This document shows, one piece after another, positions 1 to 64,000 of a stretch of 64,000 bases of DNA; the first letter of the stretch is position 1; every line of letters begins with the position of its first letter. Below the pieces are notes generated by a model. It was not told where the DNA came from. It did not search any database and saw only the letters and a program-made list of their open reading frames with translations. The stretch covers positions 1 through 64,000 of the forward strand of contig JAUNNN010000001.1 of the NCBI GenBank assembly GCA_030531435.1, read 5' to 3'. This DNA comes from Lachnospiraceae bacterium (GTDB lineage Bacteria; Bacillota; Clostridia; Lachnospirales; Lachnospiraceae). Both the position numbers and the translations under genes were made by a program.

Positions 1-70
<70 letters not shown>

Positions 71-366
71 AGTTTATTCCATAGTCCAGTTAAACTGGCT
101 TTATGTTTCCTATTTACTGTTATAGGTTCGTTTCGTTTCCGAAAAATTTTTATTCGTTAACTCGAGGTTCGCTTCACTTACGTTTCGCTCATCACGGCTG
201 TCGCCGTATGTCTATTTATATGCTCATCGTTTGTATGTAAACATACAACTCTTCGCATCTAAATATCCATTCCTCTCGTAGCTAACGTGGAAATTTTCGG
301 GGTTGGTTAATACTATTCATTTATCAAGGTACTTTGTTGTTTATCGCCCGTCTGTATTCGCGCGAC
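71..366 (-). other. rRNA operon leader region, no gene
   Basis: This is the roughly 300-nt transcribed leader between the rRNA promoter and 16S rRNA. I see no coding region in it. It holds short inverted repeats, for example around 232-251 (TTGTATGTTTACATACAA on the minus strand), that may fold during antitermination or RNase III processing. The assignment follows from its position between a strong promoter and the 16S start. Confidence 0.6.
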
Positions 367-372
367 TTGTAC

Positions 373-401
373 ATATTATCACTTAGGATATATGGTGTCA
401 A
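373..401 (-). promoter_or_regulatory. rRNA operon promoter (sigma-A type)
   Basis: On the minus strand a perfect -35 box TTGACA (396-401) is followed after 17 nt by a -10 box TAATAT (373-378). Transcription should start near 366. It reads straight into the 16S leader. Confidence 0.88.
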
Positions 402-402
402 C

Positions 403-448
403 GATTTTTTTCATTTTTTTTAAACTTTTTTTATTTTATTTTTTTTGC
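403..448 (-). promoter_or_regulatory. A-tract UP element upstream of the rRNA promoter
   Basis: Directly upstream of the -35 box the minus strand carries several phased A-runs (A7-A8 blocks between 403 and 448). This is typical of UP elements bound by the RNA polymerase alpha subunit at rRNA promoters. It is assigned on composition and position only. Confidence 0.5.
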
Positions 449-510
449 TAAAAAAATGCACAATATCTTGTGTAATTAGAGCTATTATATGTACAATTTT
501 TTACTTATTA

Positions 511-526
511 AAGTGATAAATCACTT
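511..526 (-). terminator. Weak hairpin at the end of the cvpA-like gene
   Basis: A 6-bp inverted repeat (AAGTGA / TCACTT) overlaps the stop codon of the CvpA-like gene and is followed on the minus strand by an AT-rich stretch. The short stem makes it a weak candidate for the 3' end of the operon before the rRNA promoter. Confidence 0.3.
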
Positions 527-1210
527 AAGTATTGCAAGAAGTATATTTGAATTAAAAAGCAGTCTGAGAAAAGCACTTCTTTCAACCATATATAACATCT
601 TTGTGCCAAAATCATTTCCAATAAATACAATTACCACAAAAAAGAATATCCATGTAATAATAACCGACTCTATAAAACCAACCATTGCCCCTGCTAATTT
701 ATTTATTCCTTTTATAACAGGTATGCGACCAATTATGTCAGCAAACCATAAGACAATTTGAAACGCAATCCAAAATATAACTACCATAGCCAAAAACGAC
801 ATAGCATTCACTGCCGTCTTAGCAAGATATGCTGACACATATTCCTCAAATAGATTAACAAGAAGATTTGAATACATTTCCTTTGTATTGTTTTCTATAA
901 GAGAGTCCTTTAAAACATCTGGAAGTTCATATGACCTAATTGTCAGAATCTGGTTTTCCATTTGTGTATTATCTCTTGCCAGATTCTTTTCTTTAAACTT
1001 CTCTGTTATATTCGTCTGAATTGTAGTATATGCATTTGTATTTTTCATTAAATAGCTGCTAACGTATGGTGACACACGCTTAGCAGCTACTATAATAAAT
1101 ATGAGTCCTGCAAAGTATACAGCTATTCTCAAAAATCCTCTTTTGTAACCTCTTACGATTAAAATAAGAAATAACACAGCTGTAACTATGAGAAGATAAT
1201 TTGTTTCCAT
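521..1210 (-). CDS. CvpA family membrane protein
   Basis: A 229-residue protein with about four hydrophobic helices (residues ~5-20, 29-45, 135-160 and 180-210) and the CvpA-like pattern of an N-terminal helix followed by a basic RGYKRGF turn. The central region (~50-130) is charged and probably extracytoplasmic. In E. coli CvpA is linked to colicin V export and envelope homeostasis; in Firmicutes the role is unknown. It follows the DUF5711-like gene by 4 nt, so the two are probably co-transcribed. The family call rests on topology and the N-terminal motif; a specific function is not supported. Confidence 0.75.
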   Translation of the reverse strand: METNYLLIVTAVLFLILIVRGYKRGFLRIAVYFAGLIFIIVAAKRVSPYVSSYLMKNTNAYTTIQTNITEKFKEKNLARDNTQMENQILTIRSYELPDVLKDSLIENNTKEMYSNLLVNLFEEYVSAYLAKTAVNAMSFLAMVVIFWIAFQIVLWFADIIGRIPVIKGINKLAGAMVGFIESVIITWIFFFVVIVFIGNDFGTKMLYMVERSAFLRLLFNSNILLAILK

Positions 1211-1214
1211 ATAT

Positions 1215-2408
1215 TTATTTTAATTGAATCTCATCCATTTTAGTTCCGGATACAAATAAGTACTTTGTTTTATTATTTGTAGGAATCATTCTAATAATTG
1301 AATTTTTCAAAAGGCCTTTATATTTAACAAGTCCGTCCATATTATACATAATGCACTCTGTTGCATCATAAATAATCATTAGATCCTTATTAAATATGAT
1401 ATCTGTATAATCAAGGTCAAAATCCTGGGAATTAACTATATTTCCAGAAGTATTATATACATCTATATGATATGGCAGTTCTTTAGAAATATCTTTATAA
1501 ACTAATCCAATATAATTTTCGTTATAATATACACTTTGAATCTCATCTTCAATGATTGCTTCAAAAGTATTTTCTGGCTTCTGATTTCCACTATATATTT
1601 CAAAACGGGAATTTCCCACAGCAAAAGCTGTGTTCTGATTCATAAACTGAACATATGTGATTGTTTCATCATCATAATTATATCCACTAACGAGGTTATC
1701 AATTTCATTTTGTCCAACTGAACCAAAGTTATAAAATGCCACAGATGAAGACACCTTACCATTTCCTACATATAGATAAGAAACATTTAATAGTATTCCA
1801 TCCTCAGAAATATCCATAGTAATCGGATATCCACTCTTTGACATTGTGGTACGGTCATTTGCTACATTTTCACCTTCTTTATTATAAAGGCGTACCCATG
1901 TAACCTCATCGTCTTCAAGAACAACCGCAACATTTCCATTTCCAGAAACACAAAATCTCTGTATTGGAATAGTAGTGTCTATCTCGCCTTTTAGTCCCTC
2001 TGAGTTAAGTACATATATTTTTGTACCACGATAATCGCCAAGTGCAATATAATCGCCACAAATATCTGCCATAGGATTCTGCATTTCGTATGTCTGATTC
2101 CATAACATATCATCATTCATGTTAAATGCAGTAGCGCCATCTCTTGAGTATCTTAGAACGTTACCATTAAATCCTCTGTAGTTTGCAGATGCAGCTTCTT
2201 CATATTCTGTAGTTTTAGTAATTGAATAATCTGTATAAACTCTATCCTTGTATGATTTATACGAAAATAAAACACAAAGAAGCACTATAACTACCACAGC
2301 AATAATTCTGTATAAGACAAGTCTTCTGTGTCTTGCTAATTTACTTTTAAATTCTTTATCATTAGCTTCGTATTTTTTTAGGAAATACTCATTTACTTCT
2401 TCTGACAT
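1215..2408 (-). CDS. DUF5711-like single-pass membrane protein, beta-propeller-like ectodomain
   Basis: A 397-residue protein with a charged N-terminus (1-30), one membrane helix (~32-50, with the run VIVLLCVLF) and a long outward-facing region rich in short beta repeats, such as GDYRGTKIYVLNSEG and NKEGENVANDR, that resemble propeller blades. Lachnospiraceae often carry such proteins beside cvpA-like genes, usually labelled DUF5711. It probably senses or scaffolds at the cell surface, but no catalytic motif is visible. It is the first gene of a pair with the cvpA-like gene. Confidence 0.65.
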   Translation of the reverse strand: MSEEVNEYFLKKYEANDKEFKSKLARHRRLVLYRIIAVVVIVLLCVLFSYKSYKDRVYTDYSITKTTEYEEAASANYRGFNGNVLRYSRDGATAFNMNDDMLWNQTYEMQNPMADICGDYIALGDYRGTKIYVLNSEGLKGEIDTTIPIQRFCVSGNGNVAVVLEDDEVTWVRLYNKEGENVANDRTTMSKSGYPITMDISEDGILLNVSYLYVGNGKVSSSVAFYNFGSVGQNEIDNLVSGYNYDDETITYVQFMNQNTAFAVGNSRFEIYSGNQKPENTFEAIIEDEIQSVYYNENYIGLVYKDISKELPYHIDVYNTSGNIVNSQDFDLDYTDIIFNKDLMIIYDATECIMYNMDGLVKYKGLLKNSIIRMIPTNNKTKYLFVSGTKMDEIQLK

Positions 2409-2432
2409 TTATATCAATTCCTCATAATTATA

Positions 2433-2463
2433 GAAGGGACGCTTCGCGACAAAGCGTCCCTTC
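2433..2463 (-). terminator. Intergenic hairpin after the transketolase operon
   Basis: A perfect 12-bp stem (2433-2444 with 2452-2463) with a 7-nt loop lies between the transketolase C-subunit gene and the DUF5711-like gene. On the minus strand it is followed by TATAATTATG, a poor U-tract, so termination may be partial. Confidence 0.6.
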
Positions 2464-2491
2464 ATTCATAAATAATATATATTATTTAGAA

Positions 2492-3433
2492 TTATTTTAC
2501 AAATGCTTTTACCTGGTTGTAGATACCTTCTGCATCAAGGCCATACTTATGAATAAGTGCAGCTGCTGAACCAGATTCACCAAACTGGTCATACATACCA
2601 ATCTTCTTAACAGGTGTAGGAAGCTTCTCAGCTAAGCAATCACATACTGCTGAACCAAGTCCACCAATAACTGAATGCTCTTCTGCTGTAACAACTTTAC
2701 CTGTCTTCTTTGCAGATGCAACAATTAAATCCTCATCAAGAGGCTTGATTGTATGGATATTAATAACTTCTGCATCAATTCCATCAGCTGCAAGAAGCTT
2801 TGCTGCTTCCATTGATTCTGGAACTGTAAGCCCTGTAGCAACGATTGTAACATCCTTACCTTCTTTAAGAACGATACCCTTACCCATTTCAAACTTGTAT
2901 GTAGCTTCGTCATTAAATACAGGAACTGCAGCACGACCAAATCTTAAGTATACTGGTCCATCGTATTCATATGCTGCCTTAACTGCTGCTCTAGCTTCTA
3001 CATCATCAGCTGGGTTAATAATAACCATACCTGGAATTGTTCTCATAAGAGCAATATCTTCGTTACACTGATGTGATGCTCCATCTTCACCAACAGAAAT
3101 ACCTGCATGTGTAGCACCAATCTTTACATTGAGGTGTGGATATCCAATACTGTTACGAACCTGTTCAAATGAACGTCCAGCTGCAAACATTGCGAATGTT
3201 GATGCAAATGGAACCTTACCTGTTGTAGCAAGTCCTGCTGCGATACATGTCATGTTAGCTTCTGCAATACCACAGTTAATGTGCTTATCTGGGTGTGCTT
3301 TTTCAAAAATATTTGTCATAGTAGCTGCAGCTAAGTCAGCTGTAAGTACTACGAGATCATCGTGTTCATTTCCGATTTCTACTAAAGCATTGCCGTAGCT
3401 TGTTCTAGTAGCGATTTTAATTACTTCTGACAT
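2492..3433 (-). CDS. Transketolase, C-terminal (pyrimidine-binding) subunit
   Basis: A 313-residue protein with the pyrimidine-binding and C-terminal domains of transketolase. Visible are DLAAATMTNIF near the N-terminus, the cofactor-contacting segment CGIAEANMTCIAAGLA (the Glu is the conserved TPP activator) and GATHAGISVGEDGASHQ. It needs the N-terminal subunit encoded just upstream to bind thiamine diphosphate and transfer two-carbon ketol groups in the pentose phosphate pathway. Its start overlaps the end of the partner gene by 13 nt, indicating translational coupling. Split transketolases are common in Firmicutes and archaea. Confidence 0.93.
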   Translation of the reverse strand: MSEVIKIATRTSYGNALVEIGNEHDDLVVLTADLAAATMTNIFEKAHPDKHINCGIAEANMTCIAAGLATTGKVPFASTFAMFAAGRSFEQVRNSIGYPHLNVKIGATHAGISVGEDGASHQCNEDIALMRTIPGMVIINPADDVEARAAVKAAYEYDGPVYLRFGRAAVPVFNDEATYKFEMGKGIVLKEGKDVTIVATGLTVPESMEAAKLLAADGIDAEVINIHTIKPLDEDLIVASAKKTGKVVTAEEHSVIGGLGSAVCDCLAEKLPTPVKKIGMYDQFGESGSAAALIHKYGLDAEGIYNQVKAFVK

Positions 3434-4257
3434 AATGCTTCACCTACTTTCTCAAGATCTTCCATAGCCTGAGCATACTGCTCATCGTTAGGAGCCTTAC
3501 CATGCCATCCAGCCTGGCCTTCCATAAATGATACGCCCTTACCCTTTGTTGACTTAGCAATAATTGCTGTAGGCATACCCTTTGTCTCTCTAGCTTCCTT
3601 AAATGCTGCTCTAATCTGATCAAAGTCATGAGCATCTATTTCTATTACATGGAAATTGAAAGCTTTAAACTTATCTGGGATAGGATTTGAATCGCAAACA
3701 TCCTCAATACGTCCATCAATCTGAAGACCATTGTTATCTACGATTACAACAAGGTTATCAAGTTTCTTGAATCCAGCAAACATTGCTGCTTCCCAAACCT
3801 GACCTTCTGCGATTTCACCATCACCAAGAAGTGTATATACTCTGAAATCATCGTTATACATTTTTCCTGAAAGAGCCATACCAGTTGCTACTGATATACC
3901 CTGTCCAAGAGATCCACTACTCATATCAACACCTGGTGTATGCTGCATACATGGGTGACCCTGTAAGTGAGAACCTAATTTACGAAGTGTAACAAGTTCA
4001 TCAACTGGGAAATATCCGCGATGAGCAAGTGTTGAATAAAGGGCAGGTGCAACGTGTCCTTTTGATAAAACAAAACGATCTCTATCCTCCTTCTTAGGAT
4101 TCTTAGGATCAATGTTCATTTCCTCAAAGTAGAGGTAAGTCATTAAATCTGCACATGAAAGTGATCCGCCTGGATGTCCAGCCTTCGCTGCATGTACGGC
4201 TGTAACAATACCTTTACGGATTTCATTAGCCGTTTTCTTAAGCTCGAGATTATCCAT
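3421..4257 (-). CDS. Transketolase, N-terminal (TPP-binding) subunit
   Basis: A 278-residue protein that binds the diphosphate of thiamine diphosphate. It carries AAKAGHPGGSLSCADL near residue 22, the DRFVLSKGHVAPALY segment, and the TPP motif GDGEIAEGQVWEA...NNGLQIDG with the Mg-binding Asp and Asn. It is the first half of the split transketolase and is co-transcribed with the C-terminal subunit. The start is chosen because GAAAGGAATATATC precedes the ATG. Confidence 0.93.
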   Translation of the reverse strand: MDNLELKKTANEIRKGIVTAVHAAKAGHPGGSLSCADLMTYLYFEEMNIDPKNPKKEDRDRFVLSKGHVAPALYSTLAHRGYFPVDELVTLRKLGSHLQGHPCMQHTPGVDMSSGSLGQGISVATGMALSGKMYNDDFRVYTLLGDGEIAEGQVWEAAMFAGFKKLDNLVVIVDNNGLQIDGRIEDVCDSNPIPDKFKAFNFHVIEIDAHDFDQIRAAFKEARETKGMPTAIIAKSTKGKGVSFMEGQAGWHGKAPNDEQYAQAMEDLEKVGEALCQK

Positions 4258-4310
4258 GATATATTCCTTTCTATTTTATATAATATATAAATAATACCAA
4301 CGTATCCATG

Positions 4311-4335
4311 AGTTAGTTTATCATCTAAACTAACT
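4311..4335 (-). terminator. Hairpin just after galK
   Basis: A 10-bp perfect inverted repeat (AGTTAGTTTA / TAAACTAACT) with a 5-nt loop starts 5 nt after the galK stop. There is no U-run after it, so it may be a weak terminator or an mRNA-stabilising hairpin between galK and the transketolase genes. Confidence 0.4.
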
Positions 4336-4339
4336 ATTT

Positions 4340-5620
4340 TCAACAAAATTTCATACCACCGTATTTTCTGACTTTAAGCACATGGCACGCGCCATCACCA
4401 AACACAGAATCAAGGGTTTTTTTGTATTCTGGGACCATTTCATTTGGAACAAATGCCTGGATTGTTCCTGCAAATCCACCGCCGTGTACTCTGCTCGCAC
4501 CCTTACCATTAAGAACCTGCTCGCTTACTGCAAGACCAATTGAAACGGCCTGATTAGTAATGTCTGATGCTGGATATACGTTCTGGAGATATTTAAATGA
4601 ACTATTTCCTGATAAATTAACCTGTTTCTTAAACTCTTCAAAATCCCCATTATTTAAAGCATTAACCTCTTCAGTTACTCTGTTATGATCGTTGAAGAAA
4701 TGCATTGCCCTGATGATTGGTCTGTCGCCAACTTTCTTTCTCACATCAGCAATATTTGCAAAAAATTCCTTCTCATCAACTTCTCTTAAATATTCTTTTC
4801 CAAAATATTTAGCTACTGCCTTCATCTCAGGAGGAATAGCTGCGTATTCTGGTGTAAGATTTGCATGACTTCCCTTAGTATCAACAATACATAAGCTATG
4901 TCCAAATTTATCAAAATCTACATCCACTTTATTAACAATAGGATTTTCTGGATCTTCAAAATCAATATTAACAAGGCTTCCAACACTTGATGCCATCTGA
5001 TCCATAAGTCCACATGGTTTTCCAAAATATTTATTCTCTGCATACTGGCTTGCCTGAGCAATAAACACTGGTGATATTTCCATATTGTTGTATAGTCCAG
5101 AAATGATTGTTCCAATGGCCACTTCAAAAGCAGCAGATGATGAAAGGCCTGCACCAACAAGAACATCACTTGTCATATATGCATTGAATCCTGAAACAGT
5201 GTAGCCAGCTTCCTGAAGCTTATTTAACACTCCTCTGACTAAGCCTTCACTTGTTCCTTCTTCTTTTGATTTCTTTGATAAATCATTAACGCTGATAGGA
5301 GCAATATCAAATGAGTCTGACAATATCTTCACAATTCCATTGTCAGTTTTTTCTACAACGGCAATAACATCAAGGTTCACAGAAGCAGCCAGCACCTGAC
5401 CTCTCTGATGATCTGTATGATTTCCACCAACCTCACTTCTTCCAGGTGCTGAGTAAATTTCTATATCAGCAGCACCATATAATGATTCGAATTTTTCAAT
5501 AGCTGATACATATCTATATCTCTGATATTCAAGAACTGACTTGTCTGCATATATGTCAAGTAGCTTATCATCATACTTTCCATTACTTATTTCTTCTCTG
5601 ATTAATTCTGCTGATTGCAT
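4340..5620 (-). CDS. galK: Galactokinase
   Basis: A 426-residue GHMP kinase that phosphorylates galactose in the Leloir pathway. The substrate motif near residue 60 reads APGRSEVGGNHTDHQRG, the clostridial form of GRVNLIGEHTDY. The ATP loop VLVGAGLSSSAAFEVAIG lies near residue 150, and motif 3 (VHGGGFAGTIQAFV) is near the C-terminus. Its start overlaps the murF stop by one base (position 5620). No galT or galE is adjacent; a galactose mutarotase gene lies far away at 48898-49932. Confidence 0.95.
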   Translation of the reverse strand: MQSAELIREEISNGKYDDKLLDIYADKSVLEYQRYRYVSAIEKFESLYGAADIEIYSAPGRSEVGGNHTDHQRGQVLAASVNLDVIAVVEKTDNGIVKILSDSFDIAPISVNDLSKKSKEEGTSEGLVRGVLNKLQEAGYTVSGFNAYMTSDVLVGAGLSSSAAFEVAIGTIISGLYNNMEISPVFIAQASQYAENKYFGKPCGLMDQMASSVGSLVNIDFEDPENPIVNKVDVDFDKFGHSLCIVDTKGSHANLTPEYAAIPPEMKAVAKYFGKEYLREVDEKEFFANIADVRKKVGDRPIIRAMHFFNDHNRVTEEVNALNNGDFEEFKKQVNLSGNSSFKYLQNVYPASDITNQAVSIGLAVSEQVLNGKGASRVHGGGFAGTIQAFVPNEMVPEYKKTLDSVFGDGACHVLKVRKYGGMKFC

Positions 5621-6996
5621 TACATATCCTCCAGTTCTTTTAATATTTTCTCAAAGTGCATCCCATGTGATGCTTTAATCAAAACAGCTGGCCTGTCCTG
5701 ACAATTAGATTTCACAATATTTATTATATCATCTAAATTGTCATCAAGGGACTCAAAATAGTGTTTTGTTATTTTTTCTGATGCATTATCATAAATGTTT
5801 TTGGCAAGCTTTCCTATGAGGATAAGTTCATCAATCTTTTTGTCATTTACATATGTACCAATTTCACCATGAAGCTCATTTTCTTTTTCGCCAAGTTCAA
5901 ACATATCGCCAAGAATAGCAATGTTTCTCTTACCAGATGTTTCTAATAAATCAATGGCTGCTTTCATGGATTTAGGATTTGCGTTGTAGCAATCATCTAC
6001 AATTATTAATTTATCTTTAGAAATAATATTACTTCGTCCAGAAATTCCTTTTGCCTTTTCTATACCAGACTTTATTTCATCAAGCGTCAATCCATATTCA
6101 AGACCTGCTGCAGTTCCAGCTAAAGCATTTAGCACCATATGCTCCCCAGGAATAGGAATATGCGCATTAAACTTTCCACTATTAGTACAAATAGTTGTAT
6201 CACTGCCTTCAAGACCTTTATTTACAGTGTTTATCGCATATACATTGTTGCCGTCACCTACTCCAAAACGAACAGGCGCTTTTCCATTAACACTGTCTAT
6301 AGTTCTAAGCTTTTCATCATCACCATTAACAATAACTGTTCCAGATTTATTCATTGATTCAAAAACTTCAGACTTTGCCTTAAGGACGCCATCAAGGTCA
6401 ATCAATTTTTCTAGGTGACAAGGACCAATATTTGTCATAATTACAGTATCTGGCTTAACAATTTTTGATAATCGGCTCATTTCTTTGAAATCAGAAATTC
6501 CCATTTCAACAACTGCAACCTCATGTTCATCCTTTATTGAAAAAATAGTAAGTGGAACCCCTACTTCATTATTAAAGTTTCCGGCAGTTTTCTGCACAGA
6601 ATATTTCTCAGAAAGAACTGATGCTACAAGCTCTTTTGTGCTTGTCTTACCAACGCTTCCGACTATTCCAACTATTTTTACTTTAAGCTGCATTCGATAA
6701 AATTCAGCAATATCCTTTAAGGCCTTGAATGAATCTTTTACTACAATATAATTTCCATTTGCATTCTCTGGCTCATCTTCACAGAGAGCTGCTAACGCCC
6801 CATCTTCAAGAACTTTACTAATAAAAGAATGACCATCTACTCGTTCCCCTTTTGTAGCAACAAATAAACAGTCCTTTTCACATTTTCTTGAATCTATCAC
6901 AACAGATGACACCTCTTTTGAGGCATCATCTGCATTTTTTAAAACCAATCTACCATTACATACGGATGCAATATTTTCTAATGTTAGATTCTTCAT
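5620..6996 (-). CDS. murF: UDP-N-acetylmuramoyl-tripeptide--D-alanyl-D-alanine ligase
   Basis: A 458-residue Mur ligase that adds the D-Ala-D-Ala dipeptide to the peptidoglycan precursor in the cytoplasm. The N-terminal substrate domain is followed by the ATP loop GIVGSVGKTSTKELVASVL (residue ~110), the TAGNFNNEVGVPLT motif, EMGISDFKEM, and the C-terminal DDCYNANPKSMKAA and GDMFELGE motifs. It lies 12 nt after ddl, whose product supplies its dipeptide substrate, so the gene order follows the pathway. Confidence 0.95.
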   Translation of the reverse strand: MKNLTLENIASVCNGRLVLKNADDASKEVSSVVIDSRKCEKDCLFVATKGERVDGHSFISKVLEDGALAALCEDEPENANGNYIVVKDSFKALKDIAEFYRMQLKVKIVGIVGSVGKTSTKELVASVLSEKYSVQKTAGNFNNEVGVPLTIFSIKDEHEVAVVEMGISDFKEMSRLSKIVKPDTVIMTNIGPCHLEKLIDLDGVLKAKSEVFESMNKSGTVIVNGDDEKLRTIDSVNGKAPVRFGVGDGNNVYAINTVNKGLEGSDTTICTNSGKFNAHIPIPGEHMVLNALAGTAAGLEYGLTLDEIKSGIEKAKGISGRSNIISKDKLIIVDDCYNANPKSMKAAIDLLETSGKRNIAILGDMFELGEKENELHGEIGTYVNDKKIDELILIGKLAKNIYDNASEKITKHYFESLDDNLDDIINIVKSNCQDRPAVLIKASHGMHFEKILKELEDM

Positions 6997-7008
6997 TATT
7001 CCTATCCT

Positions 7009-8043
7009 TTAATTGTATTTTTCTAATGATATTTTAATAATCCACTCACAAAGCTCGCCATAAGATTTCCCTATAGCAGCAGCTTCCTGAGGAATAAGAC
7101 TTGTTGGTGTCATTCCAGGAAGGGTATTAGCTTCAAGACAGTATACAATGTCTGACTTTTCATCATGGATAAAGTCCATTCTTGCATATGTCCTAATACC
7201 AAGTGCAGCATAAGCTTTCTTTGCCTCATCCTGAATTCTTTTTGTAAGTTCATCAGAGATTTTAGCAGGACATATTTCTACTGTACTTCCTGCCTGATAT
7301 TTATTTTTATAATCATAACGACCATTTACAGGTTCTATGCTGACAACTGGAAGTGCTTCGTTCTCGATGACACAGTCTGTATATTCCTTACCCTCTACAT
7401 ACTGTTCAACTACTACTTTATCCTCATATGAAAAAGCTTCATCTAATGCTTTGTCATAATCCTTCTTTTCATCAACAAAGTACACACCTATTGATGAGCC
7501 GCCATTACAGACCTTAACAACACATGGGAAGTTCTCTGGAACCTTTCTCTCTGAATCTTTAAATAGAGTAAATCCCTCAGGTGTTACAACTCCATGTTGT
7601 TTAAAAATACTTTTTGTAACGCTCTTATCCATAGCAAGAGCACTGCTGAAGTAGTCTGTACCAGTATATTTTATATCAAATAAATCAAACGTTGCCTGAA
7701 TCTTTCCATTTTCACCACAGTCTCCATGTAGCGCCATGAATACAATATCAGACATCTTACATATCTCAAGAACATTTTCACCAAATAAAACATTTGATTT
7801 ATCAGCTCGCATTGACTTAACTTTTGAGATATCAGGAGCTGACTCTGCCACGCCTGCAATTTCCTTAGCCCAATCTATATCCAGTGAAAAAATATTATTA
7901 ATTTCACCTTTATATCCTAAAAATACATCAATTAAAACTACGTTATGTCCGTTATTTTTTAATGCTTCATATACCCCTCTTCCAGATACAAGCGAAACAT
8001 CTCTTTCTGTACTAAGTCCTCCGGCAAGCACAACTATATTCAT
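7009..8043 (-). CDS. ddl: D-alanine--D-alanine ligase
   Basis: A 344-residue ATP-grasp enzyme that makes the D-Ala-D-Ala dipeptide for cell wall synthesis. Motifs seen are the N-terminal LAGGLSTERDVSLVSG, MALHGDCGENGKIQ, KVCNGGSSIGV, EQYVEGKEYT, and the C-terminal CLEANTLPGMTPTSL with the metal ligands. The omega-loop DYKNKYQAG carries the Tyr-Lys type pair of D-Ala:D-Ala ligases rather than the His of D-lactate ligases, so vancomycin-type resistance is not indicated. Its stop lies 12 nt before murF, and its start overlaps the upstream gene's stop by 4 nt. Confidence 0.95.
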   Translation of the reverse strand: MNIVVLAGGLSTERDVSLVSGRGVYEALKNNGHNVVLIDVFLGYKGEINNIFSLDIDWAKEIAGVAESAPDISKVKSMRADKSNVLFGENVLEICKMSDIVFMALHGDCGENGKIQATFDLFDIKYTGTDYFSSALAMDKSVTKSIFKQHGVVTPEGFTLFKDSERKVPENFPCVVKVCNGGSSIGVYFVDEKKDYDKALDEAFSYEDKVVVEQYVEGKEYTDCVIENEALPVVSIEPVNGRYDYKNKYQAGSTVEICPAKISDELTKRIQDEAKKAYAALGIRTYARMDFIHDEKSDIVYCLEANTLPGMTPTSLIPQEAAAIGKSYGELCEWIIKISLEKYN

Positions 8044-9722
8044 GAATTTTTTCTCCTTCTTTCAAGCATAAAAGCAAAAATAAGCAGTACTATAGATGCA
8101 AATGAAATTCCTTTTGATAAATGCTGCGCAAATGTGCCTTTATAGCTTACAGTAATTTTTCCGGTATTTCCGTTTGTGTATACTCTGGCAAATCCATTAT
8201 TTCCACTACCATCTACAGAAAGGCTTGTCCTATCAGACAACTCTGCTGCATACCCCTTATAAAAAATAAATGGAACGTCAATATACTCACATGCTTTATC
8301 TACAGTAACAAACATAGAATTCTTATATCTTACTATGTCAATATTATCTCCATTATTACTAACTGCTAAATCAGACATATCTACAATTAATTCTGGATCT
8401 TCTACAGTACTTGGAAGCCACTCTCCCGCAATGACTGATGAAGTAAAAGGCTTATATGAATAATAGTCATTAGAGTAATCATAATAGCCCTGAGAATTTT
8501 TCTTCATGCCATCAAAAGCTGTAATTGTCATTACTGCAATTACTATGTATAAAACAAGGCATCCCATAACAGAAGACGTAACATTTTCACTATTATTATT
8601 TGTAAATATAATGAATTTATTTAGTTTTACTGACTCACATACTCTAGTTAGTATGACACCTGCTGCCATAGAAAAAAGAACAGATACCACAAGGAAAAAT
8701 CTCCAAGGGAACTGAACAGCTGACATGAACTTACCGAGCCTCTCCCATGGGAACAAATCAGTTACCATATACGTAAATACAATACCAATAATGATTAAAA
8801 ACTTAGAGAATGAAATAGCTGTATCATTTTCTGCTTTCTTAAGGAACACTAGTGGTAAAACAAATAAAATAACTGCAAAACCTAATGCTGGAAATACAGT
8901 ATTAAAGCAGTCAGCCACCTGCATTGCCTCCTGCGCTGGATTAATCCAGGCTTCTGTAGTCACATAGAACTTTGTACTTAACATCTGTTCAAGCATAGGA
9001 AGCCAGTAACTGCAAGTAATTCCTGCTGAAATAATAGCCGTTGCAAGTAATCTTAATATTGTTACTCTATTTTTTAATATTGTTTTAATGTTAATAATGA
9101 AAACAAGGGCTGTTACAACAAATAAAATTGCAAAGCTTAATGTATGGCATAAAAGCAATCCTATGAAGCCTATACCTAATACATATGGCTTATTCATTTC
9201 CTCATAGACTGTATTGTATATTCCATATATTACAAGTGGAGCAAATATAAATGCTGTATATTCACCTACAGCTCCTCTCACAAATACATCATCAATATGA
9301 TAATTACAAAGTGTAAGAATTACTGCTGAAATTATTCCTGCATATCGATTTTTAGCAATGCTGCTAACTGAATAATATGTTGTGAAATATGTAAGAATAA
9401 TACATGTTGCTACAAAAATATGGTAGCTTGTATTAATTGAAACACCAATCACTCGTAGTAATGCCGGAAAATAAAGCAGGAAATCTGGATAAAACATTGA
9501 ACTAGCATAGCCTGCTCCTCCAAAGAACAGTACATTAACCTTAAGAAAAGGCTTACCCATGAGTATACCTTCTTTTAATGCTTCAATTCTAAGAAGATGG
9601 TACTCAAGGTCATGACCATTTATACACAGCTTTGTCATAAGTGGACTTGTTGCAACAAACATCGTAACAAGAAAGACAATAACAAATATTCTGTTTTCAG
9701 ATTTTTTCAAATAATTAATCAA
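8040..9722 (-). CDS. Polytopic membrane protein of unknown function (GT-C/YfhO-like topology)
   Basis: A 560-residue protein with about ten or more hydrophobic helices. The first outside loop after helix 1 contains NGHDLEYHLLRIEALKEG, and a soluble C-terminal region (~430-535) precedes a final helix and a basic tail (ERRRKNS). The layout recalls YfhO or GT-C membrane glycosyltransferases, which carry acidic residues in the first loop, but I see no decisive motif. It overlaps ddl by 4 nt and follows the PEGA-domain gene by 2 nt, so it belongs to an envelope-related operon. Treat any enzymatic role as a hypothesis. Confidence 0.6.
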   Translation of the reverse strand: MINYLKKSENRIFVIVFLVTMFVATSPLMTKLCINGHDLEYHLLRIEALKEGILMGKPFLKVNVLFFGGAGYASSMFYPDFLLYFPALLRVIGVSINTSYHIFVATCIILTYFTTYYSVSSIAKNRYAGIISAVILTLCNYHIDDVFVRGAVGEYTAFIFAPLVIYGIYNTVYEEMNKPYVLGIGFIGLLLCHTLSFAILFVVTALVFIINIKTILKNRVTILRLLATAIISAGITCSYWLPMLEQMLSTKFYVTTEAWINPAQEAMQVADCFNTVFPALGFAVILFVLPLVFLKKAENDTAISFSKFLIIIGIVFTYMVTDLFPWERLGKFMSAVQFPWRFFLVVSVLFSMAAGVILTRVCESVKLNKFIIFTNNNSENVTSSVMGCLVLYIVIAVMTITAFDGMKKNSQGYYDYSNDYYSYKPFTSSVIAGEWLPSTVEDPELIVDMSDLAVSNNGDNIDIVRYKNSMFVTVDKACEYIDVPFIFYKGYAAELSDRTSLSVDGSGNNGFARVYTNGNTGKITVSYKGTFAQHLSKGISFASIVLLIFAFMLERRRKNS

Positions 9723-9724
9723 AC

Positions 9725-11173
9725 TTAGTTTTCCGCTCCAGTTTTTGTAAGATCTGAGAATGACAGTGTCAAATCGTTTCCATCTGTTGATACATTAATT
9801 GTGTAGCTCTTTGTTTCACATCCACTCTTTGCAAGAGTAATCGTATGGGAGCCTGTTACCTTATTTGTATTACAAGGGGCAACTCCAATATATGTACCAT
9901 CAAGATAAACCTCAGCTCCAGCTGGTCCTTCAACAAATATCTTTTTATTATCACTAAGAACTGTATTTCCTGAGTTCACATTTTCAGAAGAACTTGATGT
10001 AGTAGCTCCAGTCTGTGAATCATTTGGTATTGCAGTGTTCTGGCTATTTGGTAAATCACTTGATGATGAGCTTGTAGATGAAGATGAATCTGAAACTTCT
10101 TCTTTCTCTAATTCAACATCTACATTTGCAAGTTCAGATCCGACTTTAATATTAAAACTTACAGTCTCATATCCTGCAAGTTCTGCGCGGACCGAATGAA
10201 TTCCATATTCAAGAGGAACTCTTTCATCAAAATCTGTCATAAGTCCATCAACATAAAGCTGACCGTAATCTGGCGTTACATTGAATTTAACGTGACCTAT
10301 AGCTACTTCCTCTATATCAACCTTAGATAAATCCAGTTTTGTTTCTTTATCTCTGTTAACATCTATTGTATCTCTTCCAACATACCCTTTATGAGTAACC
10401 TTTATGTCATATCTACCTTCTGGAACTGGAATTAACATATCTTCAGTTAGAACCTTTATTATGTCCTGACCTATCTCAATCCATCCACCAACAAAGTATG
10501 AATCATTTGTAACTCGAATATATCCATGACCTGAATTAATAATTATTGAGTAAACAGACTTATCAATTCCATAAAGAGTAATTGAATCAAGCGCAGTAAT
10601 ATCCATTACTTCTGCCAGCTTATCCTCTGATACAACTACAATATCTTTTCTTAATTCAAATAGGTCATCTCCAACTTTTATTGTACGAGCCTTATCGTCT
10701 ATTTCATAATTTGTAATATTCTTATTTGACCAGACAGATGTTGCCTGAGAAATTTCAGAAATTGCATGGTTGTATGTAGTGAAAGTAATATCATACATTT
10801 CTCCAACATTCAATTCAGATGCAGTAAGAGCTCCACCACGCTTTGTTGATATTTTCGTTGTTCCATCAAAAGTAAGAACCTTCTCACTGCCACCTTCAAT
10901 GTTTTTAAGTGTAAGCTCTTTTTTATCAAGATCCTTTTTCAAAAGAAGCACTGTGTCATTCATAGTGAGTCTCTCTTCGCTAACAACAGCACCCTCTTCT
11001 GTCTGCACCTCCTGCTGTTTTGCATTTTTGTTTGCAAGCTTATTAAGAGTGTCCGCTCTTTGTTTTGTAAGATACTCTTTTGCTACAAAAAAACAAATCA
11101 GTGAAGCAAGTGCCAATATTATACATGTTGGAACAATAGCTTTTCTCAAAATATCTCCATTATAGAAATTCAC
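9725..11173 (-). CDS. Membrane-anchored PEGA-domain protein
   Basis: A 482-residue protein with one N-terminal membrane helix (~13-30), a charged coiled segment (~35-60) and an extracytoplasmic beta-rich region. PEGA repeats lie near 250-285, 290-360 (YVDGLMTDFDERVPLEYG) and 415-475 (YLDGTYIGVAPCNTNKVTG). A Ser-rich linker (~365-410) separates the last repeat. PEGA domains are found in surface proteins with unknown ligands. The tight spacing to the downstream polytopic protein suggests joint work at the envelope. Confidence 0.8.
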   Translation of the reverse strand: MNFYNGDILRKAIVPTCIILALASLICFFVAKEYLTKQRADTLNKLANKNAKQQEVQTEEGAVVSEERLTMNDTVLLLKKDLDKKELTLKNIEGGSEKVLTFDGTTKISTKRGGALTASELNVGEMYDITFTTYNHAISEISQATSVWSNKNITNYEIDDKARTIKVGDDLFELRKDIVVVSEDKLAEVMDITALDSITLYGIDKSVYSIIINSGHGYIRVTNDSYFVGGWIEIGQDIIKVLTEDMLIPVPEGRYDIKVTHKGYVGRDTIDVNRDKETKLDLSKVDIEEVAIGHVKFNVTPDYGQLYVDGLMTDFDERVPLEYGIHSVRAELAGYETVSFNIKVGSELANVDVELEKEEVSDSSSSTSSSSSDLPNSQNTAIPNDSQTGATTSSSSENVNSGNTVLSDNKKIFVEGPAGAEVYLDGTYIGVAPCNTNKVTGSHTITLAKSGCETKSYTINVSTDGNDLTLSFSDLTKTGAEN

Positions 11174-11190
11174 TGTTGTATCAGCAAATC

Positions 11191-12567
11191 CTACATAAAT
11201 CTTTTACTATATTCTAATAAATAATCTTTTGTATTATGTTCTGGTACATCTAAAACATGCTCAAATAGAGAATTAAGTATTTCTCCAAGCTTTGGTCCAG
11301 CTTCGACACCTGCTTTAATAAGATCAGAACCACTTACGGCAAGCTGCTTTAATGAAATACAGTCACCGTTTTCAATTATTTCATTATATTTATCTTCAAA
11401 TTCCTTTATATACGCAAGCTTATCGTCTCGCATATATTCGCTTTGTGCCATTGTGTCAGTTCTTTTAACTGCAAAGAGCATCTTCATTCTATCAGGTCCA
11501 ATCTTAACTATGGCTTTTCTTACAGCCGTCATCGTAAGCTTTGGTCTGTAATCATGGTACTCGACAAGCACTTTTACGTTATTAATTGTATCATTATCAA
11601 GCTTAAGGCGTTTCATGATTGATACGCACATTTCTTTACTAACAATTGGGTGACCCGTGAAATGATCTTTTCCAGTTACCTCATCAACTGTTTTACATGA
11701 TGGTTTTCCAAGATCATGAAAAAGCATTGTAAGCTTAAGAATTCTGTTTTCCCTATCAGTAAAATTATTTTTTTCATTATTGATGTTTGTCAGGGCATGA
11801 AGAGTATGTTCTCCAACAGTATACATGTGATGCACTGTATTCTGGCCAGTTTCCATTGCCACATCAAACTCAGGCATAATAATCCTTGTGATTCCAAGAC
11901 TATATGCATCTCTAAGCTTGTCTGGGTGATCTGACTTTAATAACTTAACTATCTCGGTACATATTCTTTCAGCACTAATATTCTGAAGATTAGGACAAAG
12001 TTCTGCAATTGCTGATTTTGTTTCATCATCAATATTATAATCAAGCTGCGCAGAAAACCTTATTGCTCTAAGTATTCTAAGAGCATCCTCTGTAAGGCGT
12101 TCCTTTGCATTCCCAACAGCTTTTATTGTCCTGCTTTCTATACAGTCTAGCCCGTTAAACTCGTCAATAATCCCCATACTATCGCTGTATGCCATAGCAT
12201 TTATTGTAAAATCACGCCTACGTAAATCTTCTGTGAGTTTATCTGTAAATGTAACATCTTTAGGATGCCTGCTATCCTCATACGAGCCATCTATTCGATA
12301 CGTGGTAACCTCAAATCCGTCATTACCAAGCATAACAGTCACTGTTCCGTGCTGAATCCCTGTATCTATTGTGCGTCTAAATACACTCTTTACTTCAAGT
12401 GGTTTAGCTGAAGTAGTAATATCCCAGTCTTCTGGAATTCTTCCTAAAACAGAATCTCGCACGCAACCACCTACGGCATAAGCTTCATAGCCAGCTTTTT
12501 CCAGCTCATTAATAATAAACTGAACTTTTTCCGGAAGTGTAATTTGCATGCGAGATTTATTTATCAA
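11191..12567 (-). CDS. cca: CCA tRNA nucleotidyltransferase with HD domain
   Basis: A 458-residue enzyme that adds or repairs the 3' CCA end of tRNAs. The nucleotidyltransferase motif reads GGCVRDSVLG...DWDITT near residue 35, followed by the head-domain RRDFTINAMAY and the RNA-binding ERLTEDALRILRAIRFSAQ. A C-terminal HD domain carries FHDLGKP (~285) and YHDYRP. Bacterial enzymes with an HD domain can also have phosphohydrolase activity. It lies 10 nt after ackA and 17 nt before the PEGA gene. Confidence 0.93.
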   Translation of the reverse strand: MINKSRMQITLPEKVQFIINELEKAGYEAYAVGGCVRDSVLGRIPEDWDITTSAKPLEVKSVFRRTIDTGIQHGTVTVMLGNDGFEVTTYRIDGSYEDSRHPKDVTFTDKLTEDLRRRDFTINAMAYSDSMGIIDEFNGLDCIESRTIKAVGNAKERLTEDALRILRAIRFSAQLDYNIDDETKSAIAELCPNLQNISAERICTEIVKLLKSDHPDKLRDAYSLGITRIIMPEFDVAMETGQNTVHHMYTVGEHTLHALTNINNEKNNFTDRENRILKLTMLFHDLGKPSCKTVDEVTGKDHFTGHPIVSKEMCVSIMKRLKLDNDTINNVKVLVEYHDYRPKLTMTAVRKAIVKIGPDRMKMLFAVKRTDTMAQSEYMRDDKLAYIKEFEDKYNEIIENGDCISLKQLAVSGSDLIKAGVEAGPKLGEILNSLFEHVLDVPEHNTKDYLLEYSKRFM

Positions 12568-12577
12568 AATATATTAC

Positions 12578-13771
12578 CTATTTAACTAATGCTAATGTTT
12601 CTCTTGCAATTGCAAGCTCTTCATTTGTAGGAACAACCATGAGAGCCACCTTTGAACCAGGTTTTGAAATAACAATTTCCTCACCTCTTACAGCATTCTT
12701 CTCATCATCAATTTCTGTTCCTAAATATCCGAAATACTCACTTACAGCCTTTCTTACTGACTGAGTATTTTCACCAACACCTGCTGTGAATACAATTGCA
12801 TCTACACCGTTCATTGCTGCAACATATGATCCAATATATTTTGCTACATTATATGCATATGTATCGAGTGTATCTGCTGCTCTCTTATTTCCAGCATCTC
12901 TTGCTGCTGTTAAGTCTCTGAAATCACTTGAAACACCTGACATTCCAAGTACACCAGATTTCTTATTAAGAACTGTATTCATTTCTTCTATAGAAATGTT
13001 CTCTTTCTTACATATAAATTCAAGAATTGCAGGATCGAGGTCACCTGATCTTGTTCCCATGATAAGACCTTCAAGTGGTGTAAGACCCATACTTGTATCT
13101 ACACATTTACCATTGCATACAGCTGAGATACTTGCACCATTTCCAAGGTGACATACGATAACCTTAAAGTTGTTATAATCTTTTCCAAGTATTTCTGCTG
13201 CTCTCTTTGAAACATATGAGTGGCTTGTTCCATGGAATCCGTATCTACGAACCTTATACTTCTCATAATATTCATAAGGAAGTCCGTATAAATAAGCCTT
13301 TACTGGCATTGTCTGATGGAATGCAGTATCAAATACAGCTACCATAGGTACGTCTGGCATAAGTGCCTGACATGCATCTATACCAATAAGGTTTGCTGGG
13401 TTATGAAGAGGTGCAAGATCATTGCATTCTTTAATAGCCTCAATAACCTCATCATTAATCTTAATTGCTTCAGAGAAGCTCTCACCACCATGAACGACTC
13501 TGTGTCCTACTGCATCAATAGCGTCAAGAGAATCAACAACACCATAATTCTTATCTGTTAATGAATCAATAACCATTGATACTGCAACTTTGTGATCTGG
13601 CATTGGAGCCTGAATAGTAACTTTATCCTTACCAGCAGGCTGATGTGTTAAAACGCTTCCGTCCATACCAATTCTTTCACAAAGACCTTTAGCTAAAACT
13701 TCTTCTGTATCAGTATTAATAAGCTGGTACTTAAGAGATGAACTACCACAGTTAATAACTAAAACATTCAT
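12578..13771 (-). CDS. ackA: Acetate kinase
   Basis: A 397-residue kinase that converts acetyl phosphate and ADP to acetate and ATP in fermentation. It shows the family signatures VINCGSSSLKYQLI at the N-terminus, CHLGNGASISAVCNG near residue 205, and VFTAGVGENTQSVR near 325. The length matches the family. It usually pairs with phosphotransacetylase, but no pta is present here. It lies 15 nt after proS. Confidence 0.96.
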   Translation of the reverse strand: MNVLVINCGSSSLKYQLINTDTEEVLAKGLCERIGMDGSVLTHQPAGKDKVTIQAPMPDHKVAVSMVIDSLTDKNYGVVDSLDAIDAVGHRVVHGGESFSEAIKINDEVIEAIKECNDLAPLHNPANLIGIDACQALMPDVPMVAVFDTAFHQTMPVKAYLYGLPYEYYEKYKVRRYGFHGTSHSYVSKRAAEILGKDYNNFKVIVCHLGNGASISAVCNGKCVDTSMGLTPLEGLIMGTRSGDLDPAILEFICKKENISIEEMNTVLNKKSGVLGMSGVSSDFRDLTAARDAGNKRAADTLDTYAYNVAKYIGSYVAAMNGVDAIVFTAGVGENTQSVRKAVSEYFGYLGTEIDDEKNAVRGEEIVISKPGSKVALMVVPTNEELAIARETLALVK

Positions 13772-13786
13772 AATTAATCCTCCAAA

Positions 13787-15223
13787 TTAATATGCTTTGC
13801 CCCAATATACAAGCTTCTTAGCAGGACGTCCACAGCACACGCACTTATCACTAATTGTTTCCTGTTCAAATGGCATACAACGTGATGTAACAGCAAGTTT
13901 TTCTTTAATCTGGTCTTCACAGGCCTGATCTTCACACCACATAGCCTTTACAAATCCTGACTTCTCTGCAAAGCATTTTTCGAACTCAGCCATATCTTTT
14001 GCAACATATGTATGCGCATCACGATGTGCTCTTGCAGTTTCTAACATATCCTTCTGAATTGTATCAAGAAGCTCTGGAATCTTAGCTGAAACATCTGTTA
14101 ATGACATTTCAATCTTTTCTCCATTGTCACGACGTACTACTACGCACTTTCCAGCTTCAATATCCTTAGGACCAATTTCAATTCTAAGAGGAACACCTCT
14201 CATTTCCTGTTCTGAGAACTTCCAGCCAGGTCCCTTATCTGTTTCATCTGTCATTACTCTTACTCCAGCATTTCTAAGCTCTGTCTCTAATTCATGAGCT
14301 TTATCAAGAACGCCTTCTTTCTTCTGCTGGATAGGAATAATTCTAACCTGTGTAGGCGCAACTCTTGGTGGAAGCTTAAGTCCTGAGTCATCACCATGAA
14401 CCATGATAATAGCACCAATTAATCTTGTAGTTGAACCCCATGATGTCTGATGAACATACTTAAGAGTATTGTCCTTATCTGTATACTGAATATCAAATGC
14501 ATGAGCAAAACCATCACCAAAGTTATGTGATGTTGCTGACTGAAGTGCCTTTCCATCATGCATAAGTGTTTCAACTGTATATGTAGCTACAGCTCCAGCA
14601 AATTTTTCTTTTTCTGTCTTTCTACCTTTTACAACAGGTATTGCAAGAATATTCTCAAGGAAATCTGCATATACATTAAGCATCTGAAGTGTTCTCTCTT
14701 CAGCTTCTTCTGCTGTAGCATGAGCTGTATGGCCTTCCTGCCATAAGAACTCTCTACTTCTTAAAAATGGTCTTGTTTCTTTTTCCCAACGAACTACAGA
14801 ACACCACTGATTACAAACCTGTGGTAAATCTCTGTATGAATGAACAACACCTTTATAATAGTCACAGAAAAGTGTTTCAGATGTAGGTCTAACACACATT
14901 CTCTCTGTAAGTGGCTGTAATCCACCATGAGTTACCCATGCAACTTCAGGAGCAAATCCTTCTACATGATCCTTTTCCATCTGTAATAAGCTTTCAGGAA
15001 TAAACATTGGTAAATACATGTTCTTAACTCCTGTTGCTTTAAACATTGCATCCATCTGGTTCTGAATAAGTTCCCAGATTGCGTAACCTTCTGGCTTTAT
15101 TGCCATACAGCCTTTTACACTTGTGTAATCGATGAGTTCAGCTTTTTTAACTACATCGGTGTACCATTGTGCAAAGTCTTCTTCCATTGATGTGATTGCT
15201 TCTACAAGCTTCTTTTCTGCCAT
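13787..15223 (-). CDS. proS: Prolyl-tRNA synthetase, archaeal/eukaryotic type
   Basis: A 478-residue class II synthetase that charges tRNA-Pro. It lacks the insertion domain of the E. coli type and instead has a C-terminal domain with paired cysteines ([20 protein letters not shown]) ending in Tyr, the mark of the archaeal-type (ProS-3) group. Class II motif 2 is visible as [20 protein letters not shown] near residue 155. GGAG precedes the ATG. A small inverted repeat (15238-15260) sits just upstream of the ribosome site; I see no T-box. Confidence 0.95.
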
Positions 15224-15237
15224 TTCTTTCTCCTTAG

Positions 15238-15260
15238 ATTCGTCTATTTCTAAGACGAAT
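15238..15260 (-). other. Hairpin just upstream of the proS ribosome binding site
   Basis: An 8-bp perfect inverted repeat (ATTCGTCT / AGACGAAT) with a 7-nt loop lies between the DUF975 gene and proS, directly before AAGGAG. It has no U-tract on the minus strand and could modulate proS translation or protect a processed mRNA end. No known leader family is recognised. Confidence 0.35.
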
Positions 15261-15284
15261 AGTATTTTTTAGCTCATCTGGCTA

Positions 15285-15965
15285 TTAATAATTTTTCTTA
15301 AGTGTTAAATATAACTCTGCGTTTGTCTGATAGATATATGGATTAACGTAAAGGGCACCAGCAATTCCACATGTAATGATAGCTACTAAAACCCATGGAA
15401 TGAATGATAAATCAAGTACAAATGCATTCATTTTCTGTCCATCCATCATTTCCTTACTTCTTGCAAATGCTTCACTTCTATCCATTTCTGGATTCTCAGC
15501 AAGAAGATATGGAACCATCTTATATTCATAAGATTTAATAATTCCAGGAACGATTAAGAGTAATGTCCATAAACCAATAAACAAATCCTTAAGGAAAAGT
15601 GTTAAAGCAACATTTCCCCAACATCCACTCTTGAACACAAAACCGATTTCTTTTGCATCAACTCTTTCGCCACTAATCTCATTTAAAATAAATACTCTTT
15701 GAGCACCTGCAATAAGAGCATTTCCTACGATAACTTTAAGAACAATAATTATTAAAACTGTAATAAATACACCAATTAACACCTGTATAATAAATGCTGT
15801 GTTAAAATTACCAAAATCAATATCTCTATTTGAGCTATTTCTTCCTGCTGATGAACCGCTTCCTGCTGCAAATATTGAAAGAACAACTGCTGCAAGAACT
15901 GATACCCAGTAATTAGCTAAAAATGCTTTCTTGGCTTTTTCTTTTAATTCTACTCTTGTCCACAT
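15285..15965 (-). CDS. DUF975 family membrane protein
   Basis: A 226-residue membrane protein with about five hydrophobic helices (first ~17-35). It opens with MWTRVELKEKAKKAFLANYW, the usual start of DUF975 proteins, and includes the family-like GIIKSYEYKMVPYLLAENP segment before a final pair of helices. The role is unknown; the family is common in Firmicutes. A strong promoter (16011-16039) and an AGGAGG site 8 nt before ATG fix the start. It may lead the proS-ackA-cca transcript. Confidence 0.82.
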   Translation of the reverse strand: MWTRVELKEKAKKAFLANYWVSVLAAVVLSIFAAGSGSSAGRNSSNRDIDFGNFNTAFIIQVLIGVFITVLIIIVLKVIVGNALIAGAQRVFILNEISGERVDAKEIGFVFKSGCWGNVALTLFLKDLFIGLWTLLLIVPGIIKSYEYKMVPYLLAENPEMDRSEAFARSKEMMDGQKMNAFVLDLSFIPWVLVAIITCGIAGALYVNPYIYQTNAELYLTLKKNY

Positions 15966-16010
15966 ATGTATTACCTCCTGTGCACGTTTTTAAATAAAAC
16001 CCATCATTAT

Positions 16011-16039
16011 ATTTTATCTATATTCAAAGCTTATGTCAA
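16011..16039 (-). promoter_or_regulatory. Promoter for the DUF975-proS-ackA operon
   Basis: On the minus strand TTGACA (16034-16039), a 17-nt spacer and TAAAAT (16011-16016) form a near-consensus sigma-A promoter. The start point would lie about 40 nt before the DUF975 ATG. Confidence 0.8.
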
Positions 16040-16048
16040 AATATTTTC

Positions 16049-16738
16049 CTATACGTTCTCAAGAGAAAAAGTAAGGCTTTTTCCATTTTTAGGATGTATA
16101 AAGGACAGTTCATATGCCACCAGATAAATCTTGTTTTTCTCTGGGGTTTCAGCACCTCCATATTTTACATCACCATGTATAGGAAAGCCGATATTTGAAA
16201 GCTGTGCTCTTATTTGATGAAAGCGACCCGTTATAAGTCTTATATCCAAAACAGTATGGATATCTTCATTAAAATCTGTCATTACAAAGTTCTTTAAGAA
16301 TTCAGATGAATTCACTCTATCCTTTGATACAGTACTATATATTAGTTCTGCTTTTTTAGCTTCCTTTTCATTTTTATCTGATACTAAAGCTTTATTTTGT
16401 TTTGAATCCTTTATCAGATAATCTGTAAGCTTTACATTTTCACCTTGGCATACGCCATCTACGGTGCAGTAATACTTTTTTGACATTTTTCCAGATGCAA
16501 TCTGGCTATTTAGTTTAGCCGCAGCATCCTTTGTTTTTGCGAATACAAGGATACCAGCCACTGGCTTATCAAGTCTGTGTATTAAAAACACAGGGCAGGT
16601 AGTTCCTCCTGCCCTTTTATACAAATAATTATTAACTTCGCTAACCATATCCTTTTCAGAAATTTTGGCTGACTGCGTTGCTATGCCTGCTTTTTTTTCA
16701 CAAACAAGAATATAGTCATCTTCAAATAATACATTCAT
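16049..16738 (-). CDS. RluA family RNA pseudouridine synthase
   Basis: A 229-residue enzyme that isomerises uridine in rRNA or tRNA. The catalytic motif HRLDKPVAGILVFAKT lies near residue 54 with the essential Asp, and the C-terminal RLITGRFHQIRAQLSNIGFPIHGD block (split here across 165-190) is present. There is no S4 domain, so it belongs to the short RluA/RluC catalytic-core type; the target base cannot be told. It overlaps the upstream dehydrogenase stop by 1 nt. Confidence 0.88.
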   Translation of the reverse strand: MNVLFEDDYILVCEKKAGIATQSAKISEKDMVSEVNNYLYKRAGGTTCPVFLIHRLDKPVAGILVFAKTKDAAAKLNSQIASGKMSKKYYCTVDGVCQGENVKLTDYLIKDSKQNKALVSDKNEKEAKKAELIYSTVSKDRVNSSEFLKNFVMTDFNEDIHTVLDIRLITGRFHQIRAQLSNIGFPIHGDVKYGGAETPEKNKIYLVAYELSFIHPKNGKSLTFSLENV

Positions 16739-17703
16739 TATTTTAAGTCAACTCTGTTTCTGTTTTCAGTTCCGTCAACAAATGCTTTAAGGTTTAAGCA
16801 TGTCTCACTGACAACTCTTGATCTTGCTTCATATGTTGCCCAAGCAATATGTGGAGTAACAAAGAGCTTGCCTGAATCTTTTATTTTATGAAGTGGTGAA
16901 TTAACATCCATAGGTTCTTTGCAGATTACATCAAGAGCTGCACCTTTAATTTCTTCGTTTTCAAGAGCAGCTACAAGGTCTTCTTCATTAACAATAGGGC
17001 CTCTTCCTACATTTATAAGGTATGCTGTATTTTTCATTTTACTAAAAGCATCCTTATTAAAGAGATTTCTTGTAGCATCTGTAAGAGGTGAGTGAATTGA
17101 AATAATATCGCTCTTTGCAAGAAGTTCATCAAAATCTACTCTTTCATAGTCATTTGTAGAATTCTTACCGCTTGTTGAATAGTATATAACCTTACATCCA
17201 AAAGCTTCTGCAACCTTTGCAACGCCTCTTCCAATTTCTCCAAGTCCAACGATACCCCAAACTTTATCCTTTAACTCAAAGAAAACTTTATCAAAATATG
17301 TGAATATATCACTCTTACAATATTCACCAGACTTAACATATTCATCATAATGCTTAAGATTTTCAACAAGATAGAACATCATTGCGAATGTATGCTGTAC
17401 AACACTATCTGTTGAATAACCCTTAACATTGCATACTGCAATACCTCTTTTTTTACAGTATTCAATATCAATATTATCTGTACCGGTTGCTGTTATAAGC
17501 ACGATCTTTAATTTATCAAGTGTTCCAATAGTTGACTCGTTGATAGGAAGCTTATTCATAATGATGGCATCTGCATCTTTACACTTCTCTGGGATTTCTT
17601 CTTTTGTACTAGTACTGTATTGAACGAATTCTCCGAACTGTTCAAACCCGCTTACATCAACGTCACTACCAACATTCTTAAGTTCTAATGCTACAACTTT
17701 CAT
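16738..17703 (-). CDS. D-isomer-specific 2-hydroxyacid dehydrogenase
   Basis: A 321-residue NAD(P)-dependent dehydrogenase. The Rossmann motif VGLGEIGRGVAKVAEAFG is near residue 152, followed by NVGRGPIVNEEDLV with the conserved Arg region and TPHIAW with the catalytic His near 288. The closest known activities are D-lactate, glycerate or phosphoglycerate-type dehydrogenases; the substrate is not evident. It sits between murG (18 nt upstream) and the pseudouridine synthase (1-nt overlap). Confidence 0.88.
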   Translation of the reverse strand: MKVVALELKNVGSDVDVSGFEQFGEFVQYSTSTKEEIPEKCKDADAIIMNKLPINESTIGTLDKLKIVLITATGTDNIDIEYCKKRGIAVCNVKGYSTDSVVQHTFAMMFYLVENLKHYDEYVKSGEYCKSDIFTYFDKVFFELKDKVWGIVGLGEIGRGVAKVAEAFGCKVIYYSTSGKNSTNDYERVDFDELLAKSDIISIHSPLTDATRNLFNKDAFSKMKNTAYLINVGRGPIVNEEDLVAALENEEIKGAALDVICKEPMDVNSPLHKIKDSGKLFVTPHIAWATYEARSRVVSETCLNLKAFVDGTENRNRVDLK

Positions 17704-17720
17704 GATTATACCCTTCTGTT

Positions 17721-18779
17721 TTATACAAGACTCTCAATAAGTCCTACTATAGTCCCAATTGCGTCTTTTTCTTTTGCATTGCTCATTGCTTCAATATATT
17801 TATCTTTGTTTTTATATAGTTCTTTTATATTATTTAGAAGCACTTCATCTGTTACTTCTTCCTCTTCAAGAACTATTGAATATCCCTGCTTTTCAAAGGA
17901 TCTTGCATTAAGTATCTGATCCCCTCTACTGCTTTTTGCAGATAATGGAATAAGAATATTTGGCTTACAAAGAGCAAGAATCTCACAAATAGCATTTGCT
18001 CCTGCCCTTGACACCAAAATATCGCATAATGCGAACATATCTTTTAATTCTTCTTTAATATATTCGAACTGCTTATATCCGGCTAAGTCATTTAATCCAT
18101 CATCCATCTTACCTTTTCCGCAAAGATGAATTACATTAAATTCTTTTAATAATTCTGGTAAAACTTTTCTTACTGCTTCATTTACCTTTACAGCGCCAAG
18201 ACTTCCACCCATAACCATAATGACAGGCTTATTATCAAATGAAAGCATCTCTCTTGCTTTTTCTTTATCACCTGTAAAAAGTTCTTCTCTTATTGGAGAA
18301 CCTGTCAACACAGCCTTATCACTTGGAAGCATTGCTACAGTCTCTGGGAAATTACAGCAAATCTTTTTCGCTGAACCAAAGCTTAATTTATTAGCTAAAC
18401 CTGGTGTCATATCAGATTCATGAATAACAACTGGAACCTTGCATCTTTTCGCTGCTATTACTACAGGAACAGATACAAAACCACCTTTAGAAAATACTAC
18501 ATCAGGTTTTATTTTTTTTATGAGTTTCTTCGCTTCACTAAATCCCTTGATAACTCTGAATGGATCTGTGAAATTTTTCAAATCAAAATATCTACGAAGC
18601 TTTCCTGTAGATATTCCATGATATGGAATATTGCAGTCAGCCATAAGAAATTTCTCTATGCCTTCATATGATCCAATATATTCTATTTCATATCCCTTCT
18701 CTTTTAGCTTAGGAATAAGAGCAATGTTTGGTGTAACATGACCTGCTGTTCCACCACCCGTTAATATTATTTTTTTCAT
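17721..18779 (-). CDS. murG: UDP-N-acetylglucosamine--N-acetylmuramyl-pyrophosphoryl-undecaprenol transferase
   Basis: A 352-residue membrane-associated GT-B enzyme that turns lipid I into lipid II in peptidoglycan synthesis. It has the N-terminal G-loop TGGGTAGHVTPNIALI, the second G-loop GGSLGAVKVNEAV near 190, and SRAGANAICEILALCKPNILIP near 255 for UDP-GlcNAc binding. It is separated from the usual division-and-cell-wall cluster. Its ATG overlaps the stop of the HIT gene (ATGA), indicating coupling. Confidence 0.96.
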   Translation of the reverse strand: MKKIILTGGGTAGHVTPNIALIPKLKEKGYEIEYIGSYEGIEKFLMADCNIPYHGISTGKLRRYFDLKNFTDPFRVIKGFSEAKKLIKKIKPDVVFSKGGFVSVPVVIAAKRCKVPVVIHESDMTPGLANKLSFGSAKKICCNFPETVAMLPSDKAVLTGSPIREELFTGDKEKAREMLSFDNKPVIMVMGGSLGAVKVNEAVRKVLPELLKEFNVIHLCGKGKMDDGLNDLAGYKQFEYIKEELKDMFALCDILVSRAGANAICEILALCKPNILIPLSAKSSRGDQILNARSFEKQGYSIVLEEEEVTDEVLLNNIKELYKNKDKYIEAMSNAKEKDAIGTIVGLIESLV

Positions 18780-19186
18780 TTTGTAATCCTATCAAGAATT
18801 TCTTTAAGCTCATCTGAAGATGGTTCTGTTGGATTCCATCCAATCTTCTGATTGTCATCCTTATATCTTGGAATCAAATGCATGTGGAAATGGAAAACTG
18901 TCTGACCAGCAGTCTCACCATTATTCTGAACAATATTGAAACCATCACAGGATAATTTATCTGTCATCAAAATTGCCATCTTCTTAGCAAGTTTAAATGC
19001 TTTTCCTGCGATTTCATCATCAATTTCATATATGTTACTAAAGTGCTCTTTAGGTAAAATAAGACTATGTCCCTTTGTAGCTGGTGACATATCCATAATT
19101 ACTCTGAAATCATCATCTTCATACACTGTATTTGTTGGAATATCTCCATTTGCAAGTTTGCAAAAAATACAATCATCTTTTTTCAT
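18776..19186 (-). CDS. HIT family hydrolase
   Basis: A 136-residue HIT-domain protein. It has an N-terminal CIFCKLANGDIP segment and the histidine triad HFHMHLIPR near residue 100. Such proteins hydrolyse AMP or ADP from nucleotide conjugates. The start is set at 19186 (MKKDDC), because GGAGG lies 5 nt upstream of it; an in-frame ATG 12 nt earlier overlaps that ribosome site. It ends in a 4-nt overlap with murG. Confidence 0.93.
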   Translation of the reverse strand: MKKDDCIFCKLANGDIPTNTVYEDDDFRVIMDMSPATKGHSLILPKEHFSNIYEIDDEIAGKAFKLAKKMAILMTDKLSCDGFNIVQNNGETAGQTVFHFHMHLIPRYKDDNQKIGWNPTEPSSDELKEILDRITK

Positions 19187-19200
19187 AAAAGCCTCCAAAT

Positions 19201-20196
19201 TTATTTAGTAAACACAAACATCTGGTCTAACTGTCTTAATATTTTGAAATCACCCTTAACCTGCATTTCACCTGACATAAATGCTCTCTGGAATGTGACA
19301 TTTCCTGAAATAATCTTATTCATCATTTCACCTGTAAGCTTACAGTTAACATCAACTTCATCAACATTTCCGTAATAACAGTTAAGATCTTTATTTTTTA
19401 TTTCAATAATTAATGGTTTCTTTCTTTCCTTAATCTGAAGCTTATACACTGCGTTTACAGCAGCATCCTTAACAAAGTGGTCAGTTAAATCACTTATATA
19501 TACTGTATTTTCATCAACTGACTTTGCATCAAGCATATTTTTGAAATAGCTTGTAAGCTCAGATATATCTTCCTTCTGCTGCTGAACATAACTTTCATCT
19601 GATGCATACTCAGAAAGCTGCTCTGTTTCCTGTGGAGATAATGTTATGCTAGGAGATTTATCAACCATCTTTGTAATTGTCTGATTAGAAGATGGAAGTG
19701 TAATTGTTCTCTGACTTATCGTTCTGTAAATATTTTCAGCCTTTTTTTCAATAAGACTTGCGTAGTCCTTATTTAACTCAAAGTTCATTGTGTCACTTAC
19801 ATAACCACAAAGACCACTTACTGGAAGACCACCAAGTATTTCCCATGCAACAGAGAGCTGTGTTTTTGCTTCTCTTTCTCCGGATGTAGTAGACATTACT
19901 ATTGGACACATGTATGTTTTTGAGATTTTTTCTTTATTACCATAGAGCCAGCAAGCATCAAGGAACTGCATAAGATATCCACCAATTCCATACCATTCAA
20001 CTGTTGTGGCTAAAATTATTCCATCACATTCATTAAGTGATGCAGGTAATGTGATGATTGAATTTTTAAGCTCATATAAGTTAAATCTTTCAACCTTAAC
20101 GTTTAACTCCTCAAGCACATCCTGCATTTTATTAATTACATATAATGTTGGATCGTCAATGATTCCTCGGCCACCATAATATATATTAACTTTCAC
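19201..20196 (-). CDS. Flavodoxin-like NADPH-dependent FMN reductase fused to an SCP2-like domain
   Basis: A 331-residue fusion. Residues 1-170 look like a flavodoxin-fold NAD(P)H-dependent reductase (IYYGGRGIID, ATTVEWYGIGGYLMQFLDACW, STTSGEREAKTQLSVAWE). Residues ~175-230 are a charged linker. Residues ~235-331 have the SCP2 sterol-carrier fold, with the closing pattern TFQRAFMSGEMQVKGDFKIL. The SCP2 part may bind a hydrophobic ligand acted on by the flavoprotein. GGAGG precedes a GTG start. It has its own promoter with paired repeats (see findings). Confidence 0.8.
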   Translation of the reverse strand: MKVNIYYGGRGIIDDPTLYVINKMQDVLEELNVKVERFNLYELKNSIITLPASLNECDGIILATTVEWYGIGGYLMQFLDACWLYGNKEKISKTYMCPIVMSTTSGEREAKTQLSVAWEILGGLPVSGLCGYVSDTMNFELNKDYASLIEKKAENIYRTISQRTITLPSSNQTITKMVDKSPSITLSPQETEQLSEYASDESYVQQQKEDISELTSYFKNMLDAKSVDENTVYISDLTDHFVKDAAVNAVYKLQIKERKKPLIIEIKNKDLNCYYGNVDEVDVNCKLTGEMMNKIISGNVTFQRAFMSGEMQVKGDFKILRQLDQMFVFTK

Positions 20197-20259
20197 AAAT
20201 AAACCTCCAGATAAAAATCATCATTAAGGACAGTTCAAAACAAAACCATACTATCATAA

Positions 20260-20288
20260 ATTTTACCAAGAATTATCGTTTAGGACAA
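20260..20288 (-). promoter_or_regulatory. Promoter of the flavodoxin-SCP2 gene
   Basis: On the minus strand TTGTCC (20283-20288), 17 nt, TAAAAT (20260-20265). The -35 box lies inside one copy of a direct repeat (20282-20295) whose second copy (20227-20240) lies downstream of the expected start point, suggesting repression. Confidence 0.6.
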
Positions 20289-20304
20289 TTGAAAAATGAG
20301 TAAT

Positions 20305-21183
20305 TTATTCATTATGTGAAAGTTCTGATAACATCGAAATCATTCTCCTTCTCTTTTTCATATTTACATCGTTTATAACACTGAAAATGGTTATACAAAT
20401 AACAACCGCTAAGGCAATGGCAACAATAGAGAAAAACCTTATATTTTCTTTAGTAAGATAGCCAAGATATATAAGCACCATAATAATTATTACAGGTAAT
20501 ATGCTAGGTTTTGATTTGGTCTTTTCTGTAAGCCTCTTTATTTCTTCATAATATATATCATCATTAGATTTTTTTGATGTATATTCACCATCTGGAGATT
20601 GCCTATACATTTTTTCATCTATTTCATTTTCATTCTGTAAAATATTTGTTTCTATCTTTCTATCAACAAGATTTTTAAATGAATAATCTTCACACAATAT
20701 ACGTTCATACAATTCATATGATACTTTCACTGCTTCTTCATCTTTGTGATCAATATTGTTAATAATAAACTCGAAAAAACTAGTTAAAGACTCGGAGAAA
20801 TCAGCCAAAAATTCTCCGCAATATAAAAATAGAAACCTGTCATCTAAAGCATTATAAAATACTGTATTCTCAGTAATTAAAACTCCTTTTTCAGATAACA
20901 GATATTCTTTAAGCTTTTCACCCAAATCTATAAAAGACACTATTAATGAGTCTAGAATATCTTTTGAAATCTCTTTTTTACAAACAAGAGAAGCGATGCT
21001 CTCATATCCTGATACGTCATATGTAAGAATCCATTTCCCATTTTCATATAGTTTTCTTGGAGAAATAAGCAGTGGAATTTCATTTTCTTCTAGCATTCTG
21101 TATTCAAAGGATTCTACAAATTCTTCATCAGCCTGGATTTTAATAAGGCTTTTGCCTAACCCTTTTTCATAATTTAGTTCCAT
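20305..21183 (-). CDS. DUF6382-like protein, last gene of the Tad operon
   Basis: A 292-residue protein. The N-terminal ~180 residues are soluble and resemble DUF6382, a domain found near Tad clusters in Lachnospiraceae (SPRKLYENGKWILTYDVSG is the clearest stretch). Two adjacent hydrophobic helices follow (~218-260), and a basic tail ends the protein. Relatives often carry a C-terminal FHA domain; none is seen here. It overlaps the upstream TadE-like gene by 10 nt, so it belongs to the pilus operon, perhaps linking it to phosphorylation signalling. Confidence 0.65.
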   Translation of the reverse strand: MELNYEKGLGKSLIKIQADEEFVESFEYRMLEENEIPLLISPRKLYENGKWILTYDVSGYESIASLVCKKEISKDILDSLIVSFIDLGEKLKEYLLSEKGVLITENTVFYNALDDRFLFLYCGEFLADFSESLTSFFEFIINNIDHKDEEAVKVSYELYERILCEDYSFKNLVDRKIETNILQNENEIDEKMYRQSPDGEYTSKKSNDDIYYEEIKRLTEKTKSKPSILPVIIIMVLIYLGYLTKENIRFFSIVAIALAVVICITIFSVINDVNMKKRRRMISMLSELSHNE

Positions 21184-21569
21184 ATGTATTCTGCCTCAGA
21201 TAAAAAATTCACGCTAAATTTCGTAGAATATCTAAATACGCTACCACTAATTATTCCAAACATTAACTGACTATCAGGAAGCATTCTGCCTGTAACTAAA
21301 GCTACCGCATTAGTACCCATAAAGCTCACATCAAAATTTATATCCCAACGGCATAATAGTGAACCTTCTATTTCGTTATAGAAATCATTAACTATTTCCT
21401 CTGATGTCTTATCACTGTTTACACCATTTAATAAACAGGAATATCCCACTCTTTCCACCACGCATGAATCATGCAAATAAAAAGAAAGAAATATTATTAG
21501 AATGATTATCCCAATAATAAATGGCATTAAAAGCGATAGTTCTATTGTCATACTACCCTTCTTTTTCAT
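21174..21569 (-). CDS. TadE-like pseudopilin
   Basis: A 131-residue protein with a short basic start (MKKKG), the prepilin-like SMTIELSLLMPF and one membrane helix, followed by a ~95-residue outside domain. This matches TadE/TadF minor pilins of Flp pili, in which the Glu five residues after the cleavage Gly is conserved (G5, E10 here). It lies 9 nt after the second prepilin peptidase gene. Confidence 0.8.
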   Translation of the reverse strand: MKKKGSMTIELSLLMPFIIGIIILIIFLSFYLHDSCVVERVGYSCLLNGVNSDKTSEEIVNDFYNEIEGSLLCRWDINFDVSFMGTNAVALVTGRMLPDSQLMFGIISGSVFRYSTKFSVNFLSEAEYIWN

Positions 21570-21578
21570 AATCGATTT

Positions 21579-21983
21579 TTATCTAAAAATAATAAATTCA
21601 GAAAATGAAATTAAAACAAACGGAACAAACGGCAGACTTTCCATGGCATCATTTGGCAAAACTTTTACTTTAATTTTCCCATATATGAGGCAAAATACTG
21701 CTGCCATATACAGAATAATCATGCAATTCATAAAACCGCTAAAGATGCCTATTGCCATGAAAACATAGCCATCTCCATCACCAATTTTATCTGGCGTGAG
21801 TTTAGATAAGATAAGTAGAATCAATCCAGGAATAAGACCAAAGGGTGATACCTTAACACCAATCAAAACCATGATAATTACAGGTATCAAAATATACCGA
21901 ATATCTATTTCTTTAGATTTAATATCTGAATATGCTAATGCAAAAAGCATTATTTCAATAACTAATACCCACATCTCTGACAA
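21579..21983 (-). CDS. A24 family prepilin peptidase, second copy (TadV-like)
   Basis: A 134-residue membrane aspartyl peptidase that cleaves and may methylate type IVb prepilins. Both catalytic aspartates are present: SDIKSKEID near residue 20 and the GxGD motif as GDGDGY near 70. It is small, like TadV/CpaA, lacking the extra N-terminal domain of PilD. It overlaps the TadE-like gene upstream by 22 nt. A second, more canonical peptidase opens the same operon. Confidence 0.85.
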   Translation of the reverse strand: MSEMWVLVIEIMLFALAYSDIKSKEIDIRYILIPVIIMVLIGVKVSPFGLIPGLILLILSKLTPDKIGDGDGYVFMAIGIFSGFMNCMIILYMAAVFCLIYGKIKVKVLPNDAMESLPFVPFVLISFSEFIIFR

Positions 21984-22786
21984 GGCCTCTTATCAGGTAC
22001 CGTACTTAACCTGACTGCAACAAAGTTTCTTTTCAGTCCACTACATTCAAGGGTTTTGTGATATTTATTTCCATCTGATGTAATATATACTTCCTGACTT
22101 TTAGGCTTTCTTTTACAATATCCACAAACACTGTATTTCTCTCCATTACTATTTCTTATTGTTTCAATTGATTCCATCGAAACCTTCTTTATATTTAGTC
22201 TAAGGTGTGTACATTCTTTGCTTTTGTGATATACTTCGCTATTTTCTGTGATATAAACTATATCTTCATCATAGGTATCACCATTCAAACCGTTTATATA
22301 TCCAATCCACGTATGAACAACTGCTTTTTCAGTAAAGCTAAATCTGAATATGCCAAAAAGATCATAAGGAAGCTTTGCATTATATGTGATAATAATTCGT
22401 TTTATTTCCCTGTCTGATAAATCAGATAAAGAAAAATCAATGCCACCATTTGCATTATCTACATATATTGAATCAACAACCTCATCACCAATATTACTAA
22501 GTATTCTCTGCTGAATAATCCTTATATCATCAACATCCCCTCTTGAGCATTCAATTGATAAACGTTTTGCTTCTTCATACAAGTTTTCACGAATTTTTAA
22601 ATCATTGCGGATTATACATATCAAAGAGAGAATGTTAATCATAAGGATTAGAAATATCGGTATGACTAAAGCAGCTTCAATAGATAAAATTCCGCATCTT
22701 CTGAACAATGCATGAGAAGAACTCCCTTTCCGATTTGATTTGGCACATTTTTTCTTTACTTTTTTTACATTATCAACTATCAACAT
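21962..22786 (-). CDS. TadE-like pseudopilin with duplicated His/Cys metal-binding tail
   Basis: A 274-residue protein. A basic N-terminus (~1-30) leads to a TadE-like segment (CGILSIEAALVIPIF) and one membrane helix. The ectodomain ends in two similar motifs, YHKSKECTHL...VCGYC (~190-222) and YHKTLECSGL...PCQRC (~240-273). Each has the H-x4-C ... C-x2-C pattern seen in Ada-like zinc-binding domains. No clear Shine-Dalgarno precedes the chosen ATG; an inverted repeat spans the start. The metal-binding tail on a minor pilin is unusual. Confidence 0.75.
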   Translation of the reverse strand: MLIVDNVKKVKKKCAKSNRKGSSSHALFRRCGILSIEAALVIPIFLILMINILSLICIIRNDLKIRENLYEEAKRLSIECSRGDVDDIRIIQQRILSNIGDEVVDSIYVDNANGGIDFSLSDLSDREIKRIIITYNAKLPYDLFGIFRFSFTEKAVVHTWIGYINGLNGDTYDEDIVYITENSEVYHKSKECTHLRLNIKKVSMESIETIRNSNGEKYSVCGYCKRKPKSQEVYITSDGNKYHKTLECSGLKRNFVAVRLSTVPDKRPCQRCGY

Positions 22787-22841
22787 ACTTAAAATACATT
22801 TTGGGGGAATCGTAAAAGAACAGAAAGGGAGCCCTTCTCAT
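22712..22841. repeat. Imperfect inverted repeat spanning the start of the TadE-like gene
   Basis: Positions 22712-22732 and 22821-22841 are complementary at 18 of 21 positions, with arms around ATGAGAAG..CTCCCTTTC. The arms are 88 nt apart. One arm is in the intergenic region and the other inside the coding region, so the RNA could fold with the start codon in the loop. Confidence 0.65.
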
Positions 22842-22852
22842 ACAAAATCAGA

Positions 22853-23572
22853 CTAGATTATGCTATATTCACTTATTGCTTTAGAACCACATCCATAATC
22901 ACTTACAAAATATGCTTCAACACTTGCTGACATAAGCAAATTGTCAAAGGAAAAATCTAAAGAATAGTCTTCTCTCATATTTTTCTCTATTTCTTCAGCA
23001 ATTAAATGGATTTTGTCATCTAATGATGAACACTTATCAAACTTTTCAATAAATAACTCATCGAATTTATCCATTGCATAATATTCAACAAGTTCACTAT
23101 CATCACCATAGTTTCCACTTGCCTTTTCATATTCAAGAATCTGCCTTAAAAAACATTCATAACCATTTTCGTCTGCATAGACAGAACTTTTAACATCAAT
23201 ATTTTTAAGAGAGACTTTATATAAATTACTATTTGTTTCAGATGAAAGATTTGCATTAATATATGCTTCTACATGATTACAGAAATCAGCGTCACCACCA
23301 TTTGCGCCATGATATGAAGTATCTACAAATAATAGGTCGTATTTTTCATAAAGAGTCTTATTATACTCAGAAAAAGCTGATTTTATTGCAAGATCAAGTA
23401 ATGCCTCTGACTGAATCTTTATCGCCTGTACTCTTACTGCATATATAACAGTCATTAATAATGTACATAATATAGTCATTAATAGAGTAAGAAATACTGT
23501 GATTTCAGCTTTTTTTCTATAGGCTTCTTTGTAAGTATTATATTGCCGCACTATCATTAATAATCCGTTCAA
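22853..23572 (-). CDS. DUF5702-like Tad-associated membrane protein, short form
   Basis: A 239-residue protein (from a TTG start; an ATG lies 15 nt further at 23557). One helix (~25-45, ITVFLTLLMTILCTLLM) is followed by SEALLDLAIKSAFSEYNKTLYEKYDLLFVD, typical of DUF5702 proteins found in clostridial Tad loci. These are usually roughly twice as long, so the gene may be shortened. It overlaps the Flp pilin gene. It probably acts as a TadG/TadE-like surface component. Confidence 0.65.
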   Translation of the reverse strand: MNGLLMIVRQYNTYKEAYRKKAEITVFLTLLMTILCTLLMTVIYAVRVQAIKIQSEALLDLAIKSAFSEYNKTLYEKYDLLFVDTSYHGANGGDADFCNHVEAYINANLSSETNSNLYKVSLKNIDVKSSVYADENGYECFLRQILEYEKASGNYGDDSELVEYYAMDKFDELFIEKFDKCSSLDDKIHLIAEEIEKNMREDYSLDFSFDNLLMSASVEAYFVSDYGCGSKAISEYSII

Positions 23573-23708
23573 ATATAGTATTAATAATGCCAGTTAGCTG
23601 ATTTCTAAATATTACAACAAGTCCAATAAGCACTACTAAAATCAGAATTAATTCTACTGTTCCAATTCCTGATTCTTCCTTTAAAAACCGTTTAATTACA
23701 TTTTGCAT
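23538..23708 (-). CDS. flp: Flp-type class IVb pilin
   Basis: A 56-residue protein that starts MQNVIKRFLKEESG and continues IGTVELILILVVLIGLV. Cleavage after Gly14 would leave a mature pilin with Glu at position 5, as in Flp and other type IVb pilins, followed by a single helix and a short tail ending NDSAAI. AGGAGG lies 6 nt before the ATG. It lies between tadC and the DUF5702-like gene and is the likely major subunit of the pilus. It is easy to miss because it is so short. Confidence 0.88.
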   Translation of the reverse strand: MQNVIKRFLKEESGIGTVELILILVVLIGLVVIFRNQLTGIINTIFERIINDSAAI

Positions 23709-23731
23709 TTACATCCTCCTTTACACACGCT

Positions 23732-25078
23732 TTATAGTTTCATCGAATAAAACGCTGGAAAAATAATCATAACTATAACTACCAAAAGCATCATAAACAT
23801 AGGTACTAGAAGCTTTGTTGATGCTTCCTCTGAAAGCTTTCTTGCATTCATTTTTCTAACATTAAATGCTTCAATCACTTCTTTTGAAAACATTTCACCA
23901 ACATCTCTTTTTCCTTTAATAACTGCCTGTTCAATCTGATTAACAAAGCTTCTATAGACAGGAAGTCCGCACCTTTTAGAAAAATCTTCATATGCTTCAA
24001 GTTCAGGTACACCTTCCTTCATTTTGTTATATGAAATTAATAGTTCTTCAAAAACATATCTAGTTTCACCATCTGATGCTTTTGAAGCCATATACTCTTC
24101 ACATATTTTTATCCATATAGCTTTTATTGGCATTCCAGCATTAAAGTAGAGTGCAAACTTATTCAAAACCTTTGGATAGTCACTTATCATTTGTTGGTTT
24201 CTTATATCCACAAACTTCTTTATCTCATTTTTTCTTGCATAGTGAATTCCAAACAAAGCGGTAATAGATAACATGCCTACAATAATCGCATTATGAGGAT
24301 TTTTATTCTTAAAGCTGACTTTAATCCCACTAATGCTTTCAGGAAGTGTCATATATTCAGTCATTCTAGTTTTCTCGTTATATGCACCTAGCTCTCTTTC
24401 GATGGCTTCTATGTATTTTTCTTCAAATGATTTTTGGGGACTAAATACATTAACAAAGAGTTCATACTCTTCTTTGTATTCTTCATACGTGATAGTAACT
24501 AGAATGCGAACAAGAATTCCCTCCCCTAATGAATCTGTTTCCTCAATCTTCTTAGAATCAAGCTTTCCATCATTAAAAATAATCAAAGGATTACTAGTCT
24601 CATACTTTAAATAAAAAGGATAATCAGCGATTTTATTTTCAAATGAAAGAGGTTTACTAACATGATCTTTAGAAACATTTTCTGCTAATATTCTTTTATC
24701 AAGCTCTTTTTTAAGGTTATTTGCCAGAATCTTTACTGTTTTTTCATCATATTTCACTTCATCTACATCAAAAGTCACTGACTGTACATTTCCGTCTGCT
24801 TCTCTGTAAACATCAAGAGTTACTGGCCTTTTCCCCATTCCATATGAGTTTCTTTCAATTAATCCATTCTGGATTTCCGTAGTCTTTTTATCAGAAATAG
24901 AAAATACTATTGTAAGAATTACTCCCAAGATAAGTATCACAATTAGTAGCCTAAGTTCCGTCAAATAATACTCTTTCAGTTTTTCTTTAGATTCCCTAGC
25001 GTTATAAAGTTTTGAAAAATAAGCTACAATTTCATCTGTAACAATAATTTTTGCCAGTTTTTGACTAAAACCATTCAC
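23732..25078 (-). CDS. tadC: TadC-like type II secretion F-family platform protein with large insertion
   Basis: A 448-residue inner-membrane platform protein for the Tad pilus. The C-terminal T2SSF domain (~290-448) has KFALYFNAGMPIKAIW, a conserved YRSFVNQIEQAV, and ends in a helix near 430. Between helix 1 (~43-60) and helix 2 (~268-285) lies a ~200-residue, mostly beta-rich, presumably outward-facing insertion. Typical TadC proteins are near 300 residues and lack it. It follows tadB by 3 nt. Confidence 0.85.
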   Translation of the reverse strand: MNGFSQKLAKIIVTDEIVAYFSKLYNARESKEKLKEYYLTELRLLIVILILGVILTIVFSISDKKTTEIQNGLIERNSYGMGKRPVTLDVYREADGNVQSVTFDVDEVKYDEKTVKILANNLKKELDKRILAENVSKDHVSKPLSFENKIADYPFYLKYETSNPLIIFNDGKLDSKKIEETDSLGEGILVRILVTITYEEYKEEYELFVNVFSPQKSFEEKYIEAIERELGAYNEKTRMTEYMTLPESISGIKVSFKNKNPHNAIIVGMLSITALFGIHYARKNEIKKFVDIRNQQMISDYPKVLNKFALYFNAGMPIKAIWIKICEEYMASKASDGETRYVFEELLISYNKMKEGVPELEAYEDFSKRCGLPVYRSFVNQIEQAVIKGKRDVGEMFSKEVIEAFNVRKMNARKLSEEASTKLLVPMFMMLLVVIVMIIFPAFYSMKL

Positions 25079-25081
25079 AGT

Positions 25082-25822
25082 CTAAACCTCTATATCTGCG
25101 ATTCTTTTCGATAAAATCAAAGCAAAAATATATAATATGAGACATATCGTCATAACAATAACCCCCATGATATTGTGATATAAAACGCTCATAAATGAAC
25201 CACTACTATACCTTAGATACGCAATAATAAAGAATGGAATTACGCTCATAACCTTCTGTTCAAACAATTTGCCATTAAGAATCACCTGTATTTCTTTTTC
25301 TGTTTCTATCTTTTGGCTGATGATATAAACAGTTTTTGAAATTATGTCTCTGAAATTTCCACCACTTTTCTTTGCCTGAGTAAAAACAACAGAAAAGTCT
25401 TTAATCTCAGGAATTCCTGTTCTATCTGCCATATTAGATAAGCCCTTTTCAACTGGCCTGTTCATAGTCATCTGATGAATTAACTCTTTAAGCTCTATTA
25501 CTATGTATGAACTAGCTCCATATAGCCTTTCCATATCTTTATAACTTTCCATAAAAGCATTATCTACAGAGCATCCAGCGATAAAAGCTACCGATAAAGA
25601 CTCTATCATTTTGCAAAATTGAGTTCTTATTTCATATTGTCGCTTATTTATATACTCTTTCTTTTTAAGCTTTACATAGTAAAAATACCCGAATGCACCA
25701 ATAAAACATGCGTACATGCTGTCATAGAATAAGATCGCCACAGAAATGACAATTACAGCATAGGATATAATAAGAATTAATATTTCATTAAGCTTAAAAC
25801 TGTAAGATGAATAATCAATCAT
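25082..25822 (-). CDS. tadB: TadB-like type II secretion F-family platform protein
   Basis: A 246-residue membrane protein with helices near 15-50 and at the C-terminus (~195-240) around a cytoplasmic T2SSF helical bundle (MIESLSVAFIAGCSVDNAF, FTQAKKSGGNFRDII). It pairs with TadC to form the platform driven by the TadA ATPase. Its start overlaps the tadA stop by 8 nt. The length is a little shorter than usual, owing to a short N-terminus. Confidence 0.87.
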   Translation of the reverse strand: MIDYSSYSFKLNEILILIISYAVIVISVAILFYDSMYACFIGAFGYFYYVKLKKKEYINKRQYEIRTQFCKMIESLSVAFIAGCSVDNAFMESYKDMERLYGASSYIVIELKELIHQMTMNRPVEKGLSNMADRTGIPEIKDFSVVFTQAKKSGGNFRDIISKTVYIISQKIETEKEIQVILNGKLFEQKVMSVIPFFIIAYLRYSSGSFMSVLYHNIMGVIVMTICLILYIFALILSKRIADIEV

Positions 25823-27416
25823 ATACTCTGCTCATCTTATCCTTATGGACTAAGTCATTTCTTTTAATAAACCTTCCATCGATAAATTCATACAGCAAAT
25901 TCGTTTCAACCATTCCTTCACGCATTCCTGTGACCTCCCTTATTTCTGCTAGTTTTCTCGTAAAATCAGCCTGTCTTGCTAATTGGATTATTATATCTAC
26001 GCCTGCACATATTTGCATTCTAATGGCATCTAGCGGGATATTTTCTGAATTTAACATTATTAATGTTTCAAGTCGTAATATGGCATCATCGGCACTATTA
26101 GCATGAATTGTAGACATAGAGCCTTCTAATCCCACGTTAAAAGCCTGCAGCATATCTATGGCTTCAGCACCTCTGACTTCTCCTACGATAATTCTATCTG
26201 GCCTCATTCTTAATGCAGTCTTTATTAAATCTCTAACAGATATTTCACTGCAGCCCTCTGCATTTGTATTTCTTGTTTCAAGACGTACTAGGTTTCTGAT
26301 TCCTTGTATTTTTAATTCAGCGCTATCTTCGATGGTAATAATTCTTTCATACTCCTCTAGATAACCTGAGATAGCGTTCAAAAAAGTAGTCTTCCCAGTG
26401 CCAGTTCCTCCACTAATTAGTATATTATATTTTGCACGTATGAGCTGTTTGAGAAGATTTGCTATATCGATATCAATTGCACCAATACTAATTAAAGCCT
26501 TTATATCAAAGGGTGTCTCTGGAAAACGACGAATTGTCATAGTAGGTCCATCAAGACTAACAGGATCAAGCACTACATTCACTCTGGAGCCATCCTCTAA
26601 CCTTGCATCAACAATAGGTGATGACATATTTACAGTTCTATTTGCAGCTGACACAACCTTTTGAATAATATCAATAAGTTTCTCCTTAGAATCAAACGTC
26701 TTTTTTGACTCATACAGATGGCCTTTCTTCTCGTAAAATATATTTCTATATCCATTAACCATTATTTCTGTTATTTCTTCGTCATCTAAAAGTTCTGAAA
26801 GAATGTCATACCGTCTAATGGCATCATATATTTGTTTTCTAAGTCTTACTCTTTGATTTGCTGGTATATGCGAAATATCCTCTCTTGAGCTCATGTTTTC
26901 ATCTATTATTTCGTATACAAAATCATCGTTTAAATCATCCTCAAGAATTAATTCATTCTGAACCTCTTCAGTTATTTCTCGTCTTATTTGAACCAGCTCT
27001 CTGCTATATAGCTGTTCATCAGTACTGTCTGAAGGTAATGGTTTTAATGAATTTTTCCCATTTATATGCGTTTTATATAAATATTCATTATTACGCACTC
27101 CTGTGTCATAATTCATATTTATAACATTACCCCTGATAGCCTCTGCGGACTGATATTTATATATAACTCTATTCCCTACTTCATCTTTATTATCTGTAAG
27201 CATATATGTATCATTACACGCACTGCTATAGAATAATTCCTCCTCTGACGTAATTAATATGTCTATATTTTCCCAGTCTTCATTTGATATAAGGGCTTCT
27301 TTTTCATGGTAATAAACGACATCATATTCCTTCGATTTTAAATATAAATATTCAGCCAGCCTTTTTGAATAATTCTCATCTCTATCACAAATCAGGATCC
27401 GCTTCTTACCGTTCAT
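25815..27416 (-). CDS. tadA: TadA/CpaF pilus assembly ATPase with receiver-like N-terminal domain
   Basis: A 533-residue protein. Residues ~140-533 are a CpaF-type secretion ATPase: Walker A SGGTGTGKTTF near 335, Walker B and Asp box RPDRIIVGEVRGAEAIDML near 400, and the His-box STIHANSADDAILRLE near 430. Residues 1-~90 start RILICDRDENYSKRLAEYL and look like the atypical receiver domain normally found at the N-terminus of TadZ/CpaE. No separate TadZ gene is present, so the localisation domain may have moved to the ATPase. Confidence 0.87.
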   Translation of the reverse strand: MNGKKRILICDRDENYSKRLAEYLYLKSKEYDVVYYHEKEALISNEDWENIDILITSEEELFYSSACNDTYMLTDNKDEVGNRVIYKYQSAEAIRGNVINMNYDTGVRNNEYLYKTHINGKNSLKPLPSDSTDEQLYSRELVQIRREITEEVQNELILEDDLNDDFVYEIIDENMSSREDISHIPANQRVRLRKQIYDAIRRYDILSELLDDEEITEIMVNGYRNIFYEKKGHLYESKKTFDSKEKLIDIIQKVVSAANRTVNMSSPIVDARLEDGSRVNVVLDPVSLDGPTMTIRRFPETPFDIKALISIGAIDIDIANLLKQLIRAKYNILISGGTGTGKTTFLNAISGYLEEYERIITIEDSAELKIQGIRNLVRLETRNTNAEGCSEISVRDLIKTALRMRPDRIIVGEVRGAEAIDMLQAFNVGLEGSMSTIHANSADDAILRLETLIMLNSENIPLDAIRMQICAGVDIIIQLARQADFTRKLAEIREVTGMREGMVETNLLYEFIDGRFIKRNDLVHKDKMSRVYD

Positions 27417-27828
27417 ATTTAACCATCCAACATATAAACCTCACTAGTAATCCCGAAAAAATCGATACTACGAATGGATACTCCTTTTTTGAATAAAACC
27501 TGTAAATAATGTATTCTGGAATAGATAAACAACTCACAAGTGCAAATGCATCTATAATTCCATATATTCCTAGCGCATATCCCAATACACATAGAAGCTT
27601 TATATCTCCTGCTCCAACACATTTTAAACAAAATGGTATAAATAGAACTACTAGTGGAGCAAACATTCCCAAAATAGATGCAAATACATTTAGATTCTCA
27701 TTACAAAGTCCAAATACTATTACTAATAAAAGTGAAATTAGGAGAAATGTATTATTAATCTTCCTAAATTTGATATCCATAATCATCGCAATAAATGCAA
27801 TAACTAAAGACAATATGTAATTCACCAT
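27406..27828 (-). CDS. A24 family prepilin peptidase, first gene of the Tad operon
   Basis: A 140-residue membrane aspartyl peptidase. Catalytic motifs are MDIKFRKINN near residue 17 and CVGAGDIKLL near 70 (GxGD). It processes Flp-type prepilins at the cytoplasmic side of the membrane. Its stop overlaps the tadA start by 11 nt. The ATG has no good Shine-Dalgarno; a short upstream ORF with a GGGAG site overlaps its start out of frame, which may control translation. Confidence 0.86.
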   Translation of the reverse strand: MVNYILSLVIAFIAMIMDIKFRKINNTFLLISLLLVIVFGLCNENLNVFASILGMFAPLVVLFIPFCLKCVGAGDIKLLCVLGYALGIYGIIDAFALVSCLSIPEYIIYRFYSKKEYPFVVSIFSGLLVRFICWMVKYER

Positions 27829-27847
27829 AATTAAATTGATGTGCCAT
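27764..27847 (-). CDS. Possible 27-aa leader ORF overlapping the first tad gene
   Basis: ATG at 27847 opens a 27-codon ORF that starts MAHQFNYGELH and ends in TAG at 27764, out of frame with the prepilin peptidase that begins at 27828. GGGAG lies 4 nt before this ATG, while the peptidase itself lacks a ribosome site. The product has no recognisable domain. It may be a regulatory leader peptide or may not be translated at all. Confidence 0.3.
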   Translation of the reverse strand: MAHQFNYGELHIVFSYCIYCDDYGYQI

Positions 27848-27863
27848 AAGACTCCCTGTCTTA
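27847..27863 (-). promoter_or_regulatory. 5'-terminal hairpin with GGGAG in the loop, tad operon leader
   Basis: On the minus strand TAAGAC-AGGGA-GTCTTA forms a 6-bp stem with AGGGA in the loop. It begins within a few nt of the predicted transcription start. A GGA in a short hairpin loop next to a start codon is how CsrA sites usually look, so post-transcriptional control is possible. Confidence 0.4.
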
Positions 27864-27872
27864 AGTGAATGC

Positions 27873-27902
27873 ATCATAAAACATATGTATCTGATTTGTC
27901 TA
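27873..27902 (-). promoter_or_regulatory. Promoter of the Tad pilus operon
   Basis: On the minus strand TAGACA (27897-27902), an 18-nt spacer and TATGAT (27873-27878) form a reasonable sigma-A promoter. It is the only convincing promoter seen ahead of the first tad gene. Confidence 0.6.
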
Positions 27903-28053
27903 CCCCTAAAAATACGATTTAGCAAAATAGCCAAATTTGATATCTCAAATCGAGATAAAATGGCATAAGTTTTATTTATTATTCACAAAAATTTAAGTAG
28001 ACATTTTCAATAGAAAAATTGTAATTTGTTACATTTGTAAATTTAGAAATCAT

Positions 28054-28084
28054 AAAGGGATGAGTGGCAACCACTCATCCCTTT
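28054..28084 (-). terminator. Terminator after the SH3-transglutaminase gene
   Basis: A 14-bp stem (28054-28067 with 28071-28084) with a 3-nt loop begins 3 nt after the stop codon. The U-tract on the minus strand is short, but the stem is strong. Confidence 0.75.
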
Positions 28085-28087
28085 ATT

Positions 28088-29290
28088 TTATTCTGTTCTT
28101 GGATTTAATTCTCTTGGCTGGTGATCTCTATTCATTTCTGCCTCAGAAATCAATAAATATCTAGAATAATTACCAGTGCTATCGTTCCATGTAACATCTA
28201 CATAGTAATATGTTCCATTTATAAGTACTCTGTTCCAGCCATGTCTGCCACCATTTCCATAGCCTCCAATAAAATCTGTAGGAACACCTGCTGCATTCAT
28301 AAGATTTTTATATGCATTTGCATATCCCTGACATCTGCCTCGTCCTATAAGAAGCGCATCTCTTGTTGTGTAATAATTAAGATCATATGTCATATGATCA
28401 CAAAGCCAGTTATTAACAGCTACTGCTTTTGCATAATCATCCATGTCTGGTGTTATAATCTGTGCTAATACATACTGACACAATTCAGGTGTACTAAGAG
28501 TTGCTGGGTTCTTTGCAAGTAATTCCTGTTTCTTAGCTTCAGCTGCAAGCTGAGCTTCCAGTGCCACCTGCAAAGCTTTTTGCTGTTCTTCAAGTAACGC
28601 TGCCTGGGCTTCCGCCTGCTGTTTTGCAAGTTCTTCTGCCTGTGCCAGTGCAGCCTGTTGCTGTGCTGCTAATGCCGCCTGAGCCGCTGCCTGCTGTTCT
28701 GCTAAAGCTTTAGCTGCATCATCTGTCGCTTGAACAGGTGTTACTTCATTCGTCTCATTTATAACTCCAGTAATAAAAGCTGTTACAAGTTCATTTCTAT
28801 GAATTTCTTCATAATTTTTTAATATTAATATATCTGAATCATTAAGCTGTTTAGTCGCAAGTGATTCCTTAGCTCCAAATATTGCCTGTAAATCACTAGT
28901 GCTGATTTTATTATTTGTAAAATCATATATATCTGTATATTTTGAATAGACAAATCCGTATTGTCCATTATATAAAATCTGTAACCAGTTTCCTGAGAAA
29001 CCGTAGAAATAACTTATTTCGTCTTTCTTTACTGCACCTCTAACATTTCCATTTGGTGTTTCTCTTACATTTAACGCTGAAGCAGTAATATCTATAAGGC
29101 CAATTGGCTGAATAGGCATCTCTATCTGAACCTCTGACTCTGATACTTCAATCTGATCCTCAACATATACTAGCTCCTCCTGTAAAGGCTCTACCTCCTT
29201 AAACAAGTTATTATTCATGTAGAATAATGATCCTGATAAAAGTGCTATTGATGATATCCCTGATATTAATTTCTTTGTTACATAATTCAT
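28088..29290 (-). CDS. Secreted SH3 / Ala-Gln-rich coiled coil / transglutaminase-like protein
   Basis: A 400-residue protein with an N-terminal signal or anchor helix (~8-25), a bacterial SH3-like domain (~65-125: ALNVRETPNGNVRGAVKKDE...GNWLQILYNGQYGFVYSKY), an Ala/Gln-rich helix (~190-265) and a C-terminal transglutaminase-like domain (~270-390). Its Cys-His-Asp triad is visible in GRGRCQGYANAY, GGRHGWNRV and YYVDVTWND. It may bind and act on the cell wall or on surface proteins. It shares an upstream 50-bp block with the 106-aa gene at 32995-33315. Confidence 0.82.
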   Translation of the reverse strand: MNYVTKKLISGISSIALLSGSLFYMNNNLFKEVEPLQEELVYVEDQIEVSESEVQIEMPIQPIGLIDITASALNVRETPNGNVRGAVKKDEISYFYGFSGNWLQILYNGQYGFVYSKYTDIYDFTNNKISTSDLQAIFGAKESLATKQLNDSDILILKNYEEIHRNELVTAFITGVINETNEVTPVQATDDAAKALAEQQAAAQAALAAQQQAALAQAEELAKQQAEAQAALLEEQQKALQVALEAQLAAEAKKQELLAKNPATLSTPELCQYVLAQIITPDMDDYAKAVAVNNWLCDHMTYDLNYYTTRDALLIGRGRCQGYANAYKNLMNAAGVPTDFIGGYGNGGRHGWNRVLINGTYYYVDVTWNDSTGNYSRYLLISEAEMNRDHQPRELNPRTE

Positions 29291-29340
29291 AAGCTTCTCC
29301 CTTCTCTCTTCACATAAGAACCATTTCTTTATTTCTTCTC

Positions 29341-29390
29341 CTGAAATAAATCTATCATCCGGAAAAGAAATTTTTTTGCACTTTTTAAGA
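29341..29390 (-). promoter_or_regulatory. Conserved upstream block, copy 1
   Basis: This 50-bp stretch lies 50 nt ahead of the SH3-transglutaminase gene and matches positions 33351-33400 at 40 of 50 bases without gaps. Both copies have the same orientation relative to their genes. The most conserved parts are AAAAAGTGCA and ATTTATTTCAG (minus strand). I do not recognise it as a known operator or promoter. Confidence 0.6.
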
Positions 29391-29404
29391 GTGTCAAAGC
29401 AATA

Positions 29405-29433
29405 AAAAACAGACTCTTATGAGTCTGTTTTTT
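29405..29433 (-). terminator. Rho-independent terminator, works in both directions
   Basis: ACAGACTC-TTAT-GAGTCTGT forms an 8-bp stem, extended by A-runs on one side and T-runs on the other. On the minus strand it ends the WYL-regulator transcript, 45 nt after the stop of the frameshifted extension. Confidence 0.85.
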
Positions 29434-29477
29434 AAATAAATAATCTTAGGTTTATCTTTATTTCATGACCTTACACT

Positions 29478-29810
29478 TTATTTCTGAGCCAGCTTCTCAG
29501 CATTTTTCAGCATATTTAAATTAATTTTTTCTCCGTCTACTACTTTCTGGTCATTTATAACTATATCAAAACGTGGATAATGTTTCTCGTAGTACTTATA
29601 AACCTTAATTTTGTAGCCATCTTTTGTATCATGCTTTAATATGCAGTTTGCAGTTTTACCATCATCTCTTATTAATTTTATTATTTCTTCTACCTCGCCA
29701 TCAATTTCCTCATCTTCAATAATCTGTCCATTAATAGTAACTTCAACACTATCAAGAGGTTCTATGCCTTTGGCGATAAGATTTAAGGTATTATTTCCAA
29801 ACCTTAATCT
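29478..29810 (-). pseudogene. Frameshifted C-terminal part of the WYL regulator
   Basis: This frame is open for 110 codons in the -1 frame relative to the WYL gene. It begins just at that gene's stop codon (29804) and has no ATG, GTG or TTG near its start. Reading across the shift gives IYRDLRFGNNTLNLIAKG, which continues the WCX-type C-terminal domain sensibly. Loss of one T from a T-run (GATTTAAGG to GATTAAGG) would explain it, as would a programmed -1 shift or a sequence error. The rest is charged and ends KLAQK. Confidence 0.6.
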
Positions 29811-30874
29811 CTATATATTAACCTGTCATCTTCTTCAGCTAATGATCCGTTTGGCCTATTTGCAGTAAGTCTTAAAAGCTTTTCCTTTATTCGAAATACA
29901 TTATCAAAAATAACCTCTACTTCTTCTGCCGAATCTAGAGAAATAGCAAACATATCATTTACTATTGATGTATAAAATTCGTTCTGAAATACTGTATTAT
30001 CAGCATCAATGGTTTCAATATGCTCTATGGATTTATAATGGATTATCATTTGCATACCATTATCATTTTCTCCAATAATATACAGCCTGTCTTTATCAAC
30101 AGAATAAACCACATTTCCTATATAGAATACTGTGTTTATTTGTAATCCATCTTTTGTTCTATATTTTATTAAGAGTCCCTTATTTTCAAATGGGTAAGAA
30201 TTTAATTCTTCAAGATATGTGGATAACATCCCCGCTGTACTATAATCCTTTTTATATACAACGTAGTCTGAAAATTCCTCTCCATCATCCTCATCATCAT
30301 TAAAAAGAGCAATTAGTAGCTTTTTCTTAACATCCATAAGAGTATCTTCAAAAGGATTACCCTTTGAAAATGTTTCCAGTAAATTCAATGTATCCATTGC
30401 TTCAGTCGTTGACATAGAAACCTGAACTGGAGCATTAACAGAAGTTACATATCTATCTTTATTTTTCTTTAACAGCCTTTTTGACACCATATCATTAAGC
30501 GTTGATTTCAGCGTCTTTTTATTTGCAACAGTTTCTACTTCATCACGCTTTGAATACATTATTTCATATAATTCATCAAGGCTTAATCCATTACGGTGTC
30601 CTTCAATAATTCTAAGTACATAGAGCATTCTCATATTTTGGGTATTTGCAGGTTCATAGTAATCGGAAAGTCCGTCATTCTTTAAAATGTATCCTTTTAC
30701 TGCCTTAACACCCTTTATGTCATACCCCTGCTTAGTTAACTCTCTTATATCCTGTTGCATGCTTCTTTCACTAATATGAAAGTTACTCATGATATAATCA
30801 TAGCTAATGCTTTTTTCAGATAAGAGCTTTTCTATTATATGTTTTCTTCTAATATCTGCTTTTTTGTCGGCCAT
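29804..30874 (-). CDS. WYL-domain transcriptional regulator (probably cut short by a frameshift)
   Basis: A 356-residue protein with a DNA-binding N-terminus (HIIEKLLSEKSISYDYIMSNFHIS..., winged helix in ~1-55), a second helical region (~75-150) and a WYL domain (~225-300, including LIKYRTKDG and IGNVVYSVDKDRLYIIG). The WCX-like C-terminal domain breaks off after IYRD. WYL proteins are regulators that sense small ligands or nucleic acid. It is 22 nt after the Ser/Thr kinase gene and probably co-transcribed. Confidence 0.8.
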   Translation of the reverse strand: MADKKADIRRKHIIEKLLSEKSISYDYIMSNFHISERSMQQDIRELTKQGYDIKGVKAVKGYILKNDGLSDYYEPANTQNMRMLYVLRIIEGHRNGLSLDELYEIMYSKRDEVETVANKKTLKSTLNDMVSKRLLKKNKDRYVTSVNAPVQVSMSTTEAMDTLNLLETFSKGNPFEDTLMDVKKKLLIALFNDDEDDGEEFSDYVVYKKDYSTAGMLSTYLEELNSYPFENKGLLIKYRTKDGLQINTVFYIGNVVYSVDKDRLYIIGENDNGMQMIIHYKSIEHIETIDADNTVFQNEFYTSIVNDMFAISLDSAEEVEVIFDNVFRIKEKLLRLTANRPNGSLAEEDDRLIYRD

Positions 30875-30896
30875 CGATTATTTCCAAATAATAAAA

Positions 30897-32069
30897 TTAT
30901 AATAAACCTACTGTAACAGATAGATCCTCTTCATACCCTGATTTATCAACAGGAGGTAGCTTCTTTGACGTCATCTTTACAAAATTCATTGAATCAGCAG
31001 TAACACTTAGGTCTTCTTCATATTCTGCCTTGATATTTTGTACCTTTTTATCTTCTTTCGACTCCATATCCGTTTCAGCCTGATTTTCACCCTGAGATTT
31101 TGATGTTGCCTGTCTGAATAATTTAAGGAGTTCCTTAACTGACTGAATTCTATCCTGTGGCTTAATTGCTAAACCTTGCATAAGTATAGCTTCCTGACTA
31201 GGAGAAATATCTGCCCCAAGCTCTGATGGTTTTTTAAGCTCATCCTCAATAGCTCTTACTACTGATCCCTGTGGCATTTTAAGTGTGATACATCGATATA
31301 TTGTTGCACATATAGCGTATACATCTGACCATGGACCCTGCTTTACTTCCTGGTCATACTGCTCAGGTGGCGAATAACTATCTTTGTATGATACAGACAA
31401 AGTTTTACGACCTTCAACTGGGCTTGCTTCTCTAGCTGATCCAAAGTCAATCAAATAGATTCTTCTAAGATTATTACTAAGCATAATATTGTCTGGACTA
31501 ATATCTCTATGAACCATTCCACTCTCATGCATTCTTGAAAGAGTATTTAGCATAGGTCTCATAAGATTAATTACATACTCAAACGACATAGGCTTATTTA
31601 AACTTTTAAGATGAGTCTGCAGAGTCATACCATCAATATAGTCCATAACTATATATGATGTATTATTTTCATTAAAGATATCATGCACTGTCACTATACC
31701 TGTCTCGCTTCTATAACGAGCAAGGCGACTAGCTTCATCAACGAATTTTTCAGTCTGTTCCTGAAAATATACAGCGCTTTCATCACTAACAGGTATAACT
31801 GAAACTCCATCATAGTCTCTCTCAACATCATCCTTTGGAAAGAACTCTTTAATTGCTACTCTCGTTCTAAGAATTCCATCATACGCAATATATGTGTTAG
31901 CAAATCCACCTTTACCTATTGATTTTCCAACCATATATCTTTCATTAAGTATGTGACGCCATGGAAGGTATCGTCTTGATGTGCGTATATCTGCATCACT
32001 TTTTTTACACACTGGGCAAACACCATCTGGCGCCTGGCTACTAGTCATACAATTAATACAAACTGCCAT
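30897..32069 (-). CDS. Hanks-type Ser/Thr protein kinase with N-terminal zinc ribbon
   Basis: A 390-residue cytoplasmic kinase. The N-terminus has a CINCMTSSQAPDGVCPVCKK zinc ribbon (~4-25). The kinase domain (~40-300) shows the Gly-loop GKSIGKGGFANTYIAYDG, Lys in VAIKEFF, HRDISPDNIML and the DFGSAREA activation segment. There is no membrane helix or PASTA domain. The tail repeats YEEDLSVT twice. The start is set at 32069 since GAAGGAT precedes that ATG; a longer frame would overlap the phosphatase gene. Confidence 0.9.
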   Translation of the reverse strand: MAVCINCMTSSQAPDGVCPVCKKSDADIRTSRRYLPWRHILNERYMVGKSIGKGGFANTYIAYDGILRTRVAIKEFFPKDDVERDYDGVSVIPVSDESAVYFQEQTEKFVDEASRLARYRSETGIVTVHDIFNENNTSYIVMDYIDGMTLQTHLKSLNKPMSFEYVINLMRPMLNTLSRMHESGMVHRDISPDNIMLSNNLRRIYLIDFGSAREASPVEGRKTLSVSYKDSYSPPEQYDQEVKQGPWSDVYAICATIYRCITLKMPQGSVVRAIEDELKKPSELGADISPSQEAILMQGLAIKPQDRIQSVKELLKLFRQATSKSQGENQAETDMESKEDKKVQNIKAEYEEDLSVTADSMNFVKMTSKKLPPVDKSGYEEDLSVTVGLL

Positions 32070-32088
32070 TTTTATATCCTTCGTATAA

Positions 32089-32922
32089 TTATTCAAAACA
32101 TCTGACAATTATTCCAGTAAAATTATCCTGATGTTCTTTCCTCATTGAATCTACTGCCTTTTCAAACATATATGCCGCATCTACAACATTTCTTTTTACT
32201 GCAATAGCTTTGATTTCTTCATCAGACAAGGTTCCAAAAACTCCATCAGAAAAAATCATTATAATATCCCCTGGAATAAGCTTGATATGGGTTTTTAAAT
32301 CTACCTCTGAAAGATCTTCTTCACCTATATAGCTGGTAAGCCCTTCTTTCCCTGGTGCTTTACGATAATCGTCCCATTCAATTTCTTTATCAGCAAGCTT
32401 TTTTAAATATTTGCTGCCAAGATTGTGAATTTCATTTACTCGATGCAAAACTTCATTTCGTAAAAGATATATACGACTATCTCCTACTGATAGATAAGAC
32501 ATTTCTCCATCATATAAATGAACGAGGCATAGGGTTGATCCACCATCTCCAATTTCTTCATCCTTCTTAAGTTCTGTGATATTTGTTTTAATACTTTCAA
32601 GCATTCCCTGGATGTACATCTTTTCTGGATCATCTGATGTTCCTATATCTATGCTTCTATCCTTGTAATACTCTTTTATTGAATCACAAATGGCTCCGGA
32701 AAACTTGTCTCCAGAGTCCATTCCACCCATTCCATCTGCAACAGCAAGCAGTAATCCATTTCTGTCAACATCAAACCCTTCATCAGGATTTGATATAAAT
32801 AAGCAATCCTGCTGACAATCTCTTTCACCTATTCCCTGAAATGAAGCATATTCATACTTCTTTACAGTAGGAGTTTTTGATGTCGATTTAGTATTTAACA
32901 TTTCTTTTAAATTAAATATTTT
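32089..32922 (-). CDS. PP2C-family Ser/Thr protein phosphatase
   Basis: A metal-dependent PPM phosphatase with GERDCQQD, LLAVADGMGGMDSGD, the GGSTLCLVHL and VGDSRIYLL strands, and the closing DNFTGIIVRC. It should reverse phosphorylation by the kinase encoded 19 nt downstream. The frame is open to a GTG at 32985, but GGGAG lies just ahead of a TTG codon at 32922, and a TATAAT-like box (32968-32973) lies inside the longer version. I therefore prefer the shorter form of about 277 residues, while the longer one cannot be excluded. Confidence 0.88.
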   Translation of the reverse strand, partial: KIFNLKEMLNTKSTSKTPTVKKYEYASFQGIGERDCQQDCLFISNPDEGFDVDRNGLLLAVADGMGGMDSGDKFSGAICDSIKEYYKDRSIDIGTSDDPEKMYIQGMLESIKTNITELKKDEEIGDGGSTLCLVHLYDGEMSYLSVGDSRIYLLRNEVLHRVNEIHNLGSKYLKKLADKEIEWDDYRKAPGKEGLTSYIGEEDLSEVDLKTHIKLIPGDIIMIFSDGVFGTLSDEEIKAIAVKRNVVDAAYMFEKAVDSMRKEHQDNFTGIIVRCFE

Positions 32923-32994
32923 CAAATTTTCTCTCCCGTCAGGCCATACCGTCAATATCTGCTTACTATTATAAACTATACACACGTGGTATTA

Positions 32995-33315
32995 CTAGAA
33001 TAATCCGAAGCCGCCTCCCATATCAAATGAATTACAACTAAATGCATTTGTATCAAAACCACCCATTTCAAATGGTGTAACACACTTATCTGAAAAATCC
33101 AGAGATTCTTTTGTAAAACGCTCAGATTCTCTTAAATTATTTTCCATTTGCATTCTATTAAATTCCATCATATCTTCTTCCATTTGTATTCTGCCCGCAT
33201 CGTTTATATACTCAGCTCCAGCATTGCGACTAGATGATGTGGATACACTTAAAATAAAAGTTAAAACTTTAAAAGCTAAACCTAAAGCAGCAATAATAAT
33301 AATTTCATTATTCAT
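32995..33315 (-). CDS. Small single-pass membrane protein of unknown function
   Basis: A 106-residue protein with an N-terminal membrane helix (~3-25), an acidic, Met- and Arg-rich helical stretch (~38-75), and a Gly/Phe-rich tail where FEMGGFDTN and FDMGGGFG repeat. No known domain is recognised. AAGGAGG lies just ahead of the ATG, and it is the first gene before the phosphatase and kinase genes. It could be a membrane partner or substrate of that pair. Confidence 0.65.
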   Translation of the reverse strand: MNNEIIIIAALGLAFKVLTFILSVSTSSSRNAGAEYINDAGRIQMEEDMMEFNRMQMENNLRESERFTKESLDFSDKCVTPFEMGGFDTNAFSCNSFDMGGGFGLF

Positions 33316-33350
33316 AATAAAACCTCCTTGAAATACGTTTGTTTTTTGTT

Positions 33351-33400
33351 CTGAAATAAATATATCAGGAGGATTGGAAATTTTTCTGCACTTTTTATTA
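33351..33400 (-). promoter_or_regulatory. Conserved upstream block, copy 2
   Basis: The second copy of the 50-bp block, 35 nt ahead of the small membrane protein gene. It matches 29341-29390 at 40 of 50 bases. It also lies within the divergent intergenic region of the plus-strand DUF4145-like gene. Confidence 0.6.
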
Positions 33401-33463
33401 TTGATGCCTATATAACTTTAATGTGTTAAAATAAATGAAACGATGTAGTCAACTGGAGAAGAT

Positions 33464-34972
33464 ATGTCAGATTATTTTGATTTTTTAAAAGACTATAAAA
33501 ACATATATGAAAACGCATCATATACAGAAGAGTTACTTGAATCTGTTGATTCTATTTATAAGCTTAGCTCTTTTGAAAATCAAATGCGTAAAACATTAGA
33601 GACTATTGTAAATAAGCTTATTAGTGTTAAACTTGGCAACGTTGACTCTTCACTTGATTTAAGGAGAAAAATAGACTTACTTTATAGCAAGGGCATTATC
33701 GATGCCATTAGCAAAGATAATTACCACACTATTCGTCAGGGTGGAAATATTGGATCTCATGCGCTTAATACAATGGACACATATTCCCAGCAAAAATTCT
33801 ATGCTGAACGAAGAGAGCTTGCAGAAAATTCATACAAAAGACTGTATGTAGAATGTCACAGATTTGTATTTGAATATATGGCTAATCAGGTAACTATTGA
33901 GAATGTAGCCAACACTAAAACTAACAGTTCAAATAGTTCTTCATACTCATCAAATACTGAGAATTCTTCGCAAAGTACTTCATCAGTTAACTTCGCAAAG
34001 TATGACGAAGATGACAAGTATAATGAGACAGATAAAACAAAACCTGATTCAAACCCTTTGCTTATCACATTGAAAATTTGTACATATATATGGTGGTTTA
34101 TCTATGCAATATGGAGAGTACAAGACATTAGTAATTATCCCCATATAACTTCCACTGATTCTTTAACCTGGCTTAGAGCAAAGGGAATTGATGGTTTCCT
34201 TTCAGACTACTTTGATATGCTCTTTAGTATGGAAGTACCAGAATTTCATTTTATACATTTGGGGCTTATTCTATGTATTATTACTGCAGTTATCACATAT
34301 AAAAACAATAAAAAATCCATTAATTACAATGGGCGAAATTCAAAGGGAATATTTTCTCTATTTATAATTCCAACTATTATCATTGTATTAAGTTTCTCAT
34401 TCCCTTATTCAGTATACATACCCGAAGGAACAATTATAGAAACAACGTACTATGATAAGGGTTATTCATACGATAAATATGAAGATTCTGAGTGGAAAAG
34501 TAGTCATGCAAAACACATTTCTGCAGAGTGTATAAGAAGACATGGGGGTTTTTCAACATATCGTGTCACAACGGAAGAAGGTGCTTTCTATATTGATCTT
34601 CCAGAAAACACTTATATAGATTTTGTGTCACCTCCTTATGTGTCAAATACCGAGAATTACAACTATGTATCTTATTGTGACAACGCAATTCGTTGTATAG
34701 ACAATGAAGGTAACTTATACATGGTTTATATTATTATGCCAGATGGAACACATCCTGAAGTCGAACAAAAATCCTATACAACATTCAGAGACACCTATCC
34801 GGGTGTACATGCTGTAGTAAATGAATTTTATTTCGACTCTATAAGCGGAATTCGTGTGCTCGTTACCTTAGAAAATCACCATGAAAAAGCATATCTAGGA
34901 AGCATACGAAGCATACTTTTCGGCGGATCAGCACACACATACCCACTCTCTTCTGTTAGGTTTATAAATTAG
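33464..34972 (+). CDS. Membrane protein with DUF4145-like N-terminal domain
   Basis: A 502-residue protein. The N-terminal ~145 residues resemble the HEPN-related DUF4145 domain (LRRKIDLLYSKGIID...IRQGGNIGSHAL). A Ser/Asn-rich linker (~150-185) follows, then three hydrophobic helices (~200-220, 262-280, 295-320) and a soluble C-terminal domain. GGAGA is 6 nt before the ATG. It is the only plus-strand gene in this part and diverges from the kinase-phosphatase genes. Its role is unknown. Confidence 0.65.
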   Translation: MSDYFDFLKDYKNIYENASYTEELLESVDSIYKLSSFENQMRKTLETIVNKLISVKLGNVDSSLDLRRKIDLLYSKGIIDAISKDNYHTIRQGGNIGSHALNTMDTYSQQKFYAERRELAENSYKRLYVECHRFVFEYMANQVTIENVANTKTNSSNSSSYSSNTENSSQSTSSVNFAKYDEDDKYNETDKTKPDSNPLLITLKICTYIWWFIYAIWRVQDISNYPHITSTDSLTWLRAKGIDGFLSDYFDMLFSMEVPEFHFIHLGLILCIITAVITYKNNKKSINYNGRNSKGIFSLFIIPTIIIVLSFSFPYSVYIPEGTIIETTYYDKGYSYDKYEDSEWKSSHAKHISAECIRRHGGFSTYRVTTEEGAFYIDLPENTYIDFVSPPYVSNTENYNYVSYCDNAIRCIDNEGNLYMVYIIMPDGTHPEVEQKSYTTFRDTYPGVHAVVNEFYFDSISGIRVLVTLENHHEKAYLGSIRSILFGGSAHTYPLSSVRFIN

Positions 34973-34998
34973 AAAATATTATAGAGAAAACCAAAAAC

Positions 34999-35036
34999 AC
35001 GTCCCAGTTTCTTATTGATTCTGGGACGTATTTTTT
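34999..35036. terminator. Bidirectional terminator between convergent genes
   Basis: ACGTCCCAG and CTGGGACGT form a 9-bp stem with a 13-nt loop, with T-runs on both sides. It serves the plus-strand DUF4145-like gene and the minus-strand flagellin-fliS operon. Confidence 0.9.
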
Positions 35037-35508
35037 ATACTGTAAATCCTCTATTTGTATCAAGGCTTACGTTTTCATTTAATCTATTCTTTCCATAAGT
35101 GAGTCCTGAATAAACTTTTTCAACATTACCCATAACAGAACCACTGGTGTCACTTTTTGCAATTTCTTCAAAAGCTAATTTAAGCTTTGTAATCATTGCC
35201 TGTATTCTTGTTACTGTATTAACATCACCTTTTACGGATGCTAGATTTAATTCCTTATCCATAAACAGATAGATTTTCATAAGTGGAATAGCTAACTCAT
35301 AGTCAAAATCCAGTGCTGTATATAAATCATTAATACATCTTGATGCTTTTATACAGCTATTTTTAAAGCCTTCCACATCTTCTGTTTCATGACATTTAAT
35401 AGCATCTTCTAAATATATTTCTGCAATCTCATATACACATACAATAATATCGCTTTTATTTGCACTTGATATTCGCATTGTATATTTCTGTATTGTATCT
35501 TTAGTCAT
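35035..35508 (-). CDS. fliS: FliS-like flagellin export chaperone
   Basis: A 157-residue, mostly helical protein. The pattern YTMRISSANKSDIIVCVYEIAEIYLEDA and FKNSCIKASRCINDLYTALDFDYELA matches FliS, which caps the C-terminus of flagellin before export. It is longer than classic FliS (about 130 residues), with a C-terminal extension that ends VSLDTNRGFTV. It lies 8 nt after the flagellin gene. Confidence 0.82.
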   Translation of the reverse strand: MTKDTIQKYTMRISSANKSDIIVCVYEIAEIYLEDAIKCHETEDVEGFKNSCIKASRCINDLYTALDFDYELAIPLMKIYLFMDKELNLASVKGDVNTVTRIQAMITKLKLAFEEIAKSDTSGSVMGNVEKVYSGLTYGKNRLNENVSLDTNRGFTV

Positions 35509-35516
35509 ATTTTGTC

Positions 35517-36647
35517 CTACTGTAATAACTGAAGAGCCTGCTGAGGAGCCTCATTTGCCTGAGTAAGCATTGATGTACCAGCCTGAGTAAGCACCTGTAA
35601 TGTGGTGTAGTTAACCATTTCTTCTGCCATATCAAGATCTTTTATATTTGAATATGCATCTGTAAGATTTTCCTGAGTCACTTCAAGATTAGATAATGTA
35701 GCTTCAAGTCTGTTCTGATAAGCACCAATCTTTGATCTTGCTGCTGACACATAGCTTATTGCATCGCCGATTTTAGCCATTGCCTTCTGAGCTGTATCTT
35801 CTTTTCTGCAATCAATTATAAGACCATTATCTACATCACCAATTCCAAGGTGACGAAGTGTTATTGATGGAATAACAACCTGAATTTCCTGCTCTGCTGC
35901 AGATCCAACATGTGTCTTCATACCGCCAACACCCTGAAGGCTTGCCTTAACTGTTGTTGGTGAAAATGCTCCATCTCTTGAGTCTATAATTAACTCTCCA
36001 CCATTAGGAGTAGTGAACTTTGTTGTAATATTTCTAACAGTTCCATCATCAAAATAATCAAAAGTAGATTCTGATTTAAGTCCTGGAATTGGAGGTGTAA
36101 TTGTAGCATCGCCAAATGTTGGAGATGTCTTATTTCCATCAATAGTTATTTCGTAGTCATTAAGTGGGAAGCTGCTATTGTAACTTCTAACCTTAGCATT
36201 AAGATTATCAGTATATCCCTTTAAATCCATTGTTCCATCAAGGATTGGCTGAGTGTTATATTCTGTACTTCTTCCAATTCTTGTGATTTCCTTTGCGAGC
36301 TGCTCAACTTCATTCTGGATAGCCTGTCTGTCAGCTGATGTATTAGTACCATTAGATGCTTTTACTGCAAGCTCATTCATTCTCTGAAGCATCTCTTCTA
36401 TCTCACCTAAAGCACCATCTGCTGTCTGACATACACTAACAGCATTCTTTGCGTTCTGATGTGCCTTATTTAAGCTCTTTAACTGAGCATTCATTTTATT
36501 AGTGATAGCCATACCTGATGGGTTATCTATTGCAGTATTAATCTTATATCCACTTGCTAACTTTGCAGTTGAATCCTGAAAACGCTTCTCATTTTTATGA
36601 AGAATACCCTGTGCTATCATAGCCTGAATATTTGAATTAACTTTCAT
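35517..36647 (-). CDS. Flagellin
   Basis: A 376-residue flagellin. The conserved D0/D1 ends are MKVNSNIQAMIAQGIL...LASGYKINTAIDNPSGMAI and MAEEMVNYTTLQVLTQAGTSMLTQANEAPQ. The central ~145-285 residues are a variable D2/D3-type insert, so the filament surface should be strain-specific. AAAGGAG precedes the ATG. It is the middle gene of a three-gene flagellar operon with its promoter at 39476-39502. Confidence 0.96.
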   Translation of the reverse strand: MKVNSNIQAMIAQGILHKNEKRFQDSTAKLASGYKINTAIDNPSGMAITNKMNAQLKSLNKAHQNAKNAVSVCQTADGALGEIEEMLQRMNELAVKASNGTNTSADRQAIQNEVEQLAKEITRIGRSTEYNTQPILDGTMDLKGYTDNLNAKVRSYNSSFPLNDYEITIDGNKTSPTFGDATITPPIPGLKSESTFDYFDDGTVRNITTKFTTPNGGELIIDSRDGAFSPTTVKASLQGVGGMKTHVGSAAEQEIQVVIPSITLRHLGIGDVDNGLIIDCRKEDTAQKAMAKIGDAISYVSAARSKIGAYQNRLEATLSNLEVTQENLTDAYSNIKDLDMAEEMVNYTTLQVLTQAGTSMLTQANEAPQQALQLLQ

Positions 36648-36659
36648 ATTTATCTCCTT

Positions 36660-39437
36660 TTATTCCTGCATTACTTTAATGAATGCTTTTGCCAAGTTAT
36701 AAAGGTCAGAAGTTGGAACGCTGTCATTTCTATCTTCATAACCGCTGTTAATATTTATATCGGCTTTTTTTGAATAATAAATAGTGTCTAACTGCAATCC
36801 TGTCTTATTTATTTCATTTTTTAATTCATTTTCCTTAGTTTTCATTGCATCACTGCCTTTATTTTCAGCAGAAACAATGAATCCTGACACCTTATTATCA
36901 CTAACCCTGAAGTCAGCAGATACTTTACCAAAGTTCTTTGTGTCAAATGTGGCTGTTACTTTACCTGATTCATCAGAATTTTTAACAATAGTAAGATTAA
37001 TCGATGTCCACTCACCATCAATGTTAACTGGCACTTCATAGCGGTTATTTCTTACCATTGAAGCTGCCACAGAAATCTGCTTATTTACAAGCTTCATTTC
37101 TTTTATATCAACAGTGGTTTCACTTTCATTTAACAAATCAGATGATGATTCAGACATAGCTTCTGCCATCTCGCTATATGCCTCATCTGCATTTTCCTTT
37201 GAAGTGAAGCTATCATGAAGCTTTTCAAGAGAATCTTTAAGTTTCTTTGATTTCTTTTCATCATTCTTATCAGCTTTATTAATAAGCTTTTCAAAAAATG
37301 ATCCTCTCACGTTCATCAGATTATCCATTGCAAGAACGTTATTAGAAGTAACTGGTTCATCTATTGATTCAAGAACCTTCATAATACTTTCCTCACGATT
37401 CATTGCATCTCTAAAATCTTCAAACTGTTCCTTTACATACTCATTATCTGATGAAGTATTTTTAAAGCCCTGCATAATCTGGTCTGTAATTGATTTGCCA
37501 TATGTCACAAGCTTTTCAAGCGCACCAAAGTTTTCATCAATTTTTACATCCATTCCAGATGCTTTATCAGATCTTGATGCAGCAAGAAGGTTACTTAATG
37601 TCAATTTTTCATCTGATTTAAGAACATCACCTGTCAGTCTTCCATCTGATTTTTCAATCTTTCTAAAGAGTCTGTATAAACCAATAAATGCAGCCTTTTC
37701 ATCCTGATTTATTTCACCATTTTTCTCAAGATTCCAAACAAATTCGCTATATTTCTCGTTTGTTACCTCGATTGGCTCTTCAGAAAGTTCTTTTTCAAGC
37801 TCATAAATATCTTCATCAAGAGGATTTTTACCTTCTCTTATAAGCTTTAAAGTCTTTTCTGGATTCATTAAAGAAATAACATTCTCAATAGCTGTATTTG
37901 CTTTTGCAGCCTTTTCAATATTTTCTTCTGTTATTTCAATTCCAGCATATCCAAGTGATCTAACCGCCTTTTCATTTATTTCATTAGCTGTAATCTCAAG
38001 ATCATCAAGTATATCTGTGACATTTCTAAATGCCTTCTTAATAGAGTCGCCTAAATCTGCCCTTGGTGCTGTCATAATGCTCTCATAAGACATTTCTGCC
38101 TTTTTATAGTCAGCCTTTATTTTCTGACCTTCATCGTTCACAGCATTTAGAGAGAACCTTTCATCGCTAAATGCAACTCTTACTGTAGTTTCTAATGGAA
38201 GCTCTTTTATTTCAGAAACCATAGTAGAAGTTTTTCTGAAAATATCTATTCTATTATTTATTTCTTCATCACTAAGCTCTACATCAGAGTTTTCATCTTT
38301 TACAAGTGGAGAATAAATTTCCTTCTCAGCTTCTTTTAGATGTTCAACAAGCTCCTCAAGATTCTTTGTATCAATAGTGATTCCTTTTTTCAACAAATGA
38401 ATATTAGCTTCTGTTGTCATATAAAGCCTTGTTTCTTCAAGAACTCTCATATCTTTAACAGAATCCTTTGGAAGTGAGTTAATGTAGTCATTAACTTCAT
38501 TTTTTATATTTACGGCCTTTATGACTATGCTTTCTGTATCTGATAAATCAGCATATTTAGGGTCAATTCCTTCAGAAATTGCTTTTGCACTGCTTAATGC
38601 AACCTGTTTTTCATCTAATGGAAAACTAACATCATTTAGTTTTGACAAACTAATTAAATTTTCCTCAGTAACAGGTACATTCTTTGCAAGAAGCCATTTA
38701 GCTGAAGTCAGTGTTTCATCATTTACTGGAAGATCAGCATTTTCAATGATATTTTCAATCTGTGGTCTTAATTCTTCAAAATCAGCTGATACATTGCGTT
38801 CAATTTCTACACCAGAGCTAAATTCAGCCTTGTATAAATTCATAACTGAAACATTAAGCCCGTTTGTAAGCATGTATTTCTTTGCATCATCAGTTGGAAC
38901 AGATACTTCTTTTGAAAGATCTATTACCTCTTTTATAGTGCTAGTATTTTCTTCATCTACTGGAAGAAGATTTTCTCTAAGGGCATCTTTTATTACATCA
39001 GCATATTCACTTCCAGCGATTTCTTCAATCACACTGTCTGGAAGATCATCTGTATAGCCTTCAACAATTACACCACTCTCAACTAAAGTAGCCTTAATCT
39101 TATCAAGATTTGTTACTACCTCATCTATTTCCATATTTGAAGGGTCATATCCCTCTTTTAAAAACTCGGCAAAATCTTCCTCTGACATAGAATTAGACAT
39201 TACCGCATAAGCATCACTTTCAAGAGAAACGTCTTTTATTGCAGCCTTATTGCAAATGTCTTCAAAAGACTCAAGTTCTCCCATTCCATAAGCAGTGATG
39301 TCCTTATCTTTGCTGGAAATGTCTAATGTGTATCCAAAAGTCTCATCCGCTATCCTTGCTGATTTTTCATGACTTTTGATAGTATTCATATTGTCGATTG
39401 TCTGATTATTGCCCTGTATTAAAGAATCTATTCTCAT
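36660..39437 (-). CDS. Large flagellum-associated protein, DUF6240-like with FliK-like C-terminus
   Basis: A 925-residue, acidic, mainly helical cytoplasmic protein without signal peptide. It begins MRIDSLIQGNNQ and has repeated helical units (for example ...VTEENLISLSKLN..., ...ITEENIEKAAKANTAI...), each of about 60-80 residues. The C-terminal ~130 residues (VPVNIDGEWTSINLTIVKN ... FGKVSADFRV) look like the FliK hook-length-control C-terminal domain. It resembles DUF6240 proteins. It leads the flagellin-fliS operon, so it is likely exported by, or assists, the flagellar apparatus. Confidence 0.72.
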   Translation of the reverse strand: MRIDSLIQGNNQTIDNMNTIKSHEKSARIADETFGYTLDISSKDKDITAYGMGELESFEDICNKAAIKDVSLESDAYAVMSNSMSEEDFAEFLKEGYDPSNMEIDEVVTNLDKIKATLVESGVIVEGYTDDLPDSVIEEIAGSEYADVIKDALRENLLPVDEENTSTIKEVIDLSKEVSVPTDDAKKYMLTNGLNVSVMNLYKAEFSSGVEIERNVSADFEELRPQIENIIENADLPVNDETLTSAKWLLAKNVPVTEENLISLSKLNDVSFPLDEKQVALSSAKAISEGIDPKYADLSDTESIVIKAVNIKNEVNDYINSLPKDSVKDMRVLEETRLYMTTEANIHLLKKGITIDTKNLEELVEHLKEAEKEIYSPLVKDENSDVELSDEEINNRIDIFRKTSTMVSEIKELPLETTVRVAFSDERFSLNAVNDEGQKIKADYKKAEMSYESIMTAPRADLGDSIKKAFRNVTDILDDLEITANEINEKAVRSLGYAGIEITEENIEKAAKANTAIENVISLMNPEKTLKLIREGKNPLDEDIYELEKELSEEPIEVTNEKYSEFVWNLEKNGEINQDEKAAFIGLYRLFRKIEKSDGRLTGDVLKSDEKLTLSNLLAASRSDKASGMDVKIDENFGALEKLVTYGKSITDQIMQGFKNTSSDNEYVKEQFEDFRDAMNREESIMKVLESIDEPVTSNNVLAMDNLMNVRGSFFEKLINKADKNDEKKSKKLKDSLEKLHDSFTSKENADEAYSEMAEAMSESSSDLLNESETTVDIKEMKLVNKQISVAASMVRNNRYEVPVNIDGEWTSINLTIVKNSDESGKVTATFDTKNFGKVSADFRVSDNKVSGFIVSAENKGSDAMKTKENELKNEINKTGLQLDTIYYSKKADININSGYEDRNDSVPTSDLYNLAKAFIKVMQE

Positions 39438-39475
39438 TATTTATTCCTCAATATAGGTTAATTTTGACATAATAT

Positions 39476-39502
39476 ATTTCGACAATTTTTGCAATTTCTT
39501 TA
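39476..39502 (-). promoter_or_regulatory. Sigma-28 (SigD/FliA) flagellar promoter
   Basis: On the minus strand TAAA (39499-39502), a 15-nt spacer and GTCGAAAT (39476-39483) match the sigma-28 consensus TAAA-N15-GCCGATAA closely. The start point would be about 35 nt ahead of the 925-residue gene. It ties that gene, flagellin and fliS to late flagellar expression. Confidence 0.85.
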
Positions 39503-39511
39503 TAGAATTTT

Positions 39512-39548
39512 AAAAAAAAGAAAGCCTCTGCAGTAAGCAAAGGCTTTC
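39512..39548 (-). terminator. Terminator after glgB
   Basis: GAAAGCCT and AGGCTTTC form an 8-bp stem with a 13-nt loop, followed on the minus strand by eight T residues. It lies 17 nt after the glgB stop and just ahead of the sigma-28 promoter. Confidence 0.9.
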
Positions 39549-39564
39549 GTAAAATCAATTTATT

Positions 39565-41475
39565 TTAGAACTGGAACACAGCTGCTCCATATGCAGGAAG
39601 CGGATATGCGATTGAATATGGCTGTCCATCCCATTCCATCTCATCTGCAACGTAGAATGTGTCCTTTTTCTCTTCAGAATTTCCACCAAATCTCTTTTCA
39701 TCACTATCAAGAATCAGCTTATATTTCTTATCTGCAGGAACACCCACTCTGTAATCAGGTCTCTCAATAGGTGTAAAGTTCATTACAAATAATAAATTAT
39801 TCTTTCCACTCTCACCCATTCTTACGAAGCTGTATATACTCTTATATGTATCATCGGCATTAATCCACTTGAATCCCTTTGGATCTGTATCAAGCTCATA
39901 CATACATGGATACTTCTTGTAAATCTTAAGAAGCTCCCTCATATAATTCTGCATTCCGCTATGAAGGTCGTCTTCAAGTAAGCCCCAATCAAGCTCTTTT
40001 GCTTCGTTCCACTCTGAATCCTGACCAAACTCCTGTCCCATAAATAAGAGTTTCTTTCCAGCGTGTCCCATCATATATGTGTATCCAACACGAAGATTTG
40101 CAAATTTGTCTACATAGTATCCAGGCATCTTATTAAGCATTGAACACTTAAGATGAACAACTTCATCATGAGAAAGTACAAGAATGTAATTCTCTGAATA
40201 GTTGTAGCTCATTGCAAATGTCATCTTGTAATGATTATCTCTTCTGAATAATGGATCTAATTTCATATAATCGCAGAAATCATGCATCCATCCCATGTTC
40301 CATTTGAACATAAATCCAAGACCGTCATCCTCAGGCTTTCCTGTAACCTTTGGCCATGCAGTTGATTCTTCTGCAATCATCATTACACCTGGATGGCATC
40401 CATTAATAACTGAATTTAAATGCTTAAAGAACTCAATAGCTTCAAGGTTTTCATTTCCACCATATTTATTTGCAATCCACTGTCCATCATCTTTACCATA
40501 GTCAAGATAAAGCATTGAAGCAACAGCATCTACTCTGAGTCCGTCAACATGGAACTCTCTTATCCAATAAAGCGCGTTGGCAATAAGGAAGTTTTTAACC
40601 TCATATTTGCCATAATCAAAAATCTTTGTACCCCAGTCAGGATGTTCACCCTTTCTTGGGTCAGCATATTCAAATAGACATCCACCATCAAAATTGGCAA
40701 GACCGTGGGCATCCTTAGGGAAATGAGCTGGTACCCAGTCAAGGATTACACCTATATTATTTTTATGAAGCTTATTTACAAGGTATGCAAAATCTTCTGG
40801 TGAACCATATCTTGATGTTGGTGCATAATATCCAGTTACCTGATATCCCCATGAACCATCAAATGGGTGCTCAGCAATACCAATAAGCTCCACATGAGTA
40901 TAATTCATATCCTTAAGATATTCTGTAATTCTATCAGCAAACTGTCTGTAATTATAAAAGCCTTCATCCTCACGTCCAGGATGTCTCATCCATGAACCAA
41001 TATGGCATTCATAAATAGCAACAGGCTCTGAAGTCATAATTGACTCTTCACGCTTCTTAATCCAATTTGCATCAGACCATTTAATTTTTGTTATATCAGT
41101 AGTTACTGAAGCTGTACCTGGACGAAGCTCTGCCTTATTTGCAAAAGGATCTGCCTTATAAAGCTTATCTCCAGCTGGCGTTGTAATAACAAACTTATAC
41201 ATTTCGTCACAGCCAAGGCCCTCGACAAAAGTATCATATATTCCAATGTTCTTAGATCTTTTCATTGGATTGGCATTTTCATCCCATCCATTGAAATTAC
41301 CTACAAGACTAACAGATACAGCATTTGGTGCCCATACAGCAAAGTAAAAACCTTTCTTTCCATTTTTTTCAGTAGCATGTGCTCCAAGCTTCTTGTAGAT
41401 ATCGTAATGCGTACCGCTTCCGAATAAATACTCGTCACCTTCTGTTACAAAAGGTGAAAATTTAGCTGCTGCCAT
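39565..41475 (-). CDS. glgB: 1,4-alpha-glucan branching enzyme
   Basis: A 636-residue GH13 enzyme that introduces alpha-1,6 branches in glycogen. It has an N-terminal CBM48 domain (~20-110: GVWAPNA-like FAVWAPNAVSVSLVGNFNGW), the GH13 regions VILDWVPAHFP, GLRVDAVASMLY with the nucleophile Asp, MMIAEESTAWP with the acid Glu, and VLSHDEVVH, and a C-terminal beta domain. AGGAGG precedes the ATG. No other glg genes are near. Confidence 0.95.
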   Translation of the reverse strand: MAAAKFSPFVTEGDEYLFGSGTHYDIYKKLGAHATEKNGKKGFYFAVWAPNAVSVSLVGNFNGWDENANPMKRSKNIGIYDTFVEGLGCDEMYKFVITTPAGDKLYKADPFANKAELRPGTASVTTDITKIKWSDANWIKKREESIMTSEPVAIYECHIGSWMRHPGREDEGFYNYRQFADRITEYLKDMNYTHVELIGIAEHPFDGSWGYQVTGYYAPTSRYGSPEDFAYLVNKLHKNNIGVILDWVPAHFPKDAHGLANFDGGCLFEYADPRKGEHPDWGTKIFDYGKYEVKNFLIANALYWIREFHVDGLRVDAVASMLYLDYGKDDGQWIANKYGGNENLEAIEFFKHLNSVINGCHPGVMMIAEESTAWPKVTGKPEDDGLGFMFKWNMGWMHDFCDYMKLDPLFRRDNHYKMTFAMSYNYSENYILVLSHDEVVHLKCSMLNKMPGYYVDKFANLRVGYTYMMGHAGKKLLFMGQEFGQDSEWNEAKELDWGLLEDDLHSGMQNYMRELLKIYKKYPCMYELDTDPKGFKWINADDTYKSIYSFVRMGESGKNNLLFVMNFTPIERPDYRVGVPADKKYKLILDSDEKRFGGNSEEKKDTFYVADEMEWDGQPYSIAYPLPAYGAAVFQF

Positions 41476-41485
41476 AACATACCTC

Positions 41486-44290
41486 CTAGAAATTAAAATC
41501 CTTCTCTTTTAATATGATATAGTCTTCATCATCATATCTCTTACCAAGCAACATATCCATGAAATGAGAAACGCTCTTTTTATCGACATGTCTTATTGCT
41601 GTTTCAATAAGCTCCTTGACCTCTTCTATTGTAACCTTGTGGTCATATGTCTGAAGTTCCCCAACCCTATTATACAACGCTAATGTGCCCATTTCATCGA
41701 TTACATACTCTTTCTCAAGAGCATATCCGCGACCGTAAGCTACCAAATCATTGTTTGAAAATTCATCTATATCAACTCTGGCATCAAAGACTGTCTTTAA
41801 TAGCTTTGTTGCCTTGAATAATGGTTTAATATTATCTTTTGTATCTTCAAGTACAACAAGAACCGACTGAGCCTCTTCATTTAATGTACTTGTAATTAAT
41901 AATACTGTTTCAGATGTAAGGCCACCTGCATTTTCAACAATAAGTGCACCATTTTCAAGCTTTGAAAGTGTTGCCTTAATGTTTTTCTTGTTTAATGCTT
42001 CACCGCTTATTTTTGCAACTTTACCTGAGAATATAGGATTTTTATCCTTAAGAACTTTTACAATATTTATTGCAATTTCTTTTCTGTCAGTATTCTCTGG
42101 CCCCATAACAATAATGTTACCATGGTTACCTTCCATGCTCATTACATCCATTGCATCAACAAGCTGAGCCTTTAAGGCTTCGATTCCATCATATCTGCAG
42201 AAAATTCTGAATTCATCATCATCAAACTCACGCTTGCTTCTGACGTCCTTCTTCATTCTGTTGTATATATTTCCATCTGAAGTATCTTCATCTTCCTCAT
42301 CTACTTCATCGACTTCATATTCTTCTATTTCAGGAAGCGCATCTGTTTCATATGCTTTTTTAGCTTCCTCTTCTATTTCATGAGTAGGAAGATCCTTTGT
42401 AGCCAGCATATCATCAATATCATCTGGCTGATCAAGCTCTGGAAGCTCCTCAACATATCCTATGTCAGTAACTGTGTCATATGGATATTTCTTTCCTCTA
42501 GGCTCTACAGGAGTCTCTTCGGCTGGCTCTTCATTAACCGCTTCTACTTCTTCATTAGTAGTCTCTACAGGTTCTTCTTCTATTTCTTCAGCAGGTTCTT
42601 CCACATTTTCCTGCTCTGTTTCTGGAATAGTTATTTCTTTTTCTTCTGCTGCTGGTAAGAATGGGCTCTTTTCTTCGACTGGCTCTGTTGCAACTGTCTC
42701 ATTAACTATTTCATCCTCATCTTCATCCTGAGTTTCCTTCTTTGATGGAAGGAATGAAGGAATAGCTCCTGTTACAGAAGATTTTGTCTGTGGCTTATTT
42801 ATTACTGAACCATTTGCTCCAATTGAATCAAGCTCATCTGGTAATCCCTGTATTGCTGAAATACCTTTAACTGTATTTGCAGCAGCAGTAGTACCTGCTA
42901 TTCTCTCAACTTCAGCAGATTCTTTTGTCATTGGAGCTGTGCCTGGAATAACTCCCTGAAGTCGTGACATTATATCACCAGTTTCTTCTATTGAACGTTT
43001 CTCAACTGATTCAAATACAACCTCTTTTTCAGGAATGTTGCTGGCAACCTCAATTGGTGCTTCGTCTGTAGGTGGTAACTGAACGCCACTTAAATCAATA
43101 ACTCCAGTATGAACCTTTGGAGATGCACTTTCTTCAACTTTCACCTCTCCAGCAGGCATTTCTACTTCCTGAGCGTATTTTTCTTCAAATAACTGAGGAG
43201 ATGTAAACTCAACCTGCGCTGCATTATACATTTCCTGATTATTTTCATAAGTAATTGGCTGTGTACCATCCACATTCATAGCCAATACTTCTTTAACCTG
43301 ATTTCCAAGGTGCTCCTGTAAATCCATTGTAGACCATCTGTTATCATCTGTTGGCTGAATGATGATATCCTGAGTCATTCCAAGATGATTCATTCCTGGA
43401 GAAACCTGAATCTGCTGGTTCATACCATACTGACTAGGGTCAATCTGAACCATATTTCCATACATATCCTGCTGATACATATTTCCATAAGAATCCATAA
43501 CTGGCTCACTCATAGGGCCTGTAGCCTGTGAATACATCTGTCCTGTTATCTGTCCTGTTATTTGACCTGTCTGCTGTATATACTCACCATACTGATCCAT
43601 CATAGGTCCAGTCATAGCTGCATTATTTCCAAACTGTCCATCTGCGTAAGGCTGATTAAATACAGGCATCTGACCTGTTGCCTCACGGCCCTCATACCTA
43701 GCCTGCTGTTCTTTAGTAAGCTTTGTATGCTTCATTTTAAGTTCCATTGCCTTACGAACAAATTTGCCTTCTCCAAACCAGAGTGCAAGTTCATCACATT
43801 CAGCAATACACTTTGTTTCCTGTCCTGTTAAATGATAGAGATATGCAAGCTCATATGCCCATTTTTCTCTATATTCTTTACGCTTTAATTCTTCAAGTAC
43901 ATCTATCTGTTCCTCAAGTGAAACATCCTGAGCTTTATAAATTTTATATAAAAGGACAAATCCATCTGCATCATCTGGAGCAAGTGCTACGAATTCCTTA
44001 TAGCATTCTATAGCCTGAACAATATCCTCAAGTTTAATTGCAAGTTCACAAAGAGCATATACAATATCTCTTCCCTTTGGATGCTGCTCATATGCAAGAA
44101 GAAGAATATCTCTACTATCCTCGTAATGCTTATTGATTTTGTATATTTCACTTACTGTACAGAGCATGGAAACACTTCTAACACGTCTCCAGTCAATTGT
44201 ATCTGCAATGTCCATTGCCTCTGCAAAACGCTTTTCTGCTATAAGTGATTTAATCTGTTCTGTACAGACCTGATATTCGTACTTATCCAC
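41486..44290 (-). CDS. TPR-like protein with a degenerate AAA domain
   Basis: A 934-residue protein with a GTG start. Residues 1-~190 are helical TPR-like repeats. Residues ~195-345 are low-complexity, rich in Gln, Met, Gly and Pro, with repeats such as TGQITGQITGQM. Residues ~380-650 are acidic and Glu/Pro/Val-rich. Residues ~660-934 resemble a CbbX-type AAA+ domain, but the P-loop region reads VMGPENTDRKEIA and lacks GxxxxGK. The function is unknown; it may be a scaffold. It has its own promoter at 44365-44393 and lies 10 nt before glgB. Confidence 0.65.
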   Translation of the reverse strand: MDKYEYQVCTEQIKSLIAEKRFAEAMDIADTIDWRRVRSVSMLCTVSEIYKINKHYEDSRDILLLAYEQHPKGRDIVYALCELAIKLEDIVQAIECYKEFVALAPDDADGFVLLYKIYKAQDVSLEEQIDVLEELKRKEYREKWAYELAYLYHLTGQETKCIAECDELALWFGEGKFVRKAMELKMKHTKLTKEQQARYEGREATGQMPVFNQPYADGQFGNNAAMTGPMMDQYGEYIQQTGQITGQITGQMYSQATGPMSEPVMDSYGNMYQQDMYGNMVQIDPSQYGMNQQIQVSPGMNHLGMTQDIIIQPTDDNRWSTMDLQEHLGNQVKEVLAMNVDGTQPITYENNQEMYNAAQVEFTSPQLFEEKYAQEVEMPAGEVKVEESASPKVHTGVIDLSGVQLPPTDEAPIEVASNIPEKEVVFESVEKRSIEETGDIMSRLQGVIPGTAPMTKESAEVERIAGTTAAANTVKGISAIQGLPDELDSIGANGSVINKPQTKSSVTGAIPSFLPSKKETQDEDEDEIVNETVATEPVEEKSPFLPAAEEKEITIPETEQENVEEPAEEIEEEPVETTNEEVEAVNEEPAEETPVEPRGKKYPYDTVTDIGYVEELPELDQPDDIDDMLATKDLPTHEIEEEAKKAYETDALPEIEEYEVDEVDEEDEDTSDGNIYNRMKKDVRSKREFDDDEFRIFCRYDGIEALKAQLVDAMDVMSMEGNHGNIIVMGPENTDRKEIAINIVKVLKDKNPIFSGKVAKISGEALNKKNIKATLSKLENGALIVENAGGLTSETVLLITSTLNEEAQSVLVVLEDTKDNIKPLFKATKLLKTVFDARVDIDEFSNNDLVAYGRGYALEKEYVIDEMGTLALYNRVGELQTYDHKVTIEEVKELIETAIRHVDKKSVSHFMDMLLGKRYDDEDYIILKEKDFNF

Positions 44291-44364
44291 GATATTACCT
44301 CGAAAAAATTTATTAATATCTATATGAAAACATAATTATCCTAATGATAAAAATAATACATTTT

Positions 44365-44393
44365 AGTTTACCATAGAGGCTCCCTTATGTCAA
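44365..44393 (-). promoter_or_regulatory. Promoter for the TPR/AAA-glgB operon
   Basis: On the minus strand TTGACA (44388-44393), a 17-nt spacer and TAAACT (44365-44370). It lies 75 nt ahead of the GTG start and after the tRNA-Pro terminator. Confidence 0.78.
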
Positions 44394-44452
44394 AGTTCAG
44401 ACACTATATATAGATGGTTTAAATACCCTTTTCGCAATATACATTAAATAAA

Positions 44453-44475
44453 GCCAATGGCGCTGACCACTGGCT
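44453..44475 (-). terminator. Terminator after tRNA-Pro
   Basis: GCCAATGG and CCACTGGC pair over 8 bp (one G-U pair), with a loop of 7 nt, starting a few nt after the tRNA 3' end. A TTTATTT run follows on the minus strand. Confidence 0.65.
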
Positions 44476-44481
44476 TTTTAT

Positions 44482-44555
44482 CGGAATGACGCGATTCGAA
44501 CGCGCGGCCTCTTGCTCCCGAAGCAAGCGCTCTACCAAGCTGAGCCACATTCCGC
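44482..44555 (-). tRNA. tRNA-Pro (anticodon CGG)
   Basis: A 74-nt cloverleaf. The acceptor arms CGGAATG and CATTCCG pair, the anticodon stem CTTGC/GCAAG encloses TTCGGGA with anticodon CGG, and the T-loop reads TTCGAAT. The first base C is usual for bacterial tRNA-Pro. CCA is not encoded, in line with the CCA-adding enzyme in this window. Confidence 0.95.
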
Positions 44556-44718
44556 AACGCATATATTATATAACAAATACATGATAATAGCCACATCACA
44601 TCGATGTGGCTATTACTCGCTCTGACTGTCCATTGGACTGCCCTCCATCTATATAAATTATATGTAATCAGCTTCTCTCCCGCATCCATATTCAAAACGG
44701 TAAAAGTATTTAGCTGAT
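44556..44718 (-). ncRNA. Long leader or possible small RNA ahead of tRNA-Pro
   Basis: The promoter at 44725-44753 would give a transcript with about 160 nt before the tRNA. It contains a strong 12-bp hairpin (44586-44597 with 44603-44614, loop 5 nt) without a U-tract. I cannot match it to a riboswitch or known RNA family. It may just be a processed tRNA leader. Confidence 0.35.
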
Positions 44719-44724
44719 AAAGAT

Positions 44725-44753
44725 AATATACAGTATGAATATCAAATTGTCAA
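44725..44753 (-). promoter_or_regulatory. Strong promoter upstream of tRNA-Pro
   Basis: On the minus strand TTGACA (44748-44753), a 17-nt spacer and TATATT (44725-44730). It is placed 170 nt before the tRNA, and no gene lies between. A-rich sequence precedes the -35 box. Confidence 0.8.
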
Positions 44754-44852
44754 CACAAATATTTAAAATAAATAAATATTTTTTAAATATTCCGTTAATT
44801 ACATTAAATTGTCTGACAATTACGCAATTATATACCTGATAATATCTATCTC

Positions 44853-45716
44853 TTATTTCTCACTCAAGGCATTTGCTAATTCTGCAAACTGTGAAAGATC
44901 AAGCGCCTCGCCTCTTATTGTTTCACTAAGGCCAATTTTATTAAGAGCTTCTGTAATTTCAGCCTTTGAATATGATAATTCTGCAAAGTTGGATATACCA
45001 TTTACAAGAGTTTTTCTTCGCTGATTAAAAGATGCCCTTATAAGCTTAAACATAAGCTTTTCATCTTTTACCTCTACAGGTGCATCCTTATGGCACGTAA
45101 GTCTTATTACAGCTGAATCTACATTTGGTCTTGGTACAAAACAATTCATTGGAACGTTAGCAACAATGTATGGCTTTGCATAATACTGAACTGCCAGTGA
45201 AAGCGCACCGTAATCTTTTGTACCAGGTCCAACCATCATCCTGTCAGCAACCTCTTTTTGTACCATAACAGTAATGCTCTCTATAGGAACTCTGCTTTCA
45301 AGAAGAGACATAATTATTGGTGTAGTAATGTAATACGGAAGATTTGCCACAACCTTACATGGTTTTCCATTACCATTCTTTTCAATAAGCCCTTTTAAAT
45401 CGACCTTAAGAACGTCATCATTAATTACTTCAAAATTATCATATGAATCAAGGGTTTCTTTTAAAATAGGAATTAAGTCCTTATCTATTTCAATGGCACT
45501 TACAAATCCAGCCTGCTCGCAAAGGTATTGTGTCATAGTACCAATTCCAGGTCCAATTTCTATTACATAATCATCCTTTTCAAGCTCAGCAGCAGAAATA
45601 ATCTTATTAAGAACTCTTTCATCTATAAGAAAGTTCTGTCCGAATTTTTTCTGAAAAGTAAATCGATGCTTTTTAATTATTTCATTTGTGGATTGAAAAT
45701 TTCCAAGTGATGCCAT
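44853..45716 (-). CDS. rsmA: 16S rRNA dimethyladenosine transferase
   Basis: A 287-residue SAM-dependent enzyme (KsgA) that dimethylates two adenines in helix 45 of 16S rRNA during 30S assembly. It has KKFGQNFLID, the SAM motif IEIGPGIGTMTQYL, and the catalytic NLPYYITTPII. A helical C-terminal domain completes it. It directly follows tatD (1 nt gap), a common pairing in Firmicutes. Confidence 0.95.
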   Translation of the reverse strand: MASLGNFQSTNEIIKKHRFTFQKKFGQNFLIDERVLNKIISAAELEKDDYVIEIGPGIGTMTQYLCEQAGFVSAIEIDKDLIPILKETLDSYDNFEVINDDVLKVDLKGLIEKNGNGKPCKVVANLPYYITTPIIMSLLESRVPIESITVMVQKEVADRMMVGPGTKDYGALSLAVQYYAKPYIVANVPMNCFVPRPNVDSAVIRLTCHKDAPVEVKDEKLMFKLIRASFNQRRKTLVNGISNFAELSYSKAEITEALNKIGLSETIRGEALDLSQFAELANALSEK

Positions 45717-45717
45717 G

Positions 45718-46491
45718 TTATTCCTTTATCCCGTACATTGTAAGAGCGTTCTTCATAGTAATATCTGCAACTTCATCATAGGATAATCCCTTGATATTTG
45801 CAATTTCTTCTATAATAAGTGGTATAAATAGTGATGAATTTCTTTCTCCTCTATGTGGAGTCGGTGCCATGTACGGGCAGTCTGTTTCTAGTAAAATTCT
45901 GTCTGCTGGCATCATTTCAACTACTTCTTTAAGCTTTTTAGCATTCTTAAAAGTAACAACTCCACCTATTCCAATGTAGAATCCCATATTAAGAAACTCT
46001 CTTGCCATTTCAGGACTATAGGAATAGCAATGTATAACGCCACCTATTTCGTGAGCATTCATATCCTTCATAATATCAAGCGTATCTTTTGCAGCATCTC
46101 TTGAATGAACAATGATTGGAAGCTTAACTTCCTTTGCAACTTCCATCTGGCGAATAAACCATTTCTTCTGAACTTCTGGTGATGGATCATCTTCAAAATG
46201 ATAATCAAGTCCAATCTCACCAACTGCAACAATCTTTTCATCCATTGCAAGCTCTTTTATTCTGTTCATATCATTTTCAGTAAGCTTGTCTGTCTCACTT
46301 GGATGAACACCAAGGGCACCATAAATAAAGTCATATTTTTTTGTAAAATTGTAAACACTATCTATGTCATCAGCAGCAGCACAAACTTCTGTAACATATT
46401 TAATCCCATTTGAATTAAAGCTGCTAAGAAGCTCCTCCCTGTCTTCATCAAACCTGCTATCAAGATAATGTGCATGTGTATCAAAAATCAT
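45718..46491 (-). CDS. TatD family metal-dependent hydrolase
   Basis: A 257-residue TIM-barrel hydrolase with DNase or related activity. Metal ligands are in FDTHAHYLD, GEIGLDYHF, PIIVHSRDA, VIHCYS and LLETDCPYMAP. The start at 46491 (MIFDTH) is supported by GGAG 8 nt upstream; a longer frame would run into the tRNA-Lys gene and is rejected. A terminator hairpin lies between it and the tRNA. Confidence 0.92.
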   Translation of the reverse strand: MIFDTHAHYLDSRFDEDREELLSSFNSNGIKYVTEVCAAADDIDSVYNFTKKYDFIYGALGVHPSETDKLTENDMNRIKELAMDEKIVAVGEIGLDYHFEDDPSPEVQKKWFIRQMEVAKEVKLPIIVHSRDAAKDTLDIMKDMNAHEIGGVIHCYSYSPEMAREFLNMGFYIGIGGVVTFKNAKKLKEVVEMMPADRILLETDCPYMAPTPHRGERNSSLFIPLIIEEIANIKGLSYDEVADITMKNALTMYGIKE

Positions 46492-46513
46492 TGTATTCTC
46501 CGTAAAATAAAAT

Positions 46514-46540
46514 GAACACCGATCAATAAGATCGATGTTC
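46514..46540 (-). terminator. Terminator after tRNA-Lys
   Basis: GAACACCGATC and GATCGATGTTC form an 11-bp stem (one G-U pair) with a 5-nt loop, followed on the minus strand by ATTTTATTTTA. It begins 3 nt after the tRNA and ends 23 nt before the tatD ATG. Confidence 0.85.
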
Positions 46541-46542
46541 AG

Positions 46543-46615
46543 TGCGCGATCAGGGGCTCGAACCCTGGACACCCTGATTAAGAGTCAGGTGCTCTACCAA
46601 CTGAGCTAATCGCGC
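46543..46615 (-). tRNA. tRNA-Lys (anticodon CTT)
   Basis: A 73-nt cloverleaf. The acceptor arms GCGCGAT and ATCGCGC pair, the anticodon stem CCTGA/TCAGG holds CTCTTAA with anticodon CTT, and the T-loop is TTCGAGC. CCA is not encoded. Confidence 0.95.
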
Positions 46616-46647
46616 TCATTTCGTGCTCGTTTACAAGCACGAATGTT

Positions 46648-46675
46648 ATTATAGCATAATGAAAGGCTTTTGCAA
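46648..46675 (-). promoter_or_regulatory. Promoter of tRNA-Lys
   Basis: On the minus strand TTGCAA (46670-46675), a 16-nt spacer and TATAAT (46648-46653). A short hairpin (TTCGTGCT / AGCACGAA) lies between the promoter and the tRNA. Confidence 0.8.
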
Positions 46676-46703
46676 GTGTTTTTTTACATTATTTTAAAAA
46701 ATT

Positions 46704-47129
46704 TTATTTAAGTCCTTCATACCCAAGGAAAGCTGTTTTTGCCTGTTCCTGATACTTCTTGTATTCTGCTAACAAATGGCCCTGATAATCAAGTCCGCTT
46801 GCAGTAATCATTGACTGATACTGTGCATTCTGCTGAGCCTGAATTGCATTCAATAAATATGCCTGCTGTACCGCCGCCTGCTGCTGTTTTGCAAAAGCCT
46901 GCTGTACAAGAACAGCTTTTTCATACTGATCCTTAATTGCCTGCTGATATTGTGCCAATACTGCTGCCTGATAATTCTGAAGCATCTCAAGCTGCTGTTG
47001 ATATAATACTGCCTGCTGTGCAAGTAGCGCATCTGTTAACTCATCTGCTTTTACAGTTTTTGAACTAGCAATAATAACAACTGCAGCAATAGCAATTATA
47101 GACGCTATCTTCTTTATTTTATTGATCAT
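46704..47129 (-). CDS. Small secreted Gln/Ala-rich protein
   Basis: A 141-residue protein with a signal peptide (MINKIKKIASIIAIAAVVII..., probable cleavage after VKA before DELT) and a mature part almost entirely of Gln/Ala-rich helix. There is no known domain. The start at 47129 follows GGGAGG; a longer frame runs back into the upstream gene. It follows the 579-residue membrane protein by 16 nt. Its helix resembles the spacers of the SH3-transglutaminase and L,D-transpeptidase proteins. Confidence 0.75.
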   Translation of the reverse strand: MINKIKKIASIIAIAAVVIIASSKTVKADELTDALLAQQAVLYQQQLEMLQNYQAAVLAQYQQAIKDQYEKAVLVQQAFAKQQQAAVQQAYLLNAIQAQQNAQYQSMITASGLDYQGHLLAEYKKYQEQAKTAFLGYEGLK

Positions 47130-47145
47130 AATTCCTCCCAGATAA

Positions 47146-48885
47146 CTATTTTTTCTTAAATATACTATCAGTGCCGATGCTTGTGTAATAATCATTTACC
47201 ACATAAACTTTTCCATTTCTAATCTCAAGTGGTTTCCATACAACACCTGCATGAGCTGCTGGAACTGGATATGTATATACAAGACCGTCTTTATCATAAA
47301 GTGCTAACTGTGCATTACAATCAGTAAGGCCATATGCCATGTAGTTATCAATAGCTGTGTTAGTAAAATCTGACACATAGAAGTAATAGGCATCAGATCC
47401 TGCATCTTTAATATCAATCACTTCTGCTGTTGTTGAACCAACACTATCAGCATTACTTCTAAGTATATTAGCAGCGCTTGATGAGAAGCATCTAATATCA
47501 ATATCAAGCGGATTAGCTTCCCAGTTAATAACTGCTTTAAATTCATCTTCAGCAACATCTTTTACTGCATATGCAACTGTTCCTATATGATCCGGTTTAA
47601 CAACAAAGTTAATATAAAGTGTCTCATATCCATCCTTAATAACTTCTGCTGTGTAGCTTCCTGATCTAAGCTGTGGAGAAATATATCCAAATTCTCCAAG
47701 ATTTCCAGAAAGGAACACATCGCCTTCTCTTGCATTTAGTCCATTTCTGAATTTAATATCTGCATCTGTAATTGCAATATTTGCGTCATCTGCATCCTTT
47801 ATGAACAGCTGATAATTATATGGCATCTCAACATCAGAATAAGCCATATAAATTGTAGGAACACTAATTTTCTTGTCGCCGTTCTTTGCTTTTATACCAT
47901 ATACATTAACGTCAATTAATGTATTTCTCTCAGCTCTTAAAGTATACTCTTTACTATCATCAGCCTTAACTTCGATGCTATATTTACCATCTCCATCTGT
48001 CTTTGTTTCATAGGAAACATTGCCATCTGCATCAATAAGAGTTACCTTATTTTCTTTTAGCGCCTGATTATATTCATCAAGAACATATCCCTCAACAGTT
48101 ACAGTGCTATTTACATCTTTTGCAGTATCCCATGTAGCCTTTGCCTTCTCAAGCATCATTTCTTCCATGTAATAATACTGATCTACTGTACCATCTGAAT
48201 AATCCTTAATATCCTCGATTGAATATTCGTAAGCCTTGCCTTCCTCGCAATAGATATATCTAACAAGCTTATCATTTGCGAAATAATATCTTGACTCTAC
48301 GGCTGCTGTTGATACATCTATAGGAATATCAACTGCTTCTGAATACTGTGCAATATAATTTATATTGCCGTTATCAAAATAGTAATCAATTATTTCAAAT
48401 AAATCTCCACAGTTTTCTGTAGTCGTAATCTTTTCTACAAGGCCACTATCATCTGAATAAACAGCATAGTCCATTGCATGACCGCTATCATTTTCAGATA
48501 CCATTCTAGTGAAGTTATATGTATTGATGAGTGCATTCTTTGGATCCTTTGGATTCTCGAGTCTTGAGAAAACAACATCCTTCCACTCACCAGCTTCCGT
48601 TTCAGGCTCTACTTCTTCTACAGGCTCTTCTATTTGTTCTTCTTCGATAACCTGATCTTCTTTTGCCTGCTCAGCTGCTGCTAGTGCGGCTGCCTCCTGT
48701 TTAGCTTTAGAATTTTTTATAAATATTCTCACACCAACATATGATGCAACCACTAAAATCATCAGAAATACAGAATAAAGAATCACTGCAACAATTGTGA
48801 ATGATTTTTCTTCCTTAACACGTTTGTTATGCGCTTTTTCTTTATCCTTTTCTGAATGATTATGTTCTTTATTTATATCTGTCAT
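47146..48885 (-). CDS. Membrane-anchored surface protein with carboxypeptidase-regulatory-like repeats
   Basis: A 579-residue protein. A charged cytoplasmic N-terminus (1-30), one helix (~30-55) and an acidic linker (~65-100) lead to an outside region. A carboxypeptidase-regulatory-like fold lies near 265-315 (GYVLDEYNQALKENKV, TDGDGKYSIEV). Another Ig-like unit is near 350-420. Near 440-560 there is a YfaP-like stretch with NWEANPLDIDIRCFS. It probably binds carbohydrate or protein at the surface. It sits 12 nt after galM. Confidence 0.7.
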   Translation of the reverse strand: MTDINKEHNHSEKDKEKAHNKRVKEEKSFTIVAVILYSVFLMILVVASYVGVRIFIKNSKAKQEAAALAAAEQAKEDQVIEEEQIEEPVEEVEPETEAGEWKDVVFSRLENPKDPKNALINTYNFTRMVSENDSGHAMDYAVYSDDSGLVEKITTTENCGDLFEIIDYYFDNGNINYIAQYSEAVDIPIDVSTAAVESRYYFANDKLVRYIYCEEGKAYEYSIEDIKDYSDGTVDQYYYMEEMMLEKAKATWDTAKDVNSTVTVEGYVLDEYNQALKENKVTLIDADGNVSYETKTDGDGKYSIEVKADDSKEYTLRAERNTLIDVNVYGIKAKNGDKKISVPTIYMAYSDVEMPYNYQLFIKDADDANIAITDADIKFRNGLNAREGDVFLSGNLGEFGYISPQLRSGSYTAEVIKDGYETLYINFVVKPDHIGTVAYAVKDVAEDEFKAVINWEANPLDIDIRCFSSSAANILRSNADSVGSTTAEVIDIKDAGSDAYYFYVSDFTNTAIDNYMAYGLTDCNAQLALYDKDGLVYTYPVPAAHAGVVWKPLEIRNGKVYVVNDYYTSIGTDSIFKKK

Positions 48886-48897
48886 TAAAAATCTACC

Positions 48898-49932
48898 TTA
48901 TACAAATTTGTATACAGTCTTTGTCTTATAAACTTCGCCTGCATCAAATATTGCTTTCTTAAAGTTCTCCTGATTTACATTATCAGGGAAGTACTGTGTC
49001 TCAAGACAGAATCCAGTTCTCTTACCATACTTAACTCCGTCTTTACCTTTCTGCTTAGCAATGCAGTTACCAGCATAGAACTGAATTCCTGGAAGATCAG
49101 AATAAACTTCCATAGTAATTCCGCCAGCCTTTGCTGTAGCAACAAGCTTTTCTGTTCCATCATAATTATCAATTGCAAAGTTATGATCATACCCTTTAAC
49201 AAGCTTAAGCTGTTTTTCTTTAGCCTTGATTTCTTCGCCAATTTTCTTTGGCTGTCTGAAATCAAATACTGTACCTTCAACTGCTGCAAGTTCACCAGTT
49301 GGAATAGCACCCTTAACTACAGGTGTGTAGTATGATGCATTAAGCTGAAGCTCTGTATCTTCGATACATCCGCTATCATGACCACATAAATTGAAATATG
49401 AATGGTTTGTCATATTGATAACTGTCTTCTTATCACTTACACCTTCATATGAAATCTCAATAGCATTATCATCTGTAAGTGTATATGTAACTGCCATCTT
49501 TAAGTTACCAGGGAATCCTGATTCCATATCAGGAGATGTAACTGTAAACTTAACGCTATTTCCGATTATCTCTGCGTCCCATATTTTCATATGCATTCCA
49601 ACTTCGAAATCTGTATGAAGATTGTTTGGTCCATCATTTACAGGGAAGTTATAAATAACTCCGTCAATCTTACATGCAGCTCCGCCTATACGGTTTGCAT
49701 TTCGTCCTACTGTAGCGCCAAAGAAGCTTCCGTTCTTGTAATAATCCTGACCTTTTGCAAGACCAAGTACTACATCTTTAAATTCTCCTTTATCATTCTT
49801 TACAAATAAATTAACGAGAATAGCACCCATATTTGTAACTGATGCTCTCATTCCGTTTGCATTTTCGATTGTATAAAGAAAAATGTTTTTCTTCTCTTTT
49901 CCTTTTCCAAATAATTCAACTTTTACGCCCAT
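48898..49932 (-). CDS. galM: Aldose 1-epimerase (galactose mutarotase)
   Basis: A 344-residue enzyme that interconverts alpha and beta anomers of aldohexoses before galactokinase. Motifs are GATVGRNANRIGGA, NMTNHSYFNLCGH with the catalytic His, and a C-terminal FCLETQYFPDNVN with the catalytic Glu. The ATG has a GAGAGGTAAC ribosome site. It is not near galK (4340-5620), although both work in the same pathway. Confidence 0.94.
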   Translation of the reverse strand: MGVKVELFGKGKEKKNIFLYTIENANGMRASVTNMGAILVNLFVKNDKGEFKDVVLGLAKGQDYYKNGSFFGATVGRNANRIGGAACKIDGVIYNFPVNDGPNNLHTDFEVGMHMKIWDAEIIGNSVKFTVTSPDMESGFPGNLKMAVTYTLTDDNAIEISYEGVSDKKTVINMTNHSYFNLCGHDSGCIEDTELQLNASYYTPVVKGAIPTGELAAVEGTVFDFRQPKKIGEEIKAKEKQLKLVKGYDHNFAIDNYDGTEKLVATAKAGGITMEVYSDLPGIQFYAGNCIAKQKGKDGVKYGKRTGFCLETQYFPDNVNQENFKKAIFDAGEVYKTKTVYKFV

Positions 49933-49949
49933 AATGTTACCTCTCTTTT

Positions 49950-50546
49950 TTATAATTCTACTCTGGCATCAAGTGCTCTTGATAGCGTTATTTCATCTAT
50001 ATATTCAAGCTCTCCTCCTACTGGCACACCGCTTGCAATACGTGTTACCTTAACCCCTGTAGGCTTAATCAGCTTGCTTATATACATTGCTGTTGTTTCA
50101 CCTTCAATACTTGAGTTTGTAGCAATTATTACTTCATCTACATCACTCTGTAATCTCTTAATTAATTCTGTAAGTCTGATATCTGATGGTCCAATTCCAA
50201 GACTTGGGTTTATAGCTCCATGAAGAACATGATATACACCCTGGTATTTATGAGTTCTCTCATAAGCGCTCATATCCCTTGTGTTTTCAACAACCATTAT
50301 AACTTTCTGATTTCTTGAAGTATCAGAACATACAGGACATAATTCCTTATCTGTAAGTGTGAAACACTGTTTGCAATATTTAATATTTTCTCTCGCATCT
50401 ACCATAGTATTCGCCAGTCGTTCAACAGCATCCTTTGGCATATTAATAATATGATATGCCAGCCTTCCTGCTGACTTATTTCCAATACCTGGTAAAATTG
50501 ATAGCTCTGCAATTAATTTGTTAATGTATCCGCTGTAAGAATCCAT
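49950..50546 (-). CDS. recR: Recombination mediator protein
   Basis: A 198-residue protein that acts with RecO and RecF to load RecA at single-strand gaps. It has a helix-hairpin-helix (LSILPGIGNKSAGRLAYH), a four-cysteine zinc finger (YCKQCFTLTDKELCPVC) and a Toprim domain (VMVVENTRDMSAYERT onward). It is in the conserved dnaX-ybaB-recR order. Confidence 0.96.
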   Translation of the reverse strand: MDSYSGYINKLIAELSILPGIGNKSAGRLAYHIINMPKDAVERLANTMVDARENIKYCKQCFTLTDKELCPVCSDTSRNQKVIMVVENTRDMSAYERTHKYQGVYHVLHGAINPSLGIGPSDIRLTELIKRLQSDVDEVIIATNSSIEGETTAMYISKLIKPTGVKVTRIASGVPVGGELEYIDEITLSRALDARVEL

Positions 50547-50558
50547 CGTCTAACTCCT

Positions 50559-50909
50559 TTAGAATGGAAGTCCCATTCCACCGGTAAGCTTTGACATTGC
50601 AGCCTGAGACTCTTCTTCCATTTTTGAATATGCATCATTAACTGCTGCCATAATAAGATCTTCAAGCATTTCTATATCATCAGGATCAACAACTTCCTCT
50701 GAAAGTTTTACTTTTGTAATTTCTTTCTTACCTGAAATTGTGATTTCTACTGCGCCACCACCTGCTGTTGCAGTAAATTCCTTTTCTTCAAGTGCCTTCT
50801 GGTTTTCTTCCATCTGACGCTGCATTTTCTGTGCCTGCTTCATGAGGTTATTCATGTTTCCAGGCATTCCCATGCCCATTCCTCCAGGAAATCCGCCTCT
50901 CTTTGCCAT
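50559..50909 (-). CDS. YbaB/EbfC family nucleoid-associated protein
   Basis: A 116-residue DNA-binding protein with a Gly/Met-rich start ([19 protein letters not shown]), a helix ([18 protein letters not shown]) and the beta hairpin of the family ([19 protein letters not shown]). It forms tweezer-like dimers that bind DNA. It sits between dnaX and recR, as in most Firmicutes. Confidence 0.93.
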
Positions 50910-50939
50910 TTGTATTATTCCTCCTAATATTAATCCGAA

Positions 50940-52508
50940 TTAGTTATCCGAATACTCTACTTCAAAATTGATTTTTGATAAATCAACATAGAAATCTGAA
51001 AATCTCTGATTGCTCTGAAGGTGTGTTATTTCTACCTCAACGTGAGCACCTACAGTGGAATCAATTGCTTCTGTTAAAGCTTCAAAATTCTGCTGAACCT
51101 TTGCTCTTCTTTCAGCAATTTCACTTCCTACAACAATAAGCAATTTATCGTCATCTCTGGCTGTAATCTTCGCGCCTTGATAAACTGCTTTAAGCATTCC
51201 TGAAAGTTTGGAAACAATATCTGGCATCCATCTTTCAGCTGCTTTCTTTACGTCATCAGAAAGAGCTTTTGGAAGCTCTGGCTCCTTGTCAGGCTTTTCG
51301 TAAACAGTCTGCTCCTTCTCTTCAGGGGTATTACTCTCATTTACAAAAACACCTTTTTCTATCTTTTCTTCAAGCTGTCTTATTCTATCAAGCATTGAAT
51401 CAATATCTGTTTCCATACTAGGCTTACAGAGCTTGATAATCGCCATTTCTATAAGTACACGCTTCTGACTTGCATATTTAATATCATTTGCAAGCTCAGA
51501 AAAGATACGTATATATCTCATAATAGTTTCCTGATCAAGGAAATCAGCCTCATCCTTTAATCTTTCAAGATTATCAGATGAAACATCTATTATATCTGTA
51601 ATATCTTCATCACTTGTTTTCACAAGAAGAAGATTTCTTAAATACCATGTAAAATCAATAACAAGCTGCGTTAGATCTCTTCCATTAAATACGGCGTCTT
51701 CTATAAGCTTAAACGCTGAAGAAACATCATTTAAAACAACTTTTCTAAGAAGCTCTGAGAAAAATTCTGTATCTAATGCTCCTAGCAATTCAAGAACATT
51801 ATCATAAGTAAGCTTCTTTCCATAATAGAATGACACGCACTGATCAAGAAGACTTAGTGCGTCTCTCATTCCTCCATCTGCAGCTTTTGCAATATACTTT
51901 ACAGCGTTATCTTCCGCCTCAATCCCTTCAGCTTCCATTAACTCATAAAGTCGTGAAGTAATTGTGTCTACAGAAATTCTTTTAAAATCATACCTTTGAC
52001 ATCTAGAAAGAATTGTAACAGGTATTTTATGAACTTCTGTTGTAGCCAAAATAAAAATAACATATGAAGGAGGCTCTTCTAATGTCTTAAGCAACGCATT
52101 AAAAGCTTCCTTTGTAAGCATATGTACTTCATCGATAATGTATACTTTGTATTTTCCTTCTGTTGGAGAATACTGTACTTCATCTTTTATTTCTCTTGCT
52201 GTATCAACACCGTTATTTGATGCAGCATCGATTTCAATAACATTCATTGATGCCCCAGATGCAATAGCTTTACATGTAGGGCATTCATTACAAGGGCTGC
52301 CATCAACAGGGTGTTCACAGTTAACTGCTTTAGCAAAAATCTTTGCAATCGTTGTTTTACCTGTTCCGCGAGTACCACAGAACAGGTAAGCATGTCCGAT
52401 TCTATCAGAAATTATTTGATTTTTAATTGTTGTAACGATTGTGTCCTGACCTTTAACTGATGAAAATTCATCTGGTCGCCACTTTCGATACAGTGCAGTA
52501 TATGCCAT
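50940..52508 (-). CDS. dnaX: DNA polymerase III subunits gamma/tau
   Basis: A 522-residue clamp-loader ATPase. Motifs are Walker A FCGTRGTGKTTIAKIFA, a zinc module (NCEHPVDGSPCNECPTC), DEVHMLTKEAFNALLKTLEEPP and the sensor TTEVHKIPVTILSRCQ. The C-terminal ~150 residues form the tau-specific region. I see no A-rich slippery heptamer followed by a hairpin for an E. coli-type frameshift, but did not search it exhaustively. It lies 2 nt after the phosphofructokinase gene. Confidence 0.95.
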   Translation of the reverse strand: MAYTALYRKWRPDEFSSVKGQDTIVTTIKNQIISDRIGHAYLFCGTRGTGKTTIAKIFAKAVNCEHPVDGSPCNECPTCKAIASGASMNVIEIDAASNNGVDTAREIKDEVQYSPTEGKYKVYIIDEVHMLTKEAFNALLKTLEEPPSYVIFILATTEVHKIPVTILSRCQRYDFKRISVDTITSRLYELMEAEGIEAEDNAVKYIAKAADGGMRDALSLLDQCVSFYYGKKLTYDNVLELLGALDTEFFSELLRKVVLNDVSSAFKLIEDAVFNGRDLTQLVIDFTWYLRNLLLVKTSDEDITDIIDVSSDNLERLKDEADFLDQETIMRYIRIFSELANDIKYASQKRVLIEMAIIKLCKPSMETDIDSMLDRIRQLEEKIEKGVFVNESNTPEEKEQTVYEKPDKEPELPKALSDDVKKAAERWMPDIVSKLSGMLKAVYQGAKITARDDDKLLIVVGSEIAERRAKVQQNFEALTEAIDSTVGAHVEVEITHLQSNQRFSDFYVDLSKINFEVEYSDN

Positions 52509-52510
52509 TT

Positions 52511-53590
52511 TTATTCTCCAAAGCTAATGCCAAGCATTCTAGCCTCGTGAATGATTGGTGCATCAGGAGAAACTTCCTTAAGCTTTCCTGCGACTTCTCC
52601 AAGAGGAACTTTAACAAGCTCTCTATTTTTGATACCAATCATATATCCGTAATCGCCTTCGATAATACACTCTGCAGCTTTTGTACCAAGTCTTGATGCA
52701 AATACTCTGTCGTATGGGCAAGGAGCACCACCACGCTGCATATGTCCAGGAACAGTAACTCTTACTTCAATTCCAGTTTTCTTATTAATCTGATCTGCTA
52801 TTTCATAAGAAATAGAAGGATATGGGCTATTTGCTACCTTTTCCTTATATTCTTTCTTAGAAAGCTTTGTATCTTCTTTTGAAATAGCACCTTCTGCAAC
52901 TGCAAGAATTGTGAAGTTGCTTCCACGTTTTCTTCTCTCTTCTATAGCTTCAATTACGCTATCAATATCGTATGGAATTTCTGGAATGAGGATGATATCT
53001 GCTCCACCAGAAATACCAGCATTAAGTGTTAACCAGCCAACTTTATGTCCCATTACTTCTACAATAAATACACGGCTGTGAGATGAAGCTGTTGTATGTA
53101 TACAGTCAATAACATCTGATGCGATATTTACAGCACTCTGGAAACCAAATGTCATATCTGTTCCCCAAAGATCATTATCAATTGTCTTTGGAAGAGTAAT
53201 AATATTAAGGCCCTCTTCTCTTAATAAGTTAGCTGTTTTATGAGTACCATTACCACCAAGTATAACAAGACAGTCAAGATTTAATTTGTAGTAGTTCTGC
53301 TTCATTGCTGCTACTTTATCAAGACCATTCTCATCTGGATCCTTTATTGTTTTAAATGGAGTACGTGAACTTCCAAGAATAGTTCCGCCTCTTGTTAAAA
53401 TACCTGAGAAATCAGAAAAACTAAGCTGTTTATAGTTGCTGTAAATAAGACCTTTGTAACCATCTAAGAATCCATATAATTCAAGATTCTCTGGTCCAAG
53501 CTCAAACCATAATGCCTTTGCAACACCTCTCATTGCTGCATTAAGAGCCTGACAGTCACCACCACTTGTAAGAAAACCAACTCTCTTCAT
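52511..53590 (-). CDS. 6-phosphofructokinase (phosphoryl donor uncertain)
   Basis: A 359-residue PfkA-superfamily enzyme of glycolysis. The N-terminal motif reads TSGGDCQALNAAMRG. The metal-nucleotide site reads ILGGNGTHKTA, with Asn where GGDGT/GGDD usually has Asp. The catalytic motif is LPKTIDNDLWGTD, with Lys where classic ATP enzymes have Gly, followed by MGHKVGWL. These changes resemble the PPi-type or group III enzymes, so the donor (ATP or PPi) cannot be set from sequence alone. It is 15 nt after the ACP gene. Confidence 0.85.
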   Translation of the reverse strand: MKRVGFLTSGGDCQALNAAMRGVAKALWFELGPENLELYGFLDGYKGLIYSNYKQLSFSDFSGILTRGGTILGSSRTPFKTIKDPDENGLDKVAAMKQNYYKLNLDCLVILGGNGTHKTANLLREEGLNIITLPKTIDNDLWGTDMTFGFQSAVNIASDVIDCIHTTASSHSRVFIVEVMGHKVGWLTLNAGISGGADIILIPEIPYDIDSVIEAIEERRKRGSNFTILAVAEGAISKEDTKLSKKEYKEKVANSPYPSISYEIADQINKKTGIEVRVTVPGHMQRGGAPCPYDRVFASRLGTKAAECIIEGDYGYMIGIKNRELVKVPLGEVAGKLKEVSPDAPIIHEARMLGISFGE

Positions 53591-53605
53591 GTTAACCCTC
53601 CAATA

Positions 53606-53845
53606 TTAAATAGAATCCTCTATTACATCTACCATTTCGCCGACATTCTTCATTTTAACAACTGTTTTCATATCAAAACTGATGTTAAATTCTTCTTCTA
53701 CAGCTTCTATCAAAGTGATATGCATAAGGCTATCCCATCCATCAATATCCTCTGCTGTAGTGTCGTCTCCTACTGAAATTGAGTAGTCGTCAAAAACATC
53801 CCTAAATACTTCATTAAGTCTTTCATAAATGTCTTCTCTTGTCAT
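53606..53845 (-). CDS. Acyl carrier protein
   Basis: A 79-residue ACP. The phosphopantetheine site is WDSLMHITLIEAVEEEF with Ser in the DSL motif. The domain is acidic throughout, as expected. It lies 25 nt after the FkbH-like gene and away from fatty acid genes, so it probably carries the acyl or glyceryl group handled by that enzyme. Confidence 0.9.
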   Translation of the reverse strand: MTREDIYERLNEVFRDVFDDYSISVGDDTTAEDIDGWDSLMHITLIEAVEEEFNISFDMKTVVKMKNVGEMVDVIEDSI

Positions 53846-53870
53846 ATTTTAGCTCCTTATTTTTAATAAA

Positions 53871-55649
53871 TTAATTCACCTTTATATGGCTGTTTTTATT
53901 ATTATACTCATCTGAAACTTCAAATGTCCACTCTGTATTTCCATCTGAATCTTCAGAGGTTTTAGTAAATCCCATAAGCGCATAAAACTCTTTTACCATG
54001 GCATTTTTAGCTGTTGGATAGTAATGGCCAACTATTGTTTTAACGCCTGCAGCTTTTGCCTTACTTACAAGTTCGTCCATCATGGCAAATTCCATGTCAC
54101 GCTTTAATACACGACAGCTCATTATCCATAAATCCATATCAAGTCTGTCACCATTTTTATGGCCTATAACAACGCTGACTACACCGTTATCTCCAAACTT
54201 ATCAACAAGTTTTCCATAAAGTTCTATGTAATCATCGCTATCTGCTATTTCTTCTATTTCCGCTCTTGTGTATCGTCTCGTTGTAAGGTTGAACTGATTA
54301 CTCTTATTGCTTAGCTGAGCAATTCTGTCCATATATATTGGCTCGAAACCTTTAATTGTTGCTGTCATCTCAAGCGAATCAAGATACTCACCATAGTCTG
54401 TAAAGCTTGCTTCTAACTCAGCACGCTTTGCATTTTCTTTATACATCTGATTACGCTTTGCATCATCAGCAGAAAGATTTGTCACTTCAAAATATCCAGC
54501 ATGATCAATAACTCTGACATAATCTTCAACGCTACCAATTTCAGGAACTGCTGTACCAGGAACCTGTGTCTTAATTATTTCTCTCTCAGCAGGATTATCA
54601 TCTACAAATACAAATGACTCTGGAAGCAAATTAAGTTCCTTTGCTGTATTAACAAGGTTTATACTCTTTGGATCCCAGTTTGCCTTTATGCAAATAAAAT
54701 CATCAGGCTTTAAAACACCATCAGGATGGTTAAGACCAGCTATAGCATTTTCATGTTCATTTTTTGAACATACATTAAGTATTACGCCTAAATCCTTATG
54801 GGCCTTAACATAGCTCTGGAATTCAGCATACACCTGACCTATTGAAGTTTCAGGGCCAATTTCAATTCCATCAACTCCGTCATCACCAACGATTCCACCC
54901 CAAAGAGTATTATCAAGGTCGAGAACAAGAGATTTTTTATTTTTACCAAATATTGATTTGATAATATTGCTCACATTATATGAAAGTGTAGGAATGGCAT
55001 CCATGCAAAGTGCGTACTTATACATATGCCAGAAAAGTGGATCTGACCATTTATCAAGTCCATAGCATGATGATAAATAGTTAATATCCTGTATATAAAA
55101 ATCTTTATGAGTTTCTGCATACTCTGCAAATTTCATGTTAAGTTCATTCACAAATCTGACTTTACCATGAATATCTGTTGCATCAGCATTTCCAAGAAGT
55201 CTATAGTATGGATATTCAAAGTTATTCTGGATAACAGGGCAATTATATGTAGACAATGCCTTTTCCCAGAGTTTTTCAAACCTATCATATTCAGCATCAA
55301 GACACTTTTTAACATCTTCCTTGGAATATGAAATTTCTGGGTAATTTCTGATATTTCTGTTTGATGTGTGGAAATAAATAACATCCGGCTTAAACGAAAC
55401 AAGCTCAGGATTATCAAACATTACATCTTCCCAGTACTGGGCATACTCGCATTCATAAAACTCACATCTGATTCCCTGATTAAGTAAAAATAAATCAAGC
55501 ATCATAACAATATCGTGAGTCGTTGATCCACCAAGAACGGCAATTTTCTTATCAATAAAATTCGCTCCTGATGCGAGTAATTCTCTCTTTAATGATTTTT
55601 TCTTTTTAATTAAGTATTTACTATCAAACGGGTATTCAAGTTCTCTCAT
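53871..55649 (-). CDS. FkbH-like HAD-IIIC family enzyme
   Basis: A 592-residue protein in three parts: an SGNH-like N-terminal domain (~35-220, VLGGSTTHDI), a HAD-IIIC phosphatase domain (~245-380, LVLDLDNTLWGGIVGDDG and FVFVDDNPAERE), and a GNAT-like C-terminal part (~440-575). FkbH proteins load a three-carbon unit from 1,3-bisphosphoglycerate onto an ACP. The ACP gene downstream supports that type of chemistry. A promoter (55673-55701) lies just ahead. Confidence 0.88.
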   Translation of the reverse strand: MRELEYPFDSKYLIKKKKSLKRELLASGANFIDKKIAVLGGSTTHDIVMMLDLFLLNQGIRCEFYECEYAQYWEDVMFDNPELVSFKPDVIYFHTSNRNIRNYPEISYSKEDVKKCLDAEYDRFEKLWEKALSTYNCPVIQNNFEYPYYRLLGNADATDIHGKVRFVNELNMKFAEYAETHKDFYIQDINYLSSCYGLDKWSDPLFWHMYKYALCMDAIPTLSYNVSNIIKSIFGKNKKSLVLDLDNTLWGGIVGDDGVDGIEIGPETSIGQVYAEFQSYVKAHKDLGVILNVCSKNEHENAIAGLNHPDGVLKPDDFICIKANWDPKSINLVNTAKELNLLPESFVFVDDNPAEREIIKTQVPGTAVPEIGSVEDYVRVIDHAGYFEVTNLSADDAKRNQMYKENAKRAELEASFTDYGEYLDSLEMTATIKGFEPIYMDRIAQLSNKSNQFNLTTRRYTRAEIEEIADSDDYIELYGKLVDKFGDNGVVSVVIGHKNGDRLDMDLWIMSCRVLKRDMEFAMMDELVSKAKAAGVKTIVGHYYPTAKNAMVKEFYALMGFTKTSEDSDGNTEWTFEVSDEYNNKNSHIKVN

Positions 55650-55672
55650 AATTGATTAATTCTCCTTACTGT

Positions 55673-55701
55673 ATTATAATGGCAAACGTCAAACCACACA
55701 A
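55673..55701 (-). promoter_or_regulatory. Promoter for the FkbH-ACP-pfk operon
   Basis: On the minus strand TTGTGT (55696-55701), a 17-nt spacer and TATAAT (55673-55678). The leader to the ATG would be only about 17 nt, with AAGGAG in it. Confidence 0.7.
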
Positions 55702-55750
55702 CAATACTTAGTGATTTTTTATAAAGAATAATCATATATATTGTTATTTT

Positions 55751-55836
55751 GGAGTTGTATCGAAGTGGTCATAACGGGGCGCACTCGAAATGCGTTAGCC
55801 CTCCGGGGCACGTGGGTTCGAATCCCACCAACTCCG
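55751..55836 (+). tRNA. tRNA-Ser (anticodon CGA)
   Basis: An 86-nt cloverleaf with a long variable arm, as in class II tRNAs. Acceptor arms GGAGTTG and CAACTCC pair, the anticodon stem GCGCA/TGCGT holds CTCGAAA with anticodon CGA, and the T-loop reads TTCGAAT. Confidence 0.95.
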
Positions 55837-55842
55837 TAAATG

Positions 55843-55874
55843 AAAGAGAGCACACTTTATGTGTGCCCTCTTTT
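55843..55874 (+). terminator. Terminator after tRNA-Ser
   Basis: AAAGAGAGCACAC pairs with GTGTGCCCTCTTT (one mismatch) and is followed by TTTTATTT on the plus strand, 7 nt after the tRNA. Confidence 0.85.
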
Positions 55875-55900
55875 ATTTACATGTAGGGATTCGAACGGGG

Positions 55901-56686
55901 CTACTGCTGAAACACTCTCGCAAATGATCCTGCATTTGAAATCTTCTCACCCTCCATCAAAAGGTGTGCTACATCACCTACAGCTTGTGTTCTAAATGAC
56001 ACTTCTGTTCCCCATCTTTCCTCAGTATTCAAAATAGTAAGGGAAGTCGTAGGAATAAAGAACCCATGGGTTAAAAGCTCAAATGGTATATTTAAAAGGT
56101 GTGACAACATAAGGCAAATAACACCCAAATGACAGAAGATAACTATAGTCGGCTCTGAATCATCTTCAGGAAAACTATCTACTGTTGCATACTTTGAATC
56201 CATAACAGTACTTTTTAGAAATCTTTCTCTTCCATCCATTCTTGTGTAATACTTGCCAGTTCTTTTATATCCGTACTTTTCAATTATTTTATCAATTCCA
56301 TCTTTTACAATAGGATAATTCTTCACTATATCTTCGTTATCACAGATAGGCGATACATTGATCCACTCTTCACCGCTCACAAATCTTTCATCTGAGTAAA
56401 GATATGATGGAACAAAATCCCATGGTACTCCCTGTTTTCCACTTATAGGAGATGTTATTTTATATGAAAATTCCCTAAGCCATGGCATTTCTATAGCTTC
56501 CATGTTTAAAGCATCAAGTGAAGGTTTTGCCGTATCTTTTGCCCTTCCCATTGGAGATACATAAATATCCTTTATATTCCAGTTCTTTATTCTTCCTGCA
56601 AGTATTTCTGCATCTCTTTTACCTTTTTCTGTAAGCGAATCTGTACTATAATCTGGCTCACCATGTCTAACAAAAATAATTCTCAT
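55901..56686 (-). CDS. Histidine phosphatase family protein
   Basis: A 261-residue protein of the phosphoglycerate-mutase-like superfamily. It begins with the catalytic VRHGEPDYSTDSLTEKGKRDA and has the second catalytic His in VIFCHLGVICLML near 185. Members remove phosphate from sugars or proteins. The substrate is unknown. It ends near tRNA-Ser on the opposite strand. Confidence 0.85.
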   Translation of the reverse strand: MRIIFVRHGEPDYSTDSLTEKGKRDAEILAGRIKNWNIKDIYVSPMGRAKDTAKPSLDALNMEAIEMPWLREFSYKITSPISGKQGVPWDFVPSYLYSDERFVSGEEWINVSPICDNEDIVKNYPIVKDGIDKIIEKYGYKRTGKYYTRMDGRERFLKSTVMDSKYATVDSFPEDDSEPTIVIFCHLGVICLMLSHLLNIPFELLTHGFFIPTTSLTILNTEERWGTEVSFRTQAVGDVAHLLMEGEKISNAGSFARVFQQ

Positions 56687-56761
56687 TACATATCTCCATT
56701 ATTTCATCTAAATATATCTATTAAAAATAGGAAAAAAATCTATATTTTACCGTATTTTTTA

Positions 56762-56790
56762 TTGAATTACCCACTACATTACTTTATTAT
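56762..56790 (+). promoter_or_regulatory. Promoter of the L,D-transpeptidase gene
   Basis: On the plus strand TTGAAT (56762-56767), a 17-nt spacer and TATTAT (56785-56790). The leader to the ATG would be about 32 nt. Confidence 0.65.
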
Positions 56791-56828
56791 GTTAAATTGT
56801 ATGAAATAAATATATGAGGGAAAAGTTT

Positions 56829-57620
56829 ATGTTCAAAAAAATTTTAACGCTATTACTAGCAAGTTTATTTATAACTCTTGTTCCTGTCTCTGCAAATGCC
56901 ATGGATTTAGGAGCAGCTCCAGTTGATATGAATGCGCTTCTTATGGCTCAGGCACAAGCTGCACAGGAAGCACAAGCTGCCGCTCAACAGGCACAGTTAA
57001 ATCAGATTCTTGCAGCACAGGAAGCCGCAAAGCAAGCTCAGCAGGAGCAGTTAAACCAGTTAGCTCAGGCCGCTCTTGCAATAGAAGCAGCTCAGAAAGC
57101 CCAGCAGGAGCAGTTGGCGCAAATGGCTAAAGCTGCTGAACAGGCACAAATCACTGCTGCCCTTAATGCTGCTCAGGCTACAGCGCCTGTAATTCCTTCA
57201 GCACAGCCAGAATCAGCATTTCATGCTGCCAGCATGGCTTTATCACTTCCTGATTTTGTATATATTGATATAAGTGATCAGATGGCTTACATGTACAGGA
57301 ACGGTGTCCTTGTTACTCAGGGAAGCTGCGTAACTGGAAACGAAAGAGCTGGCTATCATACTACAAGAGGTATTCATCAGATTGTCTTTATGGATAGAAA
57401 TAGAACACTCCACGGAAGCTACGGTGAGGCATTTGTAAAATACTGGATGAGATTTACAGCTGGTGGACAGGGTCTTCACGACGCTGGATGGAGAAGAAAA
57501 TTTGGCGGAGACATCTATAAAACAGGTGGTTCTCACGGATGTGTAAACCTTGAACGTCCAGTTGCTGAAACTATGTATTCATACGCATACGTAGGTCTTC
57601 CAGTTATTGTAGTTGAATAA
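56829..57620 (+). CDS. Secreted L,D-transpeptidase (YkuD) with Ala/Gln-rich helix
   Basis: A 263-residue protein with a signal peptide (MFKKILTLLLASLFITLVPV, cleavage likely after SANA), an Ala/Gln-rich helix (~35-125) and a YkuD domain (~150-263). The catalytic motif is GGSHGCVNLERPVAE, with Cys near 238. It makes 3-3 peptide cross-links or anchors proteins to the wall. The start is set at 56829 after GAGGG; an ATG 15 nt earlier overlaps that site. Its stop abuts that of the convergent ROK gene. Confidence 0.9.
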   Translation: MFKKILTLLLASLFITLVPVSANAMDLGAAPVDMNALLMAQAQAAQEAQAAAQQAQLNQILAAQEAAKQAQQEQLNQLAQAALAIEAAQKAQQEQLAQMAKAAEQAQITAALNAAQATAPVIPSAQPESAFHAASMALSLPDFVYIDISDQMAYMYRNGVLVTQGSCVTGNERAGYHTTRGIHQIVFMDRNRTLHGSYGEAFVKYWMRFTAGGQGLHDAGWRRKFGGDIYKTGGSHGCVNLERPVAETMYSYAYVGLPVIVVE

Positions 57621-58757
57621 TTAAATTCTTAAGTTAACACCTAAATAGTTTTCCATACTTAATACGACGCCACCTATGAGTATCGATGAGTCCTGTAAAC
57701 CAGACGGTTCTATAACGCAGTACTTACTCATTCTGCTCATCAGGTGGCTTCTTATCATATCAAGAAGCTCTGGAATGTATGTAACAAGAAGACTGTTTAT
57801 TACAATCACATCTGGATTATATGAATGGAATAAATTATTAATTCCAACAGAAATATATTTTGCAAATTTACTTGTTAATTCTTTTGCATCCAAATCGTTT
57901 TTATTATACTCAGCTACAAATTCATCTAAGGATACTGAAATAACGCCCTTCTTTTCGGCAAACTCCTTTAATATTGCTTTTTCAGAAGCATACTGCTCAA
58001 GACATCCTTTATTTCCACATGGACAAGGACGACCATCAACAACAACTATTGAATGGCCTATTTCTCCTGCTAAGCCATTGTGACCTGAGTATAATTTACC
58101 ATCAATAATAATTCCAACGCCAATACCAGTATGTACACTAAGTGCAACAAGGTTTTCATTTGTTCTTCTAAAGGCACGCTCACCTATAGCAAGAAGGTTT
58201 GCCTCATTTTCTATGCAAACAGGAATTCCAAATCTGCTCTCAATTTCCTTTGCAAGTGGCAAATCAGTATAGTCATAGTATGGCGCAAATACAATGTCAT
58301 TATTGTAGGTTACACCATGAACAGCTATCGAAATACCAACTACACCAAGTGGTGTGTCATCAATTGTATCAAGAGTTTCATCAATAAGATTTATAAGACG
58401 AAGTATAATGTTACTCTTATCAAACTGATTCTTATACTGCTTTAATCCACAGTGATTTCCTCTTAAATCAGATGTAAATACTGTGATTGTATCTACTGAT
58501 AAATCTACTGAAATAACATTTCCGTTTTCATGGCAAAACTCAAGAAGAATTGGCTTTCTTCCAAGTGAAGTATCATCACTACCAATTTCCCTTATAAGCT
58601 TCTTTTCCATAAGCTCAGAAACAATAGCAGATACTGTCGCTTTTGTAAGTCCAACCTTTGTAGAAATAGTTGCTCTGGAAATTGGGCCTTCATTCAGGAT
58701 TACTTCCAATACAAGATGTGAATTTATGTCGCGAATAAGTTCTTTACTTCCTACCAT
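57621..58757 (-). CDS. ROK family transcriptional regulator
   Basis: A 378-residue protein with a winged helix (~15-65: ISRATISTKVGLTKATVSAIV) and a ROK sugar-kinase-like domain (~80-378). The kinase part has VSVHTGIGVGIIIDG (here VHTGIGVGIII), the zinc motif CPCGNKGCLEQYA and GEIGHSIV. Such proteins repress sugar genes until a sugar binds. It lies 4 nt after the fucosyltransferase gene, at the end of the glycan operon. Confidence 0.9.
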   Translation of the reverse strand: MVGSKELIRDINSHLVLEVILNEGPISRATISTKVGLTKATVSAIVSELMEKKLIREIGSDDTSLGRKPILLEFCHENGNVISVDLSVDTITVFTSDLRGNHCGLKQYKNQFDKSNIILRLINLIDETLDTIDDTPLGVVGISIAVHGVTYNNDIVFAPYYDYTDLPLAKEIESRFGIPVCIENEANLLAIGERAFRRTNENLVALSVHTGIGVGIIIDGKLYSGHNGLAGEIGHSIVVVDGRPCPCGNKGCLEQYASEKAILKEFAEKKGVISVSLDEFVAEYNKNDLDAKELTSKFAKYISVGINNLFHSYNPDVIVINSLLVTYIPELLDMIRSHLMSRMSKYCVIEPSGLQDSSILIGGVVLSMENYLGVNLRI

Positions 58758-58761
58758 AAAT

Positions 58762-59703
58762 CTAACCTATCATTACCCATCCTGGTAATGTCTTTACTTC
58801 GTTATCAGTACCTTTCATATATGCTCTTGGATAAAGAGTTATATGTTCTTTATTATTTAGCAGTGAACCCCACTGACTGAATGTAGAGTTTGCAATTATA
58901 TTTGCCTTACATCTACTCATTAAAATCATATCAAGATAGCTTCTATTGCCATCATTGCCTGTAACAATACATTTGTTTTCTAACCAGTTAAATTCTTTTT
59001 CAATAAATTCCTTATCATCAGAAAAAATAAAGAATCTGGGGTTATCAAATTTTTCTTTAATGTATTTTACTGCATCCTCGTAGTATTCCTTACCAAGAGA
59101 TATGAACTGATCTTTATATGTATCCGATAAATAGTCTCCTCTTCTGACATGAATACTTACTGATTCGCTACTACAAATATCTTCCAAAAATGTATTTGCA
59201 GAATCATTCAAAATTTCAGGAAAAACAAGCTTCTTCCTTACAAGATCCATTCTGTCTCTATAGTATTTCTGTTCTGTAAAAAATCCCATAATATAATAGT
59301 CTTTACTTACATCAAGATTCATTACAGAGTTATAGAATTCATCTTCAGAAAGTTCACCAAATAATTGATCAAATATAAAAGGTTTTCTTTTATTTTGCGT
59401 AAACTCCCTAATGATTCTATTTGGGTATCTTCTGATTTTCTCAAACGTCCTTCCATAAACATTCGGAATAATTCCTGTAACCTTAAATAAATCAGAAAAT
59501 GTTGCGTGATTTACTTCAAATAAAGAGTCTTTTACATTTCCAAATATATTTTCAAGTTCGTATCCATGGTGATCATTATTTGCATTAAACCATGTAATAT
59601 CCGCTTTTACATTTTCGCTTCCGTATTTTTCCTTCATTAATTCATAGAAGGAATACTGATACATCTGGTTTCCAAGACCACTGGTAAATCTAACTACTAT
59701 CAT
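58762..59703 (-). CDS. GT11 family alpha-1,2-fucosyltransferase
   Basis: A 313-residue glycosyltransferase that transfers fucose from GDP-fucose, probably to galactose. It has the N-terminal RFTSGLGNQMYQYSFYELM and the GT11/GT37 motif SIHVRRGDYLSD near 180. A final motif near 270 (NSTFSQWGSLL) is also typical. It is between the GT2 gene (3 nt) and the ROK regulator, and is likely part of a surface glycan pathway. Confidence 0.9.
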   Translation of the reverse strand: MIVVRFTSGLGNQMYQYSFYELMKEKYGSENVKADITWFNANNDHHGYELENIFGNVKDSLFEVNHATFSDLFKVTGIIPNVYGRTFEKIRRYPNRIIREFTQNKRKPFIFDQLFGELSEDEFYNSVMNLDVSKDYYIMGFFTEQKYYRDRMDLVRKKLVFPEILNDSANTFLEDICSSESVSIHVRRGDYLSDTYKDQFISLGKEYYEDAVKYIKEKFDNPRFFIFSDDKEFIEKEFNWLENKCIVTGNDGNRSYLDMILMSRCKANIIANSTFSQWGSLLNNKEHITLYPRAYMKGTDNEVKTLPGWVMIG

Positions 59704-59706
59704 AAA

Positions 59707-60687
59707 TTATCCGACAAACTTTTCTTTAACACATTTAACACAATATGGAATGAGTGAAACCTTTTTGTCCTCCATTACAACATGCTTAATATTGTATTTG
59801 AACATGTCTTTAACAAATCCCCAGTTATCCTTATTTGGAGAAGCAGAGAAAGTTGAAAGAGCTGTAAGAAAATCTCTCTTCGCAACATACTTTGCATAAT
59901 CATCAAGGCCTATTTCTTTTTCAAGCCATTCCATAAGCTTCTGAGTCATATAGCAATCCTCTTTAGCTATGTTTCTCTTCATGGCACGACTTGTCCAGCT
60001 TGACCCACCAGTCTTCTTAACGTATCTCCAAACACTCATATTTTCATCCATTCTGAAGATTTTTCCATCCATCAGAAGGAATAAAAGAATTACGCCATCA
60101 TCAACAAAGTCATGTGCTTTATAAAGAATTGTGTAATCTCTTTTTGCATTCTTATAAATGTTTCTTGATACAACTGATGCATAATGACCAGGCCACTTCT
60201 TTGAATGCTTATAATCATCAAATGTGAACTCACCGCTCCATTTGTATAAATCAGATATTTTAAGTATTTCTGGATCAGTTATTTCATTATCATTATCATC
60301 TATCATTACGTGAGAATGAGTAACTGCTATATATTCTGGATGTGCTTCAAGGAAATCAACCTGCTTCTGAAGCTTCTTTGTATCTGTCCAATAATCGTCG
60401 CCCTCAAGATATGCAAGATAATCTCCTTTGCAGGCCATAGTTGTTTCATAAACATTTAATGTTGGACGGCCTGTATTCTTTTCTCTATGCACAAGTCGAA
60501 TTTTGTCTGGATAAAGCTTTTTGTATTCTTTAACGATTTCTCTAGTCTGATCAGGTGATCTATCTTCACCAACAACTATTTCAAAAGGGAAATCTGTTTC
60601 CTGAGAAAGCACGCTATCAAGCGCTCTTCTTATATATTTTTCATGATTGTATGTAATAAGAATTACACTTAATTTTGGTTTAGCCAT
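59707..60687 (-). CDS. Family 2 glycosyltransferase
   Basis: A 326-residue GT-A enzyme. It has SVILITYNHEKYIRRALDSVL at residue ~5, GEDRSPDQT near 40, and the metal-binding LEGDDYWTD near 92. There are no membrane helices. Donor and acceptor sugars are unknown. It is 1 nt after the ABC transporter gene and probably extends the glycan which the transporter exports. Confidence 0.9.
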   Translation of the reverse strand: MAKPKLSVILITYNHEKYIRRALDSVLSQETDFPFEIVVGEDRSPDQTREIVKEYKKLYPDKIRLVHREKNTGRPTLNVYETTMACKGDYLAYLEGDDYWTDTKKLQKQVDFLEAHPEYIAVTHSHVMIDDNDNEITDPEILKISDLYKWSGEFTFDDYKHSKKWPGHYASVVSRNIYKNAKRDYTILYKAHDFVDDGVILLFLLMDGKIFRMDENMSVWRYVKKTGGSSWTSRAMKRNIAKEDCYMTQKLMEWLEKEIGLDDYAKYVAKRDFLTALSTFSASPNKDNWGFVKDMFKYNIKHVVMEDKKVSLIPYCVKCVKEKFVG

Positions 60688-60688
60688 T

Positions 60689-62449
60689 TTATAAACTCCT
60701 TGGATCTACTGGTGAAATATTTCCATCTTCCACCTTAAATACATAATCACAGTTTCTTATAGTTGAAAGTCTGTGTGCAATTATAATAAGTGTCTTGCTT
60801 CCAGCAAGTCTGTCTATTGCTTCCATTACTGCTGTTTCAGTTTCTGAATCAAGAGCTGACGTTGCTTCATCGAGTACAAGTATTTCAGGATTATCATAGA
60901 GGGCTCTTGCAATACCAATACGTTGTCTCTGACCTCCAGATAATCTGACACCTCTTTCTCCAACCATAGTATCAAGGCCTTCTGGCAATGATTTAACAAA
61001 TGTATCAAGCTGTGCTTCTTTTAAAGCCTTAAATACCTTTTCATCATCAATTAAATCATCATCTATACCAAAAGCTACATTATTTCTAATTGATTCATCA
61101 CTTAGGAATATCTGCTGTGGAATGTATGCAAGCTTCTTTGACCACTTAAGAGGATGCTCATGTACATTCATATCTCCATATAAAACCTTGCCCTCTGTTG
61201 GTGTTAATATTCCAAGAATCACATCAGCAAGAGTTGATTTTCCCGCACCAGATGGACCCATTAAACCAATGGATTTATCAAGTGGTATCTCAAATGAAAC
61301 ATTCTTAAGTACATCTCTTTCTGTATGAGGATAACGATATGCAACATTATCAATAACTATCGCCTCTGGACGTTCTGAAATTAACTTCTGTCCATTCGCA
61401 TCCATAATTTCGTAATTAACCATATCCTCTGTATCCTTGATATCTCTGTAAATCAAATCAACAGATGGTTTTAAGAAAATAATTAAATTAGCATAATTAT
61501 TTATTTTACTTACAGATGGTAAGAGTTTAAAAGCTGCAAGGGCAAATGCTGCAAGCTGTGGAATCATGGTAGCAAGATCATTTCCCTGATAAATCTTAAA
61601 TACAAGGACAAGTAATACACCACCAATGCAAAGAGTCTCTATAAGGAACTTAGGAGCCTGTCCTAACATATTGTTATTTCTAACAGCCTTCATTTTCTCT
61701 TTGCCATAGCCCATAAATGCGTTTGCAAAATATTTTTCTCTGTGAAGAATTTTAATATCTTTTACAGCACCAAGAGCCTGATTAATTGACTGATGCATTT
61801 TTCCATCATAAATCTGGTTGATTTTTCCATATTCCTTTGCCTTTCCTTTAAACATCAACAGGAATAAGCCTGAGAATACACCAAGTATCAAAACTACAGC
61901 AACTGTAATAAACCAGTCTACAACTAAAAGGAAAATACAAAGAAGTGCTGAAACAAGAATTTCAGATAATGTCAAAAATACGCTAAGTAACATCTGGAAA
62001 AATCTCTCTGAATCAAGCATTACATTTCTAACCATTTCAGCAGAGTTTTTATCAAGATGATATGTGTATGGTTTCTTTAAATAACAATCAATAAGTCTTG
62101 TTGAAAGACGAAGCTGATTGTTATAAATAAATGTATATTGAATATAGTTAATCCATAAAAGATATGCATTTTTAATGATATATACAATAATCAGTACAAT
62201 AACAATAAATAGGAAAAACTGTCTGTCTGATTCCATATTGAATTCATCATATACTGAGCTTAAAAGCTTATTTGAATGAATCTTTGATGGATCGCTTACA
62301 AGTGTTACAAGTTCTGTAATAAGTGAAACTCCAACAAGCTCAAATAGCGCACCAATAAAAAGTCCAATACACAAAAATACAGACTGAACCTTCTGTTTTT
62401 TATTAAATATATATCCGATTTTTCCAAGAATTCCGATTTTATTTTCCAT
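60689..62449 (-). CDS. ABC exporter, fused permease and ATPase (flippase-like)
   Basis: A 586-residue half-transporter. Six helices in ~15-330 precede the ATPase domain with Walker A GPSGAGKSTL near 396, Q-loop YIPQQIFLSD, signature LSGGQRQRIGIARAL, Walker B ILVLDEATSALD and H-loop IAHRLSTI. The PglK/MsbA-like layout and the neighbouring glycosyltransferases suggest lipid-linked glycan export. It overlaps the upstream gene by 11 nt. Confidence 0.9.
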   Translation of the reverse strand: MENKIGILGKIGYIFNKKQKVQSVFLCIGLFIGALFELVGVSLITELVTLVSDPSKIHSNKLLSSVYDEFNMESDRQFFLFIVIVLIIVYIIKNAYLLWINYIQYTFIYNNQLRLSTRLIDCYLKKPYTYHLDKNSAEMVRNVMLDSERFFQMLLSVFLTLSEILVSALLCIFLLVVDWFITVAVVLILGVFSGLFLLMFKGKAKEYGKINQIYDGKMHQSINQALGAVKDIKILHREKYFANAFMGYGKEKMKAVRNNNMLGQAPKFLIETLCIGGVLLVLVFKIYQGNDLATMIPQLAAFALAAFKLLPSVSKINNYANLIIFLKPSVDLIYRDIKDTEDMVNYEIMDANGQKLISERPEAIVIDNVAYRYPHTERDVLKNVSFEIPLDKSIGLMGPSGAGKSTLADVILGILTPTEGKVLYGDMNVHEHPLKWSKKLAYIPQQIFLSDESIRNNVAFGIDDDLIDDEKVFKALKEAQLDTFVKSLPEGLDTMVGERGVRLSGGQRQRIGIARALYDNPEILVLDEATSALDSETETAVMEAIDRLAGSKTLIIIAHRLSTIRNCDYVFKVEDGNISPVDPRSL

Positions 62450-64000
62450 ATTTCAAAAAGTTTCTTTCCCAAAGATATGGATAGAGGTCACTCCACGCTT
62501 CCTCTCCATCAATAAATGTAGCCTGCTTATTATTTATAACATTAAGAACTTCTGCTCTAACTTTATCTGGATTTATCAAGTCACAGTTTGCAAAATCAGT
62601 ACCAGAAATCATATCCTCAAAATACTCTTTAAGTGGTCCCTGCATCCACTCAACTATTGGTGTATTAAAACCAATCTTTGTTCTTCGGTATGCAATTTCT
62701 TCAGGCATAAATGGTGCTAATGCATCTCTAATAATTGATTTAGAATATCCGCCATGAAGCTTTGACTTCCAGCCAATAGACATTGCAAACTCAACAATTC
62801 TATAGTCCATAAATGGCATTCTTATTTCTATTGAATTTGCCATACTGTATCTGTCATAGTTTCTAAGAAGTGTTGGCAAAATATTTTCATGAGATGATGC
62901 ATATAAAACCTTATTTAAATTATCAAGCTTTTTATAATTTTCATCTCCTGCTGCCCTGACCTTCATGAAATCAGCCTCTCTATGGAGCATGCCTCTTAAT
63001 TTTTTCTTAAAAGTACGTTTCATATAAAGCTTCTTTATGTCTGATTTATTACGACTTTTAAGAGCCATATTTGAGTCATCATCAGGGAAGCTTTCAATGT
63101 ATGTAGTCGCAATTAAATCTTCTTCCTCTTTTGTCTTTGCATCAGCATAGGCATTTAAGAAATCAAATGTATATCCGCCAAATAACTCATCTGCGCCGTG
63201 TCCGTCAATAGTAACAATCGTTCCATCTGCTCTTAATGCACCATAGAGCTGCATCATAGGAATTGGGCTTGTAAGATACACATCCTCAAAAAGATATATA
63301 TACTCATCAAGCTTATCAATTGATTTCTTAGGATCTATTTCTACAAAGGTTGAATTAATTCCAAGGTAATCAGTAACTGCTTTTGCATATTTTGTTTCAT
63401 CCATTGTAGTACCAGGGAATGATGCTACATATGCATGCTGCCAGTCATGATTCATCCTAAGGTCTGATTCTGTCTTTGAAAGATGAGCCATTGAACAAAT
63501 AGTTGCTGAAGAATCAAGGCCACCAGAAAGGGCTGTACCAATTGTTACGTCGCTTCGCATTCTTAGCTTACAGGCATCAAGAAATAGTTCACGCATGTAT
63601 TCAACCTGATCTTCATACTTTTCAGGAGCAGAAATAAGATTTGAAAGTGTATTGTAAAACTTCTTAATCTCTATTCCATTTTTATCAATATATCCGTATG
63701 AGCCTGCTGGAAGCTTTTTAATACCTTTAATTACACACTCTTCAGTGCTCTCATAGTAAACAATTCTCTGCCTGTTAGTAACAATATCTCTGTTAACTTC
63801 GATATTCTTCATAACCGGCATAATTGCTTTCATTTCTGAAGCGAAAACAATTTCATTATTACTATCATTTAATACACAGTAATAAAATGGCTTTATGCCA
63901 AATCTGTCACGACTTACAAAAAGTCTTTCCTTGTCTCTATCCCATATAGCAAAAGCCCACATGCCATTAAACTTATTAAGGCATTTCTCCTGCCATTTAT
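62439..64000 (-). CDS. Asparagine-synthase-like amidotransferase, N-terminus beyond the window
   Basis: A class II glutamine-dependent amidotransferase/AsnB-type protein. The open frame continues to the window edge (KFNGMWAFAIWDRDKERLF), so the catalytic N-terminal Cys is off the edge. The synthase domain has SGGLDSSATICSMA with the ATP loop near the middle, and DGHGADELFGGY. In polysaccharide clusters such proteins often amidate sugars rather than make asparagine. It overlaps the ABC exporter gene by 11 nt. Confidence 0.88.
   Translation of the reverse strand, partial: KWQEKCLNKFNGMWAFAIWDRDKERLFVSRDRFGIKPFYYCVLNDSNNEIVFASEMKAIMPVMKNIEVNRDIVTNRQRIVYYESTEECVIKGIKKLPAGSYGYIDKNGIEIKKFYNTLSNLISAPEKYEDQVEYMRELFLDACKLRMRSDVTIGTALSGGLDSSATICSMAHLSKTESDLRMNHDWQHAYVASFPGTTMDETKYAKAVTDYLGINSTFVEIDPKKSIDKLDEYIYLFEDVYLTSPIPMMQLYGALRADGTIVTIDGHGADELFGGYTFDFLNAYADAKTKEEEDLIATTYIESFPDDDSNMALKSRNKSDIKKLYMKRTFKKKLRGMLHREADFMKVRAAGDENYKKLDNLNKVLYASSHENILPTLLRNYDRYSMANSIEIRMPFMDYRIVEFAMSIGWKSKLHGGYSKSIIRDALAPFMPEEIAYRRTKIGFNTPIVEWMQGPLKEYFEDMISGTDFANCDLINPDKVRAEVLNVINNKQATFIDGEEAWSDLYPYLWERNFLKYGK

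Follow-up and report, generated by a model that had tools for sequence, protein, structure and literature searches.

Why would a pilin of a Lachnospiraceae bacterium end in two similar copies of a His/Cys motif, and what could such a tail do outside the cell? The question is raised by one gene in the first 64,000 nucleotides of contig JAUNNN010000001.1 (assembly GCA_030531435.1), the whole stretch that we analysed and hereafter call the window. A sequence-only reading had described its product as a TadE-like minor pilin with a duplicated, Ada-like metal-binding tail, which might bind zinc, form disulfides, or attach to a surface. We asked how far this description holds, where else the tail and its modules occur, and which function best fits them.

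A tailed minor pilin in a Tad operon

The coordinates initially assigned to the gene proved correct, and the gene lies on the minus strand (Table 1). The surrounding genes share that strand and follow the order A24 peptidase, TadA, TadB, TadC, Flp, DUF5702-type protein, tailed pilin, A24 peptidase, second TadE (TadE2), and DUF6382 protein. The N terminus of the tailed protein reads as a class III prepilin signal, RRCG/ILSIEAALVIPIF, with the cut predicted after Gly32. Glu37, position +5 of the predicted mature pilin, was invariant in the two alignments described below (87/87 and 81/81 rows). The Pfam TadE profile (PF07811) gave the window protein 11.5 bits, below its gathering cut-off of 22.9; at E<=1, it matched 27 of the 30 members of a set of relatives, the window protein included, with a best E-value of 2.3e-7. 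The signal with its Glu+5, the Tad genes on both sides, and the PF07811 matches among the relatives all support the original assignment to the TadE-like minor pilins. Judged by its sequence and its neighbors, the gene is a TadE-type minor pilin within a Tad (type IVc) pilus operon.

Table 1 Features of the Tad locus and of the tailed pilin, listed in the direction of the minus strand; the tailed gene runs from 22786 to 21962.
Feature	Position in window	Strand	Basis
Prepilin peptidase, A24 family, first copy	27406..27828	minus	PF01478, E 1.2e-11
TadA-type pilus ATPase	25815..27416	minus	PF00437, E 5.4e-54; TIGR03819, E 6.9e-82, under its cut-off
TadB-like platform protein	25082..25822	minus	T2SSF, E 0.0011, under cut-off; position
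TadC-like platform protein	23732..25078	minus	T2SSF, E 0.00056, under cut-off
Flp-type major pilin, 56 aa, MQNVIKRFLKEESGIGTVEL...	23538..23708	minus	Sequence
Short relative of the DUF5702-type pilus-locus protein, without the DUF5702 half	22853..23572	minus	Sequence comparison
Modular minor pilin of the TadE type with its tandem tail, 274 aa	21962..22786	minus	
Leader, residues 1-32, ending RRCG	22691..22786	minus	Sequence; cleavage predicted
Long N-terminal helix (filament core), residues 33-81	22544..22690	minus	Helix at 36-81 in the AF2 model, with pLDDT 82-97 over ten-residue blocks
Small alpha/beta pilin head, residues 82-162, up to the conserved W-x-G	22301..22543	minus	AF2; G162 invariant in the 81-row alignment
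Flexible linker, residues 163-174	22265..22300	minus	AF2 pLDDT <50 at 164-172
Module 1, residues 175-226 (H187, C192, C221, C224)	22109..22264	minus	Conservation, AF2, profile comparison
Module 2, residues 231-274 (H243, C248, C269, C272)	21965..22096	minus	Conservation, AF2, profile comparison
Second A24 prepilin peptidase	21579..21983	minus	PF01478, E 4.1e-7; start overlaps with the tailed gene's end
Second TadE-type minor pilin, no tail	21174..21569	minus	PF07811, E 3.7e-5, over cut-off
DUF6382 protein	20305..21183	minus	PF19909, E 1e-36

The same neighbors recur in the loci of the best 80 of 293 relatives. Counting only genes on the strand of the tailed gene, and with contig ends cutting some of the 80 loci, we found TadA in 62, TadB in 62, TadC in 65, Flp in 69, the DUF5702-type protein in 71, A24 in 52, TadE2 in 56, and DUF6382 in 55. 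The A24 count refers to the second peptidase, next to the tailed pilin, which may be a dedicated processing enzyme of this pilin.

Two neighbors deserve a separate remark. The gene directly upstream of the tailed pilin encodes 239 aa, while 61 of its 71 relatives span 455-549 aa (measured from stop to stop); DUF5702 was found in all four relatives tested, within the half that the window protein lacks. This short version appears to be the product of a deletion or decay of the pilus-locus neighbor. Downstream, the TadE protein without a tail terminates with FCP(K/N)Y in part of the genus (L017-L020, L023, L029, and L049), an ending that is absent in the window.

The tail is a tandem pair of homologous modules

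Both copies in the tail follow the plan Y-H-x4-C-x(19-28)-C-x2-C. Module 1 carries YHKSKECTHL followed by the C221-x2-C224 pair, and module 2 carries YHKTLECSGL followed by C269-x2-C272. The two H-x4-C ... C-x2-C motifs of the sequence-only reading are thus confirmed, with a spacing of 56 residues instead of about 50. Their likeness, which had suggested a duplication, withstood comparison with shuffled sequences: a pairwise alignment of the tail halves scored 69, whereas none of 5000 paired shuffles reached this score (best shuffle, 48). Family profiles of module 1 and module 2 matched each other with a probability of 98.6 (E 4.8e-16, valid for a single comparison). At the DNA level, the duplication is traced by a direct repeat of 50 nt with 70% identity. 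When frames of at least 60 codons in the window were scanned for H-x3/4-C-x14-34-C-x2-C, the pattern appeared once each in two other frames and twice solely in the tailed gene. By these comparisons, the two modules are homologous to each other. In a module tree (59 rows, 46 columns), module 1 copies formed one clade (96/86), and the modules of a distant family (f8) grouped with neither module 1 nor module 2. Separately, residues 225-272 matched phrog_14556, a PHROGs phage family of 451 positions with no assigned function (E 0.00044).

AlphaFold2, given 81 sequences, modeled the full protein with a mean pLDDT of 85.6; the tail blocks reached 77-96, and the leader was of low confidence. Beyond the low-confidence linker, the tail folds in the model into two like units, each combining a short helix with three short strands, and the tail modeled alone kept a pLDDT of 86.7. 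Foldseek searches of the PDB with the full and tail models returned no match at E<=0.001 (best E for the full model, 0.26), and PDB sequence searches gave no significant match. In VIA comparisons, the best match of the full model was pantothenate synthetase, over the head (Z 7.6, rmsd 2.4, 83 aligned); the PilB minor pilin of Streptococcus sanguinis gave Z 4.8 (rmsd 3.4, 85 aligned). Scores of this level are to be expected from common arrangements. The tail alone reached a Z of 2.6 at best (rmsd 3.4, 48 aligned), and the Ada fold was not among the Foldseek and VIA matches listed for the tail model. A likeness to PHD fingers (Pygopus, E 0.29) was dropped.

The tail is frequent, strictly conserved, and gained or lost as a unit

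The sequence-only reading had named the conservation of the cysteines and histidines in orthologues as the point on which it would stand or fall. The outcome did not refute it: all eight positions (Table 1) were invariant in 81 of 81 rows, comprising the window protein and the best 80 of 293 relatives, and so was the H-x4-C spacing of both modules. The eight residues were equally invariant in 87 of 87 sequences of an overlapping second set, from which L086, L089, and L090 had been excluded beforehand; the two sets have species in common and are hence not independent. Unlike these positions, cysteines in the mature head are variable, with 0 to 6 in each protein. Small departures from the plan do occur: module 1 has C-x-C in place of C-x2-C in L140 and L148, and the Tyr before one His is replaced by Cys in four relatives (L078, L170, L183, and L189).

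The tailed gene was matched in 85 of 145 genomes, its own included: 81 of the 90 from the same family, one of them (G036) only as a contig-end fragment covering residues 30-75, and 4 of the 55 from the rest of the order. To judge from their titles, the 80 named loci (best 80 of 293 relatives) are mostly from Lachnospiraceae. Of the 90 family genomes, 85 have a TadC match, and since four of these 85 had no match to the tailed gene, we regard the tail as usual in the family but not universal. The four are G006 and G084, where TadC lies at a contig edge; G031, a genome that is 70% complete; and G043, which has only a partial TadC match and, in a Tad-like locus, a pilin of 436 aa (L093) with another kind of C-terminus. 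G045 encodes a second pilin without a tail, L086.

Because the relatives had been recruited with the tail in the query, we used a head-only profile as a control on all loci collected by then (E<=1e-3). It found 243 frames, of which 164 carry both modules by the strict pattern, 7 carry one by pattern and both by eye, and 72 carry none. One of the seven (L057) has a stop codon between its two modules. Most of the 72 appear to resemble the shorter downstream TadE2 proteins; nine were inspected in full. As a side observation, one genome of the window's genus (G002) holds three tailed-pilin copies (L026, L035, and L041), some of which may be foreign, as this genome is rated 6% contaminated.

Outside these loci, a single-protein scan of the genome contigs and a profile scan of IMG/VR revealed no relative of the tailed protein. 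A plasmid search gave two weak matches (E 0.4 and 0.7), one of them falling on a Cetobacterium frame of 68 aa that has just one module (L089). Three records labeled as phage matched the tailed gene. One of them, an unannotated "Bacteriophage sp." record (MT835518.1, L088), contains a window-type Tad operon and further genes of the locus; it is probably mislabeled bacterial DNA. A mobile phage gene was considered and dropped as a reading.

Orthologues beyond the family reveal how the tail relates to the rest of the protein. In two other families, the pilins of L099 (two copies), L104, and L106 end directly after the W-x-G or W-G at which the head of the window protein closes. As in the window, the pilins of L104 and L106 and one of the L099 copies are followed by an A24-like gene. 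The genome of L099 (G143) also has a tailed copy elsewhere (L087). The tail is thus an add-on, for these orthologues stop where it would start. Other pilins carry a different C-terminus (L097 and L101, and L102 as judged from its last 60 residues), an altered module pair (L095), or, in another family, two modules with H-x3-C (L098, L100, L103, and L105). The tail was therefore gained or lost in one piece, while the pilin that bears it stayed stable.

Similar modules occur on exported enzymes and link the tail to Ada

With the module 2 profile, the module was detected in 31 of 148 genomes sampled from the class, one of them the window's own, where the tailed gene was the only match (E<=1). We assembled, by two recruitment routes, 44 non-pilin carriers of an H-x3/4-C module with at least 150 residues. 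Pfam (E<=1e-4) assigned 15 of them to SNase, 8 to non-specific endonuclease, and 16 to the metallo-beta-lactamase (MBL) fold. A motif check against these assignments recovered 15 MBL, 11 SNase, and none of the endonuclease proteins; it saw SNase motifs and MBL motifs together in none of the proteins, and covered the overlap of the classes only partly. An N-terminal hydrophobic stretch was present in 33/35 and 8/9 carriers from the two routes, compared with 0/4 true Ada proteins and 17/68 other frames of the same loci. Of the 39 carriers checked, 38 had no more than five residues between the end of the module and the C-terminus. The module is thus found mostly on exported enzymes, of which many are nucleases. 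Many of the MBL-fold carriers presumably resemble the C-terminal part of ComEC.

Calling the tail Ada-like was only partly borne out. The Pfam Ada_Zn_binding profile (PF02805) had no match in the window protein at E<=1, and matched just 2 of the 30 relatives at that threshold (best E 0.00097). A direct profile comparison with eight true Ada domains was weak, giving 29% for module 2 and 10% for module 1. What stands is a kinship through intermediates, together with the C-x2-C ligand pair of Ada, present in both tail modules. The intermediates are H-x3-C modules of exported proteins, gathered from Bacillota genomes with the Pfam Ada model. For module 1, their profile gave a match of 86% (E 5e-6), and for module 2 one of 56% (E 1e-4); it matched Ada at 98.6%, as it must by construction, since the Ada model had recruited these modules. 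As an aside, Pfam labels 25 of the 44 exported carriers (loci L193-L240 and L246-L255) as Ada_Zn_binding despite their His in place of the first Cys.

The His of the exported modules aligns with the first Cys of the Ada C-x3-C (TGKYHRASC / TGIYCRPVC), which we take to be the acceptor, C38. Both tail modules have His at this acceptor position, within H-x4-C, in 81/81 rows (window and best 80 of 293). We thus read the tail as having the plan of an Ada-type metal knuckle without the acceptor Cys; by these profiles, it is not an Ada domain. In Ada itself, C38 is the residue that takes over methyl groups of the DNA backbone (PMC4437013).

A probable binding tip and its alternatives

Taken together, we consider it probable that the product of the gene is a modular minor pilin of the Tad type whose twin Cys3His modules, presumably loaded with zinc, serve as a binding tip exposed to the outside. 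A prepilin peptidase of the locus would cut the protein after Gly32, the long helix would anchor it in the filament, and the floppy linker would hold the two compact modules outside the cell. By analogy with other species, its most likely place would be the pilus tip, together with the second TadE and the DUF5702-type protein. Each module would bind one zinc ion through His-Cys-Cys-Cys, at a site expected to be structural, not methyl-accepting, since His replaces the Ada acceptor Cys. The twin modules would then form an exposed binding face, with a cell-surface polymer or extracellular nucleic acid as the best candidates for its ligand. That the pilus may carry such a specialized tip is suggested by the similar module on exported enzymes, so many of which are nucleases.

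How the eight conserved residues are used separates several of the alternatives. Were the tail a true methyl-acceptor domain of the Ada type, its C-x2-C pairs and the weak Pfam Ada matches in two relatives would be expected; the first ligand is His in every aligned row, direct matches to Ada profiles are weak, and the protein is expected outside the cell. We consider this reading next to impossible, and methyl transfer of the Ada type is contradicted by the missing acceptor Cys. The six cysteines could also form disulfides, within or between modules or with neighboring pilins, and so stiffen an exposed tip, as would suit an exported protein with an even number of them (exactly six in 63/81 tails). 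However, three Cys and an invariant His per module suit a Cys3His metal site better, and no oxidoreductase was recognized among the locus genes scanned for domains. To our knowledge, strict anaerobes seldom rely on disulfides. We judge a disulfide-locked tail quite improbable and favor zinc, given the invariant His, the three Cys per module, and the His where Ada has a Cys ligand; a His/Cys exchange at the place of the first Ada Cys fits a metal ligand better than a disulfide. Somewhat less improbable, yet still unlikely, is a purely structural cap, whose modules stabilize the protein or the pilus tip and bind nothing outside, or else respond to metal or redox state. That the ligand residues are so strictly conserved would agree with such a cap; the orthologues of other families that lack the tail argue that assembly as such does not depend on it.

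A special case of the binding-tip reading is that the modules contact DNA or RNA, so that the pilus grips extracellular DNA for uptake, feeding, or anchoring in a biofilm. The proportion of SNase, endonuclease, and MBL-fold proteins among the 44 carriers speaks for it, as does the action of Ada itself on methyl groups of the DNA backbone (PMC4437013). DNA uptake in Micrococcus luteus requires Tad genes, according to PMC4322843. This Tad-dependent uptake and the other carriers of the module make the idea attractive, and genes for ComEC and ComEA lie adjacent to each other in the window's genome. Yet ComEC and ComEA were each found in 141 of the 145 genomes searched and hence do not discriminate, and other T2SSE-family ATPases exceed the cut-off in this genome, so that Tad need not be its sole type IV machine. 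Moreover, on the enzymes the module could be an anchor or a stability unit, and the pilin modules differ by eye from the exported consensus before C-x2-C. We rate a nucleic-acid capture tip as improbable as the disulfide-locked tail. The fuller claim, that Tad pili of Lachnospiraceae grip extracellular DNA or RNA by a twin zinc module at the tip that is kin to those of secreted nucleases, we hold to be slightly less probable still.

The tail is a frequent and strictly conserved part of the Tad pili of Lachnospiraceae. If it is indeed a binding tip, it offers a small, expressible domain with which to ask what these bacteria hold. Its link to a module otherwise found largely on exported nuclease and MBL-fold enzymes makes nucleic-acid binding by Tad pili directly testable; were such binding true, the pili would capture nucleic acids, and would do so in bacteria that have retained ComEC and ComEA.

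Comparison with known systems

Gram-positive Tad operons, some with TadE-like pseudopilins, are most widespread in Clostridia, according to PMC3244431. Our literature search, which covered titles and abstract openings with partial coverage and few subscription papers, found no description of a twin-module tail and little on the Tad pili of Lachnospiraceae. With the TadE/TadF minor pilins (PF07811), the window protein shares the class III signal with Glu+5 and the long N-terminal helix, and its operon shares the A24 peptidase, the Flp pilin, and TadA/B/C. It differs from them in a C-terminal tail of 100 residues, whose two His-Cys3 modules lie outside PF07811.

Modular pilins with grafted domains have been described in a review (PMC10191384), and a study of Myxococcus proposes that TadE/F/G minor pilins form tips showing variable domains, in other bacteria too (PMC12075869). 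The window protein shows the corresponding features: a linker of low pLDDT at residues 164-172, orthologues without the tail, and a module that recurs on exported enzymes. PilB and PilC of S. sanguinis and the Myxococcus Tad "Tip" complexes likewise have, on a minor pilin, a non-pilin domain with a short linker that some lineages carry and others lack; their grafts are lectin, VWA, or Kil tip domains, whereas the graft here is a duplicated small His-Cys3 module. The exported H-x3-C modules of Bacillota (on MBL-fold, SNase, and endonuclease proteins) agree with the tail in the Y-H ... C ... C-x2-C plan, the C-terminal position, and the N-terminal hydrophobic stretch of the carrier, and differ in being single, borne by enzymes, and mostly H-x3-C. 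With Ada_Zn_binding (PF02805), finally, the tail has in common a knuckle ending in C-x2-C, related through these intermediates, while it differs in its His for the first Cys, its H-x4-C spacing, its place on an exported pilin, its duplication, and a likeness below Pfam detection.
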